From Methanomicrobiales archaeon HGW-Methanomicrobiales-3 (GTDB lineage: Archaea > Halobacteriota > Methanomicrobia > Methanomicrobiales > Methanospirillaceae), in contig PGYK01000005.1 in the NCBI GenBank assembly GCA_002839605.1, forward strand, positions 186,001 to 250,000: a DNA stretch of 64,000 bases. Reading direction: 5' to 3'. The translations under genes were made by a program, and so were the position numbers. Of this stretch, positions 1-64,000 are shown in pieces; the stretch's first letter is position 1; each line of letters begins with the position of its first letter. The notes beneath the pieces are model-generated. The model did no database searches, was not told where the DNA came from, and saw nothing but the letters and a program-made list of their open reading frames with translations.

Positions 1-273
1 ACCAGGTGCTTTGATGCCTTCGATCACCGCCTCCCGTACCCGTACCGCCTGAGGCAACTGGGCTATACGCTTGGGACCATGTTCATCCGGTCCTACGAGC
101 AGGGTGAGCGCGTATACACCAGCATGCTCTGCCGGGGGTACGGCAGGGACAGTTATCTCTTTGTCGAACGAAAACCGCTGAAGGGTGGAGAATGGGCATT
201 TCTGTTCATCTCAATGGTCTTCATCATCGCCGTCCCGCTCGCGGTCTGGCTGAGCTCGTTCCGGTTATTGTAA
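1..273 (+). CDS. cbiQ: ECF transporter T component, CbiQ-like (C-terminal fragment)
   Basis: The reading frame is open from the first base, so only the last 90 residues are in the window. They match the end of CbiQ/EcfT, the membrane subunit that couples the two ATPases of an energy-coupling-factor importer to its substrate-binding subunit; CbiQ proteins serve cobalt or nickel uptake. The family-typical stretch with R-S-Y-E-x-G-E-R-V-Y then M-L-x-R-G-Y is present (about residues 29-48 of the fragment), followed by a terminal hydrophobic helix and a short tail. No ATPase gene follows within the window. The metal is inferred from the family and from the cobalamin demand of methanogens. Confidence 0.75.
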   Translation, partial: TRCFDAFDHRLPYPYRLRQLGYTLGTMFIRSYEQGERVYTSMLCRGYGRDSYLFVERKPLKGGEWAFLFISMVFIIAVPLAVWLSSFRLL

Positions 274-320
274 CCAGACCAACCCGAACCTTTTTTTCAT
301 CGCTCTCCCATACTTCCGCT

Positions 321-629
321 ATGGCTAGCCGTTTCGGTCGCGGGTTCATCACCAGCATCATGCTGGTTGCAGAACATTTCGGCCTCCCTCCAGAAAACGC
401 ATGGATGGGGGTTGGAGATCACGTTGAAGGGCTCGTTGTTCCGGAGAAGTTCAAAGGAACCGAGATCGAAGAGTTAACAACCCTGCTCCGGAAAAAAGTG
501 ATCTGGCATACGCCGGGCACCATGGACAAAGAGGATGCACGCGACGTGATCTTTGTGTTAAACCGGCTCGTAGTCGCAATTGACAAGGAGCTGGGGATTG
601 CCGATGCAGAGATCGGGGAGTTCCGGTAA
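321..629 (+). CDS. conserved-looking hypothetical protein, 102 aa
   Basis: I do not recognise this family. The start is taken as the ATG at 321 (MASRFGRGF) because the longer upstream reading overlaps the end of the cbiQ-like gene and reads as noncoding. The protein is soluble, mixed alpha/beta in appearance, with no cysteine cluster and no membrane segment. It begins 47 bases after the cbiQ-like gene on the same strand, so co-transcription is possible, but nothing in the sequence shows a role in metal uptake. Confidence 0.6.
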   Translation: MASRFGRGFITSIMLVAEHFGLPPENAWMGVGDHVEGLVVPEKFKGTEIEELTTLLRKKVIWHTPGTMDKEDARDVIFVLNRLVVAIDKELGIADAEIGEFR

Positions 630-5589
<4,960 letters not shown>

Positions 5590-5713
5590 TACCACCCTTT
5601 TTTACCCGGTCTGAAAAAATGTAACAAGGATTCTTGGTTTTCGGCCCGCGTTTTTTTGCAGGCATATATTTTTGTACCTCTACCTCCCAATGCAAAGTGA
5701 GACACGGATATTC

Positions 5714-6217
5714 ATGACGTATAACGAACGCGGACTTTCGGAATGTGTTGCCCAGATCCTGATCGCGTTCCTCGTCATCCTCGTTGCCCTCCTCATCATC
5801 GGGGCAATGACCGGGATTATCCCCGGACTGCTCCAGAAATCCGCGTTCATCGCAGTCACCGCATCATCGTTCGATACCGGCCCGGGAACCCACGTCATCC
5901 ACCTCTACCATAAGCAAGGTGATCTGGTCAACCTGAACGGCACTTCCCAGACTGACGGGGTTTCAGAGATCGCCATCATGCTCACACCCCCATCAGGTCA
6001 ACCGGTGCAGGTCCGGCCCGGCACAACGATCAAATCCACTGCCTGGGGTCCCGGCCAGTACCTGGCGATCTACGAGCCCAGCACCAGTCCTGGCATCTAC
6101 GAGTATTCCGATTTACCCACGGCAGGGACGGATATCCCGGCAGGAGACTACACCGTCCAGATCATCGATTCGAAAGTGAATGTGCTCCTCCATACCCTGA
6201 AAGTTACCATTCCCTGA
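5714..6217 (+). CDS. archaeal type IV pilin-like protein
   Basis: This is a 167-residue protein with a class III (prepilin-type) signal: a short N-terminus MTYNERG, a likely prepilin-peptidase site after Gly7, then a hydrophobic helix of about 24 residues (ILIAFLVILVALLIIGAM). The rest is a beta-rich extracytoplasmic domain with no cysteine. Such proteins are assembled into archaeal pili or stay anchored at the membrane. I chose ATG 5714 because the signal is then of normal length; an alternative ATG at 5690 would lengthen the N-terminus by eight residues. There is no strong ribosome-binding site at either start. The exact role is unknown. Confidence 0.65.
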   Translation: MTYNERGLSECVAQILIAFLVILVALLIIGAMTGIIPGLLQKSAFIAVTASSFDTGPGTHVIHLYHKQGDLVNLNGTSQTDGVSEIAIMLTPPSGQPVQVRPGTTIKSTAWGPGQYLAIYEPSTSPGIYEYSDLPTAGTDIPAGDYTVQIIDSKVNVLLHTLKVTIP

Positions 6218-6300
6218 TGCGGCAATCATTCCAGGCACCCCCTCTTCCGGATCCCGCATCATTTATCACCATCCCCCCCAATTTCTCTCATGATACGTGC

Positions 6301-6717
6301 ATGTTCAGGAAGACAATTTCCATCAGATCGCAGACCGAGGGGGAGATCTTCGACATTACGCCACAGGTGAAGGCAGTTGTTCGCGAAAGCGGGATTGTCG
6401 ACGGGCTTGTCCATCTCTTTGTCCGGCACTCCACTGCTGCGCTTACGACCATCGAGTACGAGAATGGCGTGCTCGCCGACCTGAAACGATCGCTCTCCGT
6501 ACTGGCTCCGGATGATATCCCCTATGCCCATGATTCCCGCTGGGGGGACGGGAACGGGCGCTCTCATGTCAAAGCTGCGCTTGTCGGCCCCGACCTTACC
6601 GTTCCGCTTGCCGCAGGAGAACTGATGTGCGGAACATGGCAGCAGATCGTGCTTCTGGAACTGGACGCAAATGCCGGGCGGGAGCGGACGATCATCTGTA
6701 CGGTTATCGGCGGGTGA
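6301..6717 (+). CDS. YjbQ/UPF0047 family protein
   Basis: This is a 138-residue protein of the YjbQ family, annotated in databases as secondary thiamine-phosphate synthase; its true cellular role is not settled. Family signatures are visible: VRHSTAALTTIEYENG, HDSRWGDGNGRSHVKAALVG and AGELMCGTWQQIVLLELD. The conserved histidines and the glutamate of the presumed active site are present. The open frame extends 28 codons upstream, but ATG 6301 gives the family length. The upstream extension overlaps the pilin-like gene by one base and has no recognisable content. Confidence 0.85.
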   Translation: MFRKTISIRSQTEGEIFDITPQVKAVVRESGIVDGLVHLFVRHSTAALTTIEYENGVLADLKRSLSVLAPDDIPYAHDSRWGDGNGRSHVKAALVGPDLTVPLAAGELMCGTWQQIVLLELDANAGRERTIICTVIGG

Positions 6718-6780
6718 GGGCAGATTATCTGCAAAGGCGCCCTGCAGGAACCTGTAATACGTCTTGGGAAGGATATGACA

Positions 6781-7647
6781 ATGGAACTCAAAGAGCAGAT
6801 CCGGAAACGGTGCGCTGAACAGGAGATTCCGCTGGTCGGATTTGCGCCGGCAGCCCGCTGGGACGAGCCCATCTTCCTGCCATGGGTGCCGGATGAGTTC
6901 CGGCCCCGTGCAATCTTTCCGGAAACCGCTACGGTTATCGTTCTCGGGCTGCCGGTCAGCCTTCCGGTGATCGAGACCGCCCCGTCCATCCATTACCACG
7001 AACTCTACCGCACGGTCAACACCCTGCTGGATATGCATGGCTACCGGCTTTCTGAATGGCTCACCCGCGAGGGGCATCCCTCGCTCTGGATTCCCCGCGA
7101 CGGTTACGGCTCGATAGCGATCCTCAAAGAGAACCCGGTCGCCTTCTTTTCCCACCGGCACGCGGCACTCCTGGCCGGCCTCGGGACGTTTGGCGTGAAC
7201 AATACCCTCCTGACGCGGGAGTTCGGGCCCCGGGTGCGGTTCGTTTCTATCTTCACGAGCGCCGCGATACCCCCCGATCCGCTCATCACCGAACCGCTAT
7301 GTACCCGCTGCATGCGATGTGTGAAAGCATGCCCGGTCAAGGCGCTCTCCGGAAAAGATTATCCGGAAGGGCTTACCGACAAGCGAGCCTGTTCGTTGCG
7401 TTCCGAAGCGCTCGCAAAACGATCCATATCGCCCTGTGGGCTCTGTATCAGGGTCTGCCCGGCAGGTGAGGACCGGAAACGGTACGGCAGGACGGATATG
7501 GCGATCTATGATGGTGACGATATGCGATACAGGCGTTACCACCAGGCATGGAATCATGTTCGGACCTATGGCGGCGCAAAACGGCAGCCCCCGGCGCCAC
7601 AGAATCCCGATCCTTTAAATACAAACAACCCAAAATCCGGGGTATGA
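6781..7647 (+). CDS. QueG-like double [4Fe-4S] protein (epoxyqueuosine reductase family homologue)
   Basis: A 288-residue iron-sulfur protein. The C-terminal half carries two ferredoxin-type clusters: C174-x2-C177-x2-C180-x3-C184-P and C204 with C219-x2-C222-x3-C226-P. The region before them (SHRHAALLAGLGTFGVNN) resembles epoxyqueuosine reductase and corrinoid-reductase-like proteins. It is shorter than bacterial QueG, and the queuosine pathway is not evident here, so a redox role on another substrate is as likely. ATG 6781 is preferred over 6775 because GGGAAGG lies at a better distance. The stop overlaps the next ATG (ATGA at 7644-7647). Confidence 0.75.
   Translation: MELKEQIRKRCAEQEIPLVGFAPAARWDEPIFLPWVPDEFRPRAIFPETATVIVLGLPVSLPVIETAPSIHYHELYRTVNTLLDMHGYRLSEWLTREGHPSLWIPRDGYGSIAILKENPVAFFSHRHAALLAGLGTFGVNNTLLTREFGPRVRFVSIFTSAAIPPDPLITEPLCTRCMRCVKACPVKALSGKDYPEGLTDKRACSLRSEALAKRSISPCGLCIRVCPAGEDRKRYGRTDMAIYDGDDMRYRRYHQAWNHVRTYGGAKRQPPAPQNPDPLNTNNPKSGV
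7613..7622 (+). promoter_or_regulatory. TATA box inside the 3' end of the preceding gene
   Basis: CTTTAAATAC lies about 27 bases before the ATG at 7644. At the usual archaeal spacing this would start transcription almost at that ATG and give a leaderless mRNA for the META lipoprotein, even though that gene also overlaps the preceding gene. Confidence 0.45.
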
Positions 7648-8165
7648 ACCGTATCTCCGTATACTTTGTCTTCCTTCTCGTTGTTGCCGCAATGGCTGCC
7701 GGCTGCACCACCCCGCAAACCCCGGCGCCCGTTGCAACACCGGTCCCGACCACGGATACCACCCCCGTTCCGGTTGCACCGCCCGTTCCCGAATCCCTTG
7801 TTGGCCACTGGACCCTCACCACGATGGGCATCCAGGACGGGACTGCCGTCATCCACCCGGATTATGGGATTACCCTGACGCTCAACCCTGACGGTTCGCT
7901 GACCGGCTACACCGGCTGCAACAATTATTTCGGATCCTTTACCCTGACCGGGGCAGTGACCCCCAAAGGTGCGGGGATGGCCATCAGTGATATTGGTATG
8001 ACCAAGATGTACTGCGCACCATACGCAGAGCAGGAACAGGATTACCTTGCCATTCTAAAAAAGACCGCAGCATTTGATGCCAGTGCTACTGAACTGACAC
8101 TCACGGCAGACACCATGGATGTTCTCGTCTACCAGCGCACGGAAACGCTGCCAACGCCCGCGTAA
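7644..8165 (+). CDS. META-domain lipoprotein
   Basis: A 173-residue exported protein. The N-terminal signal ends in a lipobox AAGC (Cys about residue 21), so the mature protein would be lipid-anchored. A proline/threonine-rich linker (about 25-50) is followed by a META/HslJ domain with GHWTL, the Y-T-G-C-N-N-Y motif and a closing beta strand. HslJ-type domains occur in heat- or novobiocin-related envelope proteins, but their biochemical role is unknown. The start overlaps the stop of the preceding gene by four bases. Confidence 0.8.
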   Translation: MNRISVYFVFLLVVAAMAAGCTTPQTPAPVATPVPTTDTTPVPVAPPVPESLVGHWTLTTMGIQDGTAVIHPDYGITLTLNPDGSLTGYTGCNNYFGSFTLTGAVTPKGAGMAISDIGMTKMYCAPYAEQEQDYLAILKKTAAFDASATELTLTADTMDVLVYQRTETLPTPA

Positions 8166-8256
8166 CTGCCATATCCGGCCCCAAGCCGGTTTTCCACCCA
8201 ATTTTTCTCTTAAATAATCTTAAAAACAAACCGTTTTCCCGGAATCTATAGAGAAA

Positions 8257-8266
8257 GTTTTATACC
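8257..8266 (+). promoter_or_regulatory. TATA box for the large sensor kinase operon
   Basis: GTTTTATACC precedes the kinase gene. Expected initiation near 8285-8290 lies downstream of a possible TTG start at 8280, which supports the ATG at 8307 as the true start. Confidence 0.5.
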
Positions 8267-8306
8267 AGATTGCAGTATTTTGTATATTCATGGAGCGGTG
8301 TGCAGC

Positions 8307-11300
8307 ATGGATCCTGAGGGCGGGGATTGGAGAGGACCATCACTTCCGGTAACTTCCCAGCCATCACCGGCCAACGGGAAGAACACGGTCTCCATTACTG
8401 TTCTCTATGTTGATGATGAACCTGCACTTCTGGATCCGGTCCGCCATTATCTTGAACGAAAAGGAACCTTTACGGTAGAGACCGCCACCAGCGCAAAGAG
8501 CGCACTGTCCCTGATCCGGAAAAAACCATTCGACGTCATCGTCTCGGATTACCAGATGCCGGTGATGGACGGGATCCAGCTCTTAAAACTCCTGCGGGAG
8601 GAGAACAATCCCATACCGTTCATCCTGTTCACCGGCAAAGGCCACGAGGACGTGGTGGTTGAAGCGTACAATGCCGGGGCCGATTTCTACATCCCAAAAG
8701 GCGGCAACCCAAAAGCCATGTTCCTCGATCTCACCCAGAAGATCACCCAGATCGTCACCCGTCGAAGGTCCGAGCTGGCGCTGTTTGAGAGCGAGGAGCG
8801 GTACCGTAAGGTGGTCGAGCAGAGTCATGATGCCATCTTCATCTACCAGAAGTCAAACCTGGTCTTTGTCAACGACCAGGTGGTGAAGATCTCCGGGTAC
8901 ACAAAAGAGGATATTCTCCGGCTCAACATCTGGGACATCATCCACCCGGATGACCAGAAACCCTTAATGGATATGGCACGGGAACAGGAATCGGCAACGT
9001 CAGTTCCCAGTACCTTTGAAGCCCGGATCCTCACCCGGAGCGGTGAGTTGCGGTACCTTGAGATCGCGATAACCTCGCTTGCCTTCAATGGTGTGGAATC
9101 CGTCCTCGGATCTGCCCGCGACATCACCGAACGAAAACATGCCGAAGAAGCGATCAGAAAGAGCGAGGAGAAGTACCGCTCGATCTTCAATACCTTCGAT
9201 GACCTCTATTACCAGACGGATATGAACGGAATCATCACAACCCTCTCGCCATCCTGTAAAAAAATTACCGGGTGGGACCCGTCCGAACTGATCGGATTGC
9301 AGGTGACCGATCTTTACCCGTACCCGGAACAGCGCAAACTCCTGCTCGATCACATGTTTGTGAACGGCGAGGTCCATGATTACGAAGTGATCCTGCGCAA
9401 CAAGAAAGGTGAAAACCTCAATGTTTCTGTCACCAGCCATGTTGTTCGGAATGAAGCGGGCGAACCCGTTGCCATTGAAGGGGCCCTCAGGAATATCACC
9501 GAAAGGATCCGGGTCGAGAACGCGCTCCACGCCAGCGAAGTCCGGTTCCGGACGCTCGCAGACTTCCTCCCGGTCATGGTCTTTGAGACCGATCTGAACG
9601 GCATGCTCACGTTCGGCAACCGCCTGATCCTTCCGGTTTTTGGGATCGACCCTTCGGCAATCGGGTCCGATATCAATGTTCTCAATTATATTGTACCCGA
9701 AGAACGGGAGATGGCACGGGAAAATATCAGGAAGATGTATGCCGGGATCCCGCGCAGTTCCAATGAATATACGTTAATCCGGCATGACGGAACCACCTTT
9801 TCGGCCATGATCTCGACCAGCGCAATCCAGGAAGACAGGACCAAAGCACCGGTCGGCATGCGGGGCGTCATCATTGACCTGACCGAGCGAAAGGAGGCAG
9901 AAAAGGCACTCCGCGAGAGCGAGGAGTTGTTCCGTACCCTCTTCAACAATGCCAGCGACGCAATCTATCTCCACGAGATGCGGCCGGACGGGAAGCCGGG
10001 GCAGTACATCATGGTCAACGAGATCGCCTGCACCCGTCTTGGATATTCGCGCGAGGAACTCCTCGGAATGTCGCCGTTCGATATCGTGAGTATCGCCCAC
10101 ACCCTTAGCATGGCGGATATCTCCCGCGAGATCCGGAAAACCGGGCAGGCAACCTTCGATGCAGTTCACAAAAGAAAGGACGGGTCGGAATATGCCGTAG
10201 AGATCAATGCCCACCTCTTCGATCTGCAGGGCCGGCAGGTGTCCTTGTCCATTGCCCGGGACATCACGGAACGCAAGCAGATGGAGGATGCCATCCGGGC
10301 AAGCGAGCAGCGACTGCACGCGATCATCGATGGCGCAGCCATCCCGCTCTTTGTCATCAACCGGAACCATGAGGTCATCTACTGGAACCGGATGCTCGCC
10401 CGGTATACGAAAATTTCAGAAGAAGACATCTTAGGGACAAAAGAGACCTGGAAAGCCTTTTACGACATGCCCCGCCCGGTCATGGCCGATCTCGTCATTG
10501 ATAACAACCTTGTTGCACTGGATGAATGGTACAAGGGAGAATGCACAGAGTCAAAGCACACCCCGGGTGCCTTTGAGTTTACGGAATTCTTTAAAGAAAT
10601 CGGCAAAAACGGTACCTGGCTCCACTGCACGGCAATCGTGATCCGCGATGACCGGGGAGACGTTATCGGCGCCCTTGAAACCCTTGAGGATGTCACCGAA
10701 CAACGCAAAGCCGAAGAGGAACTCATTGGCAGCGAGACCTATCTCAAGACGATCTTCAACTCCGTCCAGACCGCGCTCGTCATCATCGAGCCGGAGACTC
10801 ACCGGATCTTCGATCTCAACCCTGCGGCAGAGAGGCTGGTCGGGATTGGCCGCGAAGAACTCATCGGGAAACCCTGCCAGCAGGGGATCTGCCCGGTAAA
10901 GGAGGGACGGTGCCCGATAACCGATCTCAAGCTCTGGTTTGAGAATACCGAACAGCTCATCATCACGGCATCGGGAACGAAAGTTCCGGTAACCAAGACC
11001 ATTGTTCCGGTCACGATCACCGGAAAACACTACCTTTTGGAGAACATTCTCGACATCACCGACCGCAAACGGGCAGAGGACGCCATGCAGAAGGCGTATT
11101 TCGAGCTCGAACAGAAGGTTGAAGAGCGGACTTCTGAACTGAGCAGGCTCACCGGAAACCTCCGGAGCGAAATTGCTGAACGGAACCGGGTCATGGAAGC
11201 CCTCAGGATAAGCGAGGAGAAGTACCGTTCGCTCGTGGAACAGACCAACGATCTCGTCTTCCATATCGATAAAGATGGGCTTATCACGTATATCAGCCCG

Positions 11301-12227
11301 AACATCCGGTCAATCCTTGGCTTTTTGGACACGGATGTCCTCAACAAAAGCCCGACCCTGTTCATGACAAAAGCCAGCCAGCCGGCTTTTGTGAGTCTGC
11401 ACGAGCATAATATCAGCCTCCAGAATCCCGTATCCGGCATCGAACTCTCGTTTGTGGATACCGAAGGACAGGTGCACCTCTTTGAGATCAACGGCACACC
11501 CCACATTGACGCATCAGGCACCTTCATCGGTTTTTCGGGAATTGCCCGCGACATCACCGATAAAAAGGCTCTCCAGGACGAGATCTCCGCATCGTTAAAG
11601 GAGAAGGAGATCCTCCTAAAAGAGATTCACCACCGGGTCAAGAACAACATGCAGGTGATATCGAGCCTGCTCAGTTTGCAGGCAAAGATGGTGAAAGACG
11701 AGAAGAGCCGGGATGCGATAAAAGAGAGCCAGAACCGCGTGATGTCGATTGCGCTCGTCCACGAGAAACTCTATAAATCAAAAAGTCTCGCAGAGATCAA
11801 TTACAGCGAATATATCCGGAAAGTGGCGCAGAACCTGCTCGACTCGTACAATGTCCAGGCAGACAAGGTGGAGCTGACCGTTGAGGCAGATGAGATCATC
11901 CTGCCGATTAGTAAAGCAATCCCCGTCAGCCTGATCATCAACGAGCTCCTCTCCAATTCCTTAAAATATGCATTTCCTGATGACCGGAAAGGAACCGTCG
12001 GGATTATCCTTAAAAAGGAGGGTGACCGGTATCTCCTCACAGTCCGGGACAACGGCGTGGGCCTCCCTGCCGGGTTCGCGTGGGAGAAGACGGAAACGCT
12101 GGGTCTCCAGCTCGTGACCTCCCTTGTGGGGCAATTGGCCGGTACCATCGACTTTTCAGGAGATGGCGGATGTGAATTCAGGATAGCTTTTACCGTAGAG
12201 GCAGGAACAGGTGAAGATCATGGGTGA
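8307..12227 (+). CDS. hybrid sensor histidine kinase: REC, seven PAS domains, HisKA_2, HATPase
   Basis: A 1306-residue cytoplasmic sensor kinase. An N-terminal receiver (about 31-150) has acidic DD and phospho-acceptor Asp81 in SDYQMPVMDG. Seven PAS/PAC units follow, each ending in a recognisable I-T-E-R-K-like junction. A coiled coil precedes the seventh. The HisKA_2-type dimerisation box is K-E-I-H-H-R-V-K-N-N, with phospho-His at 1109, followed by an HATPase domain (NELLSNSLKYAF; DNGVGLP; GLQLV). No transmembrane helix is seen, so signals are probably intracellular. The gene overlaps the response regulator at 12220, which makes that protein a likely partner. Confidence 0.92.
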   Translation: MDPEGGDWRGPSLPVTSQPSPANGKNTVSITVLYVDDEPALLDPVRHYLERKGTFTVETATSAKSALSLIRKKPFDVIVSDYQMPVMDGIQLLKLLREENNPIPFILFTGKGHEDVVVEAYNAGADFYIPKGGNPKAMFLDLTQKITQIVTRRRSELALFESEERYRKVVEQSHDAIFIYQKSNLVFVNDQVVKISGYTKEDILRLNIWDIIHPDDQKPLMDMAREQESATSVPSTFEARILTRSGELRYLEIAITSLAFNGVESVLGSARDITERKHAEEAIRKSEEKYRSIFNTFDDLYYQTDMNGIITTLSPSCKKITGWDPSELIGLQVTDLYPYPEQRKLLLDHMFVNGEVHDYEVILRNKKGENLNVSVTSHVVRNEAGEPVAIEGALRNITERIRVENALHASEVRFRTLADFLPVMVFETDLNGMLTFGNRLILPVFGIDPSAIGSDINVLNYIVPEEREMARENIRKMYAGIPRSSNEYTLIRHDGTTFSAMISTSAIQEDRTKAPVGMRGVIIDLTERKEAEKALRESEELFRTLFNNASDAIYLHEMRPDGKPGQYIMVNEIACTRLGYSREELLGMSPFDIVSIAHTLSMADISREIRKTGQATFDAVHKRKDGSEYAVEINAHLFDLQGRQVSLSIARDITERKQMEDAIRASEQRLHAIIDGAAIPLFVINRNHEVIYWNRMLARYTKISEEDILGTKETWKAFYDMPRPVMADLVIDNNLVALDEWYKGECTESKHTPGAFEFTEFFKEIGKNGTWLHCTAIVIRDDRGDVIGALETLEDVTEQRKAEEELIGSETYLKTIFNSVQTALVIIEPETHRIFDLNPAAERLVGIGREELIGKPCQQGICPVKEGRCPITDLKLWFENTEQLIITASGTKVPVTKTIVPVTITGKHYLLENILDITDRKRAEDAMQKAYFELEQKVEERTSELSRLTGNLRSEIAERNRVMEALRISEEKYRSLVEQTNDLVFHIDKDGLITYISPNIRSILGFLDTDVLNKSPTLFMTKASQPAFVSLHEHNISLQNPVSGIELSFVDTEGQVHLFEINGTPHIDASGTFIGFSGIARDITDKKALQDEISASLKEKEILLKEIHHRVKNNMQVISSLLSLQAKMVKDEKSRDAIKESQNRVMSIALVHEKLYKSKSLAEINYSEYIRKVAQNLLDSYNVQADKVELTVEADEIILPISKAIPVSLIINELLSNSLKYAFPDDRKGTVGIILKKEGDRYLLTVRDNGVGLPAGFAWEKTETLGLQLVTSLVGQLAGTIDFSGDGGCEFRIAFTVEAGTGEDHG

Positions 12228-13326
12228 GACAAAAATTCTTGTGGTTGAGGATGAGGCAATAACCGGTATGGATATCCAGAGAAGTCTGGTTGAGATGGGA
12301 TACTCGGTTGTAGCGGTAGCAACGACCGGCGAACTGGCAGTCCGTAAGGCATCAGAACTGCACCCGGACCTGATCCTGATGGATATCATGCTTGCAGGGA
12401 AGATGAACGGAATCGAGGCAGCAGAAGAGATCAAACGGCAGCTCCGCATCCCGGTGATCTACCTCTCGGCCTACAGCGATGACTCGTACCTGGCAAAAGC
12501 CAAGCTCACCGAGCCCTTCGGGTATATCCTCAAGCCGTTCCGGGAACTGGAACTCAAGACCACCATCGAGATGGCATTGTACAAGCATGCCATGGAACAC
12601 GCGCTCCGGGTCAGCGAAGCGACCACCCGCGTCCTCCTGAATGCCACCGATGACATCCTCTTCCTTGCCGATACCAATGGTCGCATCCTTGCAGCGAACG
12701 AGTCCCTGGCTCACCAGTCGGGAAAATCTGTCAGTGAACTCACCGGGACCAACACATCCGGTCTTGTCACGCAGGGTATCCTCTCCCAGCGGATGGCTGG
12801 CTGGAACGTGAACATCACCCACAAAAAACCCGAGCACTTTGAAGAGGAGTTCCGGGGCAGGTGGTTTGATACCACGGTCTACCCCGTCCTCAATCCCGAA
12901 GGAGACGTGGTATTGTTTGCCGTCTATATCAGGAACGTCTCATCCAGCAAGAGGACAGAAGAACAGGCACGGCTCAACGAGGAGTTCTTCCGTTCCTTAA
13001 TCGAGGACACCTCCGATATCATCGCCATCCTCAACAGTGACGGCACAATACGGCACGAGAGCCCCTCCATCAACCGGACCCTGGGCTACACGGCAGAAGA
13101 TCTCGTCAACAAACCCCTCTATACCATCATCCCGGAGAACGATGTGGCAGCGGCCCGGGAGATCGTTGCCGGGATTCTTGAAAGCCCGGGAATGATCCGG
13201 CCGATCCGGCTGGTGCTCAAAAAGAAAGACGGCAGCACCTGTGTCATGGAAGGGATCATCAGCAACTTATACGGCAACCCGGTCATTGACGGAATTGTAT
13301 TAAACGGGTGGATCCGCAAGGGCTGA
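12220..13326 (+). CDS. response regulator with two PAS domains
   Basis: A 368-residue protein. The receiver domain (residues 1-120) has the ILVVEDEA acidic pocket, phospho-acceptor Asp in LILMDIML, and S/T and K switch residues (YLSAY, LKPF). It is followed by two PAS domains (about 135-250 and 260-365) and no DNA-binding or enzymatic output domain. The ATG at 12220 has AGGTGA five bases upstream and lies within the end of the kinase gene. It probably relays phosphate or binds a further partner. Convergent with the ahb cluster downstream. Confidence 0.9.
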   Translation: MGETKILVVEDEAITGMDIQRSLVEMGYSVVAVATTGELAVRKASELHPDLILMDIMLAGKMNGIEAAEEIKRQLRIPVIYLSAYSDDSYLAKAKLTEPFGYILKPFRELELKTTIEMALYKHAMEHALRVSEATTRVLLNATDDILFLADTNGRILAANESLAHQSGKSVSELTGTNTSGLVTQGILSQRMAGWNVNITHKKPEHFEEEFRGRWFDTTVYPVLNPEGDVVLFAVYIRNVSSSKRTEEQARLNEEFFRSLIEDTSDIIAILNSDGTIRHESPSINRTLGYTAEDLVNKPLYTIIPENDVAAAREIVAGILESPGMIRPIRLVLKKKDGSTCVMEGIISNLYGNPVIDGIVLNGWIRKG

Positions 13327-13473
13327 TCGCTGCGGCGGTTTACCGGCAGGGAGTGTTTTTCCCACTCCTGCACCAATCGGGCCCCTGCCGGGGACGGGGG
13401 CCAATACGATACAGCAGGACCGGTACCACATCCTTCTCGCAGGAGGGGGGTTCACCATTCCAAGGGGTGGCAA

Positions 13474-14688
13474 TCAGTCCGGCAGCCGGCTGTTTTTTTC
13501 AAAACCCGGCACATCCACGTAACAGAACGGGTCTTCAGAAAAGAAATCCCCGCCCGCGGCATGTGCCCGTACCCGGCACCCGCCACCGCAGAGTTCCCGG
13601 TAGCAGCACGCCCCGCACCGGCCCGAGAACGCGGCATCCTTTTTGCGGAACAGGGCAAGCGCAGGGTTATCCGCACCGGCCCAGAGATCGCTGAACGGAC
13701 GGGTCAGGACATTCCCCACACAAAATTCCGGCGACCGTGCGAACTGGCAGGGCCAGACATTTCCCCAAGCATCGATGTTCGCCACCCGGGTTGCGGCGCT
13801 GCACCCGCCCTTTAATGATGCGAGCAGTTCGCGGGCATCGGGAAGATCCACGGATCGATCCTTCTCCATGGATGCCAGCAGGTGGACACAGTCCTGCGGG
13901 GCATCGACGGTCAAAAACTCCATTGCGGAAGGATCAATCTCCTGTGCTTTCCGGTACAGGAGGGATAAGGCGTGAACAACCTCATTGTGATCCAGCTGGA
14001 GCCGTGCATACGATTCACATCCCCGTCCCGACGGCACGAGCCAGTACAGGCAGAACCGCGATGCACCAATCCGGAGGGAGAGGTCGATGAGCGCTTCCAG
14101 CTCGGCGTAGTTCTCCGTTGTCAGCGTAACCCGTGCCCCGCACCGGAGCCCGGCGTCCCTGCATGCGGCAAATGCTGCCACGGTCCGATCAAATGCTCCG
14201 GCATGGTTCCGGAACCGGTCGTGGGTTGCAGCGGTTGCACCGTCAAGCGAGAGCCCGGCATATTCGATGCCGGATTCTTTGATCCTCCGCGCAATCTCCG
14301 GCGTGATGAGCGTGCCGTTGGTGCTCAGGGCCATCTTCAGGCCACGACCCCGTGCATGGCGTGCAAGGTCAAACAGATCCTCCCGCAGGAGCGGTTCGCC
14401 GCCCGTGAAGAGGATGAGCGGGACGCCCATGTCCGCGAGGTCATCGATGACAGAGAACGCTTCCGTTGTTGAGAGTTCTCCTTCCGTTGTCCGCCCGGGC
14501 CCGGAGCTGCTGTAACAGTGGGTGCAGGAAAGATTGCACCGGTCGGTCACATTCCAGAAGATGACCGGCCGGTACATGCCAGTGAATGCGAGAACGGAAC
14601 CGGGTTGATCGGCCTGGGGCTTATGCCGGTGGTGCATCACGCTGCTGACCGTTCCCCTGCCGTGCAGGCACTGCGTGATCCGGTTCAT
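13474..14688 (-). CDS. ahbC: Fe-coproporphyrin III synthase, radical SAM (AhbC)
   Basis: A 404-residue radical SAM enzyme. The SAM-cluster motif C51-x3-C55-x2-C58 lies in DRCNLSCTHCYS, GGEP and the S-T-N-G-T strand follow, and a C-terminal SPASM-like region has C-x2-C-C-x4-C-G-G-G-C and D-P-F-C-Y. It resembles AhbC more than AhbD through WNVTDRCNL, LTVDAPQD and GRCGACCYRELC. AhbC removes two acetate side chains from 12,18-didecarboxysiroheme to give Fe-coproporphyrin III. ATG 14688 forms an ATGA overlap with ahbB. Last gene of the aquaporin-ahbD-A-B-C run. Confidence 0.85.
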   Translation of the reverse strand: MNRITQCLHGRGTVSSVMHHRHKPQADQPGSVLAFTGMYRPVIFWNVTDRCNLSCTHCYSSSGPGRTTEGELSTTEAFSVIDDLADMGVPLILFTGGEPLLREDLFDLARHARGRGLKMALSTNGTLITPEIARRIKESGIEYAGLSLDGATAATHDRFRNHAGAFDRTVAAFAACRDAGLRCGARVTLTTENYAELEALIDLSLRIGASRFCLYWLVPSGRGCESYARLQLDHNEVVHALSLLYRKAQEIDPSAMEFLTVDAPQDCVHLLASMEKDRSVDLPDARELLASLKGGCSAATRVANIDAWGNVWPCQFARSPEFCVGNVLTRPFSDLWAGADNPALALFRKKDAAFSGRCGACCYRELCGGGCRVRAHAAGGDFFSEDPFCYVDVPGFEKNSRLPD

Positions 14689-15173
14689 TCGCACCCGCCC
14701 CCGTTCTCCCCCATCCGCACGTTCGGGACACGCTTGAACTCGCGGGTGCTGAAGAGGACAACATAGTCGTGGCAGTGGATCGACCGGGCGATTTTGTCCA
14801 CCTCCCCCTCAACAGATTCCCTGCTGTACCCGTGGTGCACAGTATAATGGGTGTACTCCCACCGGCCCGGCACCGGCTCGCGTTCATAACAATGGGTCAC
14901 GGAGGGAAACGCAGCCAGCAGTGCCCCCGTATCGCCATGACCGGTACCCACCGGTTTCCATGCAACAAGGGCGTTTGCAACAACCCCCACCTTCCGCTGG
15001 TCGATACGGGCGCGGAACTTCCGGATAATGCCGGCTTCCTTAAGCTTCCGGATACGCTGGAGAACCTCATCTTCCAGAAGATCAAGCCGTTTTCCGATCT
15101 CCATAAACGGGGCCGGAACGAGCGGCAGGCCGCGTTCAAGTTCCCGGAGGAGGAGGATGTCAGTCGGGTCCAT
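14685..15173 (-). CDS. ahbB: siroheme decarboxylase subunit B (AhbB, Lrp/AsnC-like)
   Basis: A 162-residue protein with an N-terminal winged helix (about 3-60) and an AsnC-like alpha/beta domain, the fold of siroheme decarboxylase. Typical features are the E-P-V-P-G-R-W-E-Y-T-H-Y-T-V segment and the C-terminal FSTREFKRV. With AhbA it converts siroheme to 12,18-didecarboxysiroheme. Two tandem ATGs exist at 15176 and 15173; the second is better spaced from GGAG. It overlaps ahbA by 14 bases. A pure transcription factor is less likely given the paired paralogue and the two adjacent radical SAM genes. Confidence 0.85.
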   Translation of the reverse strand: MDPTDILLLRELERGLPLVPAPFMEIGKRLDLLEDEVLQRIRKLKEAGIIRKFRARIDQRKVGVVANALVAWKPVGTGHGDTGALLAAFPSVTHCYEREPVPGRWEYTHYTVHHGYSRESVEGEVDKIARSIHCHDYVVLFSTREFKRVPNVRMGENGGGCE

Positions 15174-15672
15174 CATACCGCTCCGAGGGATGTACTGGCA
15201 AAAAAGCGAACCGCACATCGATCTTGATCTTCTTTCTGGTTGGCAGGTTGAGAGCGTCCGTTGCCCTGATCCCGGCCCGGTGCAGGATATCATCCAGGAT
15301 CTTCCGGAGGCCCTCCGGGTCCGGGGCGGCAATCGTGAACCAGAGATTGTATTCATGGTCCCGCCGGAAATTGTGAGAAACCGACGGGTACGTGCTGATG
15401 ATTCCGGCAACCTCCTCGATCCGGTCCTCTCCGACGCGGAGGGCGACGAGCGTTGCTGCATGCAGGCCGAGAGGCCGGGATTCGAGCACCGGGGATATAC
15501 CCCGGATAATGCCGGCAGCGGTGAGGCGATTCAGCCGCACGATAGCCTCTTCTTCGGGTATTCCCAGACGGTCCGCGATCCCCTGCCATGGTCGCGACGT
15601 TACCGGCAGGTCATCCTGCAGTGCATCGAGCAGGGCAAGGTCAATATCATCCGTAGGTGGCAACGGGTTCAT
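15160..15672 (-). CDS. ahbA: siroheme decarboxylase subunit A (AhbA, Lrp/AsnC-like)
   Basis: A 170-residue paralogue of ahbB: winged helix (about 8-70), then the AsnC-like domain with S-H-N-F-R-R-D-H-E-Y-N-L-W-F-T, a family hallmark whose histidine is implicated in decarboxylation, and LPTRKKIKIDVRFAF near the end. It forms the siroheme decarboxylase heterodimer with AhbB. The ATG at 15672 overlaps the stop of ahbD (15669), so the genes are probably translationally coupled. Confidence 0.87.
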   Translation of the reverse strand: MNPLPPTDDIDLALLDALQDDLPVTSRPWQGIADRLGIPEEEAIVRLNRLTAAGIIRGISPVLESRPLGLHAATLVALRVGEDRIEEVAGIISTYPSVSHNFRRDHEYNLWFTIAAPDPEGLRKILDDILHRAGIRATDALNLPTRKKIKIDVRFAFLPVHPSERYDGPD

Positions 15673-16805
15673 AAAATCACCTTCCCGGGATCGTACGGGC
15701 ACCACGGGTCTTCCCCGCAGATCTCCCCGGCCAGTTCATCGGGGGCGGCAAGACCATCGCACCAGAGCGGGGAGGCCGCATCCTCCGGGCGATATGCCCG
15801 TGCCCGGCACCCGCCGCAGCTCTCCTTCCAGGTGCACCGGCCGCACTTCCCCGTGAGCCGGGCCGGGTCGCGGAGCGCGGCAAAGAGTAAGGAGTTATTC
15901 CAGATCTCGCCAAACGACGTTGTCCGGACATTGCCGGCCCGGACCGGCAGGTACGGGCAGGGGGTGACATCCCCATTCGCATAGATCCGGCAGTAGGTTA
16001 TGCCGGCAAGGCAGCCCCGGCCCCATGCAGGATTTTTTATCCCGAGTTCATCTGCAATCCGGCGAAACTGCGGCGCACAGGTGGGGCGGATACTGAGGCC
16101 AGAATCCGGGTACCGGATCAGGATCTGTCGGATCAGGTCCTCGTATTCCTCCATGCTGCGGGGTTCGATCTGCCGTGCCCGGCCCGTGGGAATGGGAAAG
16201 AAGAGCTGAAAGTCGCGGACACCACGCGAAGTTCCAAGGCCGATAACGCCTTCGACTTCGCCAATGGCAGAACGCATCACCGACATGTTGATCTGGACAT
16301 TCATTCCTGCCTCGCGGCAGTACCCGATGGCAGCAACCGCCCGCTCCCAGACCCCGTCAATGCCACGGAACGAGTCATGAACGGTCGGATCTTCAGAATC
16401 AATACTGATGGCAACCGCCCGGATACCCGCATCGCGGAGTCTTCCGGCAGTGTCAAAGTCGAGGAGATACCCACTCGTACCCATGACCATCCGGAGTCCC
16501 TGCTCTGTGCCATACCGGGCAATCTCAAAAACATCCCTGCGGAGAAGCGGTTCGCCCCCGCTCAGCACCACGATCGGTGTCCCGGTTGCACGGATCTGAT
16601 CGATAACCCCGAACGCTTCCTCCGTTGAGAGCACGCCGGCTGCTTCCTTCCCTGCGTCAACGTAGCAGTGCGAACAGTGCAGCGGGCACTTCAGGGTGAT
16701 GTTCCACGAGATGATCCGGGGCGGTTGAGGGAGTGTATCTGCCGGCAATTGGTGTATCTCACCACTCTCTCTATGAACCGATGATAAAAAAACCATCTGG
16801 TCCAT
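15669..16805 (-). CDS. ahbD: heme synthase, radical SAM (AhbD)
   Basis: A 378-residue radical SAM enzyme predicted to convert Fe-coproporphyrin III to heme by two oxidative decarboxylations. C40-x3-C44-x2-C47 in LKCPLHCSHCY binds the SAM cluster; GGEP and the conserved PTGRAR segment follow. The C-terminal auxiliary-cluster region contains C-L-A-G-I-T-Y-C, C-P-Y-L-P-V, GKCGRCTWKESCGGCRARAY and P-W-C-P-Y-D-P, typical of AhbD. The start is uncertain: ATG 16805 or 16796. A weak TATA-like stretch lies around 16834-16841 on this strand, and an aquaporin gene is 62 bases upstream. Confidence 0.85.
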   Translation of the reverse strand: MDQMVFLSSVHRESGEIHQLPADTLPQPPRIISWNITLKCPLHCSHCYVDAGKEAAGVLSTEEAFGVIDQIRATGTPIVVLSGGEPLLRRDVFEIARYGTEQGLRMVMGTSGYLLDFDTAGRLRDAGIRAVAISIDSEDPTVHDSFRGIDGVWERAVAAIGYCREAGMNVQINMSVMRSAIGEVEGVIGLGTSRGVRDFQLFFPIPTGRARQIEPRSMEEYEDLIRQILIRYPDSGLSIRPTCAPQFRRIADELGIKNPAWGRGCLAGITYCRIYANGDVTPCPYLPVRAGNVRTTSFGEIWNNSLLFAALRDPARLTGKCGRCTWKESCGGCRARAYRPEDAASPLWCDGLAAPDELAGEICGEDPWCPYDPGKVIL

Positions 16806-16867
16806 GCACGTGGCTGGTGAAAATTTCTGATATACGGGAAAAAAAGAGGCTGTCAGGATCCGGCTGT

Positions 16868-17566
16868 TCACGCCGGAACCGCGCCATCTTCAAACAGGTA
16901 TTTCCAGACAAGGGCAGCAATCACCGCACCGATGATCGGGGCGATGATGAACATCCAGAGCTGGGCGAGCGCCGTGCCCCCGACAATAAGAGCGGGGCCG
17001 AGGCTCCTTGCGGGATTGACCGAGGTGCCGGTGATCATGATGCCCACAATATGGATGAGCGTGAGCGAAAGGCCGATCGCGATGCCGGCAAACCCGGGAG
17101 GGGCCGCTTTGCTGGTAGCACCGAAGATGACGATCAGGAAGACGAAGGTGAGCACAATCTCGGCAATAAAACCAGCCATCATCGAGTACCCGCCGGGAGA
17201 TGCTGCCCCATACCCGTTCTGGCCAAGACCGTCAATGGCGATGCTGTAGGCCGGAACACCCGACGCGACAACGAGAAGGAGCGCTGCGGCAATGACGGCG
17301 CCGATACACTGGACAATGATGTAGATCACGGCATCCTTTGAGGGGATCTTGCCGTTCACGAGCATCGCAATGGTGATGGCCGGGTTGATATGGCAGCCCG
17401 AGATTGGACCGATGGCATAGACCATCACAAGAACGGCAAGACCGAATGCGAACGCAATACCAAGGACGCCAAGGGACTTTCCTGCAATGACCGCTGCTCC
17501 GCAGCCAAAGAAGACAAGGACGAACGTCCCGATGAGTTCTGCAAGATATTTCTGAGTGTCACTCAT
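16868..17566 (-). CDS. aquaporin, AqpZ-type
   Basis: A 232-residue six-helix channel. Both NPA motifs are present: N61-P-A in GCHINPA and N184-P-A in TSVNPARS. Residues matching the aromatic/arginine filter read Phe41, His172, Thr181 and Arg187, the pattern of water-selective AqpZ rather than the archaeal AqpM pattern. Some aquaporins also pass hydrogen peroxide, but the sequence cannot show that here. The ATG at 17566 has GAAGGT upstream. It precedes ahbD on the same strand and may be co-transcribed with the heme genes. Confidence 0.9.
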   Translation of the reverse strand: MSDTQKYLAELIGTFVLVFFGCGAAVIAGKSLGVLGIAFAFGLAVLVMVYAIGPISGCHINPAITIAMLVNGKIPSKDAVIYIIVQCIGAVIAAALLLVVASGVPAYSIAIDGLGQNGYGAASPGGYSMMAGFIAEIVLTFVFLIVIFGATSKAAPPGFAGIAIGLSLTLIHIVGIMITGTSVNPARSLGPALIVGGTALAQLWMFIIAPIIGAVIAALVWKYLFEDGAVPA

Positions 17567-17696
17567 AGCATGGACCTTCAAAAAACGATTGCCCGGCAAC
17601 CGTTGACTGGTATTTCTGCCGTTGCATGTGATAGGTGTATCGGTCATTCATGGGCACCAGGACCCCGCTGATTTTTCTATCCCATCCGCCAACCAT

Positions 17697-18344
17697 ATGA
17701 TTGAAAAGAACAAAAGAGTGCCACGCATGGAGGTCCACGTGTCCGAAAGTTATGGGTATTCAAAGGAGGATATCCGGCAAATTGCAGGCCGGCTTCGTAT
17801 GGCCCGGACCAGGGGCGAACTCCTCGGGCTTCTCACCTGCGAAGTTCGCCATTACACCATCTTTGATCTCCAGATCATCGGCGGCCGGCTCAACAGCGAG
17901 ATCGAACTACTTCCCTCCCCCTACCGCGAGGCGGTCCGGCCTTACTTCCGGGGCCAGCTCTTCGACCGGCACCACCAGTTGCTTTCACTGGGACGAACAG
18001 GGATTTCGGTCCACCAATTGGATCAGCCCTTCCGGGATCCGGAACTGGTGGAGAAGTACTGGGAGATGGTGCCGGAGGGCTGCTTTGTGTGGGACGACGA
18101 AAGCGAGCGCAACCCGTACTTCAGGAACCCGAAGAACCGGCTCTTCTATTACCTGATCGCAGCATTTACCATGTTCGTGCTCGATGAACCGGGGCACCCG
18201 GTCGGCATGCCGTTCCCCGGCGGATTTGCCGTGGAGAAGCGGGGCAGTGACTATTACTGCCTGATCCGGGACAAGGAGAAGGACGTCTTTTACTCGATCT
18301 GTAACTTCTGCCCGGCAAAGCAGACCGAAGAGCCACACCGGTAA
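17697..18344 (+). CDS. UPF0305/DUF2115 family protein
   Basis: A 215-residue soluble protein that looks like the archaeal UPF0305 (DUF2115) family, known mainly from methanogens and of unknown function. The C-terminus contains ICNFCPAK, a conserved paired-cysteine end, after a beta-rich segment with FPGGFAVEKRG. The ATG at 17697 lies about 25 bases after a TATA-like ATTTTTCTATC, suggesting a nearly leaderless transcript; ATG 17730 is an alternative. It is divergent from the aquaporin gene, and the 130 bases between them hold both promoters. Confidence 0.65.
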   Translation: MIEKNKRVPRMEVHVSESYGYSKEDIRQIAGRLRMARTRGELLGLLTCEVRHYTIFDLQIIGGRLNSEIELLPSPYREAVRPYFRGQLFDRHHQLLSLGRTGISVHQLDQPFRDPELVEKYWEMVPEGCFVWDDESERNPYFRNPKNRLFYYLIAAFTMFVLDEPGHPVGMPFPGGFAVEKRGSDYYCLIRDKEKDVFYSICNFCPAKQTEEPHR

Positions 18345-20888
<2,544 letters not shown>

Positions 20889-20908
20889 ATAAGGGTGACA
20901 AAGATGAG

Positions 20909-20939
20909 GGGGAGATATATCCCCGTCAACTTTTTTTTT
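20909..20939 (+). terminator. hairpin and oligo-T after katG
   Basis: GGGGA-GATATA-TCCCC (20909-20924) is followed after six bases by nine thymines (20931-20939). This fits a factor-independent or T-tract archaeal terminator for katG. Confidence 0.6.
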
Positions 20940-21138
20940 AGATGGGGCAGGAACAGGGGGGATTAGCCGGTTTTTCGGCCATTACCTGCGGGAGCGGGGC
21001 AGCTGATTGCCCGGCCTTTGCCCGAACTCCCGCGAATAGCAACGATATAGCGGATGCTGTCGGGGTACTAATGGATACGAAACGGGGACGGGTGGTTCCC
21101 GCCCGCTCTCTTTTCTCTCCTAAAAATGAGGAAGCAGA

Positions 21139-21402
21139 TCAGTCCAGCGGAATAGTCTCAAGCTGGGATACCAGCTCCCAGATCCGGGTCCGGGCATGGA
21201 TGGGCATGTTGGGATCGTTTGATATCTCGTCGATCTTGGAGATGGCTTCCGCGGCCCGGAGCCCCATTGCCTTGGAATTGTTCGTGAGCAGCGTTTTGGT
21301 CTCGTCAGCTACGCGCCGGATATTTCGGGGTATTGAACCGTCTTCCTGGATGTGCTGCAGCATCAGGATACAGTTTTCCATAGTTTTTTCAGGGCTGGGC
21401 AT
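21139..21402 (-). CDS. UPF0147 family protein
   Basis: An 87-residue helical protein of the archaeal UPF0147 family, function unknown. Recognisable features are ILMLQHIQEDGSIPRNIRR and the NDPNMPIHARTRIWELVSQLE segment. The start is ATG 21402, preceded by GGTGG; the longer upstream frame would cross the promoter. It is divergent from the p27 zinc-ribbon gene. Confidence 0.9.
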   Translation of the reverse strand: MPSPEKTMENCILMLQHIQEDGSIPRNIRRVADETKTLLTNNSKAMGLRAAEAISKIDEISNDPNMPIHARTRIWELVSQLETIPLD

Positions 21403-21444
21403 GATATTACCACCTGTGTACCTGTAGTTAATATGCCGGACGGA

Positions 21445-21454
21445 CATATATAGG
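21445..21454 (-). promoter_or_regulatory. TATA box for the UPF0147 gene
   Basis: On the minus strand this reads CCTATATATG, 43-52 bases before the UPF0147 ATG. It lies in the shared intergenic region with the divergent zinc-ribbon gene. Confidence 0.5.
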
Positions 21455-21485
21455 TTGAATATCAGAGTCGACGGTGATTTACGAT

Positions 21486-21914
21486 ATGACTTCACGAAAG
21501 GAAGAGGAGATTATGGCTGAATACCTCTTAAAAGGAGGGAAGATGCTTGAAAAGTCCTGCAAGACCTGCGGCTGCCCGCTCTTTGAGGTGAAGGGCAAGA
21601 CCCTCTGCGTGGTCTGTGCCGAGAACGCGATTGCAGAGAAAACCGCCGCGCCCGCAGCAACCACTGCCGCGATGCAGCAGACCGCTCACCATGACCATGT
21701 TCACGGGCATGGAGAGACGTGCACCTGCGGAGTGGATCATGACGAGGAATCGTGCTCCTGCGATGAAGACGGGGGCCTCACCGAGGAACTCGCGTTCACG
21801 ATCCATTCCTTATGCCTCCGCATCCAGAACGAGAAGGACCCCAATCACGTCCTCACGCTTATGGAAGCGGTGAAGGAAGGGACCGACGCACTTGAGACGC
21901 TGTGCAAGCTTTGA
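21486..21914 (+). CDS. autoantigen p27/SSSCA1-type zinc-ribbon protein
   Basis: A 142-residue protein of the Sjogren syndrome/scleroderma autoantigen 1 family. The N-terminal LLKGGKMLEKSC leads into a zinc ribbon with C-K-T-C and C-V-V-C pairs. A histidine/cysteine-rich insert (HHDHVHGHGETCTCG, then SCSCDED) is unusual and may bind extra metal. A helical C-terminal region ends the protein. Function is unknown in archaea. The ATG at 21486 follows GGTGA at a suitable distance. Confidence 0.8.
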   Translation: MTSRKEEEIMAEYLLKGGKMLEKSCKTCGCPLFEVKGKTLCVVCAENAIAEKTAAPAATTAAMQQTAHHDHVHGHGETCTCGVDHDEESCSCDEDGGLTEELAFTIHSLCLRIQNEKDPNHVLTLMEAVKEGTDALETLCKL

Positions 21915-21987
21915 ATGGGATCTCTTTTTTTTATCTGGTGAAAACAGATTATCCGTTTATTTCCCGGGTCCCCTGATCAGAAATTAT

Positions 21988-22057
21988 GAGGGTGACCCCC
22001 TCTCTCCCCCAAAGGGGGAGGCAGCCCAAGGGGCGATCCCCTTGACCCCCGCAGGGA
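21988..22057 (+). repeat. GC-rich dispersed repeat, family A copy 1
   Basis: GAGGGTGACCCCCTC followed by two short hairpins: CCCCC-AAA-GGGGG near 22006-22018 and AAGGGG-CGAT-CCCCTT at 22028-22043. Similar sequence in the same order occurs at 27620-27685 and 63094-63163. Confidence 0.7.
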
Positions 22058-22144
22058 ATAATTCCTTCTTTTACCAGCAATGAGTTTTTCAAATCCGGCC
22101 TTCCGACCTGCAAGCATTTAACCGATTATCAGCGACCCTGATCC

Positions 22145-22993
22145 ATGCATCCGGGCAACCATGTCCACATCATCAGCGCGGGGGAGAAGATCCACACGGC
22201 ATTTCCGGCAATGCTCCGAAAGCTTCCGGGCATCAGCCGCACGTATGTTATTGCCGATGGGGAGACCTACGGCACCTCGTCCAATCCCGTGGTCGAGAAA
22301 GAGCGGGCTGCAACCCGTCACGCGGTCGAAGCGGTAAAAGACCTCTCATCATCCCTCTCCATCCCGTTCGCGCGCGAGACCGTCTTTACCCCGGTCTTTT
22401 CGTCCGCCCGCAGCGTGCTCACCAAAATACGGCGCGAGAACAGAAAGGCCCGGTTCACCCTCGACCTTTCGGGCGGGCCAAAGGAGATGTGCATGGCCCT
22501 CTTCTCCCTTGCGCCATGGCTTGGCGGCGAGGTCTGGACCTCGTTTGACGGGAAGATCCCGCAGCGGGTGCCGGTGCCGGACCGGGACATCCGGGCAATG
22601 ATGGCAAACGTGAACTACCAGACGATCCTTGCCGTGCTCTTGCGGAACCGCCCGGTGCCGCTGAACACTCCGGATCTCCCGTTCGTTGCGAGGCAGTATC
22701 TGTTCAGCCAGGTCTGGCCGTACTATATCCGGTCGAGGGAACGAAAACCGGAGCCGGGTAAGCCGGTGCCCCTGTATAAACGGGGGAGGAAACCGGCGAA
22801 TAATCTGTCGCAGCAGACATTTTCAACATTCATGGCACAGCTCCGCAATGCCGGGCTCATTGAAGAGGGACAGGATTCCGGGAACCGGAAAGAGAAGATG
22901 TACCGGATATCCAGCGAGGGGGAGACAGCATTCAGGTTCTTTGCGGGGCCGGCTGCGAACTCGATTATCAACCAGATGCTTGAAGTGGTGTAA
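22145..22993 (+). CDS. CARF-like sensor domain with C-terminal winged helix
   Basis: A 282-residue predicted regulator. The N-terminal Rossmann-like domain begins HVHIISAGEKIHTAF and contains F-T-L-D-L-S-G-G-P-K-E-M (104-115), the glycine/lysine signature of CARF domains that bind cyclic oligonucleotides or similar ligands. The C-terminal region (about 195-282) looks like a winged helix-turn-helix. Such proteins usually accompany CRISPR-Cas or other defence genes, but no cas gene is in this window. A TATA-like GCATTTAACC (22114-22123) implies a near-leaderless mRNA. The ligand and targets are unknown. Confidence 0.6.
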   Translation: MHPGNHVHIISAGEKIHTAFPAMLRKLPGISRTYVIADGETYGTSSNPVVEKERAATRHAVEAVKDLSSSLSIPFARETVFTPVFSSARSVLTKIRRENRKARFTLDLSGGPKEMCMALFSLAPWLGGEVWTSFDGKIPQRVPVPDRDIRAMMANVNYQTILAVLLRNRPVPLNTPDLPFVARQYLFSQVWPYYIRSRERKPEPGKPVPLYKRGRKPANNLSQQTFSTFMAQLRNAGLIEEGQDSGNRKEKMYRISSEGETAFRFFAGPAANSIINQMLEVV

Positions 22994-23352
22994 TCCGGCC
23001 CATTTTTTGGGGGACCCCCCCCACCCAATCTTTTTCAATCGCGAAAAAACCGTGTCAGTAAGGTTGCCGATTATCGGATAATTATCCGACAAAACAGCGC
23101 AATATCCGACAATTTTTCCGGGCCTCCGGCGTGTGGTTGCCGGTCGATGTGGCAGGGGTCGATTGAAACTTTGCGAGCGGGGGGTGAGGGGGTGCTTGAA
23201 AATTTTTTGCTGAGGGGGTGGGGGGTAGCTGAAAACCAGATGCGCCCGATCCATTGAATTGCAACCGAACTCCACTGATCCCATAAGTTCTCCCACCATC
23301 CGGGCCATCGGGACAAATCACGATAGGAAAAAGTGAAACGGCGACCGTTCAG
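22994..23352 (+). other. intergenic region with a perfect palindrome
   Basis: A 359-base gap between two convergent genes with no credible reading frame. It holds a G/C-tract after the CARF-like gene, the 16-base perfect palindrome at 23074-23089, a repeated ATCCGACAA (23084-23092 and 23104-23112) and G-rich runs around 23180-23225. Confidence 0.5.
23074..23089. promoter_or_regulatory. 16-base perfect palindrome, candidate operator
   Basis: TCGGATAATTATCCGA is identical to its reverse complement. The half-site ATCCGACAA is repeated 20 bases further on. The size suits a dimeric winged-helix protein, possibly the adjacent CARF-like regulator, but no binding evidence exists. Confidence 0.4.
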
Positions 23353-23997
23353 TTATCCGAACGCGAGCCCGCCGAGATTTACAAGGAAGATAATAATCAC
23401 CGATGCTCCTACTGCGATAAGAGCGTTCCCAAGAGAGATCCGGTGAGTATACGAGATTGCCTGTACCCACAGAATAATGCTCCAAATAACAAGAACCGGA
23501 AAGAGCATACTCAGGAATACTGATGGGGCGACCACGATGTAGAACGGAATTGATCCGTCGTTGGGAATTGTTAATCCCATCACAACCGAGCCGATTATCA
23601 TGACAAAAAAACCGAATCCTGCCGGGAATATGCCATAGCCGACATTCTGGATTGTTGCCGGGAGAGTTCCTGACCCGGAAAGCAGGCGGGAAACTCCATA
23701 CATGACAAAAGAGGCAAGTACCCAGATCAGAACTGGATAAACAAATGAAAAGAACCCGGCCATCTCCAGAGTCCTTCCCAGGCTGTCAGTTACGGAGTAC
23801 CCGTATGATGGGGATATTAAAATGGCTGTCAGCAATGATCCCAGAAGGGTGCCGATACCCCCCAAAAGGACGATGAGCGCCGGGACAATCACTCCGGCAA
23901 ATGGCCCTTTGAAATCTGCATTCCTGCCAAAAAAAACCTCAGCATGAAAAAGTAATTCTCGTAGTGCGGCGGCGGAACCCAATAGCATCACCAACAT
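23353..23997 (-). CDS. Yip1-family membrane protein
   Basis: A 214-residue membrane protein with about five hydrophobic helices. The pattern L-L-F-H-A-E-x-F-F at the N-terminus followed by a first helix starting GPFAGVIVPALIVLL is characteristic of Yip1-domain (PF04893) proteins of archaea. Function is unknown. ATG 23997 is the natural start. The AT-rich stretch around 24056-24100 probably contains its promoter. Confidence 0.7.
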   Translation of the reverse strand: MLVMLLGSAAALRELLFHAEVFFGRNADFKGPFAGVIVPALIVLLGGIGTLLGSLLTAILISPSYGYSVTDSLGRTLEMAGFFSFVYPVLIWVLASFVMYGVSRLLSGSGTLPATIQNVGYGIFPAGFGFFVMIIGSVVMGLTIPNDGSIPFYIVVAPSVFLSMLFPVLVIWSIILWVQAISYTHRISLGNALIAVGASVIIIFLVNLGGLAFG

Positions 23998-24465
23998 GTC
24001 GTGAGATGGGTTAGAGGTACCGGATCCGGCAAACGATCACGATACTGAATTTCCCATAATATAACAATGTTTTATTAAAGTAAGTTATTTAAATTTGTTG
24101 ATGTCGCAGGTATTGATATACATAAAAACGGGAAGTATCGCAGGGTCGCGACATGATCAGAGACATTCCGGTCATTTTTCCAGGTCTTTTTATGACGCAC
24201 AGTGAAGGTTCATCTTACCACTTCCGTATGATTTGCCCGCTGATTGGAGATACAATCGGGGATTTGCCGGCCTTAATGAGATGTTGTGGAGTTGCGAGCC
24301 TTCCCACCCCCTGCGGGGGTCGCTCGGAGGCCTCGTCGGGGCCTCGCTGGGCAGATTACCGGCTCCGGGATTTATACGGTAATTGAGGCCGCCGCGGGGC
24401 GCCCTCCGGGGCGGCGGCAGGGTATCGCAAATTTCCACAAAAAGGCAAACGTATGAATTAAACGT
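23998..24465 (+). other. intergenic region with GC palindromes
   Basis: A 468-base gap. The left part is AT-rich and contains the promoter of the Yip1-like gene. The right part has a cluster of GC-rich inverted repeats (24297-24356) and a family B repeat at 24381-24425. No gene was recognised. Confidence 0.5.
24381..24425 (+). repeat. GC-rich dispersed repeat, family B copy 1
   Basis: TAATTGAGGCCGCCGC followed by GGGGCGCCCTCCGGGGCGGCGGC. It forms a GCCGCCGC/GCGGCGGC stem. Closely similar copies occur at 27763-27803 and degenerate ones at 26937-26985 and 28417-28460. Confidence 0.7.
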
Positions 24466-26703
24466 TCACCCGTACCTCGCCCGGCTCAGCTCAAACACCC
24501 TTGCACCCGTCTTCTCCCCTATCCCCTTCACCGCAACCAGCTCCTCCAGAGAAGCATTCGCAATCGCCTGAACCGATCCAAAGTGCGCCAGCAATAAACG
24601 AGCATTTCGAAGACCGATCTCCGGAAACGCCGAGACGATGTACTCCTGGTCCTCGCGAACCGACCGGTGGGTCTTGTGCGGGTGCGCCTTGCGCTCGCCC
24701 CGCTCCCCCTCCTCGCGCTTTGCCAGCACCATGAGCATCTGCGCCGTGTCCTGCTCATCCCTTGTGAACAGAAGGGATACGCCCATATCGACCGTGAGCG
24801 CGGCGAGCACCCCCTTGATCGCGTTCGGGTGGATGTCCCGCTGGACGTAGAGGTCGCCGCCTTCGATGATCATCACCGGGCGGGTAACGGCTTCGGCCAT
24901 CGCCTTCACCTGCCCGAGCAGGTCGCGGTTGATGAGCGTGTCCACGAAGTCGCGGGCGGTCTTGCGCTCAACGAGGATGCGGTCCCCGATGGCATAGTCC
25001 CCGTGGGGGAGCCGTTCGAGCCGGATTGCAGCCCCCATCTCCGAGAGGAGTTCCACGACTTTTGAGGAGGTCTCGCGGTCGTCTATGACAATCTTCGGTC
25101 CCTGCGGGGTGAATTCCTCAATGCTCACCTGGTCGGCAACCACGGGGCGTTGGATGGGGTTCGCAGCCGAGCCGAAGGTGCGCATGCTCTTGTGCATCAT
25201 CTTCTCCTTTGAGGCACTGACATGCTGGAACACTTCATCGGATGTGCCCTTGGTGACGAGGACTACGACCCGGCCGGCCCCGTGCCGTCCGGTCCGGCCC
25301 TTGCGCTGGATGGACCGGATCTCGGAGGGAACCGCTTCGTAGAAGATGACCATGTCAGTCGAGGGAACATCGAGCCCTTCCTCCCCGACTGAGGTTGCGA
25401 TAAGAACCCTGAACTCCCCCTCGCGGAACCGGGTGAGTGCCGCGATCTGCTTCTTCTGCGAGAGCCCTTTCTCGGAATCCTTTGTGGCCTGCCCCACGAA
25501 CCGCTCGCAGGCGATACCGTGGGTGGTGAGGTGGTCGGCAAGGAGCTGCACGGTATCCCGGTAGGTGGCAAAGACGATGATCCGGCTCTTTGGGAATGCT
25601 TCCAGCTGGGCTTTCACCAGGTCGAGCACGAAACCGGTCTTCGGGTGAAGTTCCTTTGTCCATTCCGTTGACCGGGCAAAGAGCTCGCGGAACGACTGGT
25701 CGGCGGCGAGCCGCTGGCTGGCCTTACTTCCGCCGGAACCGGTCCCTTCCGCGATGAGTTTTGCCAGGTAGCCCTTGAGCACCTCGCTCCCCTGCGATTC
25801 CGCAAGGGTCACGGCATGCTTCAGTTTCATGCACTCGGCATAGACCGATGCGGCGGAGTAGCCGGCAGGATCGCGGCTCGCGATCCGCTGCTGGATCTGG
25901 GCGTTGATGGCATTGAGGGCCTTTATCGAGAGCTTTTCGCGTTTGGGCACGGTGAAATGGAGCGAGGCAAGGAGGGCGAGCCGTTCTTCGATGAGGCCGT
26001 TGATGACCGCAATTGCGGATTTCAGGTCCGGCGGGAGGTCGATACTGAGATACTCCAGTTCGCGCTCGAAGACATACGGGCTGACATCCGGGTCGTTGTC
26101 CGTCCGGGTCTCGACATGCGCGATCCCGAGGCTGGCACAGACATCCTGCACCTTCTCCTGCGCCCCGCCCGGGGAAGCGGTCATCGCGAGCAGGAGCGGT
26201 TTGTCCGCCGAGCCGAGGTATCGCTGCGCAAGGAAGACATACGCATAGTTCCCGACAGCACGGTGGCACTCATCGACCACCATCAGCGTGACATCCGAGA
26301 GCGTGTAGCGCCCCGCGATGAGGTCGTTCTTGATGACCTGCGGGGTTGCGAGGATGACCGTTGCGCGTTCCCATTCGGCAGTCCGCTCAGCAGGGGGGGC
26401 TTCGCCCGTGAACATGACAAACGGCGATGCGATCGATTCGCCGGCTGGTTTTACGAGCAGGTATTTCTCGAAGTAGCGGAGGTGCTGCTCCACGAGCGGT
26501 TTTGTGGGGGCGAGCATCAGCACCTTGCCGCCTTCGTTGTAGAGCCGGGATGCGGCAACGAGGAGGGCAACCGCGGTCTTGCCAAGACCGGTAGGGAGGA
26601 TGACCATGGTGTTGGCGTCCAGCGCCTTCATCGCGATGGCGAGCTGGTACTCCCGCTTCTCGATGGTGTCCGGCTTTATCATCGGGTGACTGATGAAATC
26701 CAT
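24466..26703 (-). CDS. hef: Hef-type helicase/nuclease (XPF/FANCM family)
   Basis: A 745-residue full-length archaeal Hef. The N-terminal superfamily 2 helicase has Walker A PTGLGKT (37-43), DECH, TASPGG and a C-terminal GRTGRHGAGR. The XPF-type nuclease has DDRE, GDY and the catalytic ERKTARDF. The tandem helix-hairpin-helix DNA-binding end contains GLRNARLLLAHFG and VKGIGEKTG. Hef processes stalled or branched replication forks. A TATA-like CCTTATAACC lies just before the start (26733-26742 on this strand), suggesting a short leader. Confidence 0.95.
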   Translation of the reverse strand: MDFISHPMIKPDTIEKREYQLAIAMKALDANTMVILPTGLGKTAVALLVAASRLYNEGGKVLMLAPTKPLVEQHLRYFEKYLLVKPAGESIASPFVMFTGEAPPAERTAEWERATVILATPQVIKNDLIAGRYTLSDVTLMVVDECHRAVGNYAYVFLAQRYLGSADKPLLLAMTASPGGAQEKVQDVCASLGIAHVETRTDNDPDVSPYVFERELEYLSIDLPPDLKSAIAVINGLIEERLALLASLHFTVPKREKLSIKALNAINAQIQQRIASRDPAGYSAASVYAECMKLKHAVTLAESQGSEVLKGYLAKLIAEGTGSGGSKASQRLAADQSFRELFARSTEWTKELHPKTGFVLDLVKAQLEAFPKSRIIVFATYRDTVQLLADHLTTHGIACERFVGQATKDSEKGLSQKKQIAALTRFREGEFRVLIATSVGEEGLDVPSTDMVIFYEAVPSEIRSIQRKGRTGRHGAGRVVVLVTKGTSDEVFQHVSASKEKMMHKSMRTFGSAANPIQRPVVADQVSIEEFTPQGPKIVIDDRETSSKVVELLSEMGAAIRLERLPHGDYAIGDRILVERKTARDFVDTLINRDLLGQVKAMAEAVTRPVMIIEGGDLYVQRDIHPNAIKGVLAALTVDMGVSLLFTRDEQDTAQMLMVLAKREEGERGERKAHPHKTHRSVREDQEYIVSAFPEIGLRNARLLLAHFGSVQAIANASLEELVAVKGIGEKTGARVFELSRARYG

Positions 26704-27047
26704 ATGACTGGTGAGAGGTTTGGTTGCTGAGGGTTATAAGGGGATGGGGGGTGGGGTGAAAATGCGAATTTCACAGACCACAACCAAACTTGTCATGATG
26801 GGAGGAGCGAGTGCCCCCCAATCCCCCCTTCCCTTTCGAACTGCCGCCACTGGCAGGCAGTTCTTCGGGCGGGGGGTTTCTGTCAACGGGAATCGAACCA
26901 TTCAAAATAATCCGTTTTTCCCATGAACGATGGAAAGGTAAGTGAAGCCGCCGTGGGGCGCCCAAACGGGAGCGGTTGCAGGGTAGATCCAATTTGTGGC
27001 TAGAATAAGAACATCCAAAAGCCAGATAATGGAGGAGGGATAAGAAC
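26704..27047 (+). other. intergenic region before hicBA with degenerate family B repeat
   Basis: A 344-base gap between divergent genes. It contains the hef promoter, a hairpin around 26842-26864, and a degenerate family B repeat at 26937-26985. GGAGGAGGG at 27031-27039 is the ribosome-binding site of hicB. No further gene is seen. Confidence 0.5.
26937..26985 (+). repeat. GC-rich dispersed repeat, family B degenerate copy
   Basis: GTAAGTGAAGCCGCCGTGGGGCGCCC then AACGGGAGCGGTTGCAGGG. Same order of blocks as the copies at 24381 and 27763, with several substitutions. Confidence 0.5.
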
Positions 27048-27260
27048 ATGATAATGAAGATCAAGGTTCAGCTGGTACCGGAAGAGGGTGGCGGTTTCTC
27101 AGTATTCGTACCCGGTCTTCCGGGATGCATGTCCCAGGGCGAGACAGAAGAGGAAGCGTTGAACAATATCAGGGAAGTGCTTCCTGTCTATCTCGAAGTC
27201 CACAATGCCCGTCACGCCAAGGCGCTGCCCAATCTCCGGGAAATCCTCGTTGTAGCATGA
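27048..27260 (+). CDS. hicB: HicB-family antitoxin
   Basis: A 70-residue HicB-type protein. The degraded RNase H-like fold is recognised from the E-E-G-G-G-F-S-V-F-V-P-G-L-P-G-C pattern and the G-E-T-E-E-E-A-L-N-N-I helix. It lacks an added DNA-binding domain, so autoregulation may depend on another protein. It neutralises the HicA toxin encoded immediately downstream. The strong GGAGG site precedes ATG 27048. The order hicB-hicA is the reverse of the commonest bacterial order. Confidence 0.88.
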   Translation: MIMKIKVQLVPEEGGGFSVFVPGLPGCMSQGETEEEALNNIREVLPVYLEVHNARHAKALPNLREILVVA

Positions 27261-27463
27261 AACTTCCCGTTATCTCCGGGAGGAAGATGGTTAAAGTCCT
27301 TCACCGGAAGGGCTGGACTGCTATCCGGCAGACGGGCAGCCATGTCATCATGCAGAAAGATGACGTGCCTGATGAACTGTCAATCCCCCAGCATGATAAA
27401 CTGAAACCGGGCATTGTTCACCAATGTATCGAGATCGCCGGGTTGACTGAAAATGATTTTTAA
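27257..27463 (+). CDS. hicA: HicA-family mRNA interferase toxin
   Basis: A 68-residue HicA toxin with a double-stranded-RNA-binding-like fold. The core is G-R-K-M-V-K-V-L-H-R-K-G-W followed by R-Q-T-G-S-H, where the histidine is the catalytic residue of the family; a second conserved block is P-G-I-V-H-Q-C-I-E-I-A-G-L. It starts in an ATGA overlap with hicB, ensuring coupled translation. Expected activity is cleavage of mRNA on release from HicB. Confidence 0.88.
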   Translation: MKLPVISGRKMVKVLHRKGWTAIRQTGSHVIMQKDDVPDELSIPQHDKLKPGIVHQCIEIAGLTENDF

Positions 27464-27587
27464 TTCTTCTCTTGCCCCGACCGAGATCCTGGCCGATAAA
27501 GATCTTATGGCCCAGATCAGGAAAGGTAAACGGAAGGATGTAAAATCCCGCGACTTCGAAGAATTTGCAGAGGAGTTGGGGATTTAA
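27453..27587 (+). CDS. 44-residue open frame overlapping the end of hicA
   Basis: A short frame from ATG 27453 to TAA 27587 that overlaps hicA by 11 bases. The product is charged and helical (EILADKDLMAQIRKGK, then FEEFAEELGI) and looks like the C-terminal tail of a Phd/RelB-type antitoxin. It may be a third gene of the toxin-antitoxin unit or the remnant of another antitoxin. Evidence is composition and context only. Confidence 0.35.
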   Translation: MIFNSSLAPTEILADKDLMAQIRKGKRKDVKSRDFEEFAEELGI

Positions 27588-27619
27588 TTAGCTTCCTTAT
27601 GCGGGCAGGAGATATTTGC

Positions 27620-27685
27620 GAGTGTGACCCCCTCACTCCCCCAGAGGGGGAGGCAGCCCAAGGGGTGTACCCCCTTGACTCCCCT
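27620..27685 (+). repeat. GC-rich dispersed repeat, family A copy 2
   Basis: GAGTGTGACCCCCTCACTCCCCC, then GGGGGAGGCAGCCCAAGGGG and CCCCTTGACTCCCC. Most positions agree with the copy at 21988-22057. Confidence 0.7.
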
Positions 27686-27762
27686 GATAACATTTTCTTT
27701 TTCCGTATAATAAACTCAAAAAGACAGATGCCGAAGAAAATCGTTATCTCTAAAATAAAACA

Positions 27763-27803
27763 GTAATTGAGGCCGCCGCAGGGCGCCCTTCGGGGCGGCG
27801 GCG
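27763..27803 (+). repeat. GC-rich dispersed repeat, family B copy 2
   Basis: TAATTGAGGCCGCCGCAGGGCGCCCTTCGGGGCGGCGGC; near-identical to the copy at 24381-24425 with only a few substitutions. Confidence 0.7.
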
Positions 27804-27904
27804 GTGCTCGCAAGCGGGGGTATGGGGGCATCAGCCCCCATTTTGGAGATTGGTTGGAAGGATTGATAAAAAAGTTAATCGTTTAAAACACTCTTTTCTC
27901 ATTC

Positions 27905-28264
27905 ATGGAATCAAAAACGGTGGGAATTATTGCAATTCTGGGTTTGGTTATTGGATTGTTTGGAGTTATTGGAACAGTCATTTTACCGCAAAATTTGAAT
28001 GTACTTATACTAGCTTTGTTACCAATCTCGTTGTTCCTTGAAAATCATAAAATACTGATGGATAGTTTTTATGGAGACTTCTTTGGAAAAATATTGAAGG
28101 GAATACGATTGTTAATCCTCTTTGCACTAATTGTGGGGTTTGCCTTCTATTTTATCCTAGCAGTTATCGGAGGAGCGGTTATCACACCGCTTTTTACAGC
28201 ACTTTTATGTGTGGGTCTGTTCTTTGCAAATCGTAGTTTCAACCAACTCCAGATCTGTGAATAA
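27905..28264 (+). CDS. small AT-rich membrane protein, unknown
   Basis: A 119-residue protein with about four hydrophobic segments (near 7-28, 30-46, 68-88 and 90-110). I do not recognise a family. Its codons are markedly richer in A and T than those of the neighbouring hef and glyS genes, suggesting transfer from another genome. It sits between GC-rich repeats. Confidence 0.6.
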   Translation: MESKTVGIIAILGLVIGLFGVIGTVILPQNLNVLILALLPISLFLENHKILMDSFYGDFFGKILKGIRLLILFALIVGFAFYFILAVIGGAVITPLFTALLCVGLFFANRSFNQLQICE

Positions 28265-28416
28265 ATAGGGATATGAAATTCCTGTATATCAGAAAACCTC
28301 TTTTTCTTGACGATAATTTTTCAAGCATACCGTAAGGATTTGACTTCGAGAATTGTGACTTTTAATTATATCTAAAATTTTTTTAAGACTGATTAAATCG
28401 TAGGTGATTAATAAAA

Positions 28417-28460
28417 AATTGAGGCCGACAAGGGGGCGCCCCGCGGGGGTGGTGGCAGGC
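28417..28460 (+). repeat. GC-rich dispersed repeat, family B degenerate copy
   Basis: AATTGAGGCCGACAAGGGGGCGCCCCGCGGGGGTGGTGGCAGG. It shares the ATTGAGGCCG opening and GGGCGCCC centre with the other family B copies. Confidence 0.5.
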
Positions 28461-28548
28461 ATCATAAAAAAGAATATCGGGGTATCAATTCCTTTCGTCG
28501 AATTATAAATGATAACGATTAAGATTTCATTATAGTATTTCTTAAAAA

Positions 28549-29067
28549 CTAATCCAGATTCAATAATCTATTGCCGATACCGACCTTATATATCCAGCCA
28601 TTTGTTTCTTCAATATACCCATATTTTGGATCTGATTGAATACCATCAAATTGAATCTCTGTACTGTCCCCAGACTTTAATCTAAAAAAATATCCTTTCT
28701 TTGGAATCCCATAATATGCAGCGATTCCATTAGAATCAAACCATCGAACACTTACATAGAATTCCATTATCTTTCCACAATTGTTCGTTATAGTACCTGT
28801 GACTCTTCGAGTATCTGCAATGTTTTTACCCAAATACCCACTCGAAAAGTCGGTTTCAGATACCCCCGTCATGTGTAAACAACTATAGTCAGAGGATTGT
28901 GCCACAAATCCGTATGGTGTTTCAGATGATAATTGCGCAACATTACTTTGCCCATTGCCCTGTTGTGATGTGGTGGTCGATGATACGCTTGTATGATCAG
29001 ATGTGACACAACCAGATGCAATAAGAACACTAATCACGCACAACACAATTACAGAAATTTTTTTCAT
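28549..29067 (-). CDS. AT-rich lipoprotein, unknown
   Basis: A 172-residue exported protein with an N-terminal signal and lipobox (ASGC near residue 20), then a low-complexity serine/threonine/glutamine linker. The folded part (about 70-172) resembles FxLYD-like extracellular domains (G-T-I-T-N-N-C-G-K, V-S-V-R-W-F-D, F-R-L-K-S-G-D-S). Codon use is AT-rich like the neighbouring small membrane gene, unlike glyS. Function unknown. Confidence 0.65.
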   Translation of the reverse strand: MKKISVIVLCVISVLIASGCVTSDHTSVSSTTTSQQGNGQSNVAQLSSETPYGFVAQSSDYSCLHMTGVSETDFSSGYLGKNIADTRRVTGTITNNCGKIMEFYVSVRWFDSNGIAAYYGIPKKGYFFRLKSGDSTEIQFDGIQSDPKYGYIEETNGWIYKVGIGNRLLNLD

Positions 29068-29135
29068 AAAATAGAATTAGATACCAACTTTTTATTGTTA
29101 TCTGGCAATTTGAAAAAAATATCGCTTTTAGAGTA

Positions 29136-30857
29136 TCAGCTAATCTCCCCAAACGTCCGCGTCCCCTCAACCAGCCCCGCAACAATCCCGGGCAGATCGC
29201 TGATAGCAACCCGGACCTGCTTCATAGAATCCCGGTCGCGGAGCGTCACAGTGTTATTCTCCTTGGTATCATAATCAACCGTCACCGCGAACGGCGTCCC
29301 GATCTCGTCCTGCCTCCGGTAGCGCCGGCCAATGGCACCGCTGTCATCGTACTCCGCCATGATGCCATGCTTGTGGAAGGTGCGGGTGATCTCATCAGCA
29401 ATCTCCTCAAGCCCGTCGCGGGTCATCAATGGGAAGACCGCGACCTGCACGGGCGCGACCTTCGGTGAGAACCGCATGACCGTCCGGGCCTCACCGTCAG
29501 CCACATCCACATCATACGCCTGTTCGAGGACCGCGTAACACATCCGGTCGATCCCATACGAGGGCTCGATGACGTGCGGGACGATGTCCTCGCCCCGGAT
29601 GTCCACGATCTCGTCCCGGACCTCGAAGAGATCTGCGGGAATATGGATCGTCTCGCCATCGACAACCACATCGGCGCCGTCCGCGGTCGGGGTCGAGGTG
29701 GCAAGGGCATCGAAGATCGCCTTTGCCTTGTTCCGGTACTGCTTGCCGAGCACCCCCATGTTGGGGATGATGCGCCTTCGGGGCACTTTCTTTGGCTCAT
29801 CATACTGGATGAAAACCGTCATCGGGGTGCCGCTCGCCCCTGCGTGGGCGTTCAGGTCGTAATCGGTGCGGTCGGCAAGACCGACGGTCTCGACCCACCC
29901 GAACCGGTCGGAGAGGATCTCGGCATCCCAGCAGTCGGTGGCATAGTGCGCCCGTTCATCGGGGAGGTGCTGCCGGAACCGGAGACGCTCGGGTTTGATC
30001 CCGATCGTGACCAGCATCTCGTGCGTCAGGGCAACATAGTAGGCGAGGTACTCATTCGCGATAACACCCTTATCAACAGCTTCGCGCATCGAGAGGGTGA
30101 CAGCCGCCTCGTTCTTCTGCTGCTGGCCATAGGTCAGAAGGGGCATCCTGTAATCCGCGTAGCGCCTGAACGTGGGGTGGCGGTTCTTCTCGGCCGGGTG
30201 AACAAAGATCTCGGCCTCGGCCTGCGTGAACTCCCTGAGCCGGATCATGCCCTGCCGGGGGGAGATCTCGTTCCGGAAGGATTTACCGATCTGCACAGCG
30301 CCAAACGGGAGCTTGTCGCGGTAGAAACGGAGGAGCCGGGCAAAGTCAACAAACATCCCCTGCGCTGTCTCGGGCCGGAGGTAGCCGACACGCTGGGAAC
30401 CGGGGCCGATGCTCGTCCGAAACATCAGGTTGAACCCGAAGACCTCGACCTTACCAAGAACCTCTTCGCAGGCAAGGCACTTGCAGGAGGCAAGGGCCGC
30501 GGAAAGTTCCTCGTTCTTCATCGTGGAGGCATTCTGGATCCCGCCGCCTTCCGCCACATGGTCTGCCCGGAGAAACTCCTTGCAGTGCGGACACTGGCAC
30601 ATCTTGTCGGCAAATCCCGCAACATGGCCGGAGGCGACAAAAACTGCCTCCTGCGCAATCGTGGGACACTCGATCTCGTAGTACCCCTCCCGGATAACAT
30701 AAAAATCGCGCCAGATATTCTCGATCCGCCGCTTCATCATCGCACCCAGCGGCCCGTAGTCGATGAAACCCGCAACAGCCCCGTAACACTCGGAGGTCGG
30801 CCAGATGAAGCCGCGTCGTTTGGCCAGTTCCATCACATTCTCAAAAACATCGCTCAT
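29136..30857 (-). CDS. glyS: glycyl-tRNA synthetase
   Basis: A 573-residue class II synthetase of the eukaryote/archaeal alpha2 type, which charges tRNA-Gly. It shows RRGFIWPTSECYG near the N-terminus, an insert with paired cysteines (CQCPHC; CKCLAC) that probably bind zinc, motif 2 F-R-N-E-I-S-P-R-Q-G-M-x-R-x-R-E-F, motif 3 around PSYGIDRMCYAVLEQ, and a C-terminal anticodon-binding domain. The start is ATG 30857 (MSDVFENVM). Confidence 0.97.
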   Translation of the reverse strand: MSDVFENVMELAKRRGFIWPTSECYGAVAGFIDYGPLGAMMKRRIENIWRDFYVIREGYYEIECPTIAQEAVFVASGHVAGFADKMCQCPHCKEFLRADHVAEGGGIQNASTMKNEELSAALASCKCLACEEVLGKVEVFGFNLMFRTSIGPGSQRVGYLRPETAQGMFVDFARLLRFYRDKLPFGAVQIGKSFRNEISPRQGMIRLREFTQAEAEIFVHPAEKNRHPTFRRYADYRMPLLTYGQQQKNEAAVTLSMREAVDKGVIANEYLAYYVALTHEMLVTIGIKPERLRFRQHLPDERAHYATDCWDAEILSDRFGWVETVGLADRTDYDLNAHAGASGTPMTVFIQYDEPKKVPRRRIIPNMGVLGKQYRNKAKAIFDALATSTPTADGADVVVDGETIHIPADLFEVRDEIVDIRGEDIVPHVIEPSYGIDRMCYAVLEQAYDVDVADGEARTVMRFSPKVAPVQVAVFPLMTRDGLEEIADEITRTFHKHGIMAEYDDSGAIGRRYRRQDEIGTPFAVTVDYDTKENNTVTLRDRDSMKQVRVAISDLPGIVAGLVEGTRTFGEIS

Positions 30858-31148
30858 AAGGATCACGGATCATTTGTCTTTACTCCTATAGGACAGGGAG
30901 CAACAAAAAGACTCTCATATATATCCGGCAAGAGTGCCGGCATCCCCCCTTGAGCATACGGACCTGGTGCAGGTACTGTACTGAAGTACAAAAATGCGGA
31001 TAATTTTGATCAGATCAGCCCAAAATCCGGCCCCCCGACCACAACCATTAAACACTAATTTATGATTCTTTTGGTCAAATGAGGCATAAAGATAGCATTA
31101 AATAGTTGACGCTGTATGATATATCCTAATCCCAATACGGGGTACGCA

Positions 31149-31757
31149 ATGACCGAAGACAAACGAAAAGCACAGCTTCTGAAACTCTTCAGTTCCATGT
31201 CGGGGAAGACAAAGATTGTCGAACCGATGAAGAACATCCATGGAACCTTAAGGGATAGTGACGCGATCGAACGCGAGGTCGCTCTCGTCATGAGAGAGAT
31301 CACGGAACAGGGAATCTTCAAGACTTCCTTAAAGCCTATCCAGCTGGCAAAGCTTGTCACCTCATTCTACGCGGGAAAGAACGACACCGAGATCGCCCGC
31401 GAGCTTGGCGATGAGAAACTCTCAAAAACGGTGGCACGGGCACGCGTGAGACTCAAACTCTTCCGCGAGCTTGACTTCAAGATGCCGTTTGGAAAGGAAG
31501 AGATGGAGGAACTCATCAACTCCGGCAAGACCATGAAGGAGGTCTCCGAGGAACTGGGGGTAAGCCCCTCAACCCTCCGCGAGTACCGCCATGTCATCGA
31601 AGAGCAGGAGGATCCCACCATCGACCCGTACATCGACCGTATCCGCGATGTCATGGAAGACCGGGACTTAACCGAGCAGATGACACGGAGCGCAACAGAC
31701 AACAGTCTGGGCGATTCGATCGACATCACAGAAGCTGAAATGATTGACGTGACCTGA
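31149..31757 (+). CDS. HTH protein resembling haloarchaeal conditioned-medium-induced protein 4
   Basis: A 202-residue charged helical protein. The middle has two helix-turn-helix-like stretches (N-D-T-E-I-A-R-E-L-G-D, then T-M-K-E-V-S-E-E-L-G-V-S-P-S-T-L-R-E-Y). The domain order and the acidic C-terminus resemble haloarchaeal proteins called conditioned medium-induced protein 4; I recall this resemblance and could not verify it. Likely DNA-binding. ATG 31149 is chosen; a TATA-like ATGATATATCC lies at about 31116-31126. Confidence 0.6.
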   Translation: MTEDKRKAQLLKLFSSMSGKTKIVEPMKNIHGTLRDSDAIEREVALVMREITEQGIFKTSLKPIQLAKLVTSFYAGKNDTEIARELGDEKLSKTVARARVRLKLFRELDFKMPFGKEEMEELINSGKTMKEVSEELGVSPSTLREYRHVIEEQEDPTIDPYIDRIRDVMEDRDLTEQMTRSATDNSLGDSIDITEAEMIDVT

Positions 31758-31859
31758 ACAAATCCGGGTCCACTCACTAATACCGATCCTTTTTTTAGTG
31801 CTGGTGCGCTCGCTCATTTTATCGTAACCTTCATCCGCCATCAGTCCCGATCTGCTTAC

Positions 31860-32522
31860 ATGCAACTCACCTGGCCCGGCCATTCCTGCGTGCTCCTGAC
31901 CGGCACAAAAAAAGTTCTCATCGACCCGTTCATCGAGGGAGGAAGCGTGATCGGCACGAATCCGGACCTCGTAGCCATCACCCACGGGCATGCCGACCAC
32001 CTGGGCGAGGCATGTGCCTTAAAGAAAAAGACCATTGCGATTACGGAGATCGCAAAGTACCTCAAAGCACAAGGGCTGGATGCCGAGGGGATGAACATTG
32101 GTGGCACTTTGGTCATTGACGGGGTGTCCTTCACGATGACACCTGCCCTGCACTCATCGTCAATAGAGGTGGCCGGACAGCGATTTATCGGGGGTGCAGC
32201 TGCCGGGTTTGTTATCCGGATGGACGGCGTGACCGTGTACCATGCCGGGGACACCGGGCTCTTCTCCGATATGAAACTGATTGGAGAACTCTACCACCCG
32301 GATGTTGCGCTCCTGCCTATTGGCGGGCGATATACGATGGGCGTGGCAGAAGCCATGGTTGCTGCAAGCTTCATCGGTGCAAAAACGGTCATCCCCATTC
32401 ACTACAACACGTGGGACAAGGTTTCTGCCGATCCGCTGGCACTCAAAACAGCAGTCGAACGGACAACCGATATATCCGTTCAGATCCTCAGCCCTGGCCA
32501 GAGTATGGATATAAAGATCTGA
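31860..32522 (+). CDS. UPF0173 metal-dependent hydrolase
   Basis: A 220-residue metallo-beta-lactamase-fold protein of the UPF0173 group. The metal site is I-T-H-G-H-A-D-H (HxHxDH), with further ligands in HAGDTGLF and PIHYNTW. Length and motifs are normal for the family. The substrate is unknown. Confidence 0.92.
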   Translation: MQLTWPGHSCVLLTGTKKVLIDPFIEGGSVIGTNPDLVAITHGHADHLGEACALKKKTIAITEIAKYLKAQGLDAEGMNIGGTLVIDGVSFTMTPALHSSSIEVAGQRFIGGAAAGFVIRMDGVTVYHAGDTGLFSDMKLIGELYHPDVALLPIGGRYTMGVAEAMVAASFIGAKTVIPIHYNTWDKVSADPLALKTAVERTTDISVQILSPGQSMDIKI

Positions 32523-32799
32523 TTTGTTCACGGAAGATTTCGTCCATATCACGATCCACCCGCTTTTTTTCCGGGCACGCAGGTGATAGCAGTATCAACG
32601 AATCACGAAGCCTGGTCGTCATATCCTGCGATCCAAGGTATTGATCTGAAAAAAATGGATGGACATTCAGTAAGATGAGAAAAACAAGAGCGATAGCGGT
32701 CTGTGTCTTGAGCGAACGCGACCATACAGGAAAACAACCGCTCTTGAGGATGGTAACGATCACCCGTCATCAGGGCACGGGTGAGAAAATGAGGTTTTT

Positions 32800-33456
32800 T
32801 TAAGGATCCTGTGATTCATTGCGGGTTTCATTGCGGTAAGACCGTTCGATCAGATAGGTGACAACGGGGGATGTCATGTATACAAGGGTGCTGCTGTTGA
32901 ACCCTGCAAGGGTGATCAGGATTCCAAGGAAAGAGATGAAAGGGATGATGAGACTGTGTTTCCGGGTCCGCAGTACCTGTGATTCCTGATATTCCGGGGA
33001 TATCAACCGGTGATTTGTGGAGGCATAATACCACTGGAGGGCAAAGACCAGACCAAGGATCATGAGGTTGAGTTCGAACACTATCGTCGACAGCGCATCT
33101 TCAGAGTAATCACCGATGAAACTGGTCGAGAACGGGACAAGCGTGATAAAAAACAGACCAACGATGCTCAGGAGTAAAAAATTTCTGTCAATGAACCGGA
33201 TCCTGCTGAACTGGGAATGGTGGGCCATCCAGAACGCAGCAAGAACAAAGAACGCGATGATATAGTGGAAAAAATCCGGAACCAGGCTCATGAGTGCTGC
33301 ACCGGAGGTTTCGGTTACGATCGCTGAACGGGGGAGGATCATGCTGGCTACGAGCAGGGTCATGGCAAACGCAAAGATCCCGTCAGTCAGGGCCTCAAGC
33401 CGGTTTTTTTCCAGGTTCATTGTACGCTTTTCAGCAGATTCCGTCGTGCCCACCAT
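32800..33456 (-). CDS. TMEM175-family potassium channel
   Basis: A 218-residue membrane protein of the DUF1211/TMEM175 family, with about six helices. The signature is R-L-E-A-L-T-D-G-I-F-A-F-A-M-T-L-L in helix 1, where the canonical F-S-D-G reads L-T-D-G. Prokaryotic members have one six-helix repeat and assemble as tetrameric potassium channels. ATG 33456 fits a TATA-like TTTATTAG about 25 bases upstream; ATG 33420 is an alternative that starts closer to the conserved region. Confidence 0.85.
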   Translation of the reverse strand: MVGTTESAEKRTMNLEKNRLEALTDGIFAFAMTLLVASMILPRSAIVTETSGAALMSLVPDFFHYIIAFFVLAAFWMAHHSQFSRIRFIDRNFLLLSIVGLFFITLVPFSTSFIGDYSEDALSTIVFELNLMILGLVFALQWYYASTNHRLISPEYQESQVLRTRKHSLIIPFISFLGILITLAGFNSSTLVYMTSPVVTYLIERSYRNETRNESQDP

Positions 33457-33500
33457 CCATATCAGAGGTTTTGATCGCAATGACTAATAAACGGCAATCC

Positions 33501-34874
33501 TTATTGCGAATTTTCGGTCCGGTACCGTACCAGTGACAGGAAGATACCAACAATGCAGAGCACCGCAAAGATAAAAAACGCCGCATGCATGGATGTGAGG
33601 AGCTGAAGGTGCTGGGCCGGCGTGATCTGGATCCTGCCGATGAAGAGCGCCACGAGCATCATTGCAATGCCCATAGACATCATCTGGCCGACAAGCCGCA
33701 TAGTACCAAGTGTTCCCGAGGCGATGCCGTAATTTTTCTTCTCTACCGAGCTCATGACAGCATTCGTGTTGGGCGAGGAGAAGAACCCGAGTCCCGCACC
33801 GAGAAGAATGAGGATGCCGGCAATGATCGGAAGGGGTGTCGCATCGCCGATGAAGACAAGAGCCATGAGCCCGAGCGCAGTCAGTCCCATGCCAAAGGAG
33901 GCTATCGTTCCCGGTGCAATACGGTCTGACAGGCGGCCGGCAAACGGTGAGACAACGGCCATGGTTATGGGCTGGATAACGAGGATGGCACCGGCAGTCC
34001 ACGGGTCGAAGCCCAGGTTGTACTGGAGGAAGAGGCTCAAAAAGAAGGTGACCGAGAATGTGGCGCTGTAATTAATGAAGGCCGCGATATTGGAGAAGGC
34101 GAATGCCCGGTTCTTTGTCCAGAGGCTGATATCGAGCAGCGGGTACGGGATCCTCCGTTCGCGGTTGAGAAATACCGCGGTCATGAGGACCCCGGCAAGA
34201 AGGAGGACAAAACCCTCCGTTGCCGGCAGAAGGGAGAACCCGTACATGATGCAGACCAGCGTAAGACCGTACTGGACGGACCCGCCGAGATCGAAGGTTT
34301 CGCCTTTCGCATCCGCCCATTCCCCTTTTAAGAACATGAGCACCAGCGCAATGGCAAAGAGCCCGACCGGGATATTGATGAGAAAGATGCTTCGCCACCC
34401 GAACATTTGTGTCAGGAACCCCCCGACAAACGGCCCGCACGAAAGCCCGATGTAAACCGAAGTGGTGTAGATACCAAGCGCAGTGCCTCGTTCCGCAATG
34501 GGGGTGACAGAAGTCAGGATCGCAACTGCGGTTCCAAAGATCATGGCCGAACCCACGCCCTGTAGCACCCGAAGGAGGATGATCATGAGTGCGGAGGTGG
34601 AAAATACCATCAGAAATGAGGCGAGGGTGAAGACCGCCAGCCCCGTAACAAAGACTTTTTTTCTGCCGCGGATATCGGCAATCCGGCCAAAGGGGAGGAG
34701 GAAGGCAGCAGAAGCAAGAAGGTAGGCGGTCGCCACCCAGCCCATCGAGACGGCATCCATGGCAAATTCTTCGCCAATGGACGGGAGCGCGATGTTGACT
34801 GCCGAGAGGTCGAACGGGGTGAGGAAACCGGCGATGATGGCAATGAAGAGCGCGATCTTCCGTGGGTCGGGCAT
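33501..34874 (-). CDS. MFS exporter, 14-helix DHA2 type
   Basis: A 457-residue drug:proton-antiporter-like transporter of the EmrB/QacA subfamily. Helix 1 has the D-x-x-x-V-N-I-A-L-P motif, loop 2-3 has G-R-I-A-D-I-R-G-R-K-K (motif A), and motif C-like G-P-F-V-G-G-F-L follows. The frame is open for a further 138 codons upstream, but that part lies opposite the DUF3821 gene and has no transporter character, so ATG 34874 is used. The substrate cannot be told. Confidence 0.92.
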   Translation of the reverse strand: MPDPRKIALFIAIIAGFLTPFDLSAVNIALPSIGEEFAMDAVSMGWVATAYLLASAAFLLPFGRIADIRGRKKVFVTGLAVFTLASFLMVFSTSALMIILLRVLQGVGSAMIFGTAVAILTSVTPIAERGTALGIYTTSVYIGLSCGPFVGGFLTQMFGWRSIFLINIPVGLFAIALVLMFLKGEWADAKGETFDLGGSVQYGLTLVCIMYGFSLLPATEGFVLLLAGVLMTAVFLNRERRIPYPLLDISLWTKNRAFAFSNIAAFINYSATFSVTFFLSLFLQYNLGFDPWTAGAILVIQPITMAVVSPFAGRLSDRIAPGTIASFGMGLTALGLMALVFIGDATPLPIIAGILILLGAGLGFFSSPNTNAVMSSVEKKNYGIASGTLGTMRLVGQMMSMGIAMMLVALFIGRIQITPAQHLQLLTSMHAAFFIFAVLCIVGIFLSLVRYRTENSQ

Positions 34875-35031
34875 AGGACTACCGGGTTGTTGGACGGGAG
34901 GGATAATAAGGCACACGAAATGCAAAAAAGGGCGATGAGGGGGTTCGCCTGCTCCATACAGCGCCCTTTGCGGTTTTATTCCGCCGGAGGCAAAAGCAGA
35001 TGAAGGAGGAGGACACCACAGATTACTCATC

Positions 35032-35814
35032 ATGAAATCATCCCGCATGTTCCGGACTGCGACCGCGGCATTCCTCCTCATCCTCCTCATCGCCGGCAGT
35101 GTTCCTGCCGTTGCGGGCATCGAGGCTGCGCTGGGAGAGACCATCCCCCTCTCGGGATACTCCCCGGCAAGCCAGTGGGTGTACCTCTTTCTCACCGGCC
35201 CCAACCTGCCAACAAACGGGGTTATGCTCAACGATGTGACAAAGCGGGCGGATGAGGGATACTTCACCAAAGTCGCAGTTGACGGCAATGATTTCTGGAG
35301 TTATAAGTGGAGCACGGCAAATGTCGGCGGCAGGCTTGATGCGGGAACCTACATGATCTGGGTGGTCAACGGGCCAAACGACCGCTCGAACCTTGCCAAT
35401 GCCGATTACCGCACGGTCCCGGTAACGCTTGGAAAACCATCCATCTCCGCAGAGGTGAGCCGGCAGAACGGGGCTCTGGAGATCGATTCCGTTCCCACGG
35501 GTGCATCGGTCTCCGTCAACGGGAGGTACCGGGGAACCGCCCCGCTCTCGGTTACGGATTTACCGCCGGGAACGTACCAGGTGACGTTCAGCCGCGAAGG
35601 GTATTATGAGTTCAATACCCCGGTTGCAGTCCAGGCTGGCATGGTCTCGGAAGTGAAAGCAACTCTCCTGCAACTCCCGGAACCCACGCCGGAGGCGACA
35701 ACCCCGCCAACACCTGCGCCCACACCGTCCCCCACACCACACGCAGACGGTCTCCTGCCCGGAGTCTTCCTTGCAGGACTCATCGCGATCGGCATTGCGG
35801 GCAGAAGGGCCTGA
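35032..35814 (+). CDS. DUF3821-PEGA surface protein
   Basis: A 260-residue exported protein: Sec signal (about 1-28), a DUF3821-like domain (IPLSGYSPASQWVYLFLTGP), a PEGA domain (about 145-205) with S-V-P-T-G-A-S-V-S-V-N-G-R-Y-R-G and D-L-P-P-G-T-Y-Q-V, a Pro/Thr linker and a hydrophobic C-terminal anchor ending in basic residues. The layout is common in surface proteins of Methanomicrobiales. It is divergent from the MFS gene. Confidence 0.85.
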   Translation: MKSSRMFRTATAAFLLILLIAGSVPAVAGIEAALGETIPLSGYSPASQWVYLFLTGPNLPTNGVMLNDVTKRADEGYFTKVAVDGNDFWSYKWSTANVGGRLDAGTYMIWVVNGPNDRSNLANADYRTVPVTLGKPSISAEVSRQNGALEIDSVPTGASVSVNGRYRGTAPLSVTDLPPGTYQVTFSREGYYEFNTPVAVQAGMVSEVKATLLQLPEPTPEATTPPTPAPTPSPTPHADGLLPGVFLAGLIAIGIAGRRA

Positions 35815-35892
35815 CCTCCCCATTTTCGAAAAAAACCCGAAACAAGCCTTCGAATATTTACCTGAATACGAAAAAACGTTAGAAGTGAGCAT

Positions 35893-36102
35893 ATGAGCGC
35901 GGATCTGTTATCCATCCTGATCGTCCTGACCGTGGGAATGTTTTTTGGGACCATCATCGGGCTTCTCATCGGGTACCTGGCACACCAGCAGGCGCCGGAC
36001 TGGCAGAGTATGAGCGGCAGGCAGCGACTGATCAATGCTCTCCTCATCCTTGGCTGCTCGGCACTCTGTATTGCCGGGATCGCATGGTACGCGTTCCGGT
36101 AA
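35893..36102 (+). CDS. small two-helix membrane protein
   Basis: A 69-residue protein with two hydrophobic helices (about 5-29 and 46-66) separated by a short polar loop. No family recognised. AAGTGAG precedes the ATG by a suitable distance. Confidence 0.55.
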   Translation: MSADLLSILIVLTVGMFFGTIIGLLIGYLAHQQAPDWQSMSGRQRLINALLILGCSALCIAGIAWYAFR

Positions 36103-36258
36103 ATCCTGTCCCGGTTTTTTATCATCCGACCTTCACCACGGGATTCGGAAGGATCTCTGACGGCAGCAGAAATGTCCTGTTGGTTCACCAAAGGTGAGGA
36201 GATGGACTGATACTTCCCCATCACCTTTGCATTTCTGCTGCCTGACACCGGGAACGAA

Positions 36259-36924
36259 TCATTCCAGCCAGCGGATCAGGTCGTCCACGGGGGGGCGTAT
36301 CGCGGGGGAGAGTTCTTCCTGCGGGTATCCCACGGCACACCCCGCGAGGTCCCATTCCCCCGCATTGATGCCCAGGATCCCGCAGAACTTTTCACTGTCA
36401 GCCATGCGCGAGGTGAGGGAGACGGGCTGGAAACCAAGCCCGAGCGCTGTTGCCTTGAGCCACATGTTCTCCATACAGTGGGCAAGCGACTGGAGGCCGG
36501 CCGGAGGATACCCCCTGCGTTCTGCCACGATGAGATAGAGGGGGGCCGTTCCAATGCCCGGGATGGTGCCGAGATTTTTGATCCGTTCAAGACGCCGCAC
36601 AAAGAGCAGGGCATCGGCACGGAGCTTCGGATCATCTTTCATTGCAGCATCGAGCTCAGCTGCCAGTGCATTCACCTCAGCCATCAGGAGCGGGTGGAGT
36701 GCCCTGATACTTTCCGATCCATTCCGGATCACAAAAAAGCGGCGGAAGTAATCCTTCGGGGTCCCGACAGAGGTTGCCGCAAACGGGGCGACAAGGCCGG
36801 CATGAAGGATGCGGCGGATCTCTTCATCGGGGGGAAAGACCGGTGAGAAGAGCCGGTAGGTTCGCCGTTCAGCCAGGACCTGATCGAGGAAACGGTTTTT
36901 TTGTTCGAAGATGTCATCGCACAT
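36259..36924 (-). CDS. nitroreductase-family flavoprotein
   Basis: A 221-residue protein of the FMN-dependent nitroreductase fold. The N-terminal R-R-T-Y-R-L-F and the phosphate-binding arginine region are present, as is the late G-L-G-F-Q-P-V-S-L segment and a G-Y-P-Q-E-E-x-S-P-A end. The insertion of about 40 residues in the middle is larger than in short family members. Electron donor and substrate are unknown. ATG 36924 is used. Confidence 0.82.
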   Translation of the reverse strand: MCDDIFEQKNRFLDQVLAERRTYRLFSPVFPPDEEIRRILHAGLVAPFAATSVGTPKDYFRRFFVIRNGSESIRALHPLLMAEVNALAAELDAAMKDDPKLRADALLFVRRLERIKNLGTIPGIGTAPLYLIVAERRGYPPAGLQSLAHCMENMWLKATALGLGFQPVSLTSRMADSEKFCGILGINAGEWDLAGCAVGYPQEELSPAIRPPVDDLIRWLE

Positions 36925-37017
36925 GAGAAATCCCAAAAGGGTGTTGGAACAGCGGGTTCAAGAATGTTCCCTCCACGGTAACCCGGCTGGCGGGTGCGGG
37001 ACAGCTGAACTCCCATC

Positions 37018-37614
37018 TCATTTGCGTTCCGCGTGGAGCACACCCATCACGCCAAGGACATCGTGGCAGGGTTTGCGCTCGATCGTGTAGTGGTAGTGCA
37101 GGTCAATATAATCGAGCAGGGCCGGCTCGGGGGGCCCCGATATCGGGGGCAGGTGCAGCTCCATCTCGATCCTCCGGATCCCATCCAGATCGGATGGACG
37201 GATCATCCATTCGGCCCCTTCGCAGTCGCACTTTAAAAAATCGCAACCCCCGGCCATCGTCACCAGCGTGCGGAGCGGATACGTCATAACAAGCGCAGAT
37301 GCATCGTCCCACCGGCAGACGGCCGGCCTCCCGTCGCCCAGTCCCGCTTCGATGACCTGCACGCGAACCCCGTTTGCCCGGATATTTCCGGCAAGGATTG
37401 ACGGGGTCACGGGTTCAACTGCCGTCACCGTCCGGCTCATCCTCGCGGCACGGATGCAGAACGCACCGGCATTGGCACCGATATCAAGGACCCGGTCATC
37501 TTCCCGTATGTCAGAAAAACAGTACTCCGGCACAGAGAATATCTGGCGGCAGGCGGTTTCATGGATAAGGAACTCCACGCCATCTTCTGCAACAAAACGG
37601 GCCGGCTCACGCAT
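37018..37614 (-). CDS. FkbM-like SAM-dependent methyltransferase
   Basis: A 198-residue methyltransferase. The SAM-binding motif reads R-V-L-D-I-G-A-N-A-G-A-F, followed by an acidic strand end T-A-V-E-P and the F-L-K-C-D-C-E-G-A-E-W segment characteristic of FkbM-type enzymes. The target is unknown. It begins 19 bases downstream of the pirin gene on the same strand, so the two are probably co-transcribed. Confidence 0.8.
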   Translation of the reverse strand: MREPARFVAEDGVEFLIHETACRQIFSVPEYCFSDIREDDRVLDIGANAGAFCIRAARMSRTVTAVEPVTPSILAGNIRANGVRVQVIEAGLGDGRPAVCRWDDASALVMTYPLRTLVTMAGGCDFLKCDCEGAEWMIRPSDLDGIRRIEMELHLPPISGPPEPALLDYIDLHYHYTIERKPCHDVLGVMGVLHAERK

Positions 37615-37633
37615 GACGATTCCAGAATAAAAA

Positions 37634-38491
37634 TTACCGGGCTTTTCTGATAAATGTCCCGGCTTCAAATTCGTGGAATGCCTCCCGCAGTTCCTCGCGG
37701 GTATTCATCACGATCGGCCCGCGCCACGCAACCGGTTCTCCGATGGGCCTGCCGGCAAGGAGAAGGAAACGCATGCCTTTGCCAAACGATCGCACCCAGA
37801 TCGAGTTCCCGTGGCTGAAGAGGACAAGATCGCGGTTATGGACCCGGTGACCCTCCCCGGCATCAAAGGTTCCTTCACCGCCAATGACATAGGCAAAGGC
37901 GGTATAGGCTTCGGGTACCGGATGGGTGAAGACACTGTCGGGGGCAAGGGAGATGTCAAGGAAGAGGGGATCGGCTACGATCTTTTTTACCGGGCCGGTC
38001 ACCCCATTCACCGACCCGCAGATAACGCGGATATTTATCCCCTGCCGGGGAGATGCCACAGGGATTTTTGTATGCCGGATCTCCTGGTACCGGGGTTTTG
38101 TCATCTTGTGGGTTCGGGGAAGGTTCACCCAGAGCTGGAATCCGCCCATCCTGCCATCCACCGGCTTTGGCATCTCCTGGTGAATAACTCCCGAACCGGC
38201 AGTCATCCACTGGACATCCCCGGCCCCGATGCATCCCTTGTTACCCATGCTGTCGCCATGTTCCATGGCGCCCTCAAGCATATAGGTCACCGTCTCGATC
38301 CCCCGGTGCGGGTGGGAGGGGAACCCGGCAAGATAATCCTCCGGCCGCTGGGCCCGGAAATCGTCAAGCATCAGGAACGGATCAAACTGGGGAACCTCGT
38401 AATAGCCGAATGCCCGGTGAAGGCGGACCCCCGCTCCTTCAACCGTTGCGTACGCAATGAGGATGCGTTCGACCGTCCGCACCTGTTTCAT
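37634..38491 (-). CDS. pirin-family bicupin
   Basis: A 285-residue two-cupin protein. The first cupin has the metal ligands in F-P-S-H-P-H-R-G-I-E-T, then a third histidine in S-G-V-I-H-Q-E and a glutamate nearby, as in pirins with iron or quercetinase-like activity. The second cupin lacks a full ligand set. The biological substrate in archaea is unknown. Confidence 0.92.
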   Translation of the reverse strand: MKQVRTVERILIAYATVEGAGVRLHRAFGYYEVPQFDPFLMLDDFRAQRPEDYLAGFPSHPHRGIETVTYMLEGAMEHGDSMGNKGCIGAGDVQWMTAGSGVIHQEMPKPVDGRMGGFQLWVNLPRTHKMTKPRYQEIRHTKIPVASPRQGINIRVICGSVNGVTGPVKKIVADPLFLDISLAPDSVFTHPVPEAYTAFAYVIGGEGTFDAGEGHRVHNRDLVLFSHGNSIWVRSFGKGMRFLLLAGRPIGEPVAWRGPIVMNTREELREAFHEFEAGTFIRKAR

Positions 38492-38598
38492 GATGAGTGA
38501 ACAGGAACTGATTACTCATTAAGATTTGGGTTGCCCGGACGCTTGCTGCTTTAAAAAACCGGCAGATTATTGCCATTCCCGGTCTACCCTTAAGTGCA

Positions 38599-39126
38599 AT
38601 GATGGACGAAAATCTCCGCATTTCGCTCCGAGGCGCAACCCTGCGCCCGTGGAGGGAGAACGATGCTCCCGCGCTTGTGCGCCATGCCAATAATCCCCGT
38701 GTCGCAGCAATGATGCGGGATGGTTTTCCCCACCCCTACACAAGGGAGGATGCCGAACGTTTCATTACCCTGGCAACCGGCCCGTCGCGGAACCTGCTGC
38801 TTGCAATCGAAGCAGACGGGGTTGCCATCGGAGGCATCGGCATCCACCTGTTTGAGGACGTGTACCGGAAGAGCGCAGAGATCGGGTACTGGCTTGGTGA
38901 AGATCACCAGGGTCGGGGGATCGCAACGGAAGCTGTACGGGCACTGGTCCCGGTCGCGTTTGAGCGGTTCGAGATCATCCGGTTACAGGCAGGTGTCTTC
39001 TCGGCCAACAAGGCATCCATGCGGGTGTTGGAGAAGTGCGGATTTTGTAAGGAAGCGGTGCACCACAATGCGATTGTCAAGAACGGAATGGTCATGGACG
39101 AGGTGCTCTATGTCCGGTTCCCGTGA
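38599..39126 (+). CDS. GNAT acetyltransferase, RimJ/RimL type
   Basis: A 175-residue acetyltransferase. It shows the N-terminal L-R-P-W-R-E-N-D-A-x-A-L, the acetyl-CoA pyrophosphate loop D-H-Q-G-R-G-I-A-T-E-A-V, and N-K-A-S-M-R-V-L-E-K-C-G-F near the end. This pattern fits enzymes that acetylate protein N-termini or small molecules. Divergent from pirin. Confidence 0.9.
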   Translation: MMDENLRISLRGATLRPWRENDAPALVRHANNPRVAAMMRDGFPHPYTREDAERFITLATGPSRNLLLAIEADGVAIGGIGIHLFEDVYRKSAEIGYWLGEDHQGRGIATEAVRALVPVAFERFEIIRLQAGVFSANKASMRVLEKCGFCKEAVHHNAIVKNGMVMDEVLYVRFP

Positions 39127-39142
39127 AAAATAGGAGGCAGAT

Positions 39143-39733
39143 TTATACCGGGAGAACCCGGCTGCCATAGATCTCGTTGATGACTGCCCCGATACCCATG
39201 TAGAGGGCAAGGCCACCGGCAATGATACCGGTGATCCCGGCAACCGTGTGGATCAGGTGACTGCCAGACAGGTTTGCCGCAACAAGGAATACCACCAGCA
39301 GGACAACCATTGCAAGGGTGACCTGCAGGAGCCGGTGCATCTTCAGGCTGCAGACGAAGAGTCCGATGATCAGGATGCCCCAGACCGAGAGGAATGCTGC
39401 AAGGTCAACCGGGGTTGGTGCCGTGGCAAGCCCAAGGGCCGGCAATACCAGGATTCCCGCAAAGGAGATCCAGAAGAGACCAAAGCTCCCGAAGGTGACC
39501 ATGCCAAAGGTATTGTTCTTCTTCCATTCCATCAGGCCGACGATCAGCTGGGCAAGCCCGCCATAGAAGACTGCCATCGCAACGATGGGGCTGGTCAGCC
39601 CGGTTATTCCGGCATTGTGGAGGCTCAACAGGATCGTGGTCATCCCGAACGCACAGAGTCCGAGTGGTGCAGGGTTTGCGGTATTGTCTATCAGGAACAG
39701 GTTGTTCCGGCTCTTTTCTTCAAGCGGTTGCAT
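39143..39733 (-). CDS. acetate uptake transporter, GPR1/FUN34/YaaH (SatP) family
   Basis: A 196-residue six-helix transporter. The family signature N-P-A-P-L-G-L lies at the start of helix 1. Members carry acetate or succinate with protons; many Methanomicrobiales need acetate as carbon source, which gives a plausible role. The start at 39733 is preferred to 39745 because the upstream ATG itself forms part of a GAGG ribosome-binding site six bases away. It is divergent from the polyamine gene, with repeated TGCACCA/TGGTGCA sites between. Confidence 0.88.
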   Translation of the reverse strand: MQPLEEKSRNNLFLIDNTANPAPLGLCAFGMTTILLSLHNAGITGLTSPIVAMAVFYGGLAQLIVGLMEWKKNNTFGMVTFGSFGLFWISFAGILVLPALGLATAPTPVDLAAFLSVWGILIIGLFVCSLKMHRLLQVTLAMVVLLVVFLVAANLSGSHLIHTVAGITGIIAGGLALYMGIGAVINEIYGSRVLPV

Positions 39734-40086
39734 AATAATCCTCATAGTATACGTGAAAACGGTGCAGGTAAAGATTACGGACCGAAAAAATCCGCTGGTA
39801 TTGCACCATAGATCAAACGTTGTGGTGCAGGCTATTAAACGATTTTTATCCGATCCTGGGAAAATTTTACCGTTGCGCACCAGATACTCACTGAAAATTG
39901 CTTTGGTGCACCACGATGGAGGCTCACACAACAGGATCCCCGGCCTGTCGGGGACTCCCGATCGGAGTCCTGGCTTTTTTGCACACACCCTGCAGCAAGC
40001 CATGGGGCGGATCTTTTTATGTACCCTGCCGCGGGCATCGGCACTCTATTTATCCAAGGAGAAAGAACCCGTATAGAACGAGGGAT
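39734..40086. promoter_or_regulatory. divergent promoter region with GGTGCA half-sites
   Basis: A 353-base gap between the acetate-type transporter and the polyamine gene. Sites: GGTGCAG 39761-39767; TGCACCA 39802-39808; TGGTGCAG 39823-39830; TGCGCACCA 39874-39882; and the palindrome TGGTGCACCA 39904-39913. The first TGCACCA/TGGTGCA pair could form a hairpin. A TATA-like TCTATTTATCC (about 40046-40056) and GAGG before ATG 40087 serve the plus-strand gene. Confidence 0.5.
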
Positions 40087-42009
40087 ATGCAGGGCAGAAC
40101 CATAAAGATCGGTCTCCTCCAGATGGAAGTGGAGAACGACAAAGGGGAGATGCTGAGAAAAGCCCAGGCAAAAGTCACGGCGGCAGCCGAGGCAGGGGCA
40201 CGGATCGTCTGCCTGCCGGAACTCTACCGCACGCGCTATTTCCCCCGGCATCCCGCAGGCGATGTTGCTTCCTGTTCTGAGACAATTCCCGGGGAATCGT
40301 CAGGGATCTTCTCGGCCATCGCCCGCGACCACGAAATTGTCATCATTGTCCCGATCTTTGAGAAGGCAGAGGATGGGAGGTTTTACAACACGGCAGTCGT
40401 GATCGATGCCGACGGCACCATCCTGCCCCCGTACCGGAAGGTGCATATCCCGCAGGACCCCGGTTTTTACGAGAAGGGGTACTTCTACCCGGGCGACAGC
40501 TACCGGGTGTACGAGACCCGCTACGGGAAGATTGCCGTCCTCATCTGCTTTGACCAGTGGTTCCCTGAAGCCGCCCGCTGTGTGGCGCTTGAGGGGGCTG
40601 AGATCATCTTCTACCCGACAGCCATCGGGCACCCGAACGCAACCGACCCGGAGGAGGGGAACTGGCAGGACGCCTGGGAACTCATCCAGCGGAGCCATGC
40701 CATTGCAAACAGCGTCCATGTCGCTGCCGTCAACCGTGCAGGAAAAGAAGGCACAACCCGGTTCTTCGGAGGATCGTTTGTCTGCGATGCGTTTGGAAAG
40801 GTGATAAAAAGAGCCGGAGATTCCGAAGAGACGCTCATCGCCGAGGTCGACCTTTCCATGAACCGTGCCGTGCAGGATTCGTGGGGCTTCTTCCGCAACC
40901 GACGGCCGGACACCTATTCGAGGATCGGGGAGCGGTTTTTGGGAAAGAGCAGCATATCGCCGGACCTGCGGGAAGGCGACACCCCGCTCAACCGCGGGTT
41001 CCACATGCCTGCCGAATGGGAACCGCACGATGCAGTCTGGCTCGCCTGGCCGCACAACCCGCTCACCTTCCCCAACCTTGCCGCCGTTGAAGCCGCATAC
41101 TATGAACTCATCGCTGCGCTCCACACCTCAGAACGGGTGGAGGTTTTTGTCCCGACGGCGGTTGTTCACCGGAAGGTCCGGGCACGCCTCCGCGAGATGA
41201 ACGTGGACCTTGAGCGGGTGGTCCTGCACACCAACGAGTATTCCGATGTCTGGATCCGGGACTATGGCCCGACATTCCTTCTCAACCGTGCCCTGCAGGA
41301 ATCCGCGATGGTCCGGTGGAACTTTAATGCATGGGGCGGCAAGTACGAAAACCAGATCGCGGACGGAAAAATCCCCGGGCTCATGAACCGGTGGATGAAC
41401 ATTCCGGTCTTTGAACCCGGCATCGTGTTCGAAGGAGGATCTATTGACGTGAACGGGAAAGGCACGGTGCTCACGACCCGGGCCTGCCTCCTCAACCCCA
41501 ACCGGAACCCTCACCTATCAGCGGACGAGATTGAGGCGCTCCTCAGGGAGTACCTGGGTGTGGAGAAGGTGATCTGGCTCAACGAGGGAATCGTGGGGGA
41601 CGATACTGACGGCCACATTGATGATATTGCCCGTTTTGTCGGGCCGTCAACCGTGGTTGCCGCGTACGAACCGGATGTAAACGATGAGAACCATGCAGCA
41701 CTCCACGACAATTACGAGATCCTCCGCCAGTCCTGCGATCAGGAAGGCCGGCCACTTTCGGTAATCAAACTCCCGATGCCGGCCCCGGTCGAGGCGGACG
41801 GGGAGCGGTACCCGGCCAGTTATACCAACTTTTACATCGGCAATACCGTCGTCATCGTCCCAATCTTTGATGACCCCCATGACGAAGAAGCGATCCGGAT
41901 CCTCGAAGAACTCTTCCCGGACCGGAAGGTTGTCGGGATCAATGCACGGGCCATGGTCGAAGGCTACGGCACCTTCCACTGCGCCTCCCAGCAGCAGCCC
42001 CGGATATAA
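40087..42009 (+). CDS. fused N-carbamoylputrescine amidase and agmatine deiminase
   Basis: A 640-residue two-enzyme protein. Residues 1-285 form a nitrilase-superfamily amidase with the Glu-Lys-Cys triad in LPELYR, PPYRKVHIP and LICFDQW (Cys154), closest to AguB. Residues about 305-640 form a peptidylarginine-deiminase-fold agmatine deiminase (AguA) with S-D-V-W-I-R-D-Y-G-P, E-G-G-S-I-D, D-D-T-D-G-H-I-D-D and catalytic Cys632 in F-H-C-A-S-Q-Q-Q-P. Together they would turn agmatine into N-carbamoylputrescine and then putrescine. The order is reversed relative to the reactions. No frameshift separates the halves. GAGG precedes ATG 40087. Confidence 0.92.
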   Translation: MQGRTIKIGLLQMEVENDKGEMLRKAQAKVTAAAEAGARIVCLPELYRTRYFPRHPAGDVASCSETIPGESSGIFSAIARDHEIVIIVPIFEKAEDGRFYNTAVVIDADGTILPPYRKVHIPQDPGFYEKGYFYPGDSYRVYETRYGKIAVLICFDQWFPEAARCVALEGAEIIFYPTAIGHPNATDPEEGNWQDAWELIQRSHAIANSVHVAAVNRAGKEGTTRFFGGSFVCDAFGKVIKRAGDSEETLIAEVDLSMNRAVQDSWGFFRNRRPDTYSRIGERFLGKSSISPDLREGDTPLNRGFHMPAEWEPHDAVWLAWPHNPLTFPNLAAVEAAYYELIAALHTSERVEVFVPTAVVHRKVRARLREMNVDLERVVLHTNEYSDVWIRDYGPTFLLNRALQESAMVRWNFNAWGGKYENQIADGKIPGLMNRWMNIPVFEPGIVFEGGSIDVNGKGTVLTTRACLLNPNRNPHLSADEIEALLREYLGVEKVIWLNEGIVGDDTDGHIDDIARFVGPSTVVAAYEPDVNDENHAALHDNYEILRQSCDQEGRPLSVIKLPMPAPVEADGERYPASYTNFYIGNTVVIVPIFDDPHDEEAIRILEELFPDRKVVGINARAMVEGYGTFHCASQQQPRI

Positions 42010-42018
42010 TTTTCCGGC

Positions 42019-42972
42019 TCATGCGCAACGCGTGGATGCAGAGGGGTCGGCAGGAACCGGCTTATCAGACGGAACGATGCTGACCCAGCTTTTGGGGATA
42101 TCCGCTTCTAACGCTTCCCTGATCCGGTTGATGGTTGCCTGCACCTCGCCCATCGATTGTGCCGGGTCGAATTCCAAAAATATCTCGATGTAGACGTTGC
42201 TGCCTGACCTTCGCGAGCGCACGCCGTGAAGAGCAGTGTAGTCAGTGAAGAACTCAGCAAGGTGCTGCACGATCACCATCTGGAGTTCCTCGTCAAGCGT
42301 CTTGTCTAAAAGATCGGGGAGTGAAGACGTGATGACCCGGTACCCGGAGAAGAGGAGGAAACCGGCGATGATAAACGATGCGCACGGGTCGATATAGAGC
42401 GACCAGGAATAATGGGAGAAGACCATGCCGGCGATTAAGGATACCAGCACCGCAAAGTCTGAGAAAGCCTTGGTGCGGAAGAGCCGCCACTGGGAGTCCA
42501 TGATGGGCGAAGGCTCCTTCTTCCAGAGCCGGAAGTTTTTGAGCCAGAGCCACGAGTTCATGGTAACGCCAATGACCATCAGAACGATACCGAGTAAAAC
42601 GCCCTCGTGGACAAGTCCTTCGGGAAGGATGATGCGATACACGGCAACGGAAAAGACGAGCGCGAGCGATACGAGCATCACGCCTCCGGTGATGATGGAG
42701 GTGACCGTCTCGAACTTACCCATCCCGTAATCGTATCTTCCAATCCCGCCGCGTGCCATCTTACGGATGGTTAAGTAGGCAAAGAAGGTGGCAAGGATCT
42801 CGTTTGCACACTTCACGGCATCCGCAAAGAGGACGATTGATCCAGAGAGAATTGCGGCGACAATATCAGGTATCCAGAGGATGAAATCCACGACAAGGCT
42901 GGTTAAGATGACCTTCTCTTTGACCTTGTAGGATCCTCCGGAAAGAGCGGGATCTGCGGGTGCGTGCGACAT
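42019..42972 (-). CDS. cation diffusion facilitator-like protein with altered metal site
   Basis: A 317-residue CDF-family protein with six membrane helices and a cytoplasmic ferredoxin-like domain (about 215-300). By alignment from memory with YiiP, the four transport-site residues D-x3-D of helix 2 and H-x3-D of helix 5 read K54-x3-E58 and K168-x3-D172. Two lysines therefore replace metal ligands. It may have lost metal transport or carry another ion. It is convergent with the polyamine gene. Confidence 0.85.
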   Translation of the reverse strand: MSHAPADPALSGGSYKVKEKVILTSLVVDFILWIPDIVAAILSGSIVLFADAVKCANEILATFFAYLTIRKMARGGIGRYDYGMGKFETVTSIITGGVMLVSLALVFSVAVYRIILPEGLVHEGVLLGIVLMVIGVTMNSWLWLKNFRLWKKEPSPIMDSQWRLFRTKAFSDFAVLVSLIAGMVFSHYSWSLYIDPCASFIIAGFLLFSGYRVITSSLPDLLDKTLDEELQMVIVQHLAEFFTDYTALHGVRSRRSGSNVYIEIFLEFDPAQSMGEVQATINRIREALEADIPKSWVSIVPSDKPVPADPSASTRCA

Positions 42973-43165
42973 GATACGTGTGGTGAATTAGTTCTTGTGC
43001 TGCTAAATTAAAAATGACACCGGTTTGTTATTATGAGGTCGCCCCCCCTCAAGGGAACCCTGAGCAATTTTTGCAGATGATTTTAAAAAAAATGACCGGC
43101 AACATAGATTACTGCATCGGGCATTCCCCGTTTCGTGCCAGTTACGGTTTTCCGGGACTGACACC

Positions 43166-43744
43166 ATGGATGATACTATGGATACCCTATCTGCCCAATA
43201 CCTCCGCCACCGGCTGGCACGGTTTTCCCAAGCCATTGAAGCGGCCCGCGAACAAGTATCTGATCCCTCTGCTCTTGGGAGATATCCTGCATCGGCCCCG
43301 TACTACGAGAGGAGCGGAATAGTACAGCTCTTCAACTCACTGGATGATGAGAGCGGGGAGTGGAGGAATCTTAAAGGGGAGTTTGATAAACTTGAGCAGG
43401 ATCTCAGGCAGCTTGAAGCGGATCTGGGTCCGGCCTACCGCAAACTTCTCCACGGGGAACTCAAAACCTGCCTTGATTCGTATTTTTCTGCAGTATGCCA
43501 TGCAAACCTTGGCGGCACAATGCAGGGATCCGATCAGGACCTTTTATGCCGCGACCGGATTGTCATCCTTATCCGTGAACTGGAAAAAGACCACGATCTC
43601 TCCGGGGCACGGGATCTTCTTGGCATGCTGGATGCCAACCTGTTCCCCCATGATGCCATAACCGACAGCGATCTCATTGACCCCTCCCTGCAAAACGAGT
43701 ACCGGCTGCACCCCTCAACCTCCCGAAATGGCATTGAAGGGTGA
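43166..43744 (+). CDS. helical hypothetical protein, 192 aa
   Basis: I do not recognise this family. The product is soluble and strongly helical, with a coiled-coil-like central stretch (LKGEFDKLEQDLRQLEADLG). It has no membrane segment and few cysteines. It lies between the CDF gene and the phosphatase gene without clear operon partners. Confidence 0.6.
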   Translation: MDDTMDTLSAQYLRHRLARFSQAIEAAREQVSDPSALGRYPASAPYYERSGIVQLFNSLDDESGEWRNLKGEFDKLEQDLRQLEADLGPAYRKLLHGELKTCLDSYFSAVCHANLGGTMQGSDQDLLCRDRIVILIRELEKDHDLSGARDLLGMLDANLFPHDAITDSDLIDPSLQNEYRLHPSTSRNGIEG

Positions 43745-43803
43745 TTTTGCGGGCCGGTAACGGTTCCGTTTCCGCCATTTTTTGTTTTCCTTTCATTGAG
43801 GGA

Positions 43804-45930
43804 TCATTTCACCCGGATTAGCACCAGGGTAATGTCGTCAGACTGGGGCGCACTGCCCGAGAAGGTGCGGATCTCTTCGATTATCGCGTCGGTTATCTCC
43901 TGCACGGAACGTGACCGGTTTCGGCTGACACAGTCAAGGAGCCGTTCCTCACCGAATTCCTCATCCCGCTCGTTGAAGGCCTCCGTGACCCCATCCGTAT
44001 ACAGGACAAGAAGGTCCCCGGAACGGAGCCTTTCCAGGGATGGTTCGATCCTGACATCGGGAACAACCCCAAGCGCAATGCCTTTTTGCCCGGTCATCCA
44101 GCTCCCCGGTTCACCCTCGCGAAGGAGAAGCGGGGGGTTGTGCCCGGCATTGACGTATGTAAAGGTCATGGATTCGGGATCAAGCACCCCGTAGAAGACG
44201 GTGATGAACATGCTTGACCGCCCGTCACCGTAGATGAGCCGGTTGGAGGTGCAGACAGCACTCCCGGGATCCGATTCCTCGCTGCCACAGGCATGAAGGA
44301 TGGTCCTCGACAGGGCCATGAACAGGGCGGCACTGACCCCTTTTCCCGAGACATCGGCAATAACAAAACCCCACCGGCCCATCCCTGTCGGGATGAAGTC
44401 GTAGAGGTCCCCGCCGATCTCCATTGCGGGAATCGTTGCGGCTGCCACCTCAAACCCGTTACCGGACGGGACCGACTCCGGAAGAAAAGAGTTCTGGATC
44501 TCCTTTGCGATCTCGAGCTCTTTGGCATACCGTTCCTTCTCGGCAGTGGTCCGCCTGAGGTTGTCGATATTATTCTTAAGATCCACGGCCATCTGGTTGA
44601 ACGAGTCTGCAAGTTCCTCAAACTCGTCACCGGAACGGATGTCAAGCCGGAAGTCGAGGTCCCCCTTCCCGATGACAGAGGTCCCTTCCCGCAGGGCATC
44701 GACCGGGCGCGTGATGACCCGGGCAAGATACCACGACAGGATGATGACAATAGCAAGGAGCAGGATACAGAGTCCGGCAAAGATGTACAGGATGAGATTG
44801 GTATACCGCTCGATCTGCGCACCGGTCTCGTCCGTTGCCGCAACAATGGCGCTCTCTGTCCTGACGACAGGTTTGATCACCTCGCTCACGGGCAGGGAGA
44901 ATGCATAGCTCCAGCCAAGAGACCTGACCGGGGCATAGGCAACGATGGTGTCAACGCCGTTGAACTCAACTCTCCCGAGTCCGGTATGGCCGCTGGTCAT
45001 ATTGTACCCGACGGCAACCAGATCGGGATCCGTGCTCATAAGGGCGTTCTCTTCGAAAAACGGCTGATCCCACCGGTTAGTACCGCTCGAGAGGCCCGGG
45101 CGGCTCAGGATGGTGCCTTTGCTGTCAATGAGGACAGAATAGCCCTTCCCGTTGAGCGTGAGGTTGGTATACTGGTTGAGCTGGTCAATCGTGACATCGG
45201 ATGCCACCACCCAGGTACCGTACCGTGTACTGACTGCCTGTGCGCAGGTGAGGATCAGGCCATTGCCCGAGGCGTCCACATAGGGCTCGGTCCAGACGGG
45301 GCCGTCGGAGAGTTGCGCCTCTCTGAACCATGACCGCTTGCGGAAATCAAAATCCGGATCGTGGCTCCGTTCCCACGGGTATGCCCGCAGAATACCGGAT
45401 TCCGATACCACGTAGACCGAGGCGAGGTCCCCATCCGTGCGGTAGACCGATGCAAGCATATCATCCATGCCGGCAAGGGCACGATACTCCGGGTCGGCCT
45501 CGGTAACCACAGTCCCCGGTGCACGTTCGACAATCGTCCCCATCAGCGGATCCGGCGGCGGACTTGCCGGGGGATAGGAACGTATCTGCGACACGTATGC
45601 AGGATTGTTCTGGATGGACCGTGCATGATCGGCAAGGATTGCCAGTTCTGCTTCCGAAGACCAGAATATCTCGTCGATGAGTTCGGCCTGGCCTGTGGCA
45701 ACCCGGATCAGGTACTCTTCGGTTGCAGCCTGGAGGGCGGCGGTACTGTCCCGGACGGCTTCTGCCCCAAGCCTCGTGCTGCTCTCCTTTGCGGCGCTTC
45801 CCATCCCGCTGATCGTGTAAAATGCCGCAAAGCCCGTGACCAGCAGGCAGATCAGAGAGAGTGCGAGGAAGATGATGAGGATCTTTGTCCGCACGTTTGT
45901 CAGGACCGGGAAGAAAACGCGGGATTTCAC
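43804..45930 (-). CDS. RsbU/SpoIIE-type phosphatase with extracellular sensor and HAMP
   Basis: A 708-residue membrane receptor: TM1 (about 17-38), a large extracytoplasmic dCache-like sensor (about 45-365), TM2 (about 380-402), a HAMP domain (to about 455), a coiled coil, and a C-terminal PPM/SpoIIE serine phosphatase (about 480-708) with the metal-binding E-I-G-G-D-L-Y-D, S-G-K-G-V-S-A, N-A-G-H-N-P-P, Y-T-D-G-V-T-E-A and S-D-D-I-T-L motifs. In bacteria such enzymes dephosphorylate STAS proteins. A STAS protein is encoded at 61962 in this window. A lone receiver is encoded upstream on the same strand. Confidence 0.92.
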   Translation of the reverse strand: MKSRVFFPVLTNVRTKILIIFLALSLICLLVTGFAAFYTISGMGSAAKESSTRLGAEAVRDSTAALQAATEEYLIRVATGQAELIDEIFWSSEAELAILADHARSIQNNPAYVSQIRSYPPASPPPDPLMGTIVERAPGTVVTEADPEYRALAGMDDMLASVYRTDGDLASVYVVSESGILRAYPWERSHDPDFDFRKRSWFREAQLSDGPVWTEPYVDASGNGLILTCAQAVSTRYGTWVVASDVTIDQLNQYTNLTLNGKGYSVLIDSKGTILSRPGLSSGTNRWDQPFFEENALMSTDPDLVAVGYNMTSGHTGLGRVEFNGVDTIVAYAPVRSLGWSYAFSLPVSEVIKPVVRTESAIVAATDETGAQIERYTNLILYIFAGLCILLLAIVIILSWYLARVITRPVDALREGTSVIGKGDLDFRLDIRSGDEFEELADSFNQMAVDLKNNIDNLRRTTAEKERYAKELEIAKEIQNSFLPESVPSGNGFEVAAATIPAMEIGGDLYDFIPTGMGRWGFVIADVSGKGVSAALFMALSRTILHACGSEESDPGSAVCTSNRLIYGDGRSSMFITVFYGVLDPESMTFTYVNAGHNPPLLLREGEPGSWMTGQKGIALGVVPDVRIEPSLERLRSGDLLVLYTDGVTEAFNERDEEFGEERLLDCVSRNRSRSVQEITDAIIEEIRTFSGSAPQSDDITLVLIRVK

Positions 45931-46005
45931 GATACAGGGCTCCGGGAACTACTCCATGCTTTTGCCTCGCATCCGGCACCGGTTGCAGGATTGCGCTGCC
46001 ACATT

Positions 46006-46386
46006 TCACGGCGGGGTGCGGGACATCATGACGGCTTTCTCAATGGCGGTTTGCAGCTCACTGGCATTGACCGGTTTTGTGAGGTACCCGAATGGCCGGG
46101 TCTTCATCGCCCGATCAAGGGTGTTCACATCGGAATTTGCCGTCACGTAAATGACCGGGATCTTATATGTCTGGTAAATGATCTCCGCTGCCGTTATCCC
46201 GTCCATTATACCCTTTAAGAAGATGTCCATCAGCACGATGTCCGGGTGCCGGAGTTCTGACAAGCTGATTGCATCTTCGCCGGTCATGACACTACCGGCA
46301 ACTGCATGGCCCATCCTCTTTATGATGGCTGCGATCTCCATTGCGATGATCATCTCATCTTCAACGATAAGGACGGAATAAGCCAT
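46006..46386 (-). CDS. single-domain response regulator
   Basis: A 126-residue stand-alone receiver. It has the acidic pair in V-E-D-E, phospho-acceptor Asp in V-L-M-D-I-F-L, and switch residues in Y-V-T-A-N and L-T-K-P-V. No output domain. It lies 75 bases upstream of the phosphatase gene on the same strand and could modulate it or a kinase elsewhere. Confidence 0.93.
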   Translation of the reverse strand: MAYSVLIVEDEMIIAMEIAAIIKRMGHAVAGSVMTGEDAISLSELRHPDIVLMDIFLKGIMDGITAAEIIYQTYKIPVIYVTANSDVNTLDRAMKTRPFGYLTKPVNASELQTAIEKAVMMSRTPP

Positions 46387-46555
46387 GGTATGTATTCAGC
46401 CTTCCGATACCTGTTTTCTTCTCATGCAGGAAGATGAACCGGTAGTTACAGATCCTACGTGATGCGAGAAATGATAAATACCTTCACTTCTCTTTTAGCC
46501 GGTACCAGGGAAAAACCCCGGGAGGAGTTGTACCGGTACAAAAGGGAGATTTTTT

Positions 46556-47302
46556 TTAGCGCATCCAGTTCCAGACATCAGTACCTGCAACTGCCCCGAC
46601 AGCAAAGACCACGATCATTAACAACAGGACCGCGTACATCCCCCGGGTGCTCCGGTCCCCTTCTACCGGTGACGGGTAGGGCACGATAATGACATGCCGG
46701 GTCGCCTCCTGTTGCCGGCGCAGGGATTTCCAGTACAAAAAACAGATGAGAACAAAGAAGAACAGGATGACTCCCTGGGACGGGATGACGATCTCAAACG
46801 GCCTGCCCTCGACGCTGTGGATACCCCCAAGAAGCAGCCCGAGAAGGAACGCGGCGGTGCCAAAGAAGAAACCGGCATATTCATTGGGGAACATGAGTTC
46901 CTGCAACTGCCGGTTCTGGCACTCGGCCCGCTCCTGCTGGTTGGTCTTCTGGTAGATGATCCCAAGAAGCGCCCGGGCATACGCGTCATACGGGTTGATG
47001 GAGACTGCCCGTTCCAGCGCATCGCCGGCCTCACCCTGCCGGTTCAGTTTCTCGAGCGCCACGCCCATGTTGACCCAGATATCGGCACAGTCCGGATTGA
47101 TAGAGGCAGCCCGCTTTGAACTTGCCAGCGCCTCTTCGTATTTTCCCAGCGTGATGAGGGCGATGGCCTTGTTGTTGAGGATGATATCGTTGTCAGGGCT
47201 TGTTTTAAGAATCTGGTTGTAGCAGTCGAGCGCTTCGTGAACCTTTCCCTCCCGTGCAAAATTCAGGGCAATTTCTGAAGGAGGGACCGCAGAGAAGGAC
47301 AT
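46556..47302 (-). CDS. TPR membrane protein
   Basis: A 248-residue protein with about four tetratricopeptide repeats (roughly 8-135; repeated A-L-x-x-Y/L patterns and D-A-Y-A-R-A-L-L-G) followed by three hydrophobic helices (about 147-165, 172-192 and 224-244). It probably scaffolds partners at the membrane. No enzyme motif is seen. Confidence 0.85.
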   Translation of the reverse strand: MSFSAVPPSEIALNFAREGKVHEALDCYNQILKTSPDNDIILNNKAIALITLGKYEEALASSKRAASINPDCADIWVNMGVALEKLNRQGEAGDALERAVSINPYDAYARALLGIIYQKTNQQERAECQNRQLQELMFPNEYAGFFFGTAAFLLGLLLGGIHSVEGRPFEIVIPSQGVILFFFVLICFLYWKSLRRQQEATRHVIIVPYPSPVEGDRSTRGMYAVLLLMIVVFAVGAVAGTDVWNWMR

Positions 47303-47537
47303 GATTTTTAGTAGTTACCGTTCTCGTTTCGCACAATTAAATCGTTCGCCCGTTTTTTATTTGAGACCTTAAGGTTCACCCATCTATCTGGAGAACAACG
47401 CGGATGGCAGGACTGATCACAAAGGAGATGAGTGCAACGTCCGTGATGAGGTCGGCTCGTGTGCCGGAAAGCAAAAAACAGTTGCCGCATTTTTTAACAA
47501 CACGGGTGAATGGAACGCACCACGGGGGAGAGGACGG

Positions 47538-49121
47538 TTATGCTTTCTGCCGTGATACCACACTGATAATCCCGGTTAACCGGACCGGTTCATTACCGGC
47601 ATTCCGTTCGATCACCTTTCCGCGGACGGCAACCCGGACCCAGCTCCGGTCCTTTGCCGCCAGCCGGAATTCCGATAAAAAGAGCGGCTCAATTCCCGAT
47701 TGATGCAATAAATACGATTTCATGATCCCGGGCATATCGAGCGGGTGGACGAGAGTGGTGCAGGTATCGAGCGTTATGACCGGCAGATCCCCGGGGAGAT
47801 ACCCGAGCGCCCGGCAGGCCCATTCCTGAATGTCATAAACCTTCATGGCACAAAGATCCATATCCCAGATCCCGCTATCGCCTGCTGCAAGGGCAATGGC
47901 GAGCCGCTCGCGGCTGTCATGAAGCGCCCTCGCCTCACGTTTCCGCTCGGTCAGGTCGATGATGATCCCCCGGACCCCGATTGGCTTTTGGCTCTCGGGG
48001 TCAACGACCATCCCCGCGATGATCAGCGATGGAAATGTACTGTTATCCTTTCTTCTCAGCAGGTACTCCTGGCCCTTACTCACCTTTCCGCGGGCAACAT
48101 CCATGATGTCGGCCCTGGCACGGTCACGATCTGACGGATCGATGAAATCAAGGATCGTAATCGTATCCTGAAGATCAGTATCCGAGAGCCCGAAGAGTTC
48201 CCGGCAGACGCGGTTTGAGAAGGTCAGGGTGCAGGAAAGATCCATTTCGTACACACCAACCGGGACCATATCGGCAAATCCCTGGTTCATCTCCCGCGAT
48301 AAATCAAGATCGCGCTTGACAGAATAATAATCGGTGATGTCGCGGAACGATTCAATGGCTCCCGTGACTGCACCATCAGCGTCATACAGCGGGCTTGCGG
48401 TCACCCAGAGACGAACTCCCCGGTTCCCGTTCAGGTGGGGGATGAAGACTTCGGAACTGATCTTGTCCCCGTCCCGCTGGAAGAACCGGTACCGTGTGTC
48501 GATCTCCGGGTCCTCCTGGAGCACGAGATCGGCAAGGAGCGGCCGGCGTTCATGATAGAGCGGCAGGGAATATTCAAAGTTGCCTTTGCCCATCATGGCG
48601 TTGCGGGATACCCCGGTCATCTGCTCCATTGCGTGGTTCCATGCAATGACCGTGCCGTGGATGTCACGGACAAAGGTTGCATCCGGCAAAAAGTTGATGA
48701 TATCGTTCATCTGCTGCCGGGATCGTTCAAGTTCGTCAACGATCCTCCTGCGTTCTATCGATCGCAGGATCTTGTGCCGGAGTTCTGCTATCATCCCCAG
48801 CATGTCGGACCCTTTCTGGACATAGTAGTCCACCCCATTGTCCACGGCCTCGATCACTACCTCCTCTCTCCCCTTGCCGGTGAAGAGGAGGAAGGGCAGG
48901 CTGCCATGGCGGAGACGGACTTCCTTTAAAAATGCGATCCCGTCCATGTCAGGCATGTCATAGTCGGATATGATGGCGTCGTAGGAGACCGTGCAGAGTT
49001 TTTTTAAGGCATCCGGTGCTGAAGCGGACGTGTCGACAGAAAATTCCCCGCCCCGCTCAAGATAGATCTTGTTTAAGCCAAGAAGGATCTCCTCATCGTC
49101 AACGTACAGGATTGAATACAT
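47538..49121 (-). CDS. REC-PAS-PAS-PAS signalling protein without output domain
   Basis: A 527-residue protein. The receiver (1-125) has L-Y-V-D-D-E-E and phospho-acceptor Asp in S-D-Y-D-M-P-D-M-D-G. Three PAS/PAC domains follow, the first two ending in D-I-T-D-Y and D-L-T-E-R-K junctions. No kinase, cyclase or DNA-binding domain is present. The receiver resembles that of the giant kinase at 8307 (same F-L-L-F-T-G-K-G segment). ATG 49121 lies six bases after GGAG, better than ATG 49127. Confidence 0.88.
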   Translation of the reverse strand: MYSILYVDDEEILLGLNKIYLERGGEFSVDTSASAPDALKKLCTVSYDAIISDYDMPDMDGIAFLKEVRLRHGSLPFLLFTGKGREEVVIEAVDNGVDYYVQKGSDMLGMIAELRHKILRSIERRRIVDELERSRQQMNDIINFLPDATFVRDIHGTVIAWNHAMEQMTGVSRNAMMGKGNFEYSLPLYHERRPLLADLVLQEDPEIDTRYRFFQRDGDKISSEVFIPHLNGNRGVRLWVTASPLYDADGAVTGAIESFRDITDYYSVKRDLDLSREMNQGFADMVPVGVYEMDLSCTLTFSNRVCRELFGLSDTDLQDTITILDFIDPSDRDRARADIMDVARGKVSKGQEYLLRRKDNSTFPSLIIAGMVVDPESQKPIGVRGIIIDLTERKREARALHDSRERLAIALAAGDSGIWDMDLCAMKVYDIQEWACRALGYLPGDLPVITLDTCTTLVHPLDMPGIMKSYLLHQSGIEPLFLSEFRLAAKDRSWVRVAVRGKVIERNAGNEPVRLTGIISVVSRQKA

Positions 49122-49508
49122 TCGCATCTCCAAAAAAACCGAAGGGATCGCTCTGGTTTTATCCGCTTTCAAGACTCCTATACACATGGTGATAATTCCC
49201 TTTATATGTTCTTCGTTTTTTTATTCCGATTTTGTTAATCGGAGGGGAAAATCATCCCTGAATATTACGAAGAATACGATTGTTGGCACAACAAAAAGAC
49301 AACCATTTATCTATAAAATAGATGCACTATTCTTTTTTGAGGTCGAAACGAATACTCACTGACCCCCGCAAAAAAGCCGGAGCGCGGGCAGCGCCGGGCC
49401 GTGCAGCCCCGGTTGTTTATACCGGATTCCGCATTCCTGCCGCCCGATTGAGGAGGAAAAACTAAAAAAATGCGTATCTTTATTCCTGTTCCCGTTGTTT
49501 AAACGTAT
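49122..49508 (+). other. intergenic region, no gene seen
   Basis: A 387-base gap between divergent genes, AT-rich on the left. It contains a small inverted repeat CCGATTTTGTTAATCGG near 49227-49243 and GC-rich inverted repeats near 49380-49440. The promoter of the secreted protein at 49509 is presumably in the last 50 bases. Confidence 0.4.
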
Positions 49509-50213
49509 ATGAGCTCACAGCCGTGGATACGCGGAGCACTTCTTCTCCTGCTTGCAATCAGTATCGTTCCCTGTGTATCCGGCTGGACACTGAGCAGCTG
49601 GGCGCAAAGCCCCGCCGGCGCGGAACTTCTCCCGGGCACAACGGTAACCGCGGACTACTCGCTCCACTTTGATTCATGGATGACCGGTTCAACATTTAAC
49701 AATGACAACTCGCTGACCATGTTTACCGACCTCAAAGACCCCCACTGGACCGTGACAAAGGTCGAGCCCATGGACGACCAGCCATCGGTTGTCGAGCAGG
49801 TTGCCGTGAAGCAGGGGATCCAGGTACGGCTGGATGGCTGGACGCTCAGTTATTCCCGGAAACGGTTCGATATCACGCTCAGGTTGACCGGAACCGTTCC
49901 CGAACAATCGGGCACCATCACGGTGGTGAAACTCCAGGAACTGGATGAGAATGCGGACCCGGTATCGGGCACGCTGATAAAAAAGGAGGTGAACGTTCCG
50001 GTTCCAACCATGGAGCCGACCACGGTTCCTGACATCACGCTGGACCTGACTCCTTCAGAGATTATTGTGATAACCCCGGAACCCACTGCCCCGAAAACCA
50101 CAACTGTCCCGACAACAAAAACCCTCTATTCGCCCGGACCTGAGCCGGTGCTGGTTTTTGGCGTGCTGGCCGGCCTGTTCTGCATGACGGCAGCATTGCG
50201 GCGTCGGGATTAA
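49509..50213 (+). CDS. secreted or membrane-anchored protein, unknown
   Basis: A 234-residue exported protein. An N-terminal signal (about 1-25) precedes a beta-rich domain, then a Thr/Pro-rich stretch (about 165-205) and a C-terminal hydrophobic helix with a basic tail (AALRRRD), typical of archaeal surface proteins. No known domain recognised. Confidence 0.7.
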   Translation: MSSQPWIRGALLLLLAISIVPCVSGWTLSSWAQSPAGAELLPGTTVTADYSLHFDSWMTGSTFNNDNSLTMFTDLKDPHWTVTKVEPMDDQPSVVEQVAVKQGIQVRLDGWTLSYSRKRFDITLRLTGTVPEQSGTITVVKLQELDENADPVSGTLIKKEVNVPVPTMEPTTVPDITLDLTPSEIIVITPEPTAPKTTTVPTTKTLYSPGPEPVLVFGVLAGLFCMTAALRRRD

Positions 50214-50308
50214 CCAATTTTTGATCCGGCCATTTAAGAGATTTTGAGAGGGGACCAGGTACTCCCCCACGGTGCCGACAAAAAAAGAGCCCGGGTGCAA
50301 TCCCGGTT

Positions 50309-50869
50309 TTACACCTTTCGGTATTCTTTCCCGATGGAAAACGCCCTGCCGGCCGGTTCCCCCACCTTCCAGTACGCGGACTGGGCATAGATGATCGGGT
50401 CGGTCTTTACCGTATCTAATTTCCCGTCAGCAACGCAGGATGCATCTGCATGGATCTCCACGACTTCGCCGATATACAACAGGTGACTTCCGCAATCCAC
50501 GGATTTGAACAGTCTGCATTCAATGTTCACCGGGCACTCCTTTGCAAGCGGGGCAGTCGCGAGCCTGCCGTAAAAGGACGTGTAAACCGCTGACTTGTCC
50601 TCCTTTGAACCGGAGACGATCCCGCAGTAGTCGGCCGCTGTTACATCGCGGGTTGAGGGGACGTTGAGGCTGAAGGTCTTGTTCTCCTCAATCCCCAGTG
50701 CCGTGTACCGGGTCTTGTTGATCGCAACGCAGACCATGGGCGGCGCCATGCAGGCAACGGTTGCCCACGCGGCGGTCATGTAGTTTGGCTTTCCTTTCAC
50801 GTTTGCACCCACGAGCAGGGTGGGCATGACACTCATGTACGGCATTGCGCCAAGCGTGATCTTTTCCAT
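50309..50869 (-). CDS. flavin reductase-like, FMN-binding split-barrel protein
   Basis: A 186-residue protein of the flavin reductase/flavoredoxin family. M-T-A-A-W-A-T-V-A-C-M-A-P-P and V-C-V-A-I-N-K-T-R-Y-T form the FMN-binding region; the N-V-P-S segment and C-G-I-V-S-G follow. Such proteins reduce or carry FMN in redox chains of anaerobes. ATG 50869 has GGAG about 11 bases upstream. Confidence 0.9.
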   Translation of the reverse strand: MEKITLGAMPYMSVMPTLLVGANVKGKPNYMTAAWATVACMAPPMVCVAINKTRYTALGIEENKTFSLNVPSTRDVTAADYCGIVSGSKEDKSAVYTSFYGRLATAPLAKECPVNIECRLFKSVDCGSHLLYIGEVVEIHADASCVADGKLDTVKTDPIIYAQSAYWKVGEPAGRAFSIGKEYRKV

Positions 50870-51113
50870 AGTATTATTCTCCGGGATGTGGTTGGCGGGA
50901 GAGGATTTTAAGGGTATGCCTGCAGGGAGCGCACCGGAGCAAACGCAACAACCGGCTCCCGATCCTTTCGGGAATCTGGTGCAGTTTTTATTCCACACTC
51001 CAAAAAAAGGGGGGAAATCCTCCAAAAGTTTATAATCCCGTTCCACAGCGTGGTCTTTCATTGAACAATATTAATATAAACCCCTCATCGCCATGTTCTC
51101 TTTGTGATACACC

Positions 51114-51503
51114 ATGGCAACCGTCCAGAGTCCCGGAACCGGAAGCGAATACAGGACCGCACAACCGGAACAGTTCCGCCAGATTTCACGCAGCTCCACG
51201 CTGCTGCAGTCTGATGAACAGGACCAGGTGCCAAAAAGTTTCATTGAGCCTGAAGACTATCGCGAACTGGTCCTTCTTGACGAATTTTTAAAGCTCCATG
51301 TCCGGCAGGACGCAATCCGCAATGTCCAGTGTATGCTGCTCTGGACCGAATGGGTCCGGCTCTTCCAGAGAACAACCCGCAGGTTCCCCCGGGTTATCCT
51401 CGAAAACGAGCTTCGCGCTATCATCACCAGAATGATGGCTGTTGATATTGCACACGACACGATGCGGGGGCCGGTCTACTGCGGCCTGCGGTTCGTGCCG
51501 TGA
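51114..51503 (+). CDS. hypothetical protein, 129 aa
   Basis: I do not recognise this family. It is a soluble, mostly helical protein with a conserved-looking middle (DEFLKLHVRQDAIRNVQ). A clear TATA element TTAATATAAAC at 51071-51081 precedes it. The acidic/basic pattern does not show a catalytic site. Confidence 0.55.
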   Translation: MATVQSPGTGSEYRTAQPEQFRQISRSSTLLQSDEQDQVPKSFIEPEDYRELVLLDEFLKLHVRQDAIRNVQCMLLWTEWVRLFQRTTRRFPRVILENELRAIITRMMAVDIAHDTMRGPVYCGLRFVP

Positions 51504-51975
51504 CATCGGAATGTACCGGCATGCAGCCACTGTCCACACAGAGCAGAAAAATCCCATGAAGATTTCAGGGTAATTTTTGCCCCTTTTTTATAAATTACAA
51601 CGGGGGATTGATACTCCCATACTCCCGAAAATGGTATCGACCGTCTCCCTCCTCAGGGACGTCCCCGCGCCGGATCAAAACGGTTCAACGGTTTATTTGC
51701 CGGTTTTCATGATGTGGATCTGAACCCGACTGGTCCATGTCCGGTTCCTTGGAGTGAAAAAAACATTCTATCCGGCCCGATTCACGGCACCAGGAGTCCT
51801 GCCCAATCCAGACTACACATTTCCCTTCAGAAACACCGGTCCCGGACCGCTCCATATTCTCTTCACAATCCGGTCCCGGAACGGCTCTTGTAAAGTCCAA
51901 AAATGTGAGGCTGCGGGCAGAGTTTATTAATACGACAAAATGAGAAAACAGAGTAATTACAGGATTTACATTATC
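51504..51975 (+). other. intergenic region before the first mscS-like gene
   Basis: A 472-base gap with no convincing gene on either strand. A T-run follows the preceding gene (51585-51590), and GTTTATTAATACGAC (about 51919-51933) is a likely promoter element for the MscS-like gene at 51976. Confidence 0.45.
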
Positions 51976-52944
51976 ATGAAACGGCAACTGATGGTATTTT
52001 CTGTGCTCCTCCTCGTCTCTGCAGGACTCGGCGTAGTACTACAGATTATTCCGGACCCGCTTGTTGCCAGCACATTCTACACCTTCCTTGTGCTGACGCT
52101 CTCGTACCTGTTCTTCTCAATAATCCTCGGCAGATTCCTGGTCGGACAGATCTCCGACAAGAAAACCCGGTACACGGCGAAAAAGGCCATCTCCGTCCTG
52201 TCAGTCATCTTCATCATCGCCCTCTGTCTCCGGATCTGGGTGACGGACACCTCGGCGCTTATCGTGTCGTATGGTATCATCGGTGCAGCCCTTGCCTTTG
52301 CCCTCCAGGACGTGTTTAAGAATTTTGTCGGGGGATTATTGATCATCCTCTCCGGGATGTTCCGGGTCGGGGACCGGATCGCCATTGACAACAATTTCGG
52401 GGACGTCATGGACATCGGGGTTTTGAACACCACACTGATGGAGATCCGGGGCTGGGTCTCCGGGGACCAGCCATCCGGGCGTCTCCTCACCATACCCAAC
52501 AGTCTTGTGATCAATCACCCGCTGTACAACTATACCCGGGACCATTCATTTGTCTGGGACGAGATCTCCATTCCCTTAACCTATGACAGCGACTGGCGGA
52601 GGGCAAAGGATCTCATCCTTGGCATTGTGGTTGGGGAGACCGCAGCCATGACCGTGCAGGCCGATGCGGAGATCGAACGAATCGGGGAGACCTACTACCT
52701 TCCCAAAAAAGTGGTCGAGCCTTCAGCGTACATCACGCTCACGGACAACTGGATCACGCTGGACATACGGTACGTTGCCGATGCACGTACCCGCCGTGTG
52801 CTCCGTTCCCGGCTCAACGAACTGGCCCTTGCAGCGATTGAAAAGGAGGACCAGATAACCATCGCCTCGACAACGGTCACGGTCACGAACGTTGGGGAAC
52901 CGGTACCAAAACCGGAAAAAACAGAGACAGGGGAGATGAGGTAA
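51976..52944 (+). CDS. MscS-family mechanosensitive channel
   Basis: A 322-residue small-conductance channel homologue. Three N-terminal helices are followed by the pore helix A-A-L-A-F-A-L-Q-D-V-F-K-N-F-V-G-G, then the beta domain with R-V-G-D-R-I-A-I and T-I-P-N-S-L-V-I-N, and an alpha/beta C-terminal domain. MscS channels release solutes during osmotic downshock. The longer frame beginning 51940 is possible, but ATG 51976 fits the promoter. A second, different MscS paralogue lies at 54134. Confidence 0.9.
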   Translation: MKRQLMVFSVLLLVSAGLGVVLQIIPDPLVASTFYTFLVLTLSYLFFSIILGRFLVGQISDKKTRYTAKKAISVLSVIFIIALCLRIWVTDTSALIVSYGIIGAALAFALQDVFKNFVGGLLIILSGMFRVGDRIAIDNNFGDVMDIGVLNTTLMEIRGWVSGDQPSGRLLTIPNSLVINHPLYNYTRDHSFVWDEISIPLTYDSDWRRAKDLILGIVVGETAAMTVQADAEIERIGETYYLPKKVVEPSAYITLTDNWITLDIRYVADARTRRVLRSRLNELALAAIEKEDQITIASTTVTVTNVGEPVPKPEKTETGEMR

Positions 52945-53087
52945 AAATAGCATTCCGGATCCTATCCGCTGTAATTCTTTTAGATTCAACAGGCACCTGC
53001 CCATCCCGCACACCACTGGGAAAGGCTTTCAGGGTGCATATTGTTTAATAATCCTGCCGGAGTATCTGACTGATAGGAAAACGGGTG

Positions 53088-54131
53088 ATGAGGATGGCGG
53101 GAGAGGAAAAACCAGGACCAGGGAGTACGGTCATCAGCTATGAACCCGAGATGGCAGAGATCATCTCCACGATTGAACAGTCCGGAACGGGGACACCGGA
53201 GCATATCGCTATCGTTGCCGAACCCATGACCGGCCGCTCCACCATGGTTGCCGAGATCCGCCGCCTGTATGGTGACCGCGTCTACTACCTCCCCCTCGAG
53301 TTTGTCGTGCGGGAGTCCGACCTTCCCGACTTTGCATCCCTGCCCTATGACATCATTCTCATCGATAACTGCCAGTTCCTCTCAACGCGCCGGATCGGGG
53401 GGTTTAGCGTCATCGATTCGTTTCTCCGCACGCAGATCTCCTCAAAAAAACTCTTCATCACCACCTGGAATACGTTCAGCTGGCAATATCTTTCATCGGT
53501 CATCCATCTCGATTCCTACTTCCCAAAGAGGATCATCCTCGGCCGCATCGACACACCGGTGCTCAGGGACGTAATCAAGGCCCGGTACAAACCCGGGGAG
53601 ATAACGTTTTTGGACGAAGGGATTGCCGAACGTTCAATGTTCTTCTCGATCGTCCACCCGAAGGTCAACCTTCCGTTCATGGATGACGAGATCACAGTGC
53701 CGTGGATAAAACTGAACTTCACGGTCATGATACGCAAACTCCCCCATCACAAACGCGTCATCATCTCTGTTGAGGACATCATCTTTGAAAAGATCAACCG
53801 GATCGCGGGGGGGAACCCTGGAGTTGCAATCCTGCTCTGGGATGAAAGTCTCCACGACAATACCATCTCATTTGCCAACATTAAGGAAAAATCGTATTCC
53901 ATGTCCCTCAACACCAACGAATCCTTCATCCTCGCAACCATCGTCTCCATGGAGACCCTGCATGAAAATGACCTTGCCGCAATCGCCGGATCCGAGATGG
54001 ATTTCAAGAAAATTGTGTACCGGCTTGTCCAGCAGGGACTGGTCCATGACTGCAACGGGTATTACAGTGTTGAACCGTTTGCCCTTGTACCCGTGATCGA
54101 TTACCTGAAAAAGACCCGGAGGTTGTGGTGA
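53088..54131 (+). CDS. P-loop NTPase-like protein with winged helix, between two mscS genes
   Basis: A 347-residue protein. The P-loop region V-A-E-P-M-T-G-R-S-T (43-52) departs from GxxxxGK[ST], with Arg50 in place of lysine. A Walker B strand D-I-I-L-I-D-N-C-Q (88-96) and a sensor-like L-F-I-T-T-W-N follow. A helical region and a winged-helix-like C-terminus (about 275-345) complete a layout like archaeal AAA/STAND ATPases. The stop lies three bases before the ATG of the second MscS gene, so the two are coupled. The role is unknown. GTG 53085 and ATG 53094 are alternative starts. Confidence 0.65.
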   Translation: MRMAGEEKPGPGSTVISYEPEMAEIISTIEQSGTGTPEHIAIVAEPMTGRSTMVAEIRRLYGDRVYYLPLEFVVRESDLPDFASLPYDIILIDNCQFLSTRRIGGFSVIDSFLRTQISSKKLFITTWNTFSWQYLSSVIHLDSYFPKRIILGRIDTPVLRDVIKARYKPGEITFLDEGIAERSMFFSIVHPKVNLPFMDDEITVPWIKLNFTVMIRKLPHHKRVIISVEDIIFEKINRIAGGNPGVAILLWDESLHDNTISFANIKEKSYSMSLNTNESFILATIVSMETLHENDLAAIAGSEMDFKKIVYRLVQQGLVHDCNGYYSVEPFALVPVIDYLKKTRRLW

Positions 54132-54133
54132 CA

Positions 54134-54991
54134 ATGGCCGACACCTTCTCCCTTGGCAATGTAACCGCGGAACTCTCCATCAGGACAATTGATACAAACC
54201 TTGTCGTGTACATCGTCTTTGTTCTTATCGCTGCATATGTCCTGACACGGGTGCTCAGTTTCCTCCTCATCAATGTTTCAGAGCGCATCGGCTGGTACCG
54301 GACCACCATCACGATGCTCATTCCCTTATTAAAACTCGCAGTCTATGTGATTGCATTTTACCTGGTCCTTACAGCAGTTATCGAGCCTTCGCTGCCCCAG
54401 ATGATAGCGTTCTTTACGCTCTTTGCTGCCGGCGTCGGGTTCGGGCTCAAGGACTTCTTTGCCGACATTCTCGGGGGCATTGTCATCATCTTTGAAAAGC
54501 CGTACCAGATCGGCGACAAGGTGACGATCGGGAACCATTACGGAGAAGTCAAGGACATCGGGATCCGGGCTACCCGGATCCAGACCCCGTCTGACGAGAT
54601 GGTATCGATACCCAACGGGACCATCTTCAGCCAGCCGGTCCAGAGCGGCAATGCCGGCGACCTTGCGATGATGATCGACATCGACCTCTTTGTCCGGCCC
54701 GGGACTGATATTGATCGTGCCCTCAAAATCCTCAAAGAGGCTTTGGTCACCTCGAAGTACATCATCATCTCGGACCGGTACCCGTTCACGGTTCTTGCCG
54801 AAGATTTCCCGTTCTATATGCGCCTCCGGGCAAAAGGCTATGTCTCCGACCTCCGGCACGAGTTTGAGTTCAAGTCAGAAGTGACAAGGCGGGCATGGGC
54901 GGAGTTTATGAAAGCCGGGATCCGGTCACCCGGCTTTGTCCCCCCTTCTGAAGAGGTGGCCAGCGGGGAACCGGTTGAATCGGGGGAATAA
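54134..54991 (+). CDS. MscS-family mechanosensitive channel, second paralogue
   Basis: A 285-residue MscS homologue with three helices; pore helix G-V-G-F-G-L-K-D-F-F-A-D-I-L-G-G, beta domain Y-Q-I-G-D-K-V-T-I and S-I-P-N-G-T. ATG 54134 has GGTGAC immediately upstream, within the end of the NTPase gene, so the two genes are probably translated together. It is only distantly similar to the MscS at 51976. Confidence 0.9.
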   Translation: MADTFSLGNVTAELSIRTIDTNLVVYIVFVLIAAYVLTRVLSFLLINVSERIGWYRTTITMLIPLLKLAVYVIAFYLVLTAVIEPSLPQMIAFFTLFAAGVGFGLKDFFADILGGIVIIFEKPYQIGDKVTIGNHYGEVKDIGIRATRIQTPSDEMVSIPNGTIFSQPVQSGNAGDLAMMIDIDLFVRPGTDIDRALKILKEALVTSKYIIISDRYPFTVLAEDFPFYMRLRAKGYVSDLRHEFEFKSEVTRRAWAEFMKAGIRSPGFVPPSEEVASGEPVESGE

Positions 54992-55370
54992 TCCTTTTAC
55001 TCCCTGGAAAAACAGTGCCGGCCCGGGTTTTGACCCGGACTTTCGGCTGCTGTCCCGGGATGGCACCCTGGATCCTCGCACCAGGCCAGGCAGGATAATA
55101 TCCATGCAATCCCGGATTACATCCTGCATATGAACACCCGGTTCCTTTTTCCGGGATACATATCAGGATTCTTACAGTCAGGTGACTGATACGTATCTTT
55201 GGATTACTTTTTTCTTATATGGGGTGGGAAAAGGAAACACTATACGCAAGATCATGTTTTGCGGCAATGGCTGCATTCGCAACGCAGGGCATTGGACCAG
55301 CGGTACTCCATGAATTGCAGGTCTGTGCTTTTAAGGCACCCATCAGGTCAGAAACGTGGGGGGCAGTATC
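54992..55370 (+). other. intergenic region, no gene seen
   Basis: A 379-base gap. An inverted repeat GCCCGGGTTTTGACCCGG-like segment around 55021-55040 may act as a terminator after the MscS gene, and CCCGG-TTCCTTTTT-CCGGG lies near 55138-55157. GGGGGG before ATG 55371 is the likely ribosome-binding site. Confidence 0.4.
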
Positions 55371-56180
55371 ATGGTGGTAAAGAACAATTCAGAAAATTCC
55401 CTGCCCGGCAGGGGGATGGCAGATGACAGCCAGTACAGTCTTATTAAAATTATTACTATCTGGGCGCTTGCCACAGCACCCATGACATTGTTTGCATTTG
55501 TCGTAACCCCGGCAATTATCAGTTTTTTTGCGATCCCGGCAAGCGTTCCGCCGTTTCTCGTTTTCTGGCCGCTGATGATCCTCGGCCTTGTCTGGCAGTT
55601 TGTACTGTCCCTGATTATCATCCATAACGAGACCGGGAACCTGAAATGGGAGACGATGAAAAAACGGATGTGGTACACCATGCCCCGCGATCCCAATACC
55701 GGCGAGAAACGCGCCAGTTTATTCCTGTGGGCTATTCCCTTCATCGCATTAGGCCTGGCTTTGATGGTTGTCCCGTTGCCTGATTTTTTAGGCTCCACGT
55801 TTCCCGTAATCAACAGCCTGCCCCACTACAACATGGGAGAGGTGATGAACTCTGAGTTCCAGGGAGTCTGGTTGTTGGTGGTCCTGACACTGATAACCAT
55901 ACCGTTCAACTACTTCCTGGGGGAGGAATTTCTTTTCCGGGGAATACTGCTCCCGAAGATGAATGGCGTGTTCGGGAAGTGGGACTGGTTTTTCAACGGT
56001 GTTTTTTTCGGGTTGTACCATCTTCACAAACCACAGGGGATCCTGTCCCAGGTATTGTTCTCAGGGTTCCTTTTGAGTTACCCATCCAGGCGGTTCCGGA
56101 GCAACTGGATGGCGGTAATCATCCATGGAATTGAAGCCCCGATTGCTTTGTGGATTGTTTTTGGAATCGTTCTCGGATAG
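55371..56180 (+). CDS. CPBP-family intramembrane protease
   Basis: A 269-residue membrane protein of the CPBP (CAAX protease/bacteriocin-processing) family. The glutamate active site is G-E-E-F-L-F-R-G, and a second motif F-G-L-Y-H-L supplies a histidine. About six to eight helices. Substrate unknown. In archaea such proteases are sometimes linked to membrane protein processing. Confidence 0.85.
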   Translation: MVVKNNSENSLPGRGMADDSQYSLIKIITIWALATAPMTLFAFVVTPAIISFFAIPASVPPFLVFWPLMILGLVWQFVLSLIIIHNETGNLKWETMKKRMWYTMPRDPNTGEKRASLFLWAIPFIALGLALMVVPLPDFLGSTFPVINSLPHYNMGEVMNSEFQGVWLLVVLTLITIPFNYFLGEEFLFRGILLPKMNGVFGKWDWFFNGVFFGLYHLHKPQGILSQVLFSGFLLSYPSRRFRSNWMAVIIHGIEAPIALWIVFGIVLG

Positions 56181-56370
56181 CAGGGCGATACATTTTTTTA
56201 ACCAGTGTTCCGAGGAGAGGGGGGGAGAGCGGATTATCAGGCCCGGATCCTGCATTGAGGCAGGGTCCGGCAGAATAATCCGGAACAATCAGCGTATTTT
56301 AAAAATGAATGAATAAAAAAATGGAACCAGAGAAATCCTTCACAAACCCTGAATCTCACCGGATACAGGG

Positions 56371-57372
56371 TCAGGCCGGTATCTCCCGCTGCAGGTATTC
56401 GTACGTCCCCGGCCGGTCGAGCGGGTGGTTCATGATATATTTATAAATGGCAGCGGAGCGGTCGCGTTCGTCCTGCACCGCGAGGTACTCCGCGCTGTCC
56501 TTCTCCGTTGCAGGGAACCCTTCCAGCCGGGCGGTGAGCGCTGCTGCCGCATCCTTTGTGCCGGCCATCGTTTCGTTGATGAACGCGGATTCGTGCCCGC
56601 TCCGGTACAGTTTCGGGCCGGTGCTGACCGGAATGACCATGGGATCGGAGGTGAGCGGCTTTCTTGTCATGATCGAGAACGTGGGGATGCCGGCATACGC
56701 GGGTGTCATCGCCTCAAGGTACGTATATCCCGTTGACTTGTAGGGGAACGCGTCCGAACCGATCCCCATCGCCATGTGGCTCTCGGGCCCGAACTTGAGG
56801 AGCGAGACCGTGTACCCTTCGCGGGCAAGCAGGCCGGACAGGAGGAGGGCTTTGTCGTCGCAGTCGCCCATGTTCTCCACCAGCAGTTCAGCCGGGTACT
56901 TCGCAGGAGTGTTGCCGCCGTCCTTGTAGGGGATGGTCTGGACAAATGCCGCCATCATATCAAGGTACCCGTCATCGCTGAGGTTGCGCTCGTCGCAGAT
57001 AGCCCGGAACTGCACCAGAAGATCCTCGTAGATCTGCTCCTGCGTGGGATCGTTCATGATCGCGTTGTAGTACTTCTTACCATAACCTTCCGGGTTCCGG
57101 ACAAGGATGACGCCCCGGTAGGTTCTCTTTGAGGCGGCGTAGACGGACGCGTTCACCGCGATGCTGACCGATGCGGAGGTGTTGTGAAAGGAGAAGGAGC
57201 GGGATACAGGTATCGGGGGGCCTGCCGGCGTTGTCGCATCAATCTCCACCCGGGAGAGGTCAAAGATGATGTCGGAGAATGCGAGGATAAAGATGCCAAA
57301 GACGAGGAGGAACAGGCAGATACCAGCAAGGATCAACTGCAGCATGCGGGCCGGTGAGGGAAATTCTTCCAT
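56371..57372 (-). CDS. membrane-anchored transglutaminase-like protein
   Basis: A 333-residue protein with one N-terminal membrane helix (about 11-33) and an outer transglutaminase-like domain. The presumed catalytic cysteine is Cys171 in N-M-G-D-C-D-D-K-A-L-L-L, and the histidine is His199 in P-E-S-H-M. Such proteins may act as peptidases or cross-linking enzymes at the cell surface. ATG 57372 with GGAG upstream is preferred to the open frame extending to 57483. Confidence 0.8.
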   Translation of the reverse strand: MEEFPSPARMLQLILAGICLFLLVFGIFILAFSDIIFDLSRVEIDATTPAGPPIPVSRSFSFHNTSASVSIAVNASVYAASKRTYRGVILVRNPEGYGKKYYNAIMNDPTQEQIYEDLLVQFRAICDERNLSDDGYLDMMAAFVQTIPYKDGGNTPAKYPAELLVENMGDCDDKALLLSGLLAREGYTVSLLKFGPESHMAMGIGSDAFPYKSTGYTYLEAMTPAYAGIPTFSIMTRKPLTSDPMVIPVSTGPKLYRSGHESAFINETMAGTKDAAAALTARLEGFPATEKDSAEYLAVQDERDRSAAIYKYIMNHPLDRPGTYEYLQREIPA

Positions 57373-57622
57373 GGTCAGACACTCCGGTTTGTTATTGGCA
57401 AGCGCACGCCTGTAGTTTTTTCGTGTGCGGGCATGCAGGGAATTTTGATTGTTCGGTGCACCATCTTTTATTGAAGCCCTCAAAATAAAAACAGATCGAA
57501 AAAAGTTTTCTTCCAGACCGAACAGCAGGTACCATGTGGAGATTCACCGGGCCAAAAAAAATCCTGACGGGAGAACAAACAGCCTTTTTACCCGGTACCC
57601 CTCACCTAACTCACAGCAGATC

Positions 57623-58690
57623 ATGCACTTCCTCACCTATCAGGAACAGCAGGAATGGCGGGCGTTCGCAGACGAGATCCTCACTACCGGCGCCAGGCCG
57701 GAATGGTGTGATGCAAAGGTCCGGCCGGAACTGGTGCCGGCCTTTCATTTTTACCTTGCCACCTTCCTTGCAGCACATGGCGCGGGAGAGCAGGCCGTGG
57801 CATGGGCGGAGTCGGCGGTCCTTATCGAAGACGAGGGAATCTTTGGCTGTGCCTACCTGCTCGGGTTTTTAAAACGGCACAACAACCAGCTCCAAAAACC
57901 GGCCACGGTGTTTAAAGATCCCCGGCCGTTCATCCATTTCACGACCGTCCCCTTAATGAACATGGCCCGCAGGAACTTTGTTGCGGGGTGCGGCCGGTCG
58001 CTGCCGGACATCTCCCATCCCATTCGGTTCATGGACATCGGTTGCGGCGACGGGGCGCTGACCGTTGCCGTCCTCTCTCACCTGCTGGAGGCAAAAAAAA
58101 TCCCCGGCATCGAAGAGGTCCTGCTCGTTGACCCGTCGCCCGCGATGGCAGCCCTTGCAGAGAAGACCGTCCGGGACGCGTTTCCGGATGTGACCATCAG
58201 CACCGGGAACGATAAGATCCAGGACTGTTCGGGTGCGATCAGGACACGATTCGACATCGCGATGAGCTCGCTTGCCTACCACCACATGCCGGTCGAGGAC
58301 AAGCGTGTCCACCTCATGCGGCTCAAACCCTGGATCGACCACTTCCTCCTCTTCGAGATGGACGCAGACATCGACACCCCCGAGCGGTTCTCGCCCGCCC
58401 TTGCCCTTGCCGTGTACCAGTCGTACGGCCGGATCTTTGACTGCATCTATGCCCACGATGCCCCCGTGGAAGTGGTCAACGAATGCATTGATTCGTTTCT
58501 GATGACCGAGGTCTCCTCCATCCTCTCCGAGCCCCGGGGGCAGCGGAGCGATTACCACATGCTCCGGGGCCAGTGGATCGCGCTGCTGGATGAGGTGCTC
58601 TGCCCGGAATTTACTCTCAGGGACGAGTCGGTCTGCTCTGCCGATGAGCACATGGCGCTTTTTATGCTCCATTACGGCAGGGCCGGGTGA
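57623..58690 (+). CDS. class I SAM-dependent methyltransferase
   Basis: A 355-residue protein. A helical N-terminal region (about 1-110) precedes a SAM-binding Rossmann fold with motif I F-M-D-I-G-C-G-D-G-A-L, the acidic strand L-L-V-D-P-S, and a later S-S-L-A-Y-H-H-M-P. The substrate is unknown. The open frame runs upstream to 57449 but opposes the transglutaminase promoter, so ATG 57623 is preferred. Confidence 0.82.
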   Translation: MHFLTYQEQQEWRAFADEILTTGARPEWCDAKVRPELVPAFHFYLATFLAAHGAGEQAVAWAESAVLIEDEGIFGCAYLLGFLKRHNNQLQKPATVFKDPRPFIHFTTVPLMNMARRNFVAGCGRSLPDISHPIRFMDIGCGDGALTVAVLSHLLEAKKIPGIEEVLLVDPSPAMAALAEKTVRDAFPDVTISTGNDKIQDCSGAIRTRFDIAMSSLAYHHMPVEDKRVHLMRLKPWIDHFLLFEMDADIDTPERFSPALALAVYQSYGRIFDCIYAHDAPVEVVNECIDSFLMTEVSSILSEPRGQRSDYHMLRGQWIALLDEVLCPEFTLRDESVCSADEHMALFMLHYGRAG

Positions 58691-58758
58691 CGGGACAGTT
58701 GCGCAGACGGGCCCACGGGTCCGGCAGAGGAATACCAAAACAAAAGGAGATGGCAGAC

Positions 58759-59178
58759 ATGCGCTACAAAAAAACCGGTTCCGCCTTCATCCTCCGGATC
58801 GACCGGGGGGAGGAGATCGTCAGCACGCTGAAACAGTTCTGCGCCGACAAGGAGATCGGGCTCGGCACGGTGCAGGGCATCGGGGCTGTGGGGAACGCAG
58901 AGATTGGCCTTTTTGAGACGAGAACAAAGGAGTACCACACCACAACGCTCTCGGGCGACCACGAGATCACGTCGCTTCTCGGCAGCATCACCACGATGGG
59001 CGGGGAACCGTACCTCCATCTCCACGTAACGCTTTCCGATGCAACGTACCTTGCATACGGCGGTCACCTGACCAGTGCCGTGGTCAGCGGCACCTGCGAG
59101 ATCGTAATTACCGTGCTGGACGGCCGGGCCGATCGCGTGTTCGACGCAGATGTCGGGCTGAACGTGCTCGATCTCTGA
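58759..59178 (+). CDS. PPC/DUF296-domain protein
   Basis: A 139-residue protein of the plants-and-prokaryotes-conserved domain (PF03479). The core has G-I-G-A-V-G-N-A-E-I-G and the metal-site histidines in Y-L-H-L-H-V-T-L-S-D, then G-G-H-L. Members form trimers; their function in prokaryotes is unclear, and some bind DNA in plants as AT-hook fusions. ATG 58759 is well spaced from GGAG; ATG 58750 directly abuts it. Confidence 0.87.
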   Translation: MRYKKTGSAFILRIDRGEEIVSTLKQFCADKEIGLGTVQGIGAVGNAEIGLFETRTKEYHTTTLSGDHEITSLLGSITTMGGEPYLHLHVTLSDATYLAYGGHLTSAVVSGTCEIVITVLDGRADRVFDADVGLNVLDL

Positions 59179-59185
59179 TCCTTTT

Positions 59186-59929
59186 TCAGGACCGGATACT
59201 CTGCAACAGGATGCGGAGTTTCACCAGCAGTTTGAGAATTTCCAGGTACAACCAGACCAGGGTAACGAGAAGCGTGAACGCGGCATACCATTCGTGGCGC
59301 TTTGGGAGACCGTGCCCCACACCCTGTTCAATGTAGTCGAGATCAAGGACGAGACTTGCTGCGGCAACGATGACAACGACAATGGAGAAGACGAGCCCGA
59401 GCCATCCCCACACTCCCTCAAGCCCGAACGAGATGCCGAGGGCGGCAAGAACGATGCCGCCGATGTAGAAGAGGATGATCCCGCCCGTTGCCCCGATAAC
59501 GATCGAGCGGAACTTCTCCGTTGCGCTGATGATGCGAGCCCGCAGCAGGGCCAGAACGAAAAAGAAGACGCAGAACGTGAGGATGAGGGCCTGAGCAACG
59601 ATGCCGGGATACAGGATCTCCATCCAGCCGGAAAATCCCCCGATAAATACACCTTCAAGGAGGGCAAAGAGCGGTGCCGTGACAGGCGAGAGCGAAGTCC
59701 GGAATGACGTACCAAAGCCGACCACAAATGCACAAAAGACAGCGCCGAGCATGAGAGGGACAGAACCCGGAATGTATGTCCACGTCAGCGCCGCAGAAAC
59801 TGATACGATCAGGATGAGGAAGAGCGCCTTGTCAATTGTCCCTTTCATTGTCATCGGCGGGCACGTGCCGGCCGTGTGAAGGTCGTCAAAGAGTTCGTCC
59901 CGGAATGGCTGATCGTCGGTACTATTCAT
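59186..59929 (-). CDS. Bax inhibitor-1/YccA-type membrane protein
   Basis: A 247-residue protein with seven hydrophobic helices. After a soluble N-terminus (about 1-30), S-P-V-T-A-P-L-F-A-L-L-E-G-V-F-I-G-G matches the BI-1-like YccA family signature. The C-terminal D-L-D-Y-I-E-Q-G-V-G-H with acidic residues is the pH/calcium-sensing site of family members. Role in archaea unknown. It ends eight bases from the PPC gene end, convergently. Confidence 0.88.
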   Translation of the reverse strand: MNSTDDQPFRDELFDDLHTAGTCPPMTMKGTIDKALFLILIVSVSAALTWTYIPGSVPLMLGAVFCAFVVGFGTSFRTSLSPVTAPLFALLEGVFIGGFSGWMEILYPGIVAQALILTFCVFFFVLALLRARIISATEKFRSIVIGATGGIILFYIGGIVLAALGISFGLEGVWGWLGLVFSIVVVIVAAASLVLDLDYIEQGVGHGLPKRHEWYAAFTLLVTLVWLYLEILKLLVKLRILLQSIRS

Positions 59930-60159
59930 TGGAGTTCTCCTTTCACCCAGATGTTGGGTAACCGATGTGACCAGCGCCGTTCGGATCTTCAGACCAGTCC
60001 ATGAACGATATTTAACCGATTATAATTAAAGCACATTGGTTTATTTCCATGTCGCGGATTGGAATCATAGATTTCTTCAGGAATACGGCCATCATAAAGG
60101 GAAAAAAGTGCTCGCAGGAGGAAGAAGAGCCCGGGAGATCCGGCACGCCAGCGGTTGGC

Positions 60160-60783
60160 TCATTTGAGGGATTTGTCGTCCCATGCCCGGAGCATATCCG
60201 TATCCCGCATCCTTGTTGCCCTGCCCCGGGCCTGTGCCGCAGTGAGCATCCGGCCCTGGGTGAAATCGTATTCGCAGACGGTCGCACCGTTCGCGAGCAG
60301 GGTTGCCCGGACCGGGTGGGGCCGGTGGACGACCGGTGCCCGGTTGCGGATGTACCAGCGCACCCGCTGGAACGTGAGCCAGTCGAGTTTCATGGCGATC
60401 GTTGCATGAAAGACAAACGTATCGGCCGGGGCACGATCATACTCCCGCAGGGTGCAGTACGGGGCGATGGTGCGGGAGAGGTCATACCGGAACCGCCGCA
60501 GAACCGCGTCCGGCTCCATCGCAACGTATACCGCCCGGGACGCAGGAAAGATCCCGTAGCCGCCGACCGTATATCGCGGGATCTCCGGCCGGCCGGTACA
60601 GACCTGGAAAAAATCCTTAACCAGCCGTTCCTCATCATTGCAGAAAAACGGCCCGGCAAGCGTGATGTGCGGGACCGCAATCCGGCTTTTAAGAGAAAAC
60701 GCAGCAGCAAGCTCCGAACCAAGGGCACGCACCTCCCGCTCCACGGGGCCCATCAGGCGGATGTCGATGAGGTAGCGGGTCAT
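60160..60783 (-). CDS. 2H phosphoesterase, 2'-5' RNA ligase family
   Basis: A 207-residue protein with the two H-x-T/S motifs of the 2H superfamily: P-H-I-T-L-A-G-P-F and H-A-T-I-A-M-K-L. The family includes ThpR/LigT RNA ligases and cyclic phosphodiesterases that act on RNA ends. The substrate here is not shown. A C-terminal extension of about 40 basic residues is longer than usual. Confidence 0.82.
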   Translation of the reverse strand: MTRYLIDIRLMGPVEREVRALGSELAAAFSLKSRIAVPHITLAGPFFCNDEERLVKDFFQVCTGRPEIPRYTVGGYGIFPASRAVYVAMEPDAVLRRFRYDLSRTIAPYCTLREYDRAPADTFVFHATIAMKLDWLTFQRVRWYIRNRAPVVHRPHPVRATLLANGATVCEYDFTQGRMLTAAQARGRATRMRDTDMLRAWDDKSLK

Positions 60784-60886
60784 CTGCGTATACTGGTTTT
60801 TGTCACGTCTTGGGCTTTGCGATCCTGCGGCCGTTGCGGGACGGATGCTTTAAAAACATTTTACTCATCGGAAAAGTAATCTCTTC

Positions 60887-61210
60887 ATGATTATCATGAC
60901 CGGAACAAAAATTTCCCCGCCCGAGGCCATTCGGATGCTTGAGGAGCGGCTCGATGCCATCACCGAAATGGGAAAACGCGGCTGCGATGGAGGGTATTAC
61001 GAGCTCCTTGCCTGGTGCTCAAAGACCTGGTCGACCGTTGATGCGATCTTCGAAGCCGGAGACTATCGCAGCGAAGAGATCCGGCAGATCGGGGTGCCGG
61101 CCTGTTCCTGTGCAAAGCCCGGGGGCACACCCATGCAGATGGAGGTCTACTCTGCCCAGCTGCAGAAATACATTGATCAGATCCGGGCCGATATACAGGC
61201 AGCAGAATAA
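60887..61210 (+). CDS. hypothetical protein, 107 aa
   Basis: I do not recognise this family. The protein is short and helical, with a C-S-C-A-K-P-G-G segment near residue 73 that could bind metal. ATG 60896 (MTGTK) is an alternative start. A TATA-like TTTAAAAACATT lies at about 60849-60860. Confidence 0.55.
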   Translation: MIIMTGTKISPPEAIRMLEERLDAITEMGKRGCDGGYYELLAWCSKTWSTVDAIFEAGDYRSEEIRQIGVPACSCAKPGGTPMQMEVYSAQLQKYIDQIRADIQAAE

Positions 61211-61314
61211 CAGCAATCCCGGCAGATCCCGCTAGAATTCCCCGAAAATATTCGGGTTTTCATGCCGCACCAGCCTTTTTTTCCTTCCCTGCTCCATACC
61301 TATGAGACTGAGCT

Positions 61315-61584
61315 ATGACGTACCTTGACTGGGGCTGCGAACAATTGCGGGAGGAGTGCCAGTCCTGCCTCGATGCCATCTGCTCCGCGTGCGTTGACGA
61401 GTTCAAGAAGCGGGGGGCGGGACTTGGAACTGAGGACGGGGAGGATCTATCCAACGACCTGCCCGAACCGGACTGCGACCGGTGCGAACTTGAGAAGAAG
61501 CCCGGCTGTGTGTCCTGCGAGATCATCCTTGCCGTGTGCCGGCACTGTGCCGGGCGCAAAACCTGCGAGTGCCGGATCTGCTGA
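61315..61584 (+). CDS. cysteine-rich small protein, probable metal binder
   Basis: An 89-residue protein with 14 cysteines (about 16%). They occur as a C-x6-C-x2-C cluster then C-x4-C-x2-C at the N-terminus, a C-x2-C pair (about 54-57), a further C-x2-C pair, and C-x2-C and C-x4-C-x-C-x2-C at the end. The middle is acidic. I recognise no family; several zinc or iron-sulfur sites are possible. It follows the unknown gene at 60887 by about 104 bases. Confidence 0.6.
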   Translation: MTYLDWGCEQLREECQSCLDAICSACVDEFKKRGAGLGTEDGEDLSNDLPEPDCDRCELEKKPGCVSCEIILAVCRHCAGRKTCECRIC

Positions 61585-61961
61585 TTTTTCCCGCGGGCCA
61601 TACGGAAAAGAACGGGTGGGCAACGGAGCCCGCACCAGGGAGTCGCATTGTTAAAAACCCCCACACGGGATCACCACTCGCAGGGCCCGCGGGGGTTATG
61701 ATCTGCCCCCTGGTGCCGCAGGAACGGGTGCAGGAGTACGTTTGCATAAGGATCGGCAATCTGAAAATGGCACTGGCTGGCAGGCAGTAAGCGACCGGAG
61801 AACCGTTTTACCGTTTGCCAATCAGGCGAGCATCATACCCACTTGGTAGTAGAGGGAATCACAACGGAATACCTTCAACGGCCTTCGTTTTCGGGTTTCA
61901 CAATCACAACCTTTTTCCTTCTGTGAATGCACAGTTTCCTGTCGACTGACAGGAAACGATC
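61585..61961 (+). other. intergenic region, no certain gene
   Basis: A 377-base gap. It includes an inverted CCCGCGGGCC / GGCCCGCGGG pair (about 61590 and 61685), and a 30-codon frame from ATG 61699 to TAA 61788 that is too short to support. AGGAAAC at 61951-61957 is the likely ribosome-binding site of the STAS gene. Confidence 0.35.
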
Positions 61962-62306
61962 ATGGGTCTGGAACCAACGACAATCGATGGCATCACGATC
62001 ATCACGCTCCCGAAGCGTTTCGATATCGACAGTGTCCCGTTCATTGAGAACGAACTCAGACAGATCAGGACCGCAGATCCACGACGCGTCCTCTTTGATT
62101 TTTCCGGAACCGAGTATATTTCCAGTGCCGGCATGCGGCTGCTCATCGGTTCGCTGCGCTCCATCCGCGAGAACGGGGGTACCATCGCCCTCTCCACTCT
62201 CTGCCGCCAGGTGATGTACATCTTTGAAATATCAGGGTTTGACAAGATCTTCACCATTTATGAGACGCGGGAGAAAGCACTCAAAAAGATGAAGAAGAAC
62301 GCGTAA
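61962..62306 (+). CDS. STAS-domain anti-sigma-factor-antagonist-like protein
   Basis: A 114-residue stand-alone STAS protein like SpoIIAA/RsbV. The conserved phosphorylatable serine lies in Y-I-S-S-A-G-M-R, after the L-F-D-F-S-G strand. In bacteria these proteins are phosphorylated by an RsbW-type kinase and dephosphorylated by an RsbU-type phosphatase. The archaeon has no sigma factor, so the target must differ. The phosphatase encoded at 43804-45930 is a possible partner. Confidence 0.92.
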   Translation: MGLEPTTIDGITIITLPKRFDIDSVPFIENELRQIRTADPRRVLFDFSGTEYISSAGMRLLIGSLRSIRENGGTIALSTLCRQVMYIFEISGFDKIFTIYETREKALKKMKKNA

Positions 62307-62712
62307 TGTTCTGATCAACCTCTCCGAAGAGGGAAACGGGTTTTTGCGTAACTGTACCGAAAAGTGCCAGAATATCCTAAAACCGGGTAATGGGATATGG
62401 TCGGGGCGGCCCATTTGGTCTTTTTTGGTTCCCCGGCATTTCCTGCCGTACGAGAACCTGATGGATTGGTTATCCATTTGGGTTGCATGGAGCGCTGAAG
62501 GGGCCTCGTGTCATGGACAGGGATGCCAATCGCAGAGTTTTTTTACGCTGGCCCCGAAAATCAGGGGAATTGGGATCCGAATGAACGCCGGTTATTCAGA
62601 AAAGAACCTTTTTTTGGAAGATCCTGCCAATTTTTCTTCCAGCTTCCGAGAGCATATATACCATTCTTCGCATACAGGCATGAGAGAAAGATACAAGGAA
62701 GGTTTGATCATC
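62307..62712 (+). other. promoter region of the cysteine-rich exported protein
   Basis: A 406-base gap; the long upstream reading frame has no coding character. GCATATATACC at 62652-62662 is a strong TATA element, and AAGGAAGG shortly before ATG 62713 is a ribosome-binding site. A few T-runs follow the STAS gene. Confidence 0.5.
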
Positions 62713-63006
62713 ATGGCCAAAACAGAATCCGCACGATCGCCACTCGGCCGGCTGGTACTTTTCATGGTCTGCTTAGCGATTGCAGGTGCAATTGTTGCCG
62801 GGGTACACTATGCTTTTGTGGATCTCCCGCAGCAGAAGGCGCTGCAGGTGCCTACAAATGACGGTTCTGCATCCTGCGCAGCAGGGTGTTCGGATGCATA
62901 CCAGGCCTGCATTGGCGGGTGCAGTGGCGACCGCAGCTGCATTGACGCCTGCTACCAGAACGCAGTGGCGTGTGCGAACAGCTGCGGCATCGAGATCATG
63001 GGATGA
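62713..63006 (+). CDS. membrane-tethered cysteine-rich small protein
   Basis: A 97-residue protein with one N-terminal membrane helix (about 12-33) and a C-terminal domain with eight cysteines in a regular C-x3-C pattern (C-A-A-G-C, C-I-G-G-C, C-I-D-A-C, C-A-N-S-C). Such spacing suggests disulfide-linked helical hairpins outside the cell, or a metal site. No family recognised. A clear TATA box and ribosome-binding site support expression. Confidence 0.65.
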   Translation: MAKTESARSPLGRLVLFMVCLAIAGAIVAGVHYAFVDLPQQKALQVPTNDGSASCAAGCSDAYQACIGGCSGDRSCIDACYQNAVACANSCGIEIMG

Positions 63007-63475
63007 GCGATACCTGCAGGATCGCTCTCCCGAAGTGAACTCTTTTTTTTTGATCTGTAGAAATCATTCCCAAGGTGTCATTTTGTGGAATTGCGAGGGT
63101 GACCCCCTCTCTACCTGAAGAGGAGGGAGGCAGCCTGCGGGGGCAAGCCCCCAAAACCCCCGGTTCTATCATTTTAGTTTCATGTGCCCATTTACCTCCT
63201 GCTCCACGGGGCGAAGGTCGATGAGACCCCGAGCGCCCGTGGCTACATCGCAGATCAATTGATGATTTCTGGCAGGTTTTCTACAGAGCACTTTTTTGAT
63301 CTGTCTCGATGCCCGGTGAACTGAATGGCGGCGTTGCCATCATTTCAGCCGACAGAAAGTGTACGATTGCGGGGATATCAGATCCTGCCTTGCATGCGTC
63401 ATTGACCCCGTTTGTACAGAAGCCGCCTCCCGCGTGGACGGTCCTTTGAAGGTGAAGCGGGGTTGTGCCGTACAC
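63007..63475 (+). other. intergenic region with a family A repeat
   Basis: A 469-base gap. It contains T8 after the cysteine-rich gene (about 63043-63050, possible terminator), a family A repeat at 63094-63163, and short open frames (for example 63309-63449, 46 codons) without enough support to call. Confidence 0.45.
63094..63163 (+). repeat. GC-rich dispersed repeat, family A copy 3
   Basis: GCGAGGGTGACCCCCTCTCT, then GGGAGGCAGCC and the hairpin GGGGG-CAAG-CCCCC, then ACCCCCGG. Same block order as the copies 41 and 35 kb upstream, with a slightly altered centre. Confidence 0.6.
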
Positions 63476-63934
63476 CTACCGGACAATCCGGCACTCAGCG
63501 GTCACTTCCCCGACTTCGGCGAACATCGCGGCTATGGGGCAGAGACGCGTAAGCGTCTGGTCGATGATGTTTTTCACCATTGCATCATCCGCATCGGCCC
63601 GGAGCGTGATGGTCAGGTGGACGTGATCGAAAAATGCCGGCATGGTCTTCACCCGGGTCCCGTGGATCCCGATTGTCATCTGCTTCACGGCAATGCCATT
63701 GTCGCCAAGCGCAAGGATGATCTTCACACCAACGCAGCCCCCAAGCGAGCCGATGAGGTACTGGATCGGGTTCGGTGTGTTCCCCTGCCCGCCCATGCCG
63801 ACCGGGGCTTCCATCGGGAACGTGATCCCGGATGATGTTGCGGCGGTGAACGCACCGTCGCCGTTGTACGTCACGGTCATGTCAACCGGTTTCCACTCTT
63901 TTCTCGATTCCGGCCAGGGGATCTCTGTGCTCAT
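63476..63934 (-). CDS. OsmC-family protein
   Basis: A 152-residue OsmC/Ohr-fold protein. The two reactive cysteines are in S-L-G-G-C-V-G-V and T-R-L-C-P-I-A, as in OsmC proteins that reduce organic hydroperoxides with a dithiol donor. The start ATG 63934 has no strong ribosome-binding site visible. It may act in peroxide defence together with the distant KatG, though it is not linked to it. Confidence 0.9.
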   Translation of the reverse strand: MSTEIPWPESRKEWKPVDMTVTYNGDGAFTAATSSGITFPMEAPVGMGGQGNTPNPIQYLIGSLGGCVGVKIILALGDNGIAVKQMTIGIHGTRVKTMPAFFDHVHLTITLRADADDAMVKNIIDQTLTRLCPIAAMFAEVGEVTAECRIVR

Positions 63935-64000
63935 GGGTGTACCGGTTTTTCTTTTTTCCTTAATTACTCATGCAAAGGGAATCGCGGGGCCGGGCGGGAT

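Follow-up and report, generated by a model that had tools for sequence, protein, structure and literature searches.

A predicted STAND/AAA+-fold protein with an often degenerate P-loop is encoded beside an MscS-superfamily channel in Halobacteriota

The MscS channels are mostly regarded as stand-alone valves opened by membrane tension, and we know of no STAND-fold partner for MscK, MscM, MscS or YnaI. In archaea, an MscS-like channel gene is found beside N-acetyl-beta-lysine genes in the ynaI-kamA-ablB osmolyte operon of Methanoperedens, as described in the consulted passages of PMC11337218. No description of the gene pair reported here was found in the titles and abstract openings of the literature searched or in the consulted passages of PMC4230888 and PMC11337218. 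The pair consists of a gene for a P-loop-type protein, called NTP, and the MscS-superfamily channel gene that follows it, called MscS2.

The pair was examined in a window of 64,000 nucleotides, the whole stretch analysed, from the 2.59 Mb genome of a Methanomicrobiales archaeon (contig PGYK01000005.1). Three ORFs on the plus strand span 51976-54991. MscS1 (51976-52944; Pfam MS_channel_2nd, E 2.3e-13) is an MscS-family channel and only an optional neighbour. NTP (53094-54131) is a 345-residue protein of predicted STAND/AAA+ fold. MscS2 (54134-54991; MS_channel_2nd, E 2.2e-21) is the obligate partner of NTP. The two channels share 29% identity over 89 residues, in agreement with a preliminary description of the locus as two dissimilar mscS genes around an NTPase-like gene on one strand. 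Two of its details need correction. It started NTP at ATG 53088, which is open as is GTG 53085, but the relatives begin MAGEEK, so the start is probably ATG 53094; and the gap between NTP and MscS2 is two bases (54132-54133), not three. Downstream of MscS2 lies a CAAX-type (Rce1-like) membrane protease (55356-56180, Pfam family match), a family also matched by 3 of 105 neighbours in other loci.

Relatives of NTP occur in 55 of the 199 genomes of the order when searched with the single sequence, and in 70 of the 392 genomes of the phylum Halobacteriota when searched with a 32-member profile, three of the latter being weak (G129, G369 and G377; E 5e-5 to 8e-4). We fetched 97 loci, namely 55 in the order, 39 outside it and three named ones (L034-L036). 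From the 42 profile matches outside the order, the weak G369 and G377 were omitted together with G413, which is the same place as L036. An NTP ORF was obtained in 94 loci. Among the other three, L052 has NTP and MscS2 side by side by tblastn, L090 is cut by the contig and L159 has a 65-residue match only.

MscS2 directly follows NTP on the same strand in 86 of the 94 NTP loci and is the second gene after it in three more (L075, L138 and L143). It is missing from five, four of which are at contig ends (L050, L070, L076 and L150), while the fifth, L065, is an artefact of ORF picking, as tblastn shows MscS2 abutting NTP there. The 86 include L157, where NTP is broken and separated from MscS2 by 273 bases. 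The order of NTP followed by MscS2 is far beyond chance, and the scatter of NTP relatives without mscS neighbours, which would have spoken against the preliminary reading, is not what we found.

The pairing holds from the side of the channel as well. At a threshold of E <= 2.1e-50, the MscS2 subgroup (counted by hand) is present in 55 of the 199 genomes of the order, 54 of which are NTP genomes, and the next MscS matches come at E 2.5e-25 or weaker. In G110, the genome with MscS2 only, the final 15 residues of NTP remain at a contig edge, and the genome with NTP only (G107) is cut at a contig end. Part of an MscS2 begins a contig of G194, and a 77-residue remnant without NTP is left in G109. 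No MscS2-type channel that was intact and could be assessed lacked its predicted STAND-fold partner gene. NTP is single-copy in nearly all genomes that carry it, and no NTP-MscS fusion protein was found among the fetched ORFs. The carriers are many methane-producing and methane-oxidising archaea and one haloarchaeon.

The real unit is this two-gene pair, smaller and far more widespread than the triplet that the preliminary description proposed to seek in other archaea. The MscS1-type channels occur within the fetched stretch in only 19 of the 94 loci, placed upstream on the same strand, downstream on the same strand or downstream on the opposite strand, and they also occur in genomes without NTP. 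Broken extra copies of the MscS1 type with internal stops lie near the pair at G157:C1:1004293-1004777 and upstream of NTP in L041; MscS1 seems prone to duplication and decay.

A few loci are disrupted within the pair itself. Broken NTP genes in L138 and L143 (genus f8g71), L157 and L085 adjoin an MscS2 that is still recognisable, and they are natural cases of partner loss. In the relative G149 (L038 / L032), MscS2 is interrupted near residue 221 (C19, about 64481) and its remainder is on another contig (G149:C15:135-335), either by insertion or by misassembly.

The junction of the two genes bears sequence signs of translational coupling. In 78 of 87 cases the nearest ATG is offset by -1 to +2 from the stop codon of NTP, so that the two codons commonly touch or overlap, and in the window a Shine-Dalgarno-like GGAGG for MscS2 (54118-54122, plus strand) is within the NTP 3' end. 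Where NTP ends in W, the Val just before it is encoded by GTG in 46 of 52 genes, versus 27% of their other Val codons, and the Arg by AGG or CGG in 63 of 66, versus 51% elsewhere. These biased codons point, at least in part, to an embedded ribosome-binding site for MscS2. The same bias weakens the case that the C-terminal RxVW serves purely for protein docking, despite the last W being kept in 74 of 83 relatives.

The two genes are also co-inherited. Their pairwise distances correlate with r 0.88 (n=83), to which shared ancestry contributes. The genus f6g27 falls inside an f1 clade in the trees of both genes; for NTP the AU test rejects a monophyletic f6 (p-AU 5.8e-6), and the clade holding f6g27 has an SH-aLRT of 100 in the MscS2 tree, which is a quick tree without the AU test. 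By this phylogenetic placement, the pair appears to have moved together between families. A search of 72,556 plasmids provided an unplanned test. The only NTP relative there, annotated as hypothetical, belongs to the haloarchaeon Salinirubellus (25% identity). Its gene overlaps by 4 bases the next gene downstream, for a 'mechanosensitive ion channel family protein' with 48% identity to MscS2, so the pair recurs in this haloarchaeon.

The NTP model built from six sequences (pLDDT 71, pTM 0.68; pLDDT under 50 for residues 177-222) has a P-loop core and a helical region, and its C-terminus (53913-54113, plus strand) resembles a winged helix, as had been surmised. Comparison with STAND and AAA proteins, suggested at the outset, gives AAA+-fold matches. 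Foldseek (E 3.5e-7) finds RuvB and ORC/Cdc6, with Avs4 and plant NLRs (resistosomes) ranked lower, and VIA-align finds NSF and Cdc48 with Z 12-13 over about 200 residues. The global TM-scores are low (about 0.3-0.44 by query length), so the domain placement differs. The AAA+ fold with helical and winged-helix parts is thus found at the model level only.

By sequence, NTP matches no Pfam family above the cut-off, AAA_16 scoring 15.5 bits against 32.6, and of the 32 profile members 8 match AAA_16 and 5 match nSTAND3 at E <= 0.1. NTP has no match in NCBIfam or, by sequence, in the PDB; its profile gives only chance-level matches against the PDB and its comparison with a viral fold library only generic AAA proteins. 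NTP is best called a predicted STAND/AAA+-fold protein rather than a proven STAND member.

The winged-helix-like C-terminus and the matches to ORC/Cdc6 and RuvB, along with the commonness of operon-linked regulators, might suggest that NTP binds DNA and regulates the transcription of its own operon. This role is improbable, as the domain is not basic but slightly acidic (median net charge -2, with 0 in the recognition-helix segment), the gene order is fixed and NTP is co-inherited with the channel. Moreover, the winged helices of STAND proteins usually do not bind DNA.

The P-loop was surveyed in 83 paired sequences, taken from 88 NTP ORFs of at least 300 residues. The usual Walker A pattern, [AG]x4GK[ST], permits a leading Ala. 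The window NTP reads AEPMTGRS (53217-53240, plus strand) and fails the pattern by the Arg in place of Lys, which the preliminary description had rightly seen, whereas the lack of a leading Gly that it also took for degeneracy is no departure. At the Lys position, the relatives have Lys in 28, Arg in 34, Gln in 12 and others in 9, so that Lys is replaced in 55 of 83. The strict GxxxxGK[ST] fits 5 and [AG]x4GK[ST] fits 20 of them. Lys and not-Lys interchanged at least five times on the NTP tree by an undirected count.

Other motifs are better kept. Walker B is intact as first described, reading IILID in the window (53352-53366, plus strand), and 73 of 83 relatives keep its acidic residue (Asp in 56 and Glu in 17, with other residues in 10). 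The STAND NTPase motif GxP appears as GNPG (53811-53822, plus strand), with Pro in 56 of 83. In the TTWN....W.YL motif (53460-53492, plus strand), W125 and N126 are each kept in 82 of 83 and W130 in all 83, so conservation peaks outside the catalytic residues. The family is mixed, with Lys-retaining and Lys-replaced members, and the window NTP is, by its motifs, a probable pseudo-NTPase. A channel with a P-loop-fold partner of degenerate P-loop, as originally perceived, is supported by the sequence, the family survey and the model.

Of the NTPs with Lys or Arg at the P-loop position, 54 of 62 keep the GxP Pro, versus 2 of 21 of those with another residue there. We do not claim that the P-loop Lys and the GxP Pro decayed jointly, as the starred branches give only three independent pairs (sign test p 0.5).

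The main rival to a regulatory partnership is that NTP is a dedicated chaperone, acting in the assembly, targeting or quality control of MscS2 instead of its gating. Its AAA+ fold matches such as NSF and Cdc48 would suit this role, and a one-to-one coupling with the chaperone-like gene first would suit a co-translational assembly factor. However, an ATP-driven cycle agrees poorly with the loss of the P-loop Lys in 55 of 83 NTPs, and, NTP being single-copy, other MscS-family channels in the same genomes do without an NTP of their own. We consider the chaperone role unlikely.

Around the pair, the fetched stretches contain KUP transporters in 8 of 94 loci and AblB in 8 of 94, in three genera and differing arrangements, and most of the AblB genes are accompanied by AblA-type aminomutases. 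If relatedness is ignored, a single-copy gene should by simple proportion (16 kb of 2.5 Mb) fall in about 0.6 of 94 such stretches. Pfam families of 105 of the 167 neighbours are those of mixed housekeeping genes plus Usp, K_trans and LAM. The neighbours of the pair thus include genes for KUP potassium transporters and for N-acetyl-beta-lysine, in a minority of loci, and no defence islands.

Another aminomutase-like gene, of 486-495 aa and with a weak match to AblA, is upstream in L039, L040 and L042 and downstream in L047, either next to AblB or separating it from AblA. The genome of the window has AblB and two KUP genes on other contigs, away from the pair. This AblB (G000:C16:264371-265204) has one internal TAA and adjoins an MscS-family match (C16:263496-264014), and the locus is either a decayed osmolyte cluster or a sequence error.

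The preliminary description offered a regulated release system or a membrane-acting defence effector. The former remains the most plausible part. For the latter, taken as abortive infection or another kind of defence in which a STAND-like sensor would open a pore in the membrane, one may cite the STAND-type fold with its matches to Avs4 and plant resistosomes and the transfer of the pair between families. Nevertheless, NTP, MscS1, MscS2 and the CAAX protease match no PADLOC family at E <= 1, and no NTP relative was found in viral contigs. Among the PADLOC matches listed for the 105 neighbours (25 of 49 families), the few found are mainly generic, with Csa3 in two members and single members for E1-E2, mad3 and mad8. 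The model of NTP shows no added sensor domain beyond the core and the winged helix, its gene is single-copy in nearly all genomes, and osmotic-stress genes are nearby instead. A defence function is thus very improbable.

The channel itself is readily recognised. MscS2 has the MscS beta/pore domain (PF00924) at 76.2 bits, above the cut-off of 20.2; the profile of the MscS C-terminal domain (PF21082) scores 16.3 bits, under its cut-off of 21.0. Its nearest solved chain is MscK 7uw5 (E 1.1e-15). A model of MscS2 was too poor (pLDDT 51) and left unused.

NTP-MscS2 is a conserved two-gene module of Halobacteriota with sequence signs of translational coupling, and we lean towards the reading that NTP is the cytoplasmic regulatory subunit of an osmotic channel. 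MscS2 would form the predicted pore in the membrane, and the soluble NTP would most likely bind the cytoplasmic part of MscS2 and set when opening is allowed, governing the release of solutes or potassium as the cell adapts osmotically. Where lineages retain the P-loop Lys (Methanosarcina-type and Methanoperedens-type), the switch could be nucleotide binding; in the window lineage, where the Lys is Arg, NTP probably works without hydrolysis. Against this reading stand the small share of loci with KUP or AblB nearby, the placement of both elsewhere in the window's genome and the middling confidence of the NTP model. Alternatively, the channel and NTP could share a pathway without touching.

A more specific version is possible but tentative. 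NTP would act as a dedicated gating subunit of STAND fold, by which the opening of an MscS pore depends on a signal from the cytoplasm. The signal would require nucleotide in the Methanosarcina-type and Methanoperedens-type archaea and be free of it in most Methanomicrobiales, whose ATP site has decayed while the presumed channel-contact surface around WN...W is kept. This would be an NLR-like switch wired to an archaeal ion channel.

The often-worn ATP site of NTP and its pairing with a channel suggest a previously undescribed control of MscS channels. If so, some archaea control MscS-type valves by a separate cytoplasmic switch. The repeated change of the P-loop Lys provides a natural series, from a possible ATPase to a pseudo-ATPase, in which channel control may be separable from catalysis. 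Methanosarcina-type archaea carry the pair, and as some of them can be manipulated genetically, its role is open to experimental testing.

Compared with the known STAND/AAA+ proteins (nSTAND3, AAA_16 and ORC/Cdc6-like), the NTP model is alike in the layout of core, helical and winged-helix parts, and NTP resembles the STAND NTPases in the GNP motif. It differs in the frequent loss of the Walker A Lys (55 of 83), in the AAA_16 score of the window NTP below the Pfam cut-off, and in reading TTW where a sensor-1 TTR is expected. The ynaI-kamA-ablB operon is similar in that AblA and AblB are near the NTP-MscS2 pair in some loci, but the consulted passages of PMC11337218 give its YnaI-like channel no NTPase partner. 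MscS2 shares the pore and beta domain with MscK, MscM, MscS and YnaI, and differs from them in being short (285 aa) and tied one-to-one to a predicted STAND-fold gene.
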